From Thermus igniterrae ATCC 700962 (lineage in GTDB: Bacteria > Deinococcota > Deinococci > Deinococcales > Thermaceae), in NCBI RefSeq assembly GCF_000376265.1, contig NZ_AQWU01000053.1, positions 1 through 36,897 on the forward strand: a stretch of DNA of 36,897 nt, given 5' to 3'. Below are positions 1 to 36,897 of this stretch, piece by piece. Below the pieces are notes generated by a model. It was given only the letters and a program-made list of their open reading frames with translations. It did not search any database and was not told where the DNA came from. A program made the position numbers and the translations under genes. The stretch's first letter is position 1, and every line of letters begins with the position of its first letter.

Positions 1-285
1 TTAGAGGGAGAAAGGGGATAAATCCTCAGTAAACCAAAGCTCCGGCTGGCCCACCACCCCAGCCCGCTCCATGGCCCTCTGCAGCTCCGGAGAGCCGAGG
101 AAATGACGGGCGGTTTCCTGGTCGGGGAAGCGGTTCACCACCACCACCGTGTTGGGGTCTTGGGCATCGCGGTACACGCTGCTGGCCAAAATACCCCCCT
201 GCTGGCGCAGGGCCTCGTTCTGATCGTAAACCCTTCTCCAGTGGTCAAAGTCCCGCACCTGGTGCCGAACGAATACCGTGGTCAT
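1..285 (-). CDS. Small ABM-fold (antibiotic biosynthesis monooxygenase-like) protein
   Basis: A 94-residue soluble protein, complete because its TAA stop is the first codon of the window on the minus strand. The start at 285 is chosen because AAGGAG lies 7 nt upstream of ATG; an in-frame codon at 330 lacks such a site. The order FVRHQVRDFDHWRRVYD, then a VYRDAQDPN turn, then VVVVNRFPD and a helix resembling ARHFLGSPELQRAM, is the beta-alpha-beta-beta-alpha-beta ferredoxin-like layout of ABM and stress-responsive dimeric barrel proteins. These usually form dimers and bind or oxidise small aromatic ligands or haem, but here the substrate is unknown. No catalytic residue can be assigned. It is divergent from the moaB-type gene, with a 119-base intergenic region that holds a pseudo-palindrome. 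Fold call fairly secure; function not. Confidence 0.7.
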   Translation of the reverse strand: MTTVFVRHQVRDFDHWRRVYDQNEALRQQGGILASSVYRDAQDPNTVVVVNRFPDQETARHFLGSPELQRAMERAGVVGQPELWFTEDLSPFSL

Positions 286-314
286 GGCTGTGCTCCTTTT
301 AGTCCACGCTCCGG

Positions 315-333
315 TCAATGGACCGTTCATTCA
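315..333. promoter_or_regulatory. Pseudo-palindrome in the ABM/moaB intergenic region
   Basis: A 19-base imperfect dyad (TCAATGGACCGTTCATTCA on the plus strand) in which 7 of 9 base pairs around the centre match. It overlaps a perfect CGGTC-AATG-GACCG inverted repeat at 312-325. It lies 30 nt upstream of the ABM gene start and resembles a TetR-family operator in size. No regulator gene is adjacent, so its protein partner is unknown. Confidence 0.35.
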
Positions 334-404
334 GTTTGAGGGAGGCCGCGTTAGCTTCACGTCACAAACTAAGCCTTCCCCTCCCCGTGGTACCTTGAAG
401 ACAA

Positions 405-899
405 ATGTTCCGCGTGGGCATTCTCACGGTTTCCGACAAGGGTTACCGGGGCGAGCGGGAGGACACCACCCACCTGGCCCTGCGGGAGGCCCTCAAGGGG
501 GGACCTTTTGAGGTGGTGGCCTACGAGCTGGTCCCCGACGAACCTCCCATGATTAAGCGGGTGCTCCGGCTCTGGGCCGACCGGGACGGCCTGGACCTCA
601 TCCTGACGAATGGGGGCACGGGCCTCTCCCCCCGGGACCGCACCCCTGAGGCCACGCGGGAGGTGGTGGAGCGGGAGGTGCCGGGCCTCCCCGAGCTCAT
701 GCGCCTCAAGGGGTTGCAGAAGACCCCCATGGCCGCCCTCTCCCGGGGGGTGGCGGGGGTGCGGGGGCGGAGCCTGATCCTGAACCTCCCGGGAAGCCCC
801 CGGGGGGCCAGGGAGTCCCTGGAGGCGGTCCTTCCCGTGCTCCCCCACGCCCTCAGCCTGGTCACGGGCAAGGCCTGGAAGGAGGGGCACCATGAGTAG
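405..899 (+). CDS. moaB: MoaB/MogA-family molybdopterin adenylyltransferase
   Basis: A 164-residue cytosolic protein of the MoaB/MogA/Cnx1G fold. This family activates molybdopterin by adenylylation before molybdenum insertion, although some MoaB proteins are inactive. The N-terminus FRVGILTVSDKGYRGEREDT and the central TNGGTGLSPRDRTPEAT are the family signatures: the GGTG loop binds the dithiolene and the RTPEAT segment follows it. The segment LPGSPRGARESLEAVLPVLPHAL is the usual C-terminal nucleotide-side helix. There is no clear Shine-Dalgarno sequence. A weak TACCTT hexamer at 391-396 sits 8 nt before the ATG, consistent with a leaderless message. Its last 8 bases overlap the downstream aminotransferase, so the two are probably co-translated. 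No other moa/moe genes are in the window. Confidence 0.88.
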   Translation: MFRVGILTVSDKGYRGEREDTTHLALREALKGGPFEVVAYELVPDEPPMIKRVLRLWADRDGLDLILTNGGTGLSPRDRTPEATREVVEREVPGLPELMRLKGLQKTPMAALSRGVAGVRGRSLILNLPGSPRGARESLEAVLPVLPHALSLVTGKAWKEGHHE

Positions 900-2022
900 G
901 GTGCCCGAGGCCTCGGTCTTCCTGGTGGTGGACGAGGCCAAGCGCCGGGCCCGGGAGCGGGGCCTCAGGCTCATAGACCTCTCCATCGGCTCCACGGACC
1001 TCTTGCCCCCAAGGGCCCCCCTGGAGGCCCTTAGGGAGGCCCTCTTTGACCCCAGCACCTACGGCTACTGCCTGAAAAGCTGCACCCTGCCCTTCCTCGA
1101 GGCCGCCTGCCGCTGGTACGAGGAGCGCTACGGGGTCCAGCTGGACCCCAGGCGGGAGGCCCTGGTCCTCATCGGCAGCCAGGAGGGCCTGGCCCACCTC
1201 CTCCTGGCCCTCACCGAGCCGGGCGATCTCCTCCTCCTCCCCGAGGTGGCCTACCCCAGCTACTTCGGGGCGGCCAAGGTGGCCTCCCTGGAGACCTTCC
1301 TCATCCCCTTGCGCCCCGATGGCCTGGCCGACCTTACCCGGGTGCCGGAAGAGGTCTGGCGGCGGGCCAAGGTCCTCCTCCTCAACTACCCCAACAACCC
1401 CACGGGGGCCCTGGCGGACTGGGCCTACCTGGAGGAGGCCCTGGGCCTGGCCCGGCGGTACGGCCTATGGTTCCTCCACGACAACCCCTACGTGGACCAG
1501 GTCTACGAGGGCGAGGCCCCCTCCCCCCTGGCCCTCCCCGGGGGAAGGGAACGGGTGGTGGAGCTCTTCTCCCTCTCCAAGAGCTACAACCTGGCGGGCT
1601 TCCGCTTGGGCTTCGCCCTGGGGAACGAGGAGGCCATGGCCCGGCTGGAGCGGGTCAAAGGGGTCATAGACTTCAACGCCTACGCGGGCATCCTGCGCAT
1701 GGGGATGGCCGCTCTCAAGACCCCCAGGGAGGTGACCCGGGGCTTTGCCCGGGTCTACCAGGAGAGGGCCCTGGTCTTGGCCCAGGCCCTGGAAGGCGCC
1801 CTGGACCTCCTTCCCCCCAAGGCCACCATGTACCTATGGGGCAAACTTCCCCAGGGGCTGGACGACCTGGAGTTCGTCCTGGGCTTGGTGGAACAAGGCG
1901 TGGCCCTGGCCCCGGGGCAGGGGTTTGGCCCTGGGGGAAAGGGGTGGGTGCGCCTGGCCCTGGTGCGGCCCACGGAAGAGCTTTTACAGGCAGCCCAGAT
2001 TCTCCGCAAGGCCCTGGGCTAG
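892..2022 (+). CDS. PLP-dependent class I/II aminotransferase
   Basis: A 376-residue fold-type I aminotransferase. The PLP lysine is K230 in FSLSKSYNLAGFRLG. NYPNNPTGA (165-173) contains the phosphate-side Asn, D197-N-P-Y200 contacts the pyridine ring, and WVRLALV near the C-terminus carries the expected carboxylate-binding Arg. The sequence pattern, including YGYCLKSC near residue 57, is closest to the aspartate / LL-diaminopimelate aminotransferase-like group, but the substrate cannot be read from it. Thermus is known to use ornithine rather than diaminopimelate in peptidoglycan, so a DAP role is not assumed. The start ATG lies inside the moaB-type gene, overlapping it by 8 bases. The stop codon lies within a 30-bp palindrome. 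Family certain; substrate uncertain. Confidence 0.9.
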   Translation: MSRVPEASVFLVVDEAKRRARERGLRLIDLSIGSTDLLPPRAPLEALREALFDPSTYGYCLKSCTLPFLEAACRWYEERYGVQLDPRREALVLIGSQEGLAHLLLALTEPGDLLLLPEVAYPSYFGAAKVASLETFLIPLRPDGLADLTRVPEEVWRRAKVLLLNYPNNPTGALADWAYLEEALGLARRYGLWFLHDNPYVDQVYEGEAPSPLALPGGRERVVELFSLSKSYNLAGFRLGFALGNEEAMARLERVKGVIDFNAYAGILRMGMAALKTPREVTRGFARVYQERALVLAQALEGALDLLPPKATMYLWGKLPQGLDDLEFVLGLVEQGVALAPGQGFGPGGKGWVRLALVRPTEELLQAAQILRKALG

Positions 2023-2035
2023 CCCAGGGCCTTGC
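2006..2035. terminator. 30-bp perfect palindrome between convergent genes
   Basis: GCAAGGCCCTGGGCT is followed immediately by its exact reverse complement, giving 15-bp arms with no spacer. The centre overlaps the TAG stop of the aminotransferase gene, and the lipoprotein gene on the other strand ends at 2044. In RNA either strand would fold into a very stable hairpin. No U-tract follows on either side, so it may act as a bidirectional transcription or mRNA 3'-end barrier rather than a classic intrinsic terminator. Confidence 0.6.
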
Positions 2036-2043
2036 AGGCCTTG

Positions 2044-3270
2044 CTACCAGGTGAAGCTGGCGGAAAGGAGGGCGGCCTCCAGGTGCACGGGCCAGAACCG
2101 GTCCAGGAAGAGGGTGTGGGCGCTAAAGGTCTCCTCCGGGATGGGCCGCTGGGCCAGGAGGACGGCGAGGGGCTGGTTTCCCGCAAAGGCCGTGGCCCTT
2201 AGCTGAACGTTAGAACCCACCGCGGGCACCACCCCGGCAAACCCCGGGGCGTTCTCCACGTCCACGTAGTAGCTGGTGGCGCTCCCCAATGCCCCAGGGC
2301 TCAGGAAGTGGCGCCAGTAGCGCACCCCGGGCTCCGCCAGGAAGAAGGCATAGCCCAGGAAGGAAAGTCTCGGGCTGAACCCACTGGCGGCGAGGTTGCT
2401 GAAGGTGGGCAAGGCGGTGGGGGAGTGGGTCTCGCTCGCCGAGAGGGTGAGGGGGGGCACGGTCAGGCTCAGGGGAGCCGATGGGACCGCGGCGTAGTAC
2501 TCGCGCCGGATGGCGCAACTGGAGCCAAGGCAGGTCCAGAACTGGAAGAGGTCGTTCCACTGAAGGGCAGGCCAGGGCACCGGCTGGAGGCCCCCAGTCC
2601 AGGAGGCCAGGTCCACCGGTACGAAGCTCTGCAGGACCAGGCCGGCGTAGGAAAAAAATCCGGGGGGTGTGGTCACGCTCAGCGTGGCCGTGACGGGGCT
2701 CAGGCTAAGGGAAAGGCTGGGGGGGGGAGTGGGGATGGTCAAGGACCCCAGGCGGCCAAAGTGGGGGGTGGAGGTGCTCCCGCTAAGGACGAAGCCGAAC
2801 ACGGCCACCTCCCGCCCGTTGCCCTGGGGCACCTGAAGCCCGGTGAAGGTGTTCCCCGAGAGCGCCACCTGGTGGCGGGCGGAGAAGGCCTGGCCCGAAT
2901 TTAGGGAGACGTTGAGGGTTCCGCTTTCGCTGGCCAGGGGGCTGGCGTAAACCGAGGGGCAGCGCACCAGGAGCTGGTTGCCCACCTCATTGCGCTGAAG
3001 GTCCAGGCTCACGTAGAAGTCGGTGGCGCCGGAGCTGGGGCAGCGGAAGGCCACCTGGAACCGGGCCCCGGGGGGAATGGGCAGGCTCCAGCTGGACTGG
3101 CCGGTGGGCAGGGCGTTCCAAGCAAGTGGCGGGGACCCAAGCCGCCAGGCCGCGGCCAGGGGCTGCAGGGGCTCGCCGATGCCGTCCACCAGGGTCACCT
3201 TCAGGGCCGGCAGGCCTCCGCTGCAACCCGCCAGCACGAGAAGGGCGAGGGCAAAAAGGGGGTGCTTCAT
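2044..3270 (-). CDS. Hypothetical lipoprotein, all-beta
   Basis: A 408-residue predicted lipoprotein of no family I recognise. The N-terminus MKHPLFALALLVLAGC is a type II signal peptide with lipobox L13-A-G-C16, so the mature protein should be anchored by a lipidated Cys. The rest is rich in Ser, Pro, Leu and aromatic residues, in short strand-like segments such as LSLSLSPVTATLSVTTPPGF and LSLTVPPLTLSASETHSP, typical of exported beta-sandwich proteins. One Cys pair, in FWTCLGSSCAIRREYY, may form a disulphide. GGAGGGAGGC lies just upstream of the ATG. The gene follows the LamG lipoprotein gene by 9 bases on the same strand, so the two are almost surely one operon and may form a surface pair. 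No enzymatic motif is seen. Confidence 0.75.
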   Translation of the reverse strand: MKHPLFALALLVLAGCSGGLPALKVTLVDGIGEPLQPLAAAWRLGSPPLAWNALPTGQSSWSLPIPPGARFQVAFRCPSSGATDFYVSLDLQRNEVGNQLLVRCPSVYASPLASESGTLNVSLNSGQAFSARHQVALSGNTFTGLQVPQGNGREVAVFGFVLSGSTSTPHFGRLGSLTIPTPPPSLSLSLSPVTATLSVTTPPGFFSYAGLVLQSFVPVDLASWTGGLQPVPWPALQWNDLFQFWTCLGSSCAIRREYYAAVPSAPLSLTVPPLTLSASETHSPTALPTFSNLAASGFSPRLSFLGYAFFLAEPGVRYWRHFLSPGALGSATSYYVDVENAPGFAGVVPAVGSNVQLRATAFAGNQPLAVLLAQRPIPEETFSAHTLFLDRFWPVHLEAALLSASFTW

Positions 3271-3279
3271 GCCTCCCTC

Positions 3280-4041
3280 CTACTGCCCGCTGTAGATGGG
3301 GTTAACGGTGCCCATCTTGACCTCGTCCAGCCCGATCTCGCAGTGGCCCATCCCGCTTGGGGGGGTGTGCAGGGCCCCGATCCAGAGGGGCAGGGTGTTG
3401 GTGGTGCTGCCCCCAGGCGCGGTGAAGGTCCCCGCGGGGCTCCCGTTCACGTAAAAGACCCCGCTGGCCCCGTCCACCTTCACCGCCACCTGGGTCCAGG
3501 TGCCCCCCGAAGGTGGGGTGAAGTTGGCCGTAAAGCTTTGGGTGGAGGTGAAGGTGCTCCCCCCAAGGCGCAAGGCCGCCCGCACCTGGCCTGGCCCGGT
3601 GCCCTCTAGGTAGAAGGTGTAGCCGTTACTCCCACCCCACTTGTCCAGGATGGGATAGTAGGCCCCCGCCCCGCACTGGACCGGGGCCACATGGGCCTCG
3701 AGGTAGAGGCTCCCATACCCCAGGTTGAGGTCTGGGGTGGAGGGGACCTCCACCCAGGTGGCCCCGTTCCCGGGGAAGTACAGCCCGCCTGCCATCTGGC
3801 CGCTCACCGCCATGGGCCCTGTCATGCTGGGCCAAGCGGCCACCGCGCCGGGCTTGGGGGTGCCGGTGTTGAGGATGGGGTTGGCCACCACGTCGGCCAC
3901 GCTGGTGGCTCCCGCGGCCTCGTTCAGGGGCCAGTGGGCCCGGAGGCAGATGGGGGTGGTGCAGGCGGCCTGGGGGGAGCACCCGGCCAAAGGGCCCGCA
4001 AGGGCCAGGCTGAGGGCCAAAAGTGTATACCTGTTCCGCAT
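3280..4041 (-). CDS. LamG-like (concanavalin A-type jellyroll) lipoprotein
   Basis: A 253-residue predicted lipoprotein with lipobox L18-A-G-C21 after a hydrophobic signal peptide. The mature part reads as a LamG/Laminin_G_3 jellyroll. It has LRAHWPLNEAAGATSVADV at the start, GGLYFPGNGATWVEVP, then SLYLEAHVAP, YPILDKWGGSNGYTFYLEG, WTQVAVKVDGASGVFYVNG, and finally LPLWIGALHTPP followed by IGLDEVKMG. This is the usual strand order of bacterial LamG domains, which bind glycans or proteins at the cell surface. Cysteines at 27 and 32 and two later ones may form disulphides. The Shine-Dalgarno AAGGGAG lies 6 nt before ATG but is inside one arm of a hairpin (4048-4062). It is first in a two-gene unit with the lipoprotein at 2044-3270. 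The ligand is unknown. Confidence 0.78.
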   Translation of the reverse strand: MRNRYTLLALSLALAGPLAGCSPQAACTTPICLRAHWPLNEAAGATSVADVVANPILNTGTPKPGAVAAWPSMTGPMAVSGQMAGGLYFPGNGATWVEVPSTPDLNLGYGSLYLEAHVAPVQCGAGAYYPILDKWGGSNGYTFYLEGTGPGQVRAALRLGGSTFTSTQSFTANFTPPSGGTWTQVAVKVDGASGVFYVNGSPAGTFTAPGGSTTNTLPLWIGALHTPPSGMGHCEIGLDEVKMGTVNPIYSGQ

Positions 4042-4047
4042 GGGTAT

Positions 4048-4090
4048 CTCCCTTCGAGGGAGCCAAAAGGGGGCTCTTTTCGGGGAAAAG
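4048..4090 (-). promoter_or_regulatory. Chain of three overlapping hairpins in the LamG leader
   Basis: Immediately upstream of the LamG lipoprotein start there are three abutting inverted repeats. They are CTTTTC-3 nt-GAAAAG at 4076-4090, GAGCC-7 nt-GGCTC at 4060-4076, and CTCCCT-3 nt-AGGGAG at 4048-4062, and neighbours share 1-3 bases. The last contains the ribosome binding site (AAGGGAG, read on the minus strand). Because the repeats overlap, not all stems can form fully at once. An effect on translation initiation is inferred. The rest of the 4042-4157 gap holds an AT-rich TTTAAACTAAA patch near 4119-4129 that could be a promoter, but no convincing -35 is visible. Confidence 0.45.
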
Positions 4091-4157
4091 GGCGCTCTTC
4101 TGGCTGGCCTCGAGGTTTAGTTTAAAGAGGCGGGGATGAACGCGCCCTGAACAGGGG

Positions 4158-5396
4158 CTACTGCCAGCGCGCCTCGGGGGGAAGCCCCTTCAAGGCCCGC
4201 AGCACCTCCCCCACCAGGTAGAGGCTTCCCGCCACCACCACCCGCTCGGCTAGGGCAAAGCCCCGCTCCAGGGCCCTCAGGGGGTCTTCCTCCACCCAGG
4301 CCCCGGGGAAGAGGGGAAGGAGGGCCCTGGGGTCCTGGGCCCTGGGGGAATGGTAGCGGGTGAGGACCACGGGGCCCAGGTCCTTCAGGGCCTGGGCCAT
4401 GGCCCTGTGGTCCTTCTCCCGGCTGAAGCCCAGGACCAGGGCCGCGGGCAGGAGGCCGTGGAAGCGGAGGGCCTCGCGGAGGGCAAAGGCCCCCTCGGGG
4501 TTGTGGGCCCCGTCCAGGATGAGGGGCCTTCCCCTCCAGGTGAGGCGCTGGAGCCGCCCCGGGTTCTCCGCCCGGGCCAGGCCCCGGGCCACCGCCTCCC
4601 AGGAGGCCCCCAGGAGCCTCCCCCCCACCGCCGCCAGGGCCAGGTTGGCCGCCTGGTGGGGGCCCAGGAGGGAGGTCTGGAAGCCCCGCCTTTCCCCCTT
4701 CAGCTCCAGGGTGAAGGCCAGGCCCTGGGGCAAGGGGGCCACCTCCTCCACGGCGAAATCCTCCCCCAAAACCCAAAGGGGCGCCCCAAGCCCCCGGGCC
4801 TGGGCCCGAAGCTCGGCCAGGCCCTCCCCCTGGGCGGCGGTGAGGGCGGGCACCCCCCGGCGGAGGATCCCCGCCTTCTCCCGGGCCACATCCCTCAGGG
4901 TGGGGCCCAGGACCTCCAAGTGGTCGTGGCCGATGTTGGTGACGATGGAGAGGAGGGGCTCCGCGGCGTTGGTGGCGTCCAGGCGCCCCCCCAGCCCCAC
5001 CTCCAACACGGCCAGCTCCACCCCCTCCCGGGCGAAGTGGAGGAGGGCTAGGGCGGTGGCCACCTCAAAGAAGCTGGCCCCCACCGCCTCCGCGTGGGGG
5101 CGTACCTCCTCCAGAAGGCCGGCGAGCCTGGCCTCGGGGATGGGGGTCCCCGCCACGGCCACCCGCTCCGGAAAGGCCACCAGGTGGGGGCTGGTGTAAA
5201 GCCCCACCTTGAGCCCCGCCTCCTCCAGGATGGCCGCCAGGGCCCGGGCCACCGAGCCCTTGCCGTTGGTACCCCCCACGAGGACGGTGGGAAAAGCCTC
5301 CTCAGGATGGCCCAGACGGGCCAGGAGGGCCCGGATGCGTTCCAGGCCGGGGGTGATGATCCCCTGGCGGGCGTAGAGCCAGGCCAGGGCGTCCAT
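4158..5396 (-). CDS. folC: Dihydrofolate synthase / folylpolyglutamate synthase
   Basis: A 412-residue cytosolic Mur-ligase-family enzyme. It joins glutamate to dihydropteroate and extends the polyglutamate tail of folates using ATP. The P-loop GGTNGKGS (41-48) is the FolC version of the Mur ligase motif. It is followed by GLYTSPHLVAFPERV (omega-loop and folate site), GLGGRLDATNA, and NIGHDHLEVLGPTLRDVAREKAGI. The C-terminal domain has LILDGAHNPEGAFALREAL, the standard DGAHNP motif, and VLGFSREKDHRAMAQAL. Length is normal. The gene begins at the base directly after the stop codon of the upstream Fur-family gene, so the two form one transcript. Confidence 0.95.
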   Translation of the reverse strand: MDALAWLYARQGIITPGLERIRALLARLGHPEEAFPTVLVGGTNGKGSVARALAAILEEAGLKVGLYTSPHLVAFPERVAVAGTPIPEARLAGLLEEVRPHAEAVGASFFEVATALALLHFAREGVELAVLEVGLGGRLDATNAAEPLLSIVTNIGHDHLEVLGPTLRDVAREKAGILRRGVPALTAAQGEGLAELRAQARGLGAPLWVLGEDFAVEEVAPLPQGLAFTLELKGERRGFQTSLLGPHQAANLALAAVGGRLLGASWEAVARGLARAENPGRLQRLTWRGRPLILDGAHNPEGAFALREALRFHGLLPAALVLGFSREKDHRAMAQALKDLGPVVLTRYHSPRAQDPRALLPLFPGAWVEEDPLRALERGFALAERVVVAGSLYLVGEVLRALKGLPPEARWQ

Positions 5397-5792
5397 CTAG
5401 CCCCTGGGGGCCGCCTTGCAGGTGGGGCAGAGGCCCCGGAAGGTCACCTCTGCGGTGCGCACCTCCACCCCGGGGTGGGCCGCCTGGGCCAGGGCCACCA
5501 GGTCCGGGAGGTCCAGCTCCAGGTCCACGATCTCCCCGCACCCCTGGCACACCAGGTGCAGGTGGGGGTGGAGGTTGGCGTCGTAGCGGGTAGCCTCCCC
5601 CGCCTTGCTGATGGGGATGAGGTAGCCCTCGGCCACCAGGGCCTCGAGGGTGCGGTAGATGGTGCCCAGGCTCACCTTGGGCACGGTCTTGCGCACCTCC
5701 TGGTAGATCCAGGCGGCATCGGGGTGGTTGTGGGCCCGCCGCACCACCTCCAGCACGGCCTTGCGTTGGCGGGTCAGACGCTTCAGCGCCAT
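5397..5792 (-). CDS. Fur-family metal-dependent transcriptional regulator (PerR/Zur-like)
   Basis: A 131-residue DNA-binding regulator. The winged helix includes TRQRKAVLEVVRRAHNHPDAA and the recognition region VSLGTIYRTLEALVAEGYL (40-58). The metal sensing segment is H75-P-H77-L-H79. C82-x2-C85 and C122-x2-C125 form the usual structural zinc site. Whether it senses iron, peroxide or zinc cannot be decided from sequence. The ATG at 5792 is preferred over a GTG at 5801. A TATAGT hexamer (5800-5805) lies 7 nt before the ATG, which puts the transcript start on the codon, and the upstream GTG would overlap that hexamer. The gene is immediately followed by folC without a gap, an unusual partner. 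Confidence 0.88.
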   Translation of the reverse strand: MALKRLTRQRKAVLEVVRRAHNHPDAAWIYQEVRKTVPKVSLGTIYRTLEALVAEGYLIPISKAGEATRYDANLHPHLHLVCQGCGEIVDLELDLPDLVALAQAAHPGVEVRTAEVTFRGLCPTCKAAPRG

Positions 5793-5799
5793 CGCCCCC

Positions 5800-5805
5800 A
5801 CTATA
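5800..5805 (-). promoter_or_regulatory. -10 element of the fur-folC unit, leaderless
   Basis: TATAGT on the minus strand lies 7 nt upstream of ATG 5792, which puts the transcript start at or next to the start codon. A TGGAGT hexamer 17 nt upstream is a weak -35 match. No Shine-Dalgarno sequence precedes this ATG, consistent with leaderless initiation. Confidence 0.55.
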
Positions 5806-5828
5806 CCCCAGCCCCCGGGGAAACTCCA

Positions 5829-6740
5829 CTAAACCTGTCGGGTTTGCTGGAGAAGCTCCCGCCCCCCCTGCTCCAGCACGTCCCTGGCCAGCTCCAGCCC
5901 CAGCTCCTCGGCCTCGGAGGCGTCCCCCTCAATCTCCGCCCGGATGAAGCTCTTCCCGTCCGGGGAGAGGATGATCCCCTCCAGGAGGAGGGTTCCGTCC
6001 TCGGCCACCTGGGCCAAGGCCCCCACGGGGGCCATGCACCCTGCCCCCAGGCCCCGCAGGAAGGCCCTTTCTGCCCGCACCCGGTCGTGGGAGGGGTGGT
6101 GGTGGAGGGCGTAGCAGAGCTCCTCGGCCAGGTCGTCCCCCTGGCGCACCTCCAGGGCCAAAGCCCCCTGGCCCGGGGAGGGAAGCATCACCTCGGGCTC
6201 CAGGAACTGGTCTATGCGGTTGCGAAGGTCCAGCCTTATGAGCCCCGCCGCGGCCAGGACGATCCCGTCGTACTCCCCGTTGCCCAGGGCGGCCAGGCGG
6301 GTGTCCACGTTGCCCCGAAGCTCCTTCACCACCAGGTCGGGGCGGTAGGCCAGGAGCTGGGCCCTGCGGCGCACGGAGCTGGTGCCCACCACCGCTCCCT
6401 TGGGGAGGTCCTCCAGGCGCTTGTAGGTCTTGCCCAGGAAGACGTCCCGGGGGTCCTGGCGCCGGGGGACGGCGGCAATCCTGAGGCCGGGGGGCTCCTC
6501 CGTGGGGAGGTCCTTGAGGGAGTGGACGGCGATGTCAATCTCCCGGGAAAGCAAGGCCTCCTGCAGTTCCTTGACGAAGATGGCCTGCTCCCGGGGGTTC
6601 GCCCCCTGGTCCCCCCGGGTCTTGATGGTCCGCACCTTGAACTCCGCCTCGGGCCAGCTCTCCTTGAGGCGCTCCACCACCCACCGGGTCTGGGCCAGGG
6701 CCAGGGCGCTGCCCCGGGTTCCCACCACGATGACGCGCAT
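5829..6740 (-). CDS. hemC: Porphobilinogen deaminase (hydroxymethylbilane synthase)
   Basis: A 303-residue cytosolic enzyme that polymerises four porphobilinogen units into hydroxymethylbilane in haem and corrin synthesis. The N-terminal [27 protein letters not shown] with the catalytic Asp at D78, [18 protein letters not shown] for substrate carboxylates, and [20 protein letters not shown] are all intact. C235 in [12 protein letters not shown] is the site for the dipyrromethane cofactor. A TAGTAT hexamer (6749-6754) 8 nt before the ATG suggests a leaderless or near-leaderless promoter. This promoter sits between arms of a CTTTCCC/GGGAAAG repeat (6742-6748, 6767-6773). PDH E2 ends 36 bases upstream on the same strand. 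Haem supply fits the haem-rich oxidase genes further right, but no other hem gene is here. Confidence 0.96.
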
Positions 6741-6775
6741 ACTTTCCCATACTACACGATGCCCCGGGGAAAGCC

Positions 6776-8023
6776 CTACTCCAGGGCCAGGCCCAGGGGG
6801 TCCTCCAGGAGAGCGGCCAGGTGGCGGCAGAAGCGGGCGGCCTCAGCGCCGTCAATGAGGCGGTGGTCGTAGGTGAGGCCAAAGGGCATGAAGAGCCGGG
6901 GTACAAAGGCCTCCTTTTCTCCGTCCCACACCGGCTTCACCTGGGAGCGGGACACCCCCAGGATGGCCACCTCCGGCCAGTTCACGATGGGGGTGAACCC
7001 CGTCCCCCCAATCCCCCCCAGGTTGGACAGGCTGAAGGTACCCCCCTGCATCTCCTCCGGGGCCAGCTTGCGCTCCCGGGCCCTCTCGGAAACCTCCTGG
7101 AGCTCCCTGGCCAGGCGCAGGACCCCCTTCTGGTCCACATTGCGGATCACCGGCACCAGAAGGCCATGGGGGGTATCCACCGCCACCCCGATGTGCACGT
7201 AGTCCTTGTAGATGACCTGGGCCCCTTCCGCGTCTATGGAGGCGTTGAACTTGGGGAAGGCCCTTAAGGTGAGGGCCAGGGCCTTGAGGAGGAAGGCGGT
7301 GAGGGTGAGGCGGAAGCCCCGCGCCTCCGCCCGCTTGGCGTAGCGCTTGCGCAAGGCCTCCAGCTCGGTGATGTCCGCCTCGTCAAAGTGGGTGACCATG
7401 GGCACCTGGGCCCAGGCGGTGCTCATGGAGCGCAAGGTGGCCTTGCGCACCCCGCTCATGGGTTCCAGGCGCACCGGGCCCCACTTGCTGAAGTCGGGAA
7501 GCTTGGGGGCGGGGGCTGGGGTGGGGGCCTCGAGGGGAGCCGGGGCCATTCCTGCCGCCCGGCGCACGTCCTCGGCGGTGATCCGCCCCGCCAGGCCCGT
7601 GCCCTGGACTCCCCTTAGGTCCACCCCCAGCTCCCGGGCCAGGCGGCGCACGCTGGGGGCAGCGGGGATGAGGCGGCGGCCCTCGCCCCCCGCGGCAACG
7701 GGAGGGGTGGGCGCTGGGGCCTTGGGCGCCTCAGGGGGGGGCTCCTTGGCCGCAGGGGAGGGTTTCTCAGAAGAGGGCCCCCCAACCGCGGGGGCCTCGG
7801 CCAGCTCCAAAAAGGGCTGGCCCGGGCGCACCTCGTCCCCCACCTTCACCAGCACCCGGCGCACCACCCCGCCCGCCTCCGCGGGCACCTCCATCACCGC
7901 CTTGTCGGTCTCCAGCTCCAGGAGGGGCTGGCCTGGGGCCACCTGGTCCCCCTCCTTGACCAGCACCCCCACCACCGTAGCCACGCTCACGTTGTCGCCC
8001 AGTTCGGGAAGCTTGAGCTCCAT
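6776..8023 (-). CDS. aceF: Pyruvate dehydrogenase E2, dihydrolipoyllysine acetyltransferase
   Basis: A 415-residue E2 component. It carries the acetyl group on lipoyl-lysine and transfers it to CoA in the PDH complex. The single N-terminal lipoyl domain (about 1-75) has K41 in [12 protein letters not shown] as the lipoylation site. An Ala/Pro-rich linker (about 78-115) leads to the peripheral subunit-binding domain at about 119-156 ([18 protein letters not shown], then [13 protein letters not shown]). The catalytic domain ends with DHRLIDG, giving H387 and D391 as the active-site pair. The start at 8023 has GGAGG 5 nt upstream. An in-frame ATG at 8038 would add five residues and lies only 5 bases after the E1 stop. 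Many E. coli-type E2s have three lipoyl domains; here there is one. Confidence 0.95.
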
Positions 8024-8043
8024 GCTAACCTCCACCATACCCC

Positions 8044-10761
8044 CTAGCGCCGGTGGGGCGGGGCCACCTCCAGGCGAAGCCCCAGGTCCTGGCGGGCCTT
8101 CTCCACCACCTCCGCCGCCACCTTCCCCTCCTCGGCCAGGAGGGAGAGGGCCGCGTAGGCCATGTGCCGGGCGTCCACCTCAAAGAAGTCCCGCAGGGCT
8201 TCCCGGGTGTCGGAGCGGCCGAAGCCGTCCGTGCCCAGGGGGCAGAAGGAACGGTCCAGGTAGCCCCGGATCAGGTTGGGCAGGGCCTTGAGGTAGTCGC
8301 TCACGGCCACCACCGGGCCCTCGTACCCCTCGAGGGCCTCCTGGACGTAGGGCTTGCGGGCCCTGCCCAGAAGCCGCCGCTCCCTTTCCGCCTCCAGGGC
8401 GTCCAGGTAGAGGGCCTTGTAGCTGGTGGCGCTCCACACGTCGGCCACCACCCCGTAGCCCTGGAGGAGTTCCTGGGCCTTGAGGGCCTGGGGCAGGAGG
8501 GGGCCCGAACCCAACAGTTGCACCCTGGGGCCTTTCCCCTCTCCCGGGCGGAGGAGGTAGAGCCCCTTGAGGATGCCCTCCTTGACCCCTTCCCGGGGCT
8601 CGGGCATGGGGGGGTGGGGGTAGTTCTCGTTCTCTATGGTGATGTAGTAGAAGACGTCCTCCCCCTTCTGGTACATGCGGCGCAGGCCGTCTTCCAGGAT
8701 CACCGCCAGCTCGTAGGCGAAGCCGGGGTCGTAGACCAGGAGATTGGGGGCGGCCAAGGCGTAGACCTGGCTCTGCCCGTCCTGGTGTTGCAACCCCTCC
8801 CCCTCCAAGGTGGTGCGCCCGGCGGTGGCCCCCAGCAGGAAGCCCCGGGTGCGCTGGTCGGCGGCGGCCCAGACCAGGTCCCCGATGCGCTGAAGGCCGA
8901 ACATGGAGTAGGTGATGAGGAAGGGGATGGTGGGGATGCCCCAGTGGGCGTAGGCGGTGCCGGCGGCGATGAAGTCGGCCATGGCCCCAGCCTCGGTGAT
9001 CCCCTCCTCCAGGATCTGCCCCTCCTTACTCTCCTTGTAGGCGGTGAGGGTGCCGGCGTCCACGGGGATGTAGAGCTGCCCCTGGGGGGAGTAAATGCCC
9101 ACCTGGGCGATGAGGGCCTCCATGCCGAAGGTGCGGGCCTCGTCGGGCACGATGGGCACCAAAAGCTTCCCCACCACGGGGTGGCGCAGGAGCTTGGCCA
9201 GGATGCGCACGAAGGCCATGGTGGTGGAGATCTCCCGCCCCCCCGTGCCCTCGTAGAACTCCTGGAAGAACTCCTCCCCCGGCACCTCGAGGCCCCCCTG
9301 GAAGCGCACCTGGCGCTGGGGCACGAACCCCCCCAGGGCCTTCCGCCGCTCCAGGAGGTAGCGCACCTCGGGGGAGTCGGGGCCCGGGTGGTAGTAGGGG
9401 AGCTCGGGGAGCTTTTCCTCAGGCACGGGGATGCCCAGGAAGGCCCGGGCCTCCTTGAGGTCCTCCTCGGTGAGCTTCTTCACCTGGTGAGCCACGTTCT
9501 TGGCCATGGCCGTGGGCCCCATGCCGTAGCCCTTGATGGTGCGGGCGATGATGACCACGGGGCTCCCCCTGTGCTCCACCGCCGCCTTGAAGGCGGCGTA
9601 GATCTTCCTCAGGTCGTGCCCACCGCGGCTACGGGTGAGCTCGGTGAGCTCCTCGTCGCTCATCCCCTCAATGAGGCGCTTCAGCTCCGGGGTGTTGAAG
9701 AAGCGCTCCCTAAGCTCCTTGGCCCCGAAGGCGGCGTAGCGCTGGCTCTCCCCGTCCACCAGGGCCTCAAAGCGGCGCAGGAGATGGCCCTCCTTGTCCT
9801 TGGCGATGAGGGCGTCCCAGGCGGAGCCCCAGACGATCTTGATCACCCGCCAGCCCGCCCCCCGGTAGAGGCGCTCCAGCTCCTGGATGATCTTGGAGTT
9901 GCCCCGCACCGGCCCGTCCAGGCGCTGCAGGTTGGCGTTCACCACGAAGATGAGGTTGTCCAGGTTCTCCCGGGCCGCCAGGTGCAGGGCGCCCACGGTC
10001 TCGGGCTCGTCGTGCTCCCCGTCCCCCAGGAAGGCCCAGACCTTGGCGGAGCTCTTGGGCTTCAGGCCGCGGTCCTCCAGGTAGCGCATGAAGCGGGCCT
10101 GGTAGATGGCCTGGATGGGGCCAAGGCCCATGGAGACCGTGGGAAACTCCCAGAAGTCCGGCATGAGCCAGGGGTGGGGGTAGCTGGAAAGTCCCCGGCC
10201 CCCCGGCACAGGGGGGTGCACCTCCCGGCGGAAGTTCTCCAGGTCGGCCTCAGAAAGCCGGCCCTCCAGGAAGGCCCGGGCGTAAATCCCCGGGGAGGAG
10301 TGGCCCTGGAAGAAGACCAGGTCCCGGTCCAACCCCGCCTCGGGCCCGCGGAAGAAGTGGTTGAAGCCCACCTCGTAAAGCTCGGCGATGGAGGCGTAGG
10401 TGGAGATGTGCCCCCCGATGCCGTCCGCCTTCTTGTTGGCCCGGGCCACCATCATGGCCGCGTTCCAGCGCAGGATGTTGACGATGCGCTGTTCCAAGGC
10501 CATATCCCCGGGATAGAAGGGCTCCTGGGCCTTGGGGATGGTGTTGAGGTAGGGGGTGGAGAGGCGGTTCCGGGGGGTGTACCCCTGGAGGTAGAGGTAC
10601 TCGTCCAGAAGGCCGAGCAACTCCTCCACCCGCTCAAACCCCTCCACCCGGAGGACGTACTCCAACGACTCCAGCCACTCCCGGTTCTCCTCTGCCTGGA
10701 ACCGGGCCCGCTCCGCTTCAGAAAGGGCCTCCAGGGCATTTTTCAATGCTTCCTCCGTCAT
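8044..10761 (-). CDS. aceE: Pyruvate dehydrogenase E1, homodimeric type
   Basis: A 905-residue thiamine diphosphate enzyme that decarboxylates pyruvate and reductively acetylates E2. The ThDP motif starts with [10 protein letters not shown] (246-255) and ends near [57 protein letters not shown] and [20 protein letters not shown] are typical of the single-chain alpha2 family (E. coli AceE, 887 residues), not the alpha2beta2 type. ATG 10761 follows a GGGGGGAAG purine run. A TTG at 10779 was rejected for lack of such a site. E2 lies 20 bases downstream, so E1 and E2 form an operon; no E3 gene is present. A LysR-type gene is divergent from it across 112 bases, with a possible -10 (TAGTGT) close to the start. 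Confidence 0.96.
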
Positions 10762-10854
10762 GCTTCCCCCCTTGGGCAAACTACACTACACCGACTCACC
10801 CCTCAGTGTGGCGCAAGGGGAAGCGCTTTGTCCAATAGCACCTGCCCGAGCAGG

Positions 10855-10875
10855 ATGATAAACTTTTCTTATCAT
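10855..10875. promoter_or_regulatory. LysR-type operator with perfect 7-bp arms
   Basis: ATGATAA and TTATCAT are exact inverted copies separated by 7 bases, containing the T-N11-A signature of LysR-type recognition sites. The right arm overlaps the ATG of the LysR gene and the left arm covers a TAAACT -10-like hexamer. Binding here would repress the regulator's own gene. A separate CCTGC-CCGA-GCAGG dyad lies at 10841-10854. Confidence 0.6.
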
Positions 10876-11731
10876 GGACCTGCGCCGCCTGCGCCTCTTC
10901 CTCCTCCTGGCGGAGGAGCGGAACTTCCACCGGGCGGCCGAGAGGGCCTACCTCTCCCAGCCCGCCCTCTCCCAGCAGGTCCAGGCCCTGGAGCGGGAGC
11001 TGGGGGTGCGGCTTCTGGAGCGCAGGCCCTTCCGCCTGACCCCGGCCGGGGAGCTTCTGGCCCAGGAGGGGCGGCGGCTCCTCCAGGAGGCCGAGGCCCT
11101 CAAGGAGCGGGTGCGGCGGGCGGGGCGGGAGGAGCTCCGCTTCGGCGTCCCCGAGAACCTCCTCCCCGACCTCATGCCCCTCCTGGACCACCTGCGCCGG
11201 GGCCTGGGCCAGCCGGTGGAGGTGGTGGAGCTCCACACCCCCGAGCAGGTGAAGGCCCTGAAGGAAGGTCGCCTGGACTACGGCCTGGCCGGGCTGAGGG
11301 TGGAGGACGCCGCCATCGCCGCAGAACCCCTCCTGAAGGTGCCCATCGTGGTGGTCCTGCCCGAGGGCCACCCCCTGGCGGGCCGGGAACGGGTGCCCCT
11401 GACCGCCCTCAAGGAGGAGCCCTTCCTCCTCCTGCCCAAGGAGGCCCTCCCCCCCCTCTACGAGGCCTTCATGGAGGTCTTCCGCCAGGCGGGCTTCACC
11501 CCCAAGGTGGCCCGGGAGGTGGTCCGCTTCCCCCAGGCGGTGAGCCTGGTGGCCGCCGGGGTGGGGGTCTACCTCACCCTGGCCCCCTACCGGGTCTTCC
11601 CCCATCCCGGCACCGTGCTCAGGCCCCTGGCGGAGGAGGCCGCCCTGCAGGTCTCCCTCATCTACCGCAAAACCCCCCCGCCCCCACGGCTCTTTGAGGT
11701 GCGGGAGCTTTTGCGGGCCCTGGCGCTCTAG
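10874..11731 (+). CDS. LysR-family transcriptional regulator
   Basis: A 285-residue LysR-type regulator. The N-terminal winged helix-turn-helix is MDLRRLRLFLLLAEERNFHRAAERAYLSQPALSQQVQALERELG followed by LLERRPFRLTPAGELL. The effector domain (about 90-285) is the periplasmic-binding-protein fold, with the pattern LRFGVPENLLPDLMPLLDHL and YGLAGLRVED. It resembles the BenM/CbnR-like group, but no ligand can be named. It contains no cysteine, which excludes an OxyR-type thiol switch. The start ATG lies in the right arm of a perfect LysR-type dyad, so autoregulation is likely. The divergent neighbour is PDH E1-E2, the natural candidate target. Its stop codon overlaps the stop of the convergent 85-residue gene. 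Confidence 0.92.
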   Translation: MDLRRLRLFLLLAEERNFHRAAERAYLSQPALSQQVQALERELGVRLLERRPFRLTPAGELLAQEGRRLLQEAEALKERVRRAGREELRFGVPENLLPDLMPLLDHLRRGLGQPVEVVELHTPEQVKALKEGRLDYGLAGLRVEDAAIAAEPLLKVPIVVVLPEGHPLAGRERVPLTALKEEPFLLLPKEALPPLYEAFMEVFRQAGFTPKVAREVVRFPQAVSLVAAGVGVYLTLAPYRVFPHPGTVLRPLAEEAALQVSLIYRKTPPPPRLFEVRELLRALAL

Positions 11732-11985
11732 GCCTGGAGGCCCATGGGGTCCGCCTCGCCCCAGGCCAGCTCCACCAGGCCGATCAGGTCCTCCACCGGC
11801 ACCCCGTAGTCCCGGGAGAGGCGGGTGATCTCGTGGCCCAGGCGCCGCAGGTGGGAAAGCTGGGCCGGGGTGGCCTCGTGGGCCAGTTCCAGAAGCCAGG
11901 AGAGGAGGGTCTCGGCCTCCTCGTCGCTGAGGCCATCGGTAAGGGCTTCGTCTTCCAAAAGGATGTGGGCCGGGTCTTCCCTCAT
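11728..11985 (-). CDS. Hypothetical 85-residue acidic helical protein coupled to the DivIC-like gene
   Basis: A small acidic protein without cysteine, signal peptide or membrane segment, predicted to be mostly helical (for example SDEEAETLLSWLLELAHEATP, ahead of QLSHLRRLGHEITRLSRDYG). I do not recognise a family. Its ATG overlaps the TGA of the upstream septum protein gene (ATGA arrangement), so translation is coupled and a shared role in division is possible but only inferred from context. Its stop overlaps that of the convergent LysR gene by two bases. Confidence 0.7.
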   Translation of the reverse strand: MREDPAHILLEDEALTDGLSDEEAETLLSWLLELAHEATPAQLSHLRRLGHEITRLSRDYGVPVEDLIGLVELAWGEADPMGLQA

Positions 11986-12245
11986 CGCCTCTTCAGTATC
12001 TCCCCTTGGCGCACCATGCCCAAGCGGCGGGCCAGGGCCTCGAGGTGGGCGGGGTCCTTGGCCGCCGCCACCTGGGCGCGGAGGGCGGCCACCCGAGCCT
12101 CCGCCTGGCGCAGTTCGGCCTCCAGCCTCGCCCGCTCCTGGGCCAGGCGGTGGGCCCGTACCCCCTCCTGCCCCAGGAGGAAGAGGGCGTGGGCCAAGCC
12201 CAGGGCGAAGACCAGGTGGAGGATGCGGTAAACGGGCCGCTCCAA
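11982..12245 (-). CDS. Septum formation initiator (DivIC/FtsB-like) protein
   Basis: An 87-residue bitopic membrane protein. A short N-terminal tail is followed by one membrane segment (about residues 7-25, RILHLVFALGLAHALFLLG). Then comes a coiled coil (about 33-62, QERARLEAELRQAEARVAAL) and a short tail DPAHLEALARRLGMVRQGE matching the end of FtsB/DivIC proteins. These assemble with FtsL and FtsQ/DivIB at the division septum. Start choice is unusual. A TATAAT box (12255-12260) puts the transcript start near 12248, where the codon is ATC, and the next in-frame initiator is TTG at 12245. I used TTG; the message is almost leaderless either way. A longer frame upstream has no support and would cross the promoter of the divergent Fur-family gene. 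Confidence 0.75.
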   Translation of the reverse strand: MERPVYRILHLVFALGLAHALFLLGQEGVRAHRLAQERARLEAELRQAEARVAALRAQVAAAKDPAHLEALARRLGMVRQGEILKRR

Positions 12246-12254
12246 GATGGGCCC

Positions 12255-12260
12255 ATTATA
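12255..12260 (-). promoter_or_regulatory. Consensus -10 box of the DivIC-like gene
   Basis: A perfect TATAAT on the minus strand, 9 nt before the TTG used as start. The -35 region is not obvious. The position implies a transcript with only a few bases, or none, before the first codon. Confidence 0.6.
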
Positions 12261-12327
12261 CCGGCCTCGGGAGAGGAGGGCTTGGCAAAGGGGCCCAGCC
12301 GGTGAAAAACTGGGAAACACCCACACA

Positions 12328-12411
12328 TGCAAAGGCAGTGCAAAAATCCTCGGCTTGCAGAACAAACTTTGATGGTATAACCCTTTACTTCCTTCAAGTG
12401 TTGCATTTGCA
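12328..12411. repeat. TGCAA/TTGCA elements upstream of the second Fur-family gene
   Basis: In an unusually AT-rich 200-base gap, TGCAAA occurs at 12328 and 12339 (11-base spacing). TTGCA occurs at 12355 and 12401 and TTTGCA at 12406, the last two forming TTGCATTTGCA over the -35 of the promoter. They may be binding sites for the adjacent Fur-family protein. This is inference; the sites do not match the enterobacterial Fur box. Confidence 0.35.
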
Positions 12412-12428
12412 CACAGCGTATGTATACT
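12401..12428 (+). promoter_or_regulatory. Promoter of the second Fur-family gene
   Basis: TTGCAT (12401-12406), a 16-base spacer and TATACT (12423-12428) form a good sigma-A promoter. It is followed about 12 bases later by an AAGGAGG ribosome site before ATG 12452. A second, weaker candidate has TATAAC at 12376-12381 with TTGCAG 15 bases upstream. Confidence 0.65.
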
Positions 12429-12451
12429 GGAATTGAAAGGAAGGAGGAGCC

Positions 12452-12895
12452 ATGCCAAAGATGAAGGAAAAGGAAAACTACCGGGCACGCCTAAAGGCAG
12501 TGGGGCTACGGCATACCCTGCCCCGGGAGCGTATTCTGGGCTACCTGGACCGCAAGAACGTCCACCCTACCCCTGAGGAGCTCTACAACGGCCTGAAGAA
12601 GCGGGGCTACGACATCGGCCTCTCCACGGTGTACCTGAACCTGCACGTCCTGCGGGAGCACGGCCTCATCTACGAGTTCAAGGACCCCAAGGGCTACACC
12701 CGCTACGACGGCTACACCGAGCCCCACCTGCACCTGGCCTGCACCGCCTGCGGCAAGGTGGAGGACCTTCCCCTCAAGAACCTGCCCGAGCTGGACCTTT
12801 CCGCCGCCCAGCAGGCCGCGGGGGAAAAGACGGGCTGGGCCCTGGAGGGCTTCCGCCTGGAGTTCCGGGGGAAGTGCCCCAACTGCCAGGGCTAG
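12452..12895 (+). CDS. Fur-family transcriptional regulator
   Basis: A 147-residue metal-dependent repressor of the Fur superfamily. The DNA-binding part includes LRHTLPRERILGYLDRK and HPTPEELYNGLKKR, then the recognition helix GLSTVYLNLHVLREHGLIYEF (56-76). The metal and dimer region has PHLHLAC with H92 and H94. C97-x2-C100 and C142-x2-C145 would bind structural zinc. The metal sensed cannot be decided. It differs clearly from the other Fur-family protein in this window, for example a charged MPKMKEKEN start. Unlike many genes here it has a long leader and a good AAGGAGG site. Repeated TGCAA elements overlap its promoter region. A strong intrinsic terminator follows. Confidence 0.9.
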   Translation: MPKMKEKENYRARLKAVGLRHTLPRERILGYLDRKNVHPTPEELYNGLKKRGYDIGLSTVYLNLHVLREHGLIYEFKDPKGYTRYDGYTEPHLHLACTACGKVEDLPLKNLPELDLSAAQQAAGEKTGWALEGFRLEFRGKCPNCQG

Positions 12896-12909
12896 GAGGC
12901 GGTCTATAA

Positions 12910-12943
12910 GGGCCCAGGGGATGCCCCCCTGGGCCCCCTTTTT
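12910..12943 (+). terminator. Intrinsic terminator between Fur-family gene and pepA
   Basis: GGGCCCAGGGG (12910-12920) pairs perfectly with CCCCTGGGCCC (12926-12936) across a 5-base loop, followed by CC and TTTTT. It terminates the Fur-family transcript. The T-run overlaps the stop codon of the convergent aminopeptidase gene, so the hairpin can also mark the end of that message. Confidence 0.85.
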
Positions 12944-14333
12944 AGAGGGCCTGGGCCAGCTCCAGGATGGTCCGCACGCCGAAGCCCGTGCCCCCCTCCG
13001 GGCCCAGGGCGTGGGCCTTCTTGGCAAACGCGGGTCCGGCGATGTCCAGGTGGGCCAGGGGCACCCCCACGAACTCCGCCAGGAAAAGGGCCGCGGTGAT
13101 GGCCCCGCCGTTGCGGTCCCCCACGTTCTTCAGGTCGGCCACCGGACTCTTGAGCTTCTCCCGGTAAGCCCGCTCCAGGGGCATGGGCCAGACCTTCTCC
13201 CCCGCCCGCCTGGCCGCTTCCCGCACCCGCTGGCCCCAGGCCTCCTCCGTGGCGAAGAGGGCCGCCACCTCCTCCCCCAGGGCCACCACCGCCGCCCCGG
13301 TGAGGGTGGAAAGCTCCAGGATCTGCCTGGCCCCCTGGCGCTCCGCGTAGGCCAGGGCGTCCGCCAGGGTCAGCCGGCCCTCGGCGTCGGTGTTCATCAC
13401 CTCCACCGTCTTGCCGGAGAAGGTCTTGAGCACGTCCCCCACCCGGTAGGCCCGGCCGGAGATCAGGTTCTCGCAGGCGGCGATGTAGCCCCTAAGCTCC
13501 AGGGGTAGGCCCAAGAGGGCGGCGCTCTTCATGGCGCCCAAGACGGCCGCCGCCCCCGCCATGTCCCCCTTCATGGTGGCCATGCTCTCCGTGGGCTTCA
13601 GGGAGTAGCCCCCCGAGTCAAAGGTGAGGCCCTTGCCCACCAGGTCGAGCCGCTCCTTGGCCCCTTCCGGGGCGTAGCGCAGGGCGATGAAGCGGGGTGG
13701 GTTCTCCGAGCCCCGGGCCACCGCCAGGAAGGCCCCCATGCCCAGCTCAGCGATGGCCCCCTCGTCCAGGACCTCTACCTCCACCCCCAGGGCCCTCAGG
13801 GAAAGGGCGGCCTCCGCCAGGGCCTCGGGGGTGAGCACGTTGGGGGGCTCGTTGACCAGGTCGCGGGCAAAGTAGACCCCCTCCGCCACCTTCCACACCC
13901 GCTCAAGCCCCGGCGCCTCGGCTCCGGAAAGGGACACCTTCAGGACCCTCTCCTCCTGCTTCTGCCGGTAGCGCTCAAAGCGGTAGGCCCCCAGGAGAAG
14001 CCCTTCCGCCAGGGCATAGGGGTCCTCCACGGGTTCCACCAGAACCTCGGGAAAGGCGTGGCGGAGAAGGGTCTGGGCGAGCCTCCCCCCGGCGTGCCTG
14101 AGGTCCTCCTCCAGGCCGAAGACCAGGAAGTGGCCCTCCGGGGTGGCAAGGAGGAGGCTCTCCCCCGCCTCCCCCCTGAAGCCCGCCCCCGCCAGGGCGC
14201 GGCGGAGGAGGCCGCCTAAGCGGGCGTCCAGGGCCTCCCCCTGGGGCAGGAGGGCCTCCTTGCGGGCGAAGAGCACCTTGAGGGGAACCTGGGCCTGCAA
14301 AAAGTCGGCTTGGCTGGCGCTTAGGGTGATCAC
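12942..14333 (-). CDS. pepA: Leucyl aminopeptidase, M17 family
   Basis: A 463-residue metallo-aminopeptidase that removes N-terminal residues from peptides in the cytosol. The C-terminal catalytic domain carries VGKGLTFDSGGYSLKPTESM with the metal- and substrate-binding Lys and Asp, MKGDMAGAAAVLGAMK, and the M17 signature NTDAEGRLTLADALAYAE. The N-terminal domain, beginning ITLSASQADFLQAQVPLKVLF, is the poorly conserved regulatory lobe. The start is taken as GTG 14333 because TATAAC (14341-14346) ends 7 nt before it, giving a leaderless message. Upstream in-frame ATGs would run through the divergent DUF1385 gene and its promoter. The product is probably a hexamer, as in the family. Confidence 0.93.
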   Translation of the reverse strand: MITLSASQADFLQAQVPLKVLFARKEALLPQGEALDARLGGLLRRALAGAGFRGEAGESLLLATPEGHFLVFGLEEDLRHAGGRLAQTLLRHAFPEVLVEPVEDPYALAEGLLLGAYRFERYRQKQEERVLKVSLSGAEAPGLERVWKVAEGVYFARDLVNEPPNVLTPEALAEAALSLRALGVEVEVLDEGAIAELGMGAFLAVARGSENPPRFIALRYAPEGAKERLDLVGKGLTFDSGGYSLKPTESMATMKGDMAGAAAVLGAMKSAALLGLPLELRGYIAACENLISGRAYRVGDVLKTFSGKTVEVMNTDAEGRLTLADALAYAERQGARQILELSTLTGAAVVALGEEVAALFATEEAWGQRVREAARRAGEKVWPMPLERAYREKLKSPVADLKNVGDRNGGAITAALFLAEFVGVPLAHLDIAGPAFAKKAHALGPEGGTGFGVRTILELAQAL

Positions 14334-14340
14334 GCCCTGG

Positions 14341-14348
14341 GTTATATC
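14341..14348. promoter_or_regulatory. Overlapping divergent -10 elements of pepA and the DUF1385 gene
   Basis: On the minus strand TATAAC covers 14346-14341 and ends 7 nt before the pepA GTG. On the plus strand TATATC covers 14343-14348, 13 nt before ATG 14362. The two hexamers share four bases, so RNA polymerase could open only one promoter at a time. Confidence 0.5.
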
Positions 14349-14361
14349 ACGCCGTGGCAAA

Positions 14362-15249
14362 ATGGGAAGGATGTGGCTTCTCCTTGCCAAGCAGGTGGCC
14401 CTCGGGGGGGCAGCGGCCCTCGAGGGCGTGATGATGAAGGCCCCCTGGGCCTGGGCCCTGGCCGTGCGCCTGCCCAGCGGGGAGATCCACGTGGAGCGCC
14501 ACGAGGAAAGGGCCCTCACCGAACGCTACCCCTGGGCTAGGCTCCCCCTGGTGCGGGGGGTGGTGGCCCTCTGGGACGCCCTCTCCGTGAGCTACCGGGC
14601 CCTGGCCCGCAGCGCCGAGCTGGCGGGGGAGGAGGAGGTGCCCAAGGGGGCCCTCTGGGGCACGGTGGCCTTCAGCCTCCTCCTGGGGATTGCCCTTTTC
14701 ATCGTGCTTCCCGGCTTCCTCTCCGGACTTCTGGTGGACGCGGCCCGCTTCCCCGTGCTCTACAACCTGCTGGCGGGCCTCCTCAAGGTGGGCATCCTGG
14801 TGGGCTACCTCCTCCTCATCGGCCGGATGCCGGAGATCCGCCGCTTCTTCATGTACCACGGGGCGGAGCACAAGGCCATCCACGCCTACGAGAAGGGGCT
14901 TCCCCTCACCGTGGAGAACGTCATGGCCCAGCCCCGCTTCCACCCCCGGTGCGGCACCACCTTCTTGGCCTTCGTCATCGTGGTTTCCGTGCTGGTCTAC
15001 AGCCTCATCCCCGCCCCCGAGGTGCTCTGGTGGCGCCTTCTGGCCCGGGTCCTCTTCCTGCCGGTGGTGGCCGCCTTGGCCTTTGAGCTCCTCTACTTCT
15101 CCGCCCGGCACGATGACCCCCTTTCCCGGGCCCTCAGGAACCTGGGCTTCCGCTTCCAGGCCCTCACCGTGGCCGAGCCCACCCCGGAGATGGTGGAGGT
15201 GGCCCTGAAGAGCACGGAGGCGGCCCTGGGGGAAAAGGTGGTGGCATGA
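14362..15249 (+). CDS. DUF1385 family membrane protein (YqhQ-like)
   Basis: A 295-residue integral membrane protein. The N-terminal GGAAALEGVMMKAPWAWALAVRLPSGEI matches the DUF1385 opening (GGQAVLEGVMM in relatives). The conserved core FMYHGAEHKAIHAYEKG and PRFHPRCGTTFLAF contains several His and one Cys that could bind a metal. Membrane segments lie at roughly VAFSLLLGIALFIVLPGFL, LLAGLLKVGILVGYLLLIG, FLAFVIVVSVLVYSLI and RVLFLPVVAALAFELL. Function is unknown in all relatives. ATG 14362 is chosen; ATG 14371 is also possible but its GGGAAGG run touches the codon. The stop overlaps the mnmA start (ATGA), so the two are translationally coupled. Confidence 0.85.
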   Translation: MGRMWLLLAKQVALGGAAALEGVMMKAPWAWALAVRLPSGEIHVERHEERALTERYPWARLPLVRGVVALWDALSVSYRALARSAELAGEEEVPKGALWGTVAFSLLLGIALFIVLPGFLSGLLVDAARFPVLYNLLAGLLKVGILVGYLLLIGRMPEIRRFFMYHGAEHKAIHAYEKGLPLTVENVMAQPRFHPRCGTTFLAFVIVVSVLVYSLIPAPEVLWWRLLARVLFLPVVAALAFELLYFSARHDDPLSRALRNLGFRFQALTVAEPTPEMVEVALKSTEAALGEKVVA

Positions 15250-16364
15250 AGAAGCGCGTCCTGGTGGCCATGTCCGGGGGGGTGGACTCCTCGGTCTCCG
15301 CCTACCTCCTCAAGGAGGCGGGCTACGAGGTGGTGGGGGCCATGATGCGCTTCTGGCCCGAGGAGCCCCCCCGCCCCACCCTGGACCCCGGGGGGGCCAG
15401 GGCCTGGGAGAGCTGCTGCACCCCCGACGCCGCCTACGAGGCCCGGCGGGTGGCCGACCTCCTGGACATCCCCTTCTACCTCCTGGACTACCGGGAGGTC
15501 TTCGCCCAGGAGATCATCCAGCCTTTCCTGCGGGACTACGCCCGGGGGCGCACCCCCAACCCCTGCGCCCGGTGCAACACCTTCGTGAAGTTTGGCGCCC
15601 TCCTCAAGCAGGCCCAAAGGCTGGGGCTGGACTATGTGGCCACGGGGCACTACGTGCGCCGGGAGGGCGAGGCCCTCCTCCGGGGCCTAGACCCCCACAA
15701 GGACCAGAGCTACTTCCTCTGGGGCACCCCCAAGGAGGCCCTGCCCCACCTCCTCTTCCCCGTGGGGGGCCTCACCAAGCCGGAGGTGCGGGCCATTGCC
15801 GAAAAGGCAGGCCTCCCCACGGCCAAAAAGCCCGAGAGCCAGAACCTGTGCTTCGTGGCCGGGGACCTGAAGTCCTTCCTCCGGGAAAACCTGGCCACCC
15901 GCCCCGGCCCCCTGGTGGACGCCCTCACCGGGGAGGTGGTGGGGGAGCACGGGGGGGCAAGCCTCTACACCCTGGGCCAGCGCAAAGGGCTTGGGCTCTA
16001 CCACAGCCACCTGGAGCGGTACGTGGTGGGGGTGGACCCGGAGGCCAACGTGGTCTACGTGGGACCCAAGGAGGCGGCCCTGTGGGGGGGCCTCGAGGGC
16101 GAGGCGCTGAACCTTCTGGCCGAGCTCCCCGAGGAGGTGGAGGTGCAGGTACGCTACCGCACCCCCCCGGTGCGGGCCCGGGTGGAGTCCCTGGCCCCCC
16201 TGCGCCTCCGCTTCCAGACCCCCGTCTTCGCCGTGGCCCCGGGGCAGAGCGCCGTCCTCTACCAGGGGGAGAGGCTTATTGGAGGCGCGGTGATCCGTCA
16301 GGGGCTTTACAACGCGGCGGGCCTTGACCTGGGCCTGAAGGGGAGGGCCTTGACCTTCTCCTGA
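15246..16364 (+). CDS. mnmA: tRNA-specific 2-thiouridylase
   Basis: A 372-residue enzyme that puts sulphur on uridine 34 of Lys, Glu and Gln tRNAs, using ATP and persulphide sulphur. The PP-loop SGGVDSS (10-16) adenylates the base. C110 in TPNPCARCNTFVKFG is the expected nucleophile, and C202 in ESQNLCFVAGD is the second catalytic Cys. The insertion with C57-C58 (WESCCTPDAAYEARRVAD) and HKDQSYFLWG are standard. Length is normal. The gene overlaps the DUF1385 stop codon by four bases. Two of its substrate tRNAs, Lys(TTT) and Glu, are encoded about 7 kb downstream, although the Glu gene has anticodon CTC and so no U34. Confidence 0.96.
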   Translation: MKKRVLVAMSGGVDSSVSAYLLKEAGYEVVGAMMRFWPEEPPRPTLDPGGARAWESCCTPDAAYEARRVADLLDIPFYLLDYREVFAQEIIQPFLRDYARGRTPNPCARCNTFVKFGALLKQAQRLGLDYVATGHYVRREGEALLRGLDPHKDQSYFLWGTPKEALPHLLFPVGGLTKPEVRAIAEKAGLPTAKKPESQNLCFVAGDLKSFLRENLATRPGPLVDALTGEVVGEHGGASLYTLGQRKGLGLYHSHLERYVVGVDPEANVVYVGPKEAALWGGLEGEALNLLAELPEEVEVQVRYRTPPVRARVESLAPLRLRFQTPVFAVAPGQSAVLYQGERLIGGAVIRQGLYNAAGLDLGLKGRALTFS

Positions 16365-16400
16365 CAAAGGGCTGGCAGAGTACGGGTGGGAGGTTTGGAG

Positions 16401-17369
16401 ATGAAGAAGCAAGCGGTCCTCTTGGCGGTCCTGAGCCTGGCCGGGGCGGCTTTGGCCCAGATCCGGGCCGATGGCTCCTCCACCGTCTACCCCATCACCC
16501 AGGCGGTGGCGGAGGAGTTTGTGACCCGAAACCCCCAGGTGAGGATCTCCGTGGCCTTCTCCGGCACCGGGGCGGGGTTCCAGAAGTTCTGCCGGGGGGA
16601 GACGGACGTCCAAAACGCCAGCCGGCCCATCCGCAAGTCGGAGCTGGAGGCCTGCCAGAAGGCGGGAATCCAGTTCATTGAGATCCCCGTGGCCTACGAT
16701 GCCCTCTCCATCCTGGTGAACCGGCAGAACACCTGGGCCCAGTGCCTGACCACCGCCCAGCTCAAGTCCATCTGGGAGCCCAACGCCAAGGTGAACTACT
16801 GGAAGGACCTGAACCCCGCCTGGCCCAACCGCCGCATCGTCCTCTTCGGGGCGGGCACGGACTCTGGCACCTTTGACTACTTCACCGAGGCCATCATGGG
16901 CCGGGCTGGTTCCATCCGCAAGGACTACTTCCCCTCCGAGGACGACAACGTGATCATGCGGGGGGTCACGGGCAACCCCTACGCCATGGCCTTCGTGGGC
17001 TTCGCCTACTACGAGGAGAACAAGGACAAGGTCCGGGCCCTGGCCGTGGACGGGGGCAAGGGGTGCGTGGCTCCCAGCCGGGATAGCGTGCTAAACGGCA
17101 CCTACCTGCCCCTCTCCCGGCCCCTTTTCATCTACGTGAACCTGAAGAGCCTGGAGCGCAAGGAGGTGCGGGACTTCGTGGACTTCTACCTCTCCCCCGC
17201 CGCCCGGCGGGCCATCCGCTCCACGGGGTACGTGGAGCTGCCCGACGAGGCCTACCGCATCGGCCAGGGCCTGGTGGCCCGCAAGAAGACGGGGAGCTTC
17301 TTCACGGACCTGCCCCCTGGCACCCCCCTGGCCAAGTTCATTGAGGAGCTGCGGAAGGAAGTGCAGTAG
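16401..17369 (+). CDS. pstS: Phosphate ABC transporter, substrate-binding protein
   Basis: A 322-residue secreted binding protein that captures phosphate for the PstCAB transporter. The signal peptide MKKQAVLLAVLSLAGAALAQ ends in ALA, a typical signal peptidase I site with no lipobox Cys. The mature part has ADGSSTVYPITQAVAEEF, FSGTGAGFQKFCRGETDVQNASRPI and LFGAGTDSGTFDYFTEAI, the loops that hold phosphate by hydrogen bonds in the PstS/SphX group. ATG 16401 is used because GGGAGG lies 8 nt upstream; GTG 16386 is part of that site. It is the first gene of pstSCAB. A GC-rich hairpin after its stop probably favours abundant PstS. Confidence 0.95.
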   Translation: MKKQAVLLAVLSLAGAALAQIRADGSSTVYPITQAVAEEFVTRNPQVRISVAFSGTGAGFQKFCRGETDVQNASRPIRKSELEACQKAGIQFIEIPVAYDALSILVNRQNTWAQCLTTAQLKSIWEPNAKVNYWKDLNPAWPNRRIVLFGAGTDSGTFDYFTEAIMGRAGSIRKDYFPSEDDNVIMRGVTGNPYAMAFVGFAYYEENKDKVRALAVDGGKGCVAPSRDSVLNGTYLPLSRPLFIYVNLKSLERKEVRDFVDFYLSPAARRAIRSTGYVELPDEAYRIGQGLVARKKTGSFFTDLPPGTPLAKFIEELRKEVQ

Positions 17370-17383
17370 CCCCGCTGACCCCT

Positions 17384-17410
17384 GGGGGTGGGGGAGTTTC
17401 CCCCACCCCC
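17384..17410 (+). terminator. Hairpin between pstS and pstC
   Basis: GGGGGTGGGGG (17384-17394) pairs perfectly with CCCCCACCCCC (17400-17410) over a 5-base loop. It is followed by TTAG rather than a T-run, so partial termination or protection of the pstS 3' end is more likely than full termination. pstC starts 17 bases later. Confidence 0.6.
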
Positions 17411-17426
17411 TTAGAATGGGAAAGGC

Positions 17427-18329
17427 ATGGAGATCCTGAAGCAAAGGCCCTCGAGGAACCCCAAGGAGGTGCTCACCTTCGCCCTCCTGGTCTTCCTCTC
17501 CTCCATCACCCTCCTCACCACCCTGGGGGTGATCCTGAGCCTGGTAGGGGACGTGGCCCAGTTCTTCCGCCGGGTGCCCCTCACGGAGTTCCTCTTCGCC
17601 CCCGAGTGGACCCCCCTCTTCGCCGACCCCCGCTACGGCATCAGCCCCCTCATCGCCGGGACCTTCCTGGTCACCCTCATCGCCCTCCTGGTGGCCGTGC
17701 CCCTGGGCCTGGCCCTGGCCATCTACCTCTCGGAGTACGCCTCCGGGGCCGCCCGGGCCCGCATCAAGGGCACCCTGGAGCTCTTTGAGGGCATCCCCAC
17801 CGTGGTCTTCGGCTACTTCGCCCTGCTCTTCGTCACCCCCCTGCTGCAACGGGTCATCCCTGACCTGAACATCTTCAACCCCCTCTCCGCCGGGCTGGTG
17901 ATGGGCTTCGCCATCATCCCCTACATCTCCAACGTGGCCGCCGACGCCATGGAGTCCGTGCCCCGCTCCATCCGCGAAGCCGCCTACGCCCTGGGGGCCA
18001 GGCCCTACGAGGTGGCCCTGCGGGTGGTCTTCCCCGCGGCCATCTCGGGCATCATCGCCGCCATCATCCTGGCCACCAGCCGGGCCATCGGCGAGACCAT
18101 GATCGTGGCCATCGCCGCCGGCCAGCGGCCCATCCTCACCCTGGACCCGCGGGAGACCATCGCCACCATGACCAGCTACATCGTCCAGGCGGCCACCGGG
18201 GACCAGCCCACCGGCTCCACCGGCTTCTACGCCCTCTTCGCCGTGGGCTTCACCCTCTTCCTCCTGACCCTCTTCCTCAACATCCTGGCCCAGTACGTGG
18301 TGGAACGCTACCGGGAGCGATATGAATAG
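17427..18329 (+). CDS. pstC: Phosphate ABC transporter permease
   Basis: A 300-residue inner-membrane permease that forms the phosphate channel with PstA. Six membrane segments are visible, the first at FALLVFLSSITLLTTLGVILSLV. The EAA loop that docks on PstB is EAAYALGARPYEVALRVVFPAAISGII. ELFEGIPTVVFGYFALLFVTPLL and ATSRAIGETMIVAIAAGQ are typical of PstC. GGGAAAGG precedes the ATG. It follows the pstS hairpin, and its end overlaps the pstA start by 8 bases. Confidence 0.94.
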   Translation: MEILKQRPSRNPKEVLTFALLVFLSSITLLTTLGVILSLVGDVAQFFRRVPLTEFLFAPEWTPLFADPRYGISPLIAGTFLVTLIALLVAVPLGLALAIYLSEYASGAARARIKGTLELFEGIPTVVFGYFALLFVTPLLQRVIPDLNIFNPLSAGLVMGFAIIPYISNVAADAMESVPRSIREAAYALGARPYEVALRVVFPAAISGIIAAIILATSRAIGETMIVAIAAGQRPILTLDPRETIATMTSYIVQAATGDQPTGSTGFYALFAVGFTLFLLTLFLNILAQYVVERYRERYE

Positions 18330-19536
18330 GACCCTATCCTCCCCTTCCCCCGAAGCCTTCGGCACCGACCCCTGGAAGACCCGCATTGACCGGACCTTCG
18401 CCCGGGCCCTGGTCCTGCCCCTGGTGCTGGCCATCGGCCTCCTCGTCCTCCTCCTGGGGGACACCCTCTACCGAAGCGTCTCCGTGCAGGTGGTGCGGGC
18501 GGACGAGGGCCCCGGCAGGACCTACCCCTTCGGCCTCGCCGCCACGGAGGTCCTGCGGCAGGAGCTTCTGGCCCGGGGGTACACGGAGGAGGAGGCCCGC
18601 TCCCTGCTCCAAGACCCCACGGAACGGCGGGTCCTCTTCCTGCAGAACCGGGTGGAGCTCATGTGGAACACCCAGGAAGGCCCCTTCCGCTACGTGGTCA
18701 CCGGCCTTAGGGACGAGCGCGTGGCCGACTTCTCCCTCCTGGAGGGCCTGAGGCGCTGGGAGGAGCTCAAGGCCGGCCTGGGGGAAGGGGAGCGGCTTGT
18801 CCTCAACCCCTGGCTGGACCAGAGCTTCCTCACCCGCACCCCCTCCCGCTCCCCCCTCACCGCGGGGATTGGGGTGGCCATCTGGGGTACGATCTGGGTC
18901 CTCTCCCTGGCCCTCCTCATCGCCATCCCCGTGGGCATCGGCACGGCCATCCTCCTGGAGGAGTACCTGCGGGAGGGCACCCTAAACCGCATCCTCGAGG
19001 TCAACCTGCGCAACCTGGCCGGGGTGCCCTCCATCGTCTACGGGCTTCTGGGCCTGGCCATCTTTGTGCGGGAGATGGGCCTGGGGCCCACCATCCTCTC
19101 CGCTGCTCTGACCCTGGGGCTTCTTGGCATCCCGGTGATCGTGGTAACCGCCCGGGAGTCCCTGCGGGCCGTGCCCGAGTCCCTGCGCCAGGCGGCCTTC
19201 GCCCTGGGGGCCACCCGGCGGCAGGTGGTCTTCCGGGTGGTGGTGCCCGCGGCCCTGCCGGGGATGGTCACCGGGGTCATCCTCTCCGCCGCCCGCCTGA
19301 TCGGCGAGGCCGCCCCTCTCCTCCTGGTGGGGGCCGCCGCCTACGTGCCCTTCTACCCCACGGGGCCCCTGTCGGAGTACACGGTGATCCCCGTGCAGAT
19401 CTACCTCTGGGTCTCCATGAACATCCCCGAGTTCGCCCGGGTGGCGGCAGCAGGGATATTGGTCATGCTCCTGGTGCTCTCGGGCCTCTACTTCCTGGCC
19501 CTCTACCTGAGGAACCGCTTTAGGAGGGAATGGTGA
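18322..19536 (+). CDS. pstA: Phosphate ABC transporter permease, long form
   Basis: A 404-residue permease, over 100 residues longer than E. coli PstA. Membrane segment 1 lies at about 28-50. It is followed by an extracytoplasmic insert of about 120 residues ([20 protein letters not shown] through [16 protein letters not shown]), as in the long PstA proteins with an N-terminal DUF3333-type domain. Five more segments follow. The EAA-like loop is [26 protein letters not shown], and [19 protein letters not shown] is the PstA family motif. The role of the insert is unknown; contact with PstS is one idea. The gene overlaps pstC by 8 bases and pstB by 7 bases, so expression is tightly coupled. Confidence 0.93.
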
Positions 19537-20345
19537 GTCTGGAAATGCTCAAGGAACACGAGACGGTGCGCACCGCGCCCGTCTCCGAGGCCGAGGCCCT
19601 GGTGGACGTGCGGGGCCTGAGCCTCTGGTACGGTAAGAAGCAGGCCCTTTACGACATCTCCGTGCGCTTCCCCCGGAACCAGGTCACGGCCATCATCGGC
19701 CCCTCGGGGTGTGGGAAAAGCACCCTCCTGCGCTCCCTCAACCGCATGAACGACCTGGTACCCGGGGTACGGGTGGAGGGGGAGGTCCTCTACGAGGGGG
19801 TGAACATCTACGACCCCCGGGTGGACCCGGTGGCCGTGCGGCGGCACATCGGCATGGTCTTCCAGAAGCCCAACCCCTTCCCCAAGACCATCTTTGAGAA
19901 CGTGGCCTTCGGCCTGCGGCTCATGGGGGTCAAGGGCAGCGAGCTGGAGGACCGGGTGGTGGAGGCCCTGAAGCGGGCCGCCCTGTGGAACGAGGTGCAG
20001 GACCGCTTCAAGAAGGAAAGCGGCCTCAGGCTCTCCGGCGGGCAGCAGCAGCGGCTCTGCATCGCCCGGGCCATCGCCGTGGAGCCCCCCCTCCTCCTCA
20101 TGGACGAGCCCACCAGCGCCCTGGACCCCATCGCCACCCAGGCCATTGAGGACCTCATCCAGGAACTCAAGACCCGCTACACCGTGGTGATCGTCACCCA
20201 CAACATGCAGCAGGCCGCCCGGGTCTCCGACCGCACCCTCTTCATGCACCTGGGGGTGCTGGTGGAGGAGGGCCCCACGGAGGTCCTCTTCACCAAACCC
20301 AAACACCCCTACACCGAGGCCTACATCACCGGCCGCTTCGGCTAA
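19530..20345 (+). CDS. pstB: Phosphate ABC transporter ATPase
   Basis: A 271-residue ATPase that powers PstCA. Walker A is GPSGCGKST, the ABC signature [16 protein letters not shown], and Walker [14 protein letters not shown]; the switch His follows in [40 protein letters not shown] is the PstB-specific region. ATG 19530 and GTG 19533 both follow TAGGAGGGA, and the GTG has better spacing, so the start is uncertain by one codon. No phoU follows, unlike in many pst operons; the next gene is an MFS transporter 10 bases after the stop. Confidence 0.96.
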
Positions 20346-20348
20346 ACT
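20343..20348 (+). promoter_or_regulatory. Possible -10 of the MFS gene over the pstB stop
   Basis: TAAACT begins with the TAA stop codon of pstB and ends 7 nt before the ATG of the MFS gene, the spacing seen at other leaderless starts here. The gene has no purine-rich ribosome site apart from CTGGGGC. The hexamer match is only four of six, so read-through from pst is equally possible. Confidence 0.3.
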
Positions 20349-20355
20349 CTGGGGC

Positions 20356-21528
20356 ATGTCCCCCCTTGGGCTGCTCTTCCTCACCCTTTTCAACAGCGTT
20401 CTGGGGCTTTCCATCCTCTTCCCCATCCTGGGGCCCCTGGGGCGGGAGCTGGGCCTGAGCGAGGTCCAGGTGGGGCTTTTCTCCACGGGGTACGCCCTCA
20501 TGCAGTTCCTGCTCGCCCCCTACTGGGGAAGGCGGAGCGAAGGGGGGCGCAAGCCCGTCCTCCTCCTGGGCATCCTGGGGTTTGCCGTAAGCTTCCTCCT
20601 CTTCGGCCTCTTCGCCCTCCTGGGGACAAGGGGGCTCCTTCCACCCGAGCTCCTGTTTCCCCTGCTCCTCCTGGCCCGCCTCCTGGGGGGGGCCTTCAGC
20701 TCGGCCACCCTGCCCACGGCCCAGGCCTACGTGGCGGACGTAACGGGGCGGGAGGGTCGCACCGCGGGCATGGCCCTCCTGGGGGCGGCCTTCGGCCTGG
20801 CGGTGATCCTGGGGCCGGCCCTGGGGGCGGGACTTGCCGCCCTCCTCGGTTTGCTGGCCCCGGTCTTCTTCTCCAGCGCCATCGCCCTCTTAAACGCCCT
20901 CTTCGTGGCCCTGGTCCTGCCGGAGTCCCGTCCGGCCGGAAGGCCGCGGGCTAGCCAGCTCTCCCCCTGGGACGGCCGGGTCTTCCCCCTCCTCCTCCTG
21001 GGCTTCACCCTGAACCTCTCGGGGGTGGCCCTGGAGCAAACCGTGGCTTTCTACTTCCAAGACCGCCTGGGGCTTAGCGGGGTGGAGACCGCCCGGAGCG
21101 TGGGGGCGGCCCTGGTGCTCTATGGGCTCGTGGCGGTCTTCGTCCAGGGGGTCCTGGTACGCAAGCTTTCCTGGCCCCCCAGGACCCTCCTCCTCCTGGG
21201 CCTCCCCCTGGGCATCCTGGGCTTTTGGGTGCTGGTCCTAGCCCAGGGTTTCTGGGGCCTGGCCCTGGGGCTGGCCCTTCAGGGGGCAGGGGCCGCCCTG
21301 GCAGGGCCGGGGGTAACGGCCGCCCTCTCCCTGGCCGTGGGGGAGGGGGAGCAGGGCCTGGTGGCCGGCCTAAACAGCGCCGCCCAGGCCCTGGGTAGGA
21401 TGCTGGGGCCTCTGGTGGGCACGGGGCTTTACCGCCTAGAGCCCGAGGCCCCGTATCTGCTAGGGGCAGGGCTTCTGGCCCTGGCCTTTCTCCTCCTCCC
21501 CGCCCTTTTCCGCCGGGTGAGGCTTTGA
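20356..21528 (+). CDS. MFS transporter, probable drug/solute efflux
   Basis: A 390-residue protein with 12 predicted membrane segments. The loop between segments 2 and 3, APYWGRRSEGGRKPVLLLG, is MFS motif A. The stretch ARLLGGAFSSATLPTAQAYVADVTGREGR (segments 4-5) is typical of TetA/Bmr-like H+ antiporters. The substrate is not predictable. No regulator is adjacent. It lies between pstB and recF on the same strand, with one base between its stop and the recF ATG, so it is probably co-transcribed with recF. Family sure, role open. Confidence 0.9.
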   Translation: MSPLGLLFLTLFNSVLGLSILFPILGPLGRELGLSEVQVGLFSTGYALMQFLLAPYWGRRSEGGRKPVLLLGILGFAVSFLLFGLFALLGTRGLLPPELLFPLLLLARLLGGAFSSATLPTAQAYVADVTGREGRTAGMALLGAAFGLAVILGPALGAGLAALLGLLAPVFFSSAIALLNALFVALVLPESRPAGRPRASQLSPWDGRVFPLLLLGFTLNLSGVALEQTVAFYFQDRLGLSGVETARSVGAALVLYGLVAVFVQGVLVRKLSWPPRTLLLLGLPLGILGFWVLVLAQGFWGLALGLALQGAGAALAGPGVTAALSLAVGEGEQGLVAGLNSAAQALGRMLGPLVGTGLYRLEPEAPYLLGAGLLALAFLLLPALFRRVRL

Positions 21529-21529
21529 G

Positions 21530-22561
21530 ATGCGGCTCCTCCTCTTCCGGCAGAAGAACTTCCGCAACCTGGCCTTTGCTGCCTTTGAGCCACCGGCAGG
21601 GCTTTTCGCCCTGGTGGGGGGGAACGCCCAGGGAAAGACCAGCCTCCTCCTAGGCCTGCACCTGGTCCTTGGGGGGGAGGTGCGGACAGCTTTGGCCGAC
21701 CTGGTGCGCTTTGGGGAAAGGGAGGCCTGGCTCTACGCGGAGGTGGAAACCGAGCTTGGGCGCTACCGGGTGGAGCAGCGCCTTTCCCCTGAGGGGCGGG
21801 AGGTACTGCTCAACGAGCGCTCCGTGGGCCTAAGGGGACTACACGAGCTCCCCGGCTCGGTCCTGGTCCTCCCTGAGGACGTGGAGGTGGTCCTGGGGGC
21901 CAAGGAGGAGCGCCGGAGCTTCCTGGACCGGCTGATCGGGCGCTTCTCCCGGCGGTACGCCGCCTTGCTTTCCGCCTACGAGCGAGCCCTGCGCCAGCGG
22001 AACGCCCTCCTGAAGGCAGGGGGGAACGGCCTTGGGGTGTGGGACCGGGAGCTGGCCCGTTATGGGGAGGAGATCAAGGCCCTAAGGCGCCGCTTCCTCC
22101 AGCGTTTCCACCCCCTCTTCCAGAGCATCCACCGCACCCTGGCCCCAGGGGAGGTGGGGCTACGGCTGGAGGAGACCGCCCCGGGCGACCTCCTGGAGGC
22201 CCTGGAGGCGCGGCGCCAGGAGGAGCTGGAGCGGGGGCAGACCCTGGTGGGCCCCCACCGGGACGACCTGGTCTTCCTCCTTGGGGGGCGGCCTGCCCAC
22301 CGCTTCGCCAGCCGGGGGGAGGCCAAGGCCCTGGCCCTGGCCCTGCGCCTGGCGGAGCACCGCCTCCTCACAGAGCACCACGGGGAAGCCCCCCTCCTTC
22401 TGGTGGACGAGTGGAGCGAGGAGCTGGACGAGGCCAGGCGTCAGGCGGTCCTGGCCTACGCCCGGGGGCTGCCCCAGGCGGCCCTGGCGGGCCTCCTGGC
22501 CCCGGAAGGGGTGCCGGTATGCTGGGTGGAAGGGGGTGTGGTGGAATGCCCTGGCGCCTGA
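21530..22561 (+). CDS. recF: DNA replication and repair protein RecF
   Basis: A 343-residue SMC-like ATPase that binds gapped DNA and helps load RecA with RecO and RecR. MRLLLFRQKNFRNLAFAAFE is the family start and GGNAQGKTS (30-38) is Walker A. FASRGEAKALALALRLAE serves as the ABC-type signature, and APLLLVDEWSEELDEARR is Walker B with D-loop (usual form LLLDDVFSELD). VLPEDVEVVLGAKEERRSFLDRLI lies in the lid region as in other RecFs. The gene overlaps the DciA-like gene by 16 bases; recF next to a DUF721 gene is a common arrangement in bacteria. Confidence 0.95.
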   Translation: MRLLLFRQKNFRNLAFAAFEPPAGLFALVGGNAQGKTSLLLGLHLVLGGEVRTALADLVRFGEREAWLYAEVETELGRYRVEQRLSPEGREVLLNERSVGLRGLHELPGSVLVLPEDVEVVLGAKEERRSFLDRLIGRFSRRYAALLSAYERALRQRNALLKAGGNGLGVWDRELARYGEEIKALRRRFLQRFHPLFQSIHRTLAPGEVGLRLEETAPGDLLEALEARRQEELERGQTLVGPHRDDLVFLLGGRPAHRFASRGEAKALALALRLAEHRLLTEHHGEAPLLLVDEWSEELDEARRQAVLAYARGLPQAALAGLLAPEGVPVCWVEGGVVECPGA

Positions 22562-23307
22562 AGGACCTGGTCCCCGAGGCCCTGAAGAAGGCCGGGGGGC
22601 AGGCTAAGCTCAAGCGGGGGCTGGTCCTGGCCGCCTGGAAGGAGGTGGTGGGCCAGGAGCTCGCCCGGCTCACGGAGGCCGTGGGCCTCGAGGAAGGCAC
22701 CCTCACCGTCCTGGTGGCCGACCCGGTGACCGCCCACCAGCTCACCTACTCCAGGCTCCTCCTCCTAAGGCGCTACGAGGAGCGCTTTCCTGGGGTGGTG
22801 AAGGAGATCCGCTTCGTGGTGGGCCCCCTGAGGAAGGACCCGCCCCCAAAACCTCTGGAGGAGCCTGGTCCGGCCGACCTCGAGGCCGCCCGTCGGGCCC
22901 TGCGGCTTTCTCAGGAGGCCCCTCCCGAGCTGCGGGAAAAGGTGGCCCGGGCCGCGCTGGCCATGTTCCGGCAGGCCAAGGGAAAACCCTGTCCCATCTG
23001 CGAGACCCCCAGCGAGGTCCACCCCTGCCCCACCTGCCAGCGCCACCTCCAAAGCCCCCTGGTACGCAAGGAGGTAGAGCGTCTGCGGCGGGGCAGGCCC
23101 CCCAGGCTGGAGGGGGAAGCCCTCCTGGTGGCCCGGCACCTGGCGCGGGAACGCCTCCTGGAGGAAATGCGGGCCCTTTACCCCGAGGCCCTGAGGGAAC
23201 CTGGCTTAAGACCCCTGCTAGGGGACCTAGCCCGGCGCTTCCAGAAGCTTTTCCCCGAGGAACCCCTGCCCGAGGGGGTGCGGAGCCTCGTGGCCAAGGA
23301 CCCTTAA
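22546..23307 (+). CDS. DciA-like (DUF721) protein with added Cys4 zinc-ribbon-like segment
   Basis: A 253-residue protein. Residues 1-95 match the DUF721/DciA pattern: WRLKDLVPEALKKAGGQAKLKRGLVLAAWKEVVGQELARLTEA, then GTLTVLVADPVTAHQLTYSRLLLLRRYEERFPGVVKEIRFVVG. DciA recruits and loads the replicative helicase DnaB in bacteria lacking DnaC. After a linker, C149-x2-C152 and C161-x2-C164 (KPCPICETPSEVHPCPTCQ) form a probable zinc ribbon. A helical Arg/Leu-rich tail follows. Many DUF721 proteins are much shorter, so the C-terminal half is an elaboration of unknown purpose. ATG 22546 is inside recF; a longer frame upstream is a shadow of recF. Confidence 0.8.
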   Translation: MPWRLKDLVPEALKKAGGQAKLKRGLVLAAWKEVVGQELARLTEAVGLEEGTLTVLVADPVTAHQLTYSRLLLLRRYEERFPGVVKEIRFVVGPLRKDPPPKPLEEPGPADLEAARRALRLSQEAPPELREKVARAALAMFRQAKGKPCPICETPSEVHPCPTCQRHLQSPLVRKEVERLRRGRPPRLEGEALLVARHLARERLLEEMRALYPEALREPGLRPLLGDLARRFQKLFPEEPLPEGVRSLVAKDP

Positions 23308-23357
23308 AAGGGGCCAAGTCTCAGGGGGAACTCTCGGAATAATGGGCCAAGTAGACA

Positions 23358-23382
23358 AACCCCGGGTCGCTTACCCGGGGTT
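23358..23382. terminator. Terminator between dciA-like gene and tRNA operon
   Basis: AACCCCGGGT (23358-23367) pairs perfectly with ACCCGGGGTT (23373-23382) over the loop CGCTT. On the minus strand it is followed by TGTCT after GGTT, giving a short T-rich end for the tRNA transcript. It may also stop the plus-strand recF-dciA message. Confidence 0.7.
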
Positions 23383-23397
23383 CTTGCGTCCCTGCGG

Positions 23398-23474
23398 TGG
23401 TGGGCGGCAGAGGATTTGAACCTCTGACCTCTCGCTTGTAAGGCGAGCGCTCTGACCAGCTGAGCTAGCCGCCC
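23398..23474 (-). tRNA. tRNA-Val (TAC)
   Basis: Acceptor arms GGGCGGC and GCCGCCC pair completely, followed by discriminator A and an encoded CCA (23398-23400). D-arm TAGCTCAGCTGGTCAGAGC and T-loop GGTTCAAATCC are standard. The anticodon loop CTTACAA reads TAC, valine. It is the last gene of the three-tRNA unit and is followed by a terminator hairpin. Confidence 0.96.
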
Positions 23475-23475
23475 G

Positions 23476-23550
23476 TGGTGACCCCAGGGGGAATCGAACC
23501 CCCGTTTCGGCCTTGAGAGGGCCGCGTCCTAACCGCTAGACGATGGGGCC
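23476..23550 (-). tRNA. tRNA-Glu (CTC)
   Basis: The acceptor GGCCCCA pairs with TGGGGTC (one G-U), followed by discriminator A and an encoded CCA at 23476-23478. The anticodon stem CGGCC/GGCCG holds the loop CTCTCAA, giving anticodon CTC (Glu). The T-arm GGGGGTTCGATTCCCCC is perfect. Only one base separates it from tRNA-Val. Confidence 0.96.
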
Positions 23551-23556
23551 TTGCCT

Positions 23557-23632
23557 TGGTGGGCCGTGCAGGATTCGAACCTGCGACCTACCGATTAAAA
23601 GTCGGTTGCTCTGCCAGCTGAGCTAACGGCCC
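23557..23632 (-). tRNA. tRNA-Lys (TTT)
   Basis: The acceptor GGGCCGT pairs with ACGGCCC, with discriminator A and encoded CCA (23557-23559). The anticodon stem ACCGA/TCGGT holds the loop CTTTTAA, anticodon TTT (Lys). The T-arm GCAGGTTCGAATCCTGC is intact. It is the first tRNA of the unit, and its U34 is a substrate of MnmA. Confidence 0.97.
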
Positions 23633-23645
23633 CAAAGCCTTTGTG

Positions 23646-23674
23646 ATTATAGAGGAAGCCCTGCCCCCTGTCCA
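23646..23674 (-). promoter_or_regulatory. Strong promoter of the tRNA Lys-Glu-Val unit
   Basis: On the minus strand TGGACA (23674-23669), a 17-base spacer and a perfect TATAAT (23651-23646) lie 13 bases before the tRNA-Lys 5' end. This is the best sigma-A promoter in the window, as expected for stable RNA. Confidence 0.85.
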
Positions 23675-23711
23675 GAGCAGGGCTTCCAAGGTAAAGGGCG
23701 GGGTCCAGGGA

Positions 23712-23717
23712 TACCAT
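23712..23717 (+). promoter_or_regulatory. Probable -10 of the alcohol dehydrogenase gene
   Basis: TACCAT ends 7 nt before ATG 23725, with no Shine-Dalgarno sequence between them, so a leaderless start is likely. The -35 region is weak. Confidence 0.4.
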
Positions 23718-23724
23718 AGAAGCT

Positions 23725-24708
23725 ATGCGGGCCATGGTCTTGAAGGCGGTGGGCGCGCCCCTGGCCCTCGAGGACCTCCCCCTCCCCACCCCGGGGCCCG
23801 GGGAGGTGCTCCTCAAGGTGGAGGCCTGCGGGGTCTGCCGCACGGACCAGCACATCGCCGACGGGGAACTTCCTCCACCCCGCCTCCCCCTGGTCCTAGG
23901 CCACCAGGTGGTGGGCCGGGCCGTGGCCCTGGGGGAAGGGGTGGAGGGGGTCTCCCTGGGCCAGCGTCTCGGGGCGGGGTGGCTTGGGGGGGCCTGCGGC
24001 ACCTGCAAGTACTGCCGACGGGGGCAGGAAAACCTCTGCCGCCAAGCGGCCTTCACCGGCTACCACCGGGACGGGGGCTATGCGGAGTACCTGGTGGCCC
24101 GGGCGGCCTTCGCCTATCCCCTGCCCGAGGAGTGGCCCCCCGAGGCCCTGGCCCCCTGGCTTTGCGCCGGGCTCATCGGCTACCGGGCCTACCGCCTGGT
24201 GCAGGACCGGCAGGTCCTGGGCTTCTACGGCTTCGGGGCCGCCGCCCACCTCCTCCTCCAGGTGGCCAAGCACCAGGGCAAGCGGGTCTACGCCTTCGTC
24301 CGCCCCGGGGACGAGGCGGCCAAGGGCTTCGCCCTGGAACTGGGCGCCGCCTGGGCGGGGGACTCCACGGAGGCCCCTCCCGAGCCCCTGGAGGGGGCCC
24401 TCCTCTTCGCCCCGGTGGGGGCCCTGGTGCCCAAAGCCCTGGCCGACACTGAGCCCGGCGGGGTGGTGGTCCTGGCGGGGATCCACATGAGCCCCATCCC
24501 CGAGATGCCCTACCGCCTCCTCTGGGAGGAGCGGGTGCTCCGCTCCGTGGCCAACCTCACCCGGGAGGACGCCCGGGCCTTCCTGGAGATAGCCCCACAG
24601 GTGCCCGTGCGCGCGGCGGTGGAAACCTTCCCCCTGGAGGAGGCCAACCGGGCCCTCGAGGCCCTGCGCCAGGGAAGGCTCAGGGGCGCCGCGGTCCTCC
24701 TCCCCTGA
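23725..24708 (+). CDS. Zinc-dependent alcohol dehydrogenase family protein
   Basis: A 327-residue medium-chain dehydrogenase. Catalytic zinc ligands are C38 (CGVCRTDQHI), H60 (LGHQVVG) and C147 (PWLCAGLIGYRAY). Structural zinc is held by C91, C94, C97 and C105 in CGTCKYCRRGQENLC. The residue after H60 is Gln rather than the more common Glu, as in the GHQ subgroup of these enzymes. The nucleotide fold begins LGFYGFGAAAHLLLQVA, and VYAFVRPGD follows where the cofactor-selecting acidic residue often sits, so NADP(H) is possible. The natural alcohol or aldehyde is unknown. The 3' end overlaps the convergent arginase-like gene by 29 bases. Confidence 0.92.
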   Translation: MRAMVLKAVGAPLALEDLPLPTPGPGEVLLKVEACGVCRTDQHIADGELPPPRLPLVLGHQVVGRAVALGEGVEGVSLGQRLGAGWLGGACGTCKYCRRGQENLCRQAAFTGYHRDGGYAEYLVARAAFAYPLPEEWPPEALAPWLCAGLIGYRAYRLVQDRQVLGFYGFGAAAHLLLQVAKHQGKRVYAFVRPGDEAAKGFALELGAAWAGDSTEAPPEPLEGALLFAPVGALVPKALADTEPGGVVVLAGIHMSPIPEMPYRLLWEERVLRSVANLTREDARAFLEIAPQVPVRAAVETFPLEEANRALEALRQGRLRGAAVLLP

Positions 24709-25393
24709 GGCGCTCCATCAGGGCCAGGGCAAAGCCCTCCTCCCGCACCCTCCGCCTCAGGGCCTCCAGGTCAAAGGGCCTGGAGGAGAGGGGCTCCAGG
24801 GCCACCTTAGGCAGAGGAGCGGCCTCCAGGAAGGCCAAAAAGTCCGCGTCAGCCCACGGGGGCACGAAGGCCCCGCTGCGGCAGAGGAAAACCCGGTGGA
24901 AAACCCCCGGCACCGCCCCCCCGGGGTCCTGAAGCCGTTCTACGGCCACCTGGGGCTCAGGCTCCAGGCGGGGGTCGCGCCAGGGGGGATAGAACACCCA
25001 AAGCTCCGCCCCCTGGCGGGCGTAGTGTACCATCCAGTCGTCGCAGGCGGGCTCCTCCCCCAGGGGGCGGTAGCCGGCATCGTGGTGGGCGTCGTAGAGC
25101 ACCACCTCCCTCACCCCCTGGCGCACCTCCGGGTGGAAGGCCAGGGCGTTGGAGTCGGCATAGTAGAGCCTGGCCCCCGGGGCAAAGGCAAAGCGCTCCC
25201 AGAAGCCCTGCCACCCCTCCGCCTGGGGCAGGGGGAGGCCCCGGAGCAAGAAGGCCAGGGCCCGGGCCTCCCAGGCCTCCTCCTGGTAGTAGGGGGTCTC
25301 AAAGTGGGCCCAGGCGTAGAGGGAGGCCCGGGGGTCCTGCGGGTCCTGGGGCACGGGGAAGAAGTAGTCAAAGTCCACCACCAAAAGCCGCAT
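24680..25393 (-). CDS. Uncharacterised protein with arginase/UPF0489-like metal motifs
   Basis: A 237-residue soluble protein that I cannot place firmly. It begins MRLLVVDFDYFFPVPQDP, with D7 and D9 at the end of a first beta strand. Residues 99-107, LYDAHHDAG, contain a DAHxD-like motif (D101, H103, D105) as in the arginase/deacetylase fold. C117-D-D-W120 and ELWVFYPPWRDP follow, and CRSGAFVPPWADADFLAFL lies near 171-189. This order recalls UPF0489 or peptide-arginase-like proteins, but a HAD-type reading of DFD is not excluded. Its TATATA hexamer (25401-25406) is 7 nt before the ATG, and the GAAGGGG between could also be a ribosome site. The last 29 bases overlap the alcohol dehydrogenase gene on the other strand. 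Confidence 0.65.
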   Translation of the reverse strand: MRLLVVDFDYFFPVPQDPQDPRASLYAWAHFETPYYQEEAWEARALAFLLRGLPLPQAEGWQGFWERFAFAPGARLYYADSNALAFHPEVRQGVREVVLYDAHHDAGYRPLGEEPACDDWMVHYARQGAELWVFYPPWRDPRLEPEPQVAVERLQDPGGAVPGVFHRVFLCRSGAFVPPWADADFLAFLEAAPLPKVALEPLSSRPFDLEALRRRVREEGFALALMERLRGGGPRRP

Positions 25394-25411
25394 CCCCTTC
25401 TATATAGCAAA

Positions 25412-25435
25412 GGCCCCCGCCAGGGGGCGGGGGCC
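25412..25435 (-). terminator. Terminator of the caa3 oxidase operon
   Basis: GGCCCCCGCC (25412-25421) and GGCGGGGGCC (25426-25435) are perfect inverted arms with loop AGGG. Read on the minus strand the stem ends in CC followed by TTTGCT. It lies 14 bases after the ctaDE stop and just upstream of the TATATA of the next gene. Confidence 0.75.
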
Positions 25436-25449
25436 AGGGTTCCCGCGTC

Positions 25450-27828
<2,379 letters not shown>

Positions 27829-27837
27829 CTAAACCTC

Positions 27838-28851
27838 CTAGAACTTGGGCAGGGCCTTGAAGTCCAGGCCCTCCACCTTAAGCCCCTCCAGGTAGCGCAC
27901 CAAGGCGTCCAGGTCCGCCTCGGAGAGCTGGGGGAAGCCCGGCATCTTCACCCCCGGCTTCATGGAGGCGGGGTCCTTGATCCAGGCCTTGAGGTTCTCC
28001 GGGGTGTAGTCCACAATCCCCGCTCCTAGGCTCACCCGGTTCCCGGTGAAGCCCAGCTCCGGCCCGATGACCGCCGGGGGCATCTTCCCCTGGACCCCAT
28101 GACAGGCCATGCAGTTCTGCTGGAAGACCTGCTGCCCCTGGGCATCGGCCACCGGGGGGGTGTAGGCCTGGGCGGCCGCGGCGAAGCGCTCAAACTCCTC
28201 CTTGGGCAACACGATCACCCGGAAGAGCATGCGGGCGTGGCTGGGGCCGCAGAGCTCGGCGCAGAAGCCGTAGTAGTTCCCGGGCTTCTCCGCTACAAAA
28301 CGTATCCGGGTCTTTTGTCCCGGAATGGCGTCCTGCTTACCGGTAAGGCCCGGCACCCAGAAGGAGTGGATGACGTCCTTGGAGGTCACCTCCAGCTCCA
28401 CGGGCACCCCGGCGGGCAGGATGAGTTCGTTGGAGTTGCGGAAGCCCAGGCCAGCGTAGTGGAAGTCCCACCAGAACTGGTAGCCCGTGACCTCCACCTT
28501 CATGGCCCCGGAAAGGGGCTTGTTGACCAGGATGAGGCTCCGGGCGGTGAGGCCGAAGAGGATAAAGATGATGACGATGGGGATCACCGTCCAGATGACC
28601 TCGAGGCGGTCGTTGCCGTGGACCTGGGGGGGCTCCCCCACCTGGCCCGGCTTGGCGCGGAACTTCCAGGTGATGTAGGCCAAGGACCCCGCCACCACGC
28701 CGAAGATGAGCACGGAGAACACCAGGACCCAGACCAGGAGGAAGTTGGTCTCCCGGTTGACGGGAGAGAAGGGGTGGGTGATGGCCACCCGGTGGGCCTC
28801 CTGGGCCAAGGCCAGACCTAACAGACTGAGCGCCGCGATACCTCTTTGCAT
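27838..28851 (-). CDS. ctaC: caa3-type cytochrome c oxidase subunit II with cytochrome c domain
   Basis: A 337-residue electron-entry subunit. A signal segment (1-17, ending ALA) is followed by two membrane helices (about 36-61 and 86-107). The CuA domain has H162, C197, C201, H205 and M208 in FCAELCGPSHARM. A C-terminal cytochrome c domain carries CMACH (247-251) for covalent haem c, and PGVKMPGFPQLSEADLDALVRYL supplies the probable axial Met. Electrons pass from the fused haem to CuA and on to subunit I. The gene lies between ctaAB (11 bases upstream) and ctaDE (12 bases downstream), with GGGAGGGAG before its ATG. Confidence 0.96.
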   Translation of the reverse strand: MQRGIAALSLLGLALAQEAHRVAITHPFSPVNRETNFLLVWVLVFSVLIFGVVAGSLAYITWKFRAKPGQVGEPPQVHGNDRLEVIWTVIPIVIIFILFGLTARSLILVNKPLSGAMKVEVTGYQFWWDFHYAGLGFRNSNELILPAGVPVELEVTSKDVIHSFWVPGLTGKQDAIPGQKTRIRFVAEKPGNYYGFCAELCGPSHARMLFRVIVLPKEEFERFAAAAQAYTPPVADAQGQQVFQQNCMACHGVQGKMPPAVIGPELGFTGNRVSLGAGIVDYTPENLKAWIKDPASMKPGVKMPGFPQLSEADLDALVRYLEGLKVEGLDFKALPKF

Positions 28852-28862
28852 CCACTCCCTCC

Positions 28863-30683
28863 CTATAGCACCCGGTCCACCGCCATGGCCACGAACAAGA
28901 GGGCCAGGTAGAGCATGGAGTATTTATACAGCGAAACCGCCGTCCTCCGCTCGGGCTGGCGGTAGAGGGCAAGGCTCTTGAGGATAAGCAGGGCGTTAAG
29001 GGCGAGGCTGAGGAGGAGGTAGAGCAGGCCAAGCTCGCCCAGAAGCAGGGGCATGAGGGAGATCAGGGCGGTCAGGACGGCGTAGAGGGCGATCTGCATC
29101 ACCGTGACCCGCTCCCCCAGCACCACAGGCAGCATGGGTACCCCCACGGCCCGGTAGTCGTCCTGAATCATGAGGGCCAGGGCCCAGAAGTGCACCGGGG
29201 TCCAGAAGAAGATGAGGGCGAAAAGGTACCAGGCGAAGAGGCTCAAATCCCCGGTCACCGCCGCCCAGCCCACCAGGGGCGGGAAGGCCCCAGCGGCCCC
29301 CCCGATGACGATGTTCTGCCACGTGCGCCGCTTGAGGTAGAGGGTGTAGACCAGAACGTACCAGATGAGGCCCATGAGGGCCAGGGTGGCGGCCAGGAGG
29401 TTGGCCCCAAAGGTAAGGAGGAAGAAGGCCAGAAGGGCCAAAACGAAGGCGAAGAGGAGGGCGTTGCGGCTGGAGATGCGCTGGGTGACCGTGGGGCGCC
29501 TGGCGGTGCGGCGCATGCGGGCGTCAATGTCCCGGTCCACCACCATGTTGATGGCGTTGGCCGCCCCGGCCATCATGTACCCCCCCAGGGCCACGGCCAG
29601 GAAGAGCCCGGTGCCCGGCCAGCCCTGGGCGGCGATGAGCATGGCCAAGAGGGTGGTGAGGAGGAGGAGGCTGATGACCCGGGGCTTGGTGAGGGCCAGG
29701 TAGTCCTGCCAGGTGGCTCCCCCGGTACCCCGGTGGGCCTGGCTGGCCTCCCCCTCCCCCAGCTCCACCCGCCGGGCCCCCCGGGCCAAGGCCGCCGCCG
29801 CCAGGAGGACGAAGGCCAGCCAGACGGCATAGGCCAGGAGGAGGTGGAGGATCTGCATCCAGACGGGAGCCTTGAGCCAGACGTTCACCAAACCCGCCAG
29901 GAGCTGCACCCCGTAGAGGTAGGCCAGGGCCTGGGCCAGGCCCCGGGTCTGGGCCGAGGGGCGGAGGTGGGCCACCAGGAAGCCAGCAAAGACCACGTAA
30001 AGCCCCACGCTCACGGCAATCAGGGGGTGGAGGACCCTGAGGCGCACCAGGAAGTGTTCCCCTGGGGTGAGGGAGCGCTCCAGGGCCTCGAGGGTGTCGC
30101 GCACGGGGAAGAGGAGGTCGCCCAGGGCAGTCACCGCCCCGCTCATCCCCAGGAAGAGGAGGGCCAAAAGCCCCAGGAGGAGGGCCACCCCCACCGCCCC
30201 CTGCCCCTTAAGGCGCAAGGGAGCCCCCCCGGAGGCCCACCAGGCGGCCAGGGCCAGGGAGGCCAGGAGGAAGTAGGTGTTGGCCAGATGGACCATCTGC
30301 ACCACGGCCCGCTCCGGGGTCACGTTGTCCGCCACCCAGCCGAAGAGGACCAAGGAGGCCCCCACCAGGCTCTCCGTGAGCATGAACAATAGGGAAAGCC
30401 CAGCCCCCAGGCGCACAGGGTGGCCCTTGGGGAAGAGGCGAAAGGCCAGGACGGCCAGCAGGAGGACCGTGAGGAAGGCCAGGCCCGAGGTGGCCCGGTG
30501 GGTGAACTCAATGAGGGTCTCCACCTGCGGGCTTCGGGGGATGATTTCCCCGTTGCAGGTGGGCCAGTGGGCGCCGCACCCGGCCCCCGAGCCCGTGGCC
30601 CGCACGTAGGCTCCCCAGAGGGCCACCAGCACATTCCAGAGGAGCACTCCCCAGGCGTAGCGGCTAAACCAGGCTTGGCTCAT
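28863..30683 (-). CDS. ctaAB: Fused haem A synthase (CtaA) and haem O synthase (CtaB)
   Basis: A 606-residue polytopic membrane protein that combines two consecutive steps of haem A synthesis. Residues 1-300 are a CtaA/COX15 domain with a Cys pair C36/C43 ([11 protein letters not shown]) and E59-x2-H62 ([10 protein letters not shown]), plus later haem-ligand His in [16 protein letters not shown] and LHLLLAY. A polar linker (about 301-325) leads to the CtaB prenyltransferase. This has [33 protein letters not shown] with D383 and D387 for the farnesyl diphosphate Mg2+, and [15 protein letters not shown]. CtaB adds the farnesyl group and CtaA then oxidises the C8 methyl. The order is inverted relative to the reaction order. 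It is the first gene of the oxidase operon. Confidence 0.94.
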
Positions 30684-30734
30684 AGAAAACCCGTCCCCCA
30701 GACGGTAGCGCCTACCATTCTGCCAGAGGGGTTT

Positions 30735-30797
30735 GCCAGGGGGTGAAGTACATTTGTCCCTTCCATTTCCGCCACCTGGAGCCTAATACCCCCTGGC
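30735..30797. repeat. 10-bp inverted repeat upstream of ctaAB
   Basis: GCCAGGGGGT (30735-30744) and ACCCCCTGGC (30788-30797) are perfect inverted arms separated by 43 bases, in the 170-base gap between ctaAB and pckA. TGCCAGAGGGG at 30721 and TGCCAGGGGG at 30734 also form a direct repeat, and GGTAG-CGC-CTACC is a small dyad at 30704-30716. A TATTAG hexamer next to the distal arm could be a -10. These may be the control region of the oxidase operon. Confidence 0.4.
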
Positions 30798-30809
30798 CCT
30801 ATTTGGCAA

Positions 30810-30831
30810 GGGGCCTGGCCACCCAGGCCCC
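30810..30831 (-). terminator. Terminator after pckA
   Basis: GGGGCCTGG (30810-30818) and CCAGGCCCC (30823-30831) form a perfect 9-bp stem with a 4-base loop, 22 bases downstream of the pckA stop. On the minus strand it is followed by TTGCCAAAT, a short T-rich run. It separates pckA from the oxidase operon on the same strand. Confidence 0.6.
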
Positions 30832-30853
30832 CCGCCCCGGCCCGAAGGCGGGC

Positions 30854-32443
30854 TCAGCCCGCCCGCGGCCCTGCCTGGCGGATGGCTTCCTCTACGCCAT
30901 CGGCATACTTCTGGAAGTTTTCCTGGAAAAGCTGGGCCAGCCTCCGGGCCTGGCGGTCGTAAGCCTCGGGGTCGGCCCAGGTCCCCCGGGGGTCCAAAAG
31001 CTCGCTGGGCACCCCGGGGACCTCCAGGGGTACCTCAAACCCGAAGACGGGGTCCTGGCGGTAGGCCACCCGGTCCAGGGCCCCGGTGAGGGCCGCGTGC
31101 AGGAGGGCCCGGGTAAGGGGGAGAGGGAAGCGCCGCCCCACCCCGTAGGGCCCTCCGGTCCAGCCGGTGTTGACCAAGTAGACCCGGGGGCCGTGCCTCT
31201 GGATCTTCTCCCCCAGCATGCGGGCGTACACCCCAGGGTGCAGGGGAAGGAAAGGGGCCCCAAAGCAGGCGGAGAAGGTGGCCTTGGGCTCGGTCACCCC
31301 CCGCTCCGTGCCCGCCACCCGGGCGGTGTAGCCGGAGAGGAAGTAGTACATGGCCTGCTCCGGGGAAAGCCGGGCGATGGGGGGAAGCACCCCGTAGGCA
31401 TCGGCGGAGAGGAAGAAGATGGCCCTGGGGTGGCCCGCCATCCCCGTGTCCACCACGTTCTCCAGGTGGGCGATGGGGTAGGAAGCGCGGGTGTTTTCCG
31501 TCTTGGTATCGTCGTCCCACTCCACCCGGCGGCTTTCCGGGTTCACCACCACGTTCTCCAGGATGGACTCAAACTGGTTGGAAGCCTTGTAGATGAGGGG
31601 CTCGTGCTCCGGGGAGAGGCGGATCACCTTGGCGTAGCACCCGCCCTCAAAGTTGAAGACCCCTTCCTCGCTCCAGCCGTGCTCGTCGTCGCCGATGAGG
31701 GGGCGCTCCGGGTCGGTGGACAGCGTGGTCTTGCCCGTACCCGAGAGGCCGAAGAAAAGGGCCACGTCCCCTTCCTTCCCCACGTTGGCCGAGGCGTGCA
31801 TGGGGAAAACCCCCTGCTTGGGCATCAGGTAGTTCATCACGGTGAAGATGCTCTTCTTAATCTCCCCCGCGTACTTCGTCCCCACGATGAGGACCAGCTT
31901 GCGGGCGAAGCTGATGCCCACGAAGACCTCGCTCCGGGTGCCGTCCCGCTCCGGGTCGGCCAGGAAGTAGGGGGCGTGGACCACGGTGAAGCCGGGGACG
32001 AAGCGCTCCACCTCGTCGTCCTCGCGGAAGCGGCGGGGCAGGAGGAACATGTTGCGGGCAAAAAGGGCGTGCCAGGGGCTTTCCGTCACCACCCGCACGG
32101 GGAGGCGGTAGCGCCGGTCGGCCCCCGCGTAGAGGTCCTGCACGTAGAGGTCCCGCTCGGAAAGGTATTCGGCCACCCGGGCCAGAAGGGCCTGGAAGGC
32201 CTCGGGGGCGAAGGGCTGGTTCACCTCCCCCCACCAGACCTCCCCCTCCACCTCCGGCTCGCGCACCACGAACTTGTCCTTGGGGCTTCTCCCGGTGTAG
32301 GGGGTGGTGTCCACCACCAGAGGGCCCTTGTGGGCCAAAAACCCCTCTCCCCGGGCCAGGGTGTGCTCCACCAGGACGGGCGAGGCGGTGTTCCAGAAGA
32401 CCTGCTTCTTCGGGCGGATACCAAGGGGCTCCAGGCGCTGCAT
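30854..32443 (-). CDS. pckA: Phosphoenolpyruvate carboxykinase (ATP)
   Basis: A 529-residue cytosolic enzyme that converts oxaloacetate and ATP to phosphoenolpyruvate, ADP and CO2 at the entry of gluconeogenesis. [14 protein letters not shown] binds oxaloacetate. [14 protein letters not shown] (232-244) is the kinase P-loop with K238, GDDEHGW (251-257) is the metal site, and [19 protein letters not shown] is the PckA signature. Length is normal for the ATP type. GGGAGGAGG is placed 5 nt before the ATG. The gene pgi lies 53 bases upstream on the same strand, so both gluconeogenic genes may share a transcript. Confidence 0.97.
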
Positions 32444-32496
32444 ACAGCCTCCTCCCGCTCAGGCTATCACAAAGCCCTTTCCACGGTTCCAAAGCC

Positions 32497-33750
32497 TCAG
32501 CCCTCCCGGGCCAGGATCTCCCGGGTAAGACGCTTGGAAAGCTCCACCCCGGGCTGGTCAAAGGCGTTCACCCCCCAAAGCTCCCCCAGGAGGGCGGTCT
32601 GCCACATGAGAAGCTGGAGCAGCCAACCCACGGCGTAGGGGGAAACCTCCGAAAGGTAAAGGGCATAGACCGGTTGCCCCGCCTCCGCCAGGGCCTGGTA
32701 GGTGGCCTCGGCCTCGGCCTTCAGGAGGCGGAATAGCCCCTTGCCGAAGAGGTAGCCCGCCTCCTCCAGCCCCGGCCAGGGAGGGATGAGGAGGTCCTCC
32801 GTGGGGGCCTCGGGGAGCACCAGGGCCAGGAGCTTGTCCAGGGGACCTTCCCGGAAGAGCTGGAGCTGGGCGTGCTGGTCCTGGGGGCCCAGGGCGGGCA
32901 AGGCGGTGGTGCCCACCCGCTTCCCCTCCCGGTCCCGCTTGCCCAGGGACTCGTCGTGGAGCTGGACGAACCAGGCGGGAAGGTACCTGAGCCGCTCCGC
33001 GTAGACCATGAAGACGTTGACGGGCAGGTGGCGGTGGAGGTGGTGAAGGAGGGCGGTCTTCAGGGGCAGGCTCTCCTCCAGGGGGGCCAGGGCGTTGACG
33101 TTGGCCTGGCGGGCCCCCATGAGGAGGGCCTCCACGTCCGCCCCGGCGAAGGCCAAGGGCAAGAGGCCCACCGGGGAAAGCACGGAGAAACGCCCCCCCA
33201 CGTCCTCGGGGATGGCAAAGGCCCTAAGCCCCTCCCGTTCCGCCAGGGCCCGCAGGGCGCCCCTTTGGGGGTCGGTGGTCAGGACCAGGTGGCGGCGCCA
33301 CCCTTCCCCCAAAGCCTCCCGCAACCAGTTCAGGAAGATGAGGAGAACGGCCAGGGTCTCCGCCGTGGCCCCCGACTTGGAGATGGCGTTCACCAGGGTC
33401 TTCCGGGGGTCCAGGGTGCGCAGGAGCCTGAGGACGGGTTCGGGCTCCACGTGGTCCACGTAGTGGAAGCGGACCCCGCTTGCGTTGAAGGCGGCCTCGA
33501 GGGCCTTAGGACCCAGGGCGCTTCCCCCGATGCCCAGGAGGACGAAGTCCTCCACCCAGGGGTTCTCCTCCCGGTAGCGGCGGATGGCCCTTAGGGTCTC
33601 GGTGTCCTCGGGGAGGTCCAGCCAGCCCAGCATCTGGGCCCGGTCCCCGCGCTTGGCCAAAAGGCGCTCCCGGGCGGAGAGGAGGGCCTCCCGGTGGGCC
33701 GGAAGGGCCTCAGCGAAACCGGGGAGGTAACGGGTGTCCAGCCGGAGCAT
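32497..33750 (-). CDS. pgi: Glucose-6-phosphate isomerase
   Basis: A 417-residue cytosolic isomerase of glucose 6-phosphate and fructose 6-phosphate. GIGGSALGPKALEAAFNASG starts the phosphate-binding SIS domain, and AISKSGATAETLAVLL is the second phosphate loop. LVLTTDPQRGALRALAEREG and LGPQDQHAQLQLFREGP (PGI signature region with catalytic His) complete the site. It is shorter than E. coli Pgi (549), as in many thermophile and Gram-positive PGIs. TAGCAT (33757-33762) ends 6 nt before the ATG, so the message is likely leaderless. It is divergent from the Pat-like gene, with only 52 bases between the starts. Confidence 0.95.
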   Translation of the reverse strand: MLRLDTRYLPGFAEALPAHREALLSARERLLAKRGDRAQMLGWLDLPEDTETLRAIRRYREENPWVEDFVLLGIGGSALGPKALEAAFNASGVRFHYVDHVEPEPVLRLLRTLDPRKTLVNAISKSGATAETLAVLLIFLNWLREALGEGWRRHLVLTTDPQRGALRALAEREGLRAFAIPEDVGGRFSVLSPVGLLPLAFAGADVEALLMGARQANVNALAPLEESLPLKTALLHHLHRHLPVNVFMVYAERLRYLPAWFVQLHDESLGKRDREGKRVGTTALPALGPQDQHAQLQLFREGPLDKLLALVLPEAPTEDLLIPPWPGLEEAGYLFGKGLFRLLKAEAEATYQALAEAGQPVYALYLSEVSPYAVGWLLQLLMWQTALLGELWGVNAFDQPGVELSKRLTREILAREG

Positions 33751-33756
33751 GGGTCT

Positions 33757-33796
33757 ATGCTACCCCCAGCCTCAGGGGAGGGGCTGAGGGTAGGCT
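33757..33796. promoter_or_regulatory. Symmetric divergent promoters of pgi and the Pat-like gene
   Basis: TAGCAT on the minus strand (33762-33757) lies 6 nt before the pgi ATG. TAGGCT on the plus strand (33791-33796) lies 6 nt before ATG 33803. Between them TACCCCCAGCC (33761-33771) and GGCTGAGGGTA (33782-33792) form an inverted repeat with one mismatch and a 10-base spacer. The same dyad therefore touches both -10 elements. Confidence 0.5.
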
Positions 33797-33802
33797 ATGG
33801 GT

Positions 33803-36049
33803 ATGGGCTACGTGCCCCCGCCCACGCCCCAGCACGGCCTCGAGGAGGGCCCCGTCCTCCTGAAGGACGGGCGCACCGCCCTCCTGCGCCGGGCCAGCCG
33901 GCAGGACCTTCCCCTCTTCGTGGAGTTCCTGAAGCGGCTATCGCCAGAGTCCTTGCGCATGCGCTTCTTCTCCCCCATCTCCCCGGAGAAGGCGGCGGAG
34001 CTCCTCCTTGCCGCCAAGCCCGAGGAGGAAAAGGTGACCCTCATCGTCCTCGCCGGGGACCCCCCCCGCCTGGTGGCCACGGGGGAGTACGTGCGGGTCA
34101 AGGGGGAGGACACCGCCGAGGTGGCCTTTCTGGTGGACGACGCCTTCCAGGGCCGGGGCCTGGGCACCCTCCTCCTGGAGCGCCTGGCCCTGATCGCCGC
34201 CAAACGGGGGGTGCGCCGCTTCCAGGCCTTCACCCTGGCGGAGAACCGCCCCATGCTCAATGTCTTCATGGAAAGCGGCTTCCAGGTGCGGGCCCACCGC
34301 GAGGGGGGAGAGGTGGAGGTGGAGTTTGAGATCCTCCTGAGCGAGCAGGCGGCGGAACGCTTTGAGTGGCGGGAGAAGGTCTCCACCCTGGCCAGCCTCC
34401 ACCCCTTCTTCTTCCCCCGGGGGGTGGCCGTGGTGGGGGCCAGCCGCGACCCGGAGAGCATCGGCTACCGGGTGCTGGAGCACCTCATCTTCGGGCGCTT
34501 CCAGGGGCCGGTCTACCCGGTGAACGAGGCCATCGGCAAGGAGGGGGGGACGGTGGGCCCCCTCCTGGCCTACCCCAGCGTGGAGAGCATCCCGGGGCCC
34601 GTGGACCTGGCGGTGATCGCCGTGCCCAAGGAGCGGGTCCTGGGGGCCCTGGAGGCCTGCGGCCGGCGGGGGGTGCGGGGGGCCATCGTCCTCACCACGG
34701 GCTTCAGCGCCCAGGAAGCCCGGGAGCTGGCGGACAAGGCCAGGCGGCTGGGCATGCGGCTTCTGGGCCCGGGTTCCTTGGGCCTGGTCCACACCCACCC
34801 CGAGGTGCGCCTGAGCGCCGCCCTGGCCCCCCTGCCCCGGCCGGGCCCCCTGGCCCTTTCCAGCCAGTCGGGGACCCTGGGGCGGGCGGTGATGGCCTAC
34901 GCGGAGGAGATGGGGCTTGGGATTTCCAGCTTCGCCTCCTTAGGGGCCAAGGCGGACATCTCCTCCAACGACCTCCTCACCTTCTGGGAGGAGGACGAGC
35001 GCACGGGGGTGATCCTCCTCTACCTGGAAGGCTTCGGCAACCCCCGGCGCTTCTCCCGCCTGGCCCGGCGCATCGGCAAGAAGAAGCCCATCCTGGCCGT
35101 CCACCCTTCCCGCGACCCCCTGGTGCGCACCCTCTTTACCCAGGCGGGGGTGATCCGGGCCAACAGCCTGGAGGAGGCCTTTGACGTGGCCGTCCTCCTC
35201 TCCTTGGGCCGCCTGCCGGAAAACCCCACGGTGCGCCTCATCTCCAACGCCTCCGGTCCCTCCAACCTGGCCCTCGAGGCCCTGAAGGAGGGGGGGCTTA
35301 CCGTGGAGCACGTGGACCTGGGCTCCACGGCCAAGGCGGCGGACTTCGCCCAGGCCCTGGAGGAGGCCCAGGCAAGCCCCGCGGGAAGCCTCTTCCTCCT
35401 CTTCGTCCCCATGGGCTTCGCCAGCGAGGAGGAGTTCCTCCAGTTGGTGGCCCAGGCCCCCGGGGAAAAGCCCCTTCTGGCCTGCGCCATGGGCACCCCC
35501 GGGGCCCGGGCCCGGGTGCTGGGCAAGGCCGCCCTCTACCGCTTCCCCGAGTCCGCGGCCATCGCCCTGGCCCGGGCCTGGGCCTACCGGTGCTGGCGGG
35601 AAGAGCCCCTCTTCTTCCCCGACTTCCCCGACCTGCGCCTGGAGGAGGCCCGGCGGCTTCTGGAGGGCAAAAAGGAGCTTTCCCCCGAGGAGGCCCGGGC
35701 CCTCCTCCAGGCCTTTGGCCTGCCCCTGGGGGAGGAGGCGGGGCTCCGGCTCAAGCTCACGGCCAGCCCCCACCCCCTCTTTGGCCCCGTCCTCACCCTC
35801 CTCCTCCCCACCCCCCTGGGCGAGCAGCCTCTGGGGCAGCGCCTCACCCCTCTCACGGAAGGGGACGCCCGGGAACTCCTCAGGCCCCTGGAGGCCAAGC
35901 TGGACCCCAGCCCCTACCGGGAAATCCTCCTGCGCCTCTCCCGCCTCCTGGAGGAGCTGCCCGAGGTGGAGGGGATGGAGCTGGAACTCTCCGGGCCCAG
36001 GATCGCCCGCTTGGCCGTGAGGCTCCATGCGCATCCAAAGCCCCGCTAA
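33803..36049 (+). CDS. GNAT acetyltransferase fused to a degenerate NDP-forming acyl-CoA synthetase (Pat-like)
   Basis: A 748-residue fusion (750 if ATG 33797 is used; residue numbers here count from 33797). The GNAT domain (about 18-182) has the acetyl-CoA motif QGRGLGTLLLERL (118-130). A CoA-binding Rossmann domain follows (HPFFFPRGVAVVGASRDPESIGYRVLEHL from 202), then flavodoxin-like ligase domains (SSQSGTLGRAVMAYAEEMG from 355). Active ADP-forming acyl-CoA synthetases have an SHTGALAG-type phospho-His loop. Here it is missing, and KPILAVHPSRD (429-439) runs directly into LFTQAGVIR. The C-terminal ATP-grasp part (about 629-735) lacks the usual GYPVVLK and HKSDVGGV lobes. Synthetase activity is therefore unlikely, and a protein lysine acetyltransferase with a sensory domain is inferred, as for Salmonella Pat, where the GNAT is C-terminal instead. 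Confidence 0.85.
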   Translation: MGYVPPPTPQHGLEEGPVLLKDGRTALLRRASRQDLPLFVEFLKRLSPESLRMRFFSPISPEKAAELLLAAKPEEEKVTLIVLAGDPPRLVATGEYVRVKGEDTAEVAFLVDDAFQGRGLGTLLLERLALIAAKRGVRRFQAFTLAENRPMLNVFMESGFQVRAHREGGEVEVEFEILLSEQAAERFEWREKVSTLASLHPFFFPRGVAVVGASRDPESIGYRVLEHLIFGRFQGPVYPVNEAIGKEGGTVGPLLAYPSVESIPGPVDLAVIAVPKERVLGALEACGRRGVRGAIVLTTGFSAQEARELADKARRLGMRLLGPGSLGLVHTHPEVRLSAALAPLPRPGPLALSSQSGTLGRAVMAYAEEMGLGISSFASLGAKADISSNDLLTFWEEDERTGVILLYLEGFGNPRRFSRLARRIGKKKPILAVHPSRDPLVRTLFTQAGVIRANSLEEAFDVAVLLSLGRLPENPTVRLISNASGPSNLALEALKEGGLTVEHVDLGSTAKAADFAQALEEAQASPAGSLFLLFVPMGFASEEEFLQLVAQAPGEKPLLACAMGTPGARARVLGKAALYRFPESAAIALARAWAYRCWREEPLFFPDFPDLRLEEARRLLEGKKELSPEEARALLQAFGLPLGEEAGLRLKLTASPHPLFGPVLTLLLPTPLGEQPLGQRLTPLTEGDARELLRPLEAKLDPSPYREILLRLSRLLEELPEVEGMELELSGPRIARLAVRLHAHPKPR

Positions 36050-36800
36050 CCCCAAGGTGAAGGCCCTGGCCGCCCTCAAGGAGCGCAAGGAGCGGGAGCG
36101 CACGGGGCTTTTCCTGGTGGAGGGGCGCCGGGAGGTGCAGCGGGCCCTGGAGGCTGGCCTAACCCTGGAAACCCTCCTCCTGGGTCCTAAGGCCACCCCG
36201 GAGGACCGCGGCCTGGCCGGGGGAGCCCCGGTGCTGGAGCTATCCCAGGAGGCCCTGGAACGGGTCTCCAGCCGCGAGAACCCCGCTCCCATCATCGGGG
36301 TCTTCCGCATTCCCCAAAGGACCCTGGCCCAGGTCCGCCTCCCGGAAAACCCCCTGGTCCTGGTGCTCCTGGGCCTGGAGAAGCCGGGGAACCTGGGGGC
36401 CATCCTGCGTTCGGCGGACGGGGCGGGGGCCCACCTGGTTCTGGTGGCCGAGGGGGTGGACCTCTACAGCCCCCAGGCCATCCGCAACTCCACGGGGGTG
36501 GTCTTCTCCCTGCCCGTCTTCCCCGTGGCCGAGGCGGCGGCGGCCCGCTTCCTGGAGGCCCAAGGCCTGCGCCTGGTGGCCGCCACCCCCCGGGGGGAGC
36601 GCCTCTACTGGGAGGAGGACTACCGCCAGGGGGTGGCCTTCCTCCTGGGGGCCGAGGACCAGGGCCTGCCGGAGGGCTGGCTCCAGCGGGCCCACGCCCG
36701 GGTGCGGATCCCCATGCGGGGCCAGGCGGACAGCCTCAACGTCTCCGTGAGCGCCGCCCTCCTCCTCTACGAGGCCCTGCGTCAAAGAAGCCGGGTGTAG
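36027..36800 (+). CDS. TrmH/SpoU-family RNA 2'-O-ribose methyltransferase
   Basis: A 257-residue SPOUT methyltransferase. The N-terminal substrate-binding domain (about 1-90) contains SPANPKVKALAALKERKERERTGLFLVEGRREVQRALEAG. The catalytic knot has motif 1 LEKPGNLGAILRSADGAG, motif 2 LLGAEDQGLPEGW, and motif 3 IPMRGQADSLNVSVSAALLLYEALRQR, which bind S-adenosylmethionine and catalyse transfer. Relatives modify 23S rRNA or tRNA ribose; the target nucleotide here is unknown. It starts inside the Pat-like gene (23-base overlap), so expression is coupled. Length is typical. Confidence 0.92.
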   Translation: MRIQSPANPKVKALAALKERKERERTGLFLVEGRREVQRALEAGLTLETLLLGPKATPEDRGLAGGAPVLELSQEALERVSSRENPAPIIGVFRIPQRTLAQVRLPENPLVLVLLGLEKPGNLGAILRSADGAGAHLVLVAEGVDLYSPQAIRNSTGVVFSLPVFPVAEAAAARFLEAQGLRLVAATPRGERLYWEEDYRQGVAFLLGAEDQGLPEGWLQRAHARVRIPMRGQADSLNVSVSAALLLYEALRQRSRV

Positions 36801-36861
36801 GTCACATTCAAGCATTATGGATGGTTAACCCCCTTTTCGGATATTCACCTGCGTACTCACC

Positions 36862-36897
36862 TCACGCCACCGCCCGCAACACCCGGGTGATGGGCAG
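36862..36897 (-). CDS. Possible 3' end of a gene entering from the right edge
   Basis: On the minus strand the last 36 bases read LPITRVLRAVA followed by TGA. The 61 bases between this and the methyltransferase stop are AT-richer than the rest of the window and include the palindrome GGTTAACC (36823-36830). I cannot tell whether this is a real gene end, for example of a transposase, or chance. Confidence 0.2.
   Translation of the reverse strand: MPITRVLRAVA

Follow-up and report, generated by a model that had tools for sequence, protein, structure and literature searches.

How should a protein be understood in which an acetyltransferase is joined to an acyl-CoA synthetase that seems to have been stripped of its catalytic parts? 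The question is raised by an open reading frame at positions 33803-36049 of the window, the whole 36,897-nucleotide contig from Thermus igniterrae that was analysed (source genome: 74 contigs, 2.2 Mb). The earlier note on this DNA had described the product as a Pat-like fusion, an enzyme turned into a CoA/acyl-CoA sensor that controls an acetyltransferase.

Domain architecture of the fusion protein

The frame (forward strand, as are all coordinates given here unless stated otherwise) encodes 748 amino acids followed by a stop codon, and from the reading frame, Pfam and an ortholog alignment we annotate it as a putative type II Pat-like acetyltransferase with a pruned acyl-CoA synthetase part. 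An ATG at 33797 is also possible as start, giving the 750-residue count that is used for residue numbers here; position 33803, the first Met of most orthologs in the genus, fits best. A -10-like box (TAGGCT, 33791-33796) precedes the start codon at 33803 by 6 nt and would fit a leaderless-type promoter. Of 26 genus loci, 17 have it at the same spot and one has TAAGCT there; neither box was seen in the other 8, in 4 of which the called start differs.

The N-terminal GNAT domain (residues 19-180; 33851-34336) is intact, as the earlier note had it. It is matched by Pfam Acetyltransf_1 (55-162) and Acetyltransf_3 (29-163) and by the GNAT domain of Streptomyces lividans Pat (SlPat; 4nxy, E 3.1e-23, TMt 0.82), which is the closest solved GNAT (37% identity, TMt of 0.82-0.86 to the SlPat folds). 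Glu108 (34118-34120), within the sequence AEVAF, is invariant in a 13-row alignment and aligns with the AEVAF Glu of SlPat, which we take to be the catalytic base, Glu123. The acetyl-CoA P-loop reads QGRGLG (34148-34165), in agreement with the motif Q/R-x-x-G-x-G/A as defined in the accessible part of PMC8556138. Type II (class I-alpha) KATs are described in the available portions of PMC8556138 and PMC6456759 as an N-terminal GNAT followed by a C-terminal NDP-forming synthetase domain, and the window protein has both, a GNAT with this P-loop and a C-terminal region of NDP-forming acyl-CoA synthetase homology that is reduced in size.

The C-terminal part is homologous to the ADP-forming acyl-CoA synthetases (ACDs); its domain borders, like those of the GNAT, were set by us. 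Domain 1 (residues 201-335; 34397-34801) keeps the CoA-binding Rossmann fold, again as claimed earlier (Pfam CoA_binding_2 at 210-332, E 5e-20; fold match to ACD1). Domain 2 (336-470; 34802-35206; Succ_CoA_lig, flavodoxin-like) is without its phospho-His loop, the Pfam match (349-440) covering only positions 1-92 of the 138 in the profile. Domain 5 (471-615; 35207-35641) is kept and evolves faster, with a fold match to ACD1 4yaj that spans model residues 196-606. A remnant of the second ATP-grasp lobe (648-735; 35738-36001) is recognisable from modelled strands and helices and from an alignment with 8wzu that runs to model residue 741; Pfam ATP-grasp_5 (PF13549) at 699-729 scores 15.2 bits, under its cut-off of 27.6.

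Structure prediction had been proposed as a check, and the AlphaFold model (pLDDT 91.1, pTM 0.90, 50 aligned sequences) is confident, also in the remnant, and matches ACDs, E. coli PatZ and the SlPat GNAT. The best fold match is ACD1 4yaj (Z 45.5, 400 residues, 1.7 Å), with values of Z 43.9 over 536 residues for 8wzu and Z 36.7 over 541 and 539 residues for PatZ 9it0 and 9isq. C123 mutants of succinyl-CoA synthetase were also among the structures matched.

Among known systems, S. lividans PatA (type II KAT; GNAT structures 4nxy and 4u5y) likewise places a GNAT before a C-terminal ACD-like part. SlPatA was compared by its GNAT only, and the rest of the likeness comes from three Streptomyces homologs (L124, L131 and L132; 1012-1088 residues as called, possibly overlong at the start), in which both catalytic His are absent as in the Thermaceae but domain 5 still has its NP(V/I)D segment, which the Thermaceae have deleted. 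E. coli PatZ and Salmonella Pat (type I KATs; PatZ 9isq, 9it0) also combine an ACD-like part with a GNAT, which is C-terminal rather than N-terminal. PatZ lacks the loop His in the alignment, as does the window protein, but through substitution and a small gap instead of a large deletion, and it has a full-length ATP-grasp domain with HKSE. With the ACDs of Ca. Korarchaeum (ACD1, 4xym) and Nitrosopumilus (8wzu) the window protein has domains 1, 2 and 5 in common, along with a portion of the last ATP-grasp lobe; it differs in having a GNAT and in missing the phospho-His loop and the first lobe of the ATP-grasp domain. Full-length fusions of a GNAT to an ACD in the same domain order and roughly 35-50% identity occur in Trueperaceae (L038-L040) and in Nitrospira, Acidobacteria, Planctomycetota and others (among L075-L136), and the closest named relatives among the matches listed are Thermus species (82-86% identity).

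Deletions in the synthetase part and conservation of the remainder

The reduction was mapped against three full-length homologs of the same domain order (L038, L039 and L040; 905-913 residues, from a neighbouring family taken to be the Trueperaceae), counting missing blocks of at least 4 residues and setting the N-terminal tail aside. In the alignment the window protein is without blocks of 6, 18, 22, 7, 5, 78, 11 and 6 residues, cut out cleanly and in frame; a further 5-6 residues are missing from the N-terminal tail, though not relative to L040. A 6-residue block is absent after residue 305. The 18-residue block, with SHTAxL, is lost after residue 442 (junction 35122-35123), the 22-residue block, from the start of domain 5 up to the NP of NPID, after residue 505 (35311-35312), the 78-residue block, with KLASxxxxHKSE of the first ATP-grasp lobe and thus the second catalytic His, after residue 647 (35737-35738), and the 11-residue block after residue 700. 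The blocks at 305, 442, 505 and 700 match the same homolog residues in all four Thermaceae rows compared (L003, L054, L043 and L044), and the large ATP-grasp block measures 69-78 residues across these rows. When L038 is aligned with the solved ACD 8wzu, its SHTAxL and HKSE blocks fall on the equivalent stretches of that structure, which identifies the 18-residue block as the phospho-His loop and the 78-residue block as the first lobe of the ATP-grasp domain.

Loss of the loop and of much of the ATP-grasp domain had both been claimed in the earlier note and are borne out by this alignment together with the partial Succ_CoA_lig and sub-threshold ATP-grasp_5 matches; the contrary case that it named, a His loop and ATP-grasp lobes present but divergent, gives way to deletion. 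Its detail that KPILAVHPSRD joins LFTQAGVIR directly was mistaken, as PLVRT stands between them. Of the features that mark an ACD, the phospho-His swinging loop of domain 2 is gone with the 18-residue block, the ATP-grasp domain with its second catalytic His is incomplete (16 of 17 conserved first-lobe positions deleted), and the NCBIfam alpha-subunit model TIGR02717 scores 267.1 bits against a cut-off of 567.15. The absence of the synthetase catalytic His, in the wording of the accessible text of PMC8556138 a mark of type II KATs, results here from the loop deletion. These features support the view that the synthetase part is dead and would be unable to make acyl-CoA. In the AlphaFold model of a full-length relative (L084; pLDDT 89.1) residues 458-463, including the loop His at 459, form one of two stretches with pLDDT below 50, as would be expected for a swinging loop; the Thermaceae deletions would thus remove, among others, a moving loop and the nucleotide-binding lobe.

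The remainder was gauged at positions with at least 90% conservation among the 45 rows that have both His (from a sample that includes the 80 top-scoring of at least 570 relatives). The Thermaceae retain 33 of 37 such positions in the GNAT and linker, 29 of 41 in domain 1, 50 of 74 in domain 2 (11 deleted), 21 of 42 in domain 5, 7 of 10 in the hinge and 12 of 45 in the second ATP-grasp lobe, and none of the 17 in the first lobe. The GASRDP loop shows no variation at Gly214, Ala215 and Ser216 across the 13-row alignment. The GPNC motif has changed, with Gly326-Ser327 (34772-34777) in place of Asn-Cys in all 20 Thermaceae rows. Among the same 45 both-His rows each of the two positions is at least 90% conserved, as Asn and Cys respectively, and other compact clades retain the Asn. 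The GFAE loop is variable in the Thermaceae and the residues behind it are deleted. The ligand pocket is therefore not simply that of an ACD, and judged by these motifs it is predicted to differ both from that of the enzymes and from that of the other compact clades. In succinyl-CoA synthetase the Cys of GPNC is presumably located close to the thiol of CoA, so that with this site changed CoA may still bind via its nucleotide end, the thiol end being altered.

Selection was estimated for ten pairs (six from Thermus and four from Meiothermus or Calidithermus), and no part of the protein reaches a dN/dS of 1 in any of them, short parts being noisy: 0 to 0.22 in the GNAT, 0 to 0.38 in the linker, 0.05-0.30 in domain 1, 0.01-0.39 in domain 2, 0.10-0.57 in domain 5, 0.08-0.73 in the hinge and 0.09-0.40 in the ATP-grasp remnant. 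The orthologs L020, L027, L022 and L026 have altered 3' ends, with frame breaks near the 3' end in L020 and L027; these breaks and the higher dN/dS of domain 5 and the remnant suggest that part of the C-terminus may be dispensable.

Distribution and origin of the reduced forms

Of 50 genomes from the family Thermaceae, 49 contain a long match; the exception (G020) is 65% complete and holds fragments only. Together with the dN/dS values below 1, this distribution indicates that the gene is neither an artefact nor decaying.

Relatives in named genomes were located by two domain-2 patterns and ranked by likeness to the window protein. The 80 top-ranked of at least 570, plus 7 further rows, make for an uneven sample of 87 (86 distinct, the identical L127 being dropped). 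Within this sample both catalytic His are present in 45 of 86 rows, and these may possibly still be synthetases. Both positions are gapped in 24, namely 20 Thermaceae, 3 Streptomyces and L093, so that none of the 20 Thermaceae rows has either His. Nine rows have the loop His only and a gap at the grasp position: eight from Geothrix, other Acidobacteria and one Bacteroidetes MAG, and L073, which stops at a contig end. Other combinations account for the remaining eight. One of them, L037 (genome G108, which we take to be Truepera radiovictrix), has an ATP-grasp domain, with four loop residues including the His gone and HKSE replaced, and looks like an intermediate state. With 45 of the 86 rows carrying both residues, absence of the His is not general in type II proteins, contrary to the review PMC8556138 in its accessible part.

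In a quick maximum-likelihood tree (470 columns, His-loop columns excluded) the Thermaceae branch with L037 and the long-branched L087 (SH-aLRT 93) and then with full-length Trueperaceae-type rows (93). Since the Thermaceae group with full-length relatives that have both His, the direction of change is from enzyme to non-enzyme, in line with the earlier note. One common origin for the compact forms is disfavoured, with p-AU 0.0097 for Thermaceae, Streptomyces, Geothrix/Acidobacteria/Bacteroidetes and Bacillota as one clade and 0.038 for Thermaceae and Streptomyces alone. These values are tempered by the speed at which the tree was built, by long branches that meet, by forks with support under 95 and by a choice of groups made with the tree already in view. 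Parsimony requires at least six changes for each His with L073 left out, a count that is blind to loss versus gain. Several separate reductions of the synthetase part appear most likely. A graded natural series exists in one domain order, from both His kept through His loop lost to ATP-grasp lobe lost, which suggests that the regulator needs domains 1, 2 and 5 and not the lost parts, and raises the sharper question whether the both-His relatives are bifunctional enzymes.

Proposed function, alternatives and genomic setting

According to the accessible text of PMC8556138, type I and II KATs have a synthetase domain that is inactive for want of the catalytic His and acts as a regulatory sensor whose exact role is not fully understood; acetyl-CoA binding is given there as measured for Salmonella Pat and regulation as reported for type I enzymes. 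The idea is thus not in itself a new one, an inactive synthetase domain that regulates a GNAT having already been described. As a known kind, type II KATs accommodate the window protein, which differs by the extent and family-wide nature of the deletion and by its probable recurrence; what is apparently new is the clade-wide deletion, the probably separate reductions elsewhere and the many both-His relatives of the same domain order.

We consider it reasonably probable that the window protein acetylates protein lysines as a Pat-like enzyme of type II, with the dead ACD remnant as an acyl-CoA-binding regulatory and oligomerising scaffold. The N-terminal GNAT would use acetyl-CoA to modify lysines of its targets, the likeliest of which are AMP-forming acyl-CoA synthetases. 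The C-terminal part, descended from an ADP-forming acyl-CoA synthetase and deprived of both phosphate-relay His by deletion, would persist as the scaffold that tunes the GNAT. Under this proposal we infer acetyltransferase activity, targets, ligand binding, oligomers and allosteric coupling alike. What is described for E. coli PatZ and Salmonella Pat (PMC8556138, accessible part) leads us by analogy to infer also that the remnant could sense CoA or acetyl-CoA and so control the GNAT; as regards acetyl-CoA bound by the ACD part regulating the GNAT, a fold match and partial motif conservation are seen.

Possible partners are encoded in the same genome. Four ACAS_N proteins (AMP-forming acyl-CoA synthetases) are present, three of which end in SGKI(L/M)RR and so carry the P-x4-GK target motif (one, an 877-residue frame, without the YTSG(S/T)TG motif), the fourth ending in NAKVMRR without the Gly of P-x4-GK. 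They are possible targets, and two histone-deacetylase-like proteins and one SIR2 protein are possible erasers. SlPatA, also of type II, acetylates AMP-forming synthetases (PMC4053389, available part). The accessible portions of the Thermus literature report acetylomes (PMC6456759, PMC11296938) and, by our reading of a table row, the deacetylase TT_C0104 (PMC6640162), the table in the latter giving AcCoA and not an enzyme as acetyl source for isopropylmalate synthase. A Thermus acetyltransferase of the present type was not named in the open-access literature searched, as far as its text was available, which is weak evidence of absence. The window protein is a testable candidate lysine acetyltransferase of Thermus, and with a thermophile as host such proteins should suit structural work.

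The remnant might instead be a structural scaffold only, serving oligomerisation or substrate docking, with no metabolite bound and the GNAT free of metabolic control through it. The change from GPNC to GPGS, the eroded GFAE loop, the elevated dN/dS values in domain 5 and in what is left of the ATP-grasp domain, and the oligomers reported for such domains (PMC8556138, accessible part) would agree with this, whereas the slow evolution of domains 1 and 2 and the invariant Gly214, Ala215 and Ser216 are not readily explained by scaffolding, and we regard a purely structural role as unlikely. Somewhat easier to entertain, though still doubtful, is a GNAT substrate other than AMP-forming acyl-CoA synthetases, either other proteins or a small molecule, the resemblance to Pat reflecting ancestry only. 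GNATs switch substrate easily, which counts in its favour. So does the report that SlPatA hardly acetylates its own Acs (PMC4053389, available part), but the closest solved GNAT belongs to a protein acetyltransferase, and the genome holds both P-x4-GK proteins and deacetylase-like proteins.

Far less credible is an ATP-grasp lobe supplied in trans by another protein, which would leave the window protein part of a working synthetase. Archaeal ACD1 offers a precedent, with its ATP-grasp domain on a separate beta subunit (4xyl_B), but the phospho-His loop is itself deleted and no free ACD beta subunit was seen in the T. igniterrae genome, where the sole PF13549 match over the cut-off lies about 1 kb from a sucD-like match on contig C71 and is on that account most likely SucC; a trans-acting partner was therefore rejected. 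Equally remote is a decaying or mis-assembled gene whose missing parts are annotation or sequencing artefacts. The altered 3' ends of four orthologs might be cited for it, but the junctions are identical in the four Thermaceae rows compared, which come from different genera, the long match recurs across the family, dN/dS is below 1 and the model is confident; on the shared junctions and the 49 of 50 genomes an artefact of sequencing or assembly was rejected.

Around the preferred reading, a type II acetyltransferase with an acyl-CoA-binding remnant, a wider history can be sketched that we hold to be possible rather than likely. A bifunctional ancestor would have made acyl-CoA and acetylated, and so switched off, competing AMP-forming synthetases with one chain, a form that would still exist in many lineages. 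Thermaceae, Streptomyces and at least two further clades would separately have stripped the synthetase down to a regulator, and the Thermaceae form would be the missing acetyltransferase behind the Thermus acetylome.

The earlier note had also placed the gene among carbon-flux genes. The neighbours are the divergent pgi (glucose-6-phosphate isomerase; 32497-33750, reverse strand, a clear match under the models' own cut-offs) and, beyond it, pckA (30854-32443, reverse strand, over cut-off). The PDH genes (E1, 8047-10779, over cut-off; E2, 6779-8038, just under cut-off; both reverse strand) are about 23 kb off, with cytochrome oxidase genes nearer. A divergent pgi lies within the 1.5 kb flank in 21 of 26 genus loci and was not found there in L019, L021, L022, L023 and L028 (the L021 flank holds 312 N). 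The carbon-flux surroundings are thus conserved in most loci but not in all, and reveal little about function. On the other side a TrmH/RlmB-type RNA 2'-O-methyltransferase gene (36027-36800, match under cut-offs) overlaps the 3' end of the Pat-like gene, and an RNA methyltransferase gene lies downstream in all 26 genus loci (L003-L028).

Fusions with and without the catalytic histidines

Both catalytic histidines, that of the phospho-His loop and that of the first ATP-grasp lobe, are kept in 45 of the 86 GNAT-first ACD fusion rows (80 rows being the best-scoring of at least 570 relatives), namely the full-length Trueperaceae fusions L038, L039 and L040 and 42 further homologs from L075-L136. 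This count does not fit a review which describes type II acetyltransferases as lacking the catalytic His (PMC8556138). In the GNAT-ACD fusion of a Thermoplasmata archaeon MAG (L087) the loop is altered and the ATP-grasp His is absent, and its long branch is placed near Thermaceae in the tree, possibly reflecting transfer or a mis-binned contig.

3′ ends of the Thermus orthologs

The 3′ end of pat is altered in some Thermus orthologs: the L020 ORF continues onward to 997 aa, those of L027 and L060 are 695 aa (the remainder of the L027 match falling in a separate ORF), and L022 and L026 carry a TGA within the matched stretch. Either the final ~60 residues may be dispensable, or the alterations in these five loci are sequencing errors.

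The pgi/pat intergenic region and the heme o synthase ORF

The divergent genes pgi and pat are separated by 52 bp (33751-33802), within which CTACCCCCAGCC and GGCTGAGGGTAG, as read by eye, form an inverted repeat with imperfect arms, and TAGGCT lies near the pat start codon. The region, whose layout differs from species to species, possibly holds overlapping leaderless promoters.

Elsewhere in the window, residues 313-606 of a 606-aa ORF (28866-30683) correspond to heme o synthase. At the threshold applied, NCBIfam matched nothing in residues 1 to ~300; the ORF is perhaps a CtaA-CtaB fusion. Next to it, the ORF at 25453-27825 has matches to both subunit I and subunit III of the oxidase.
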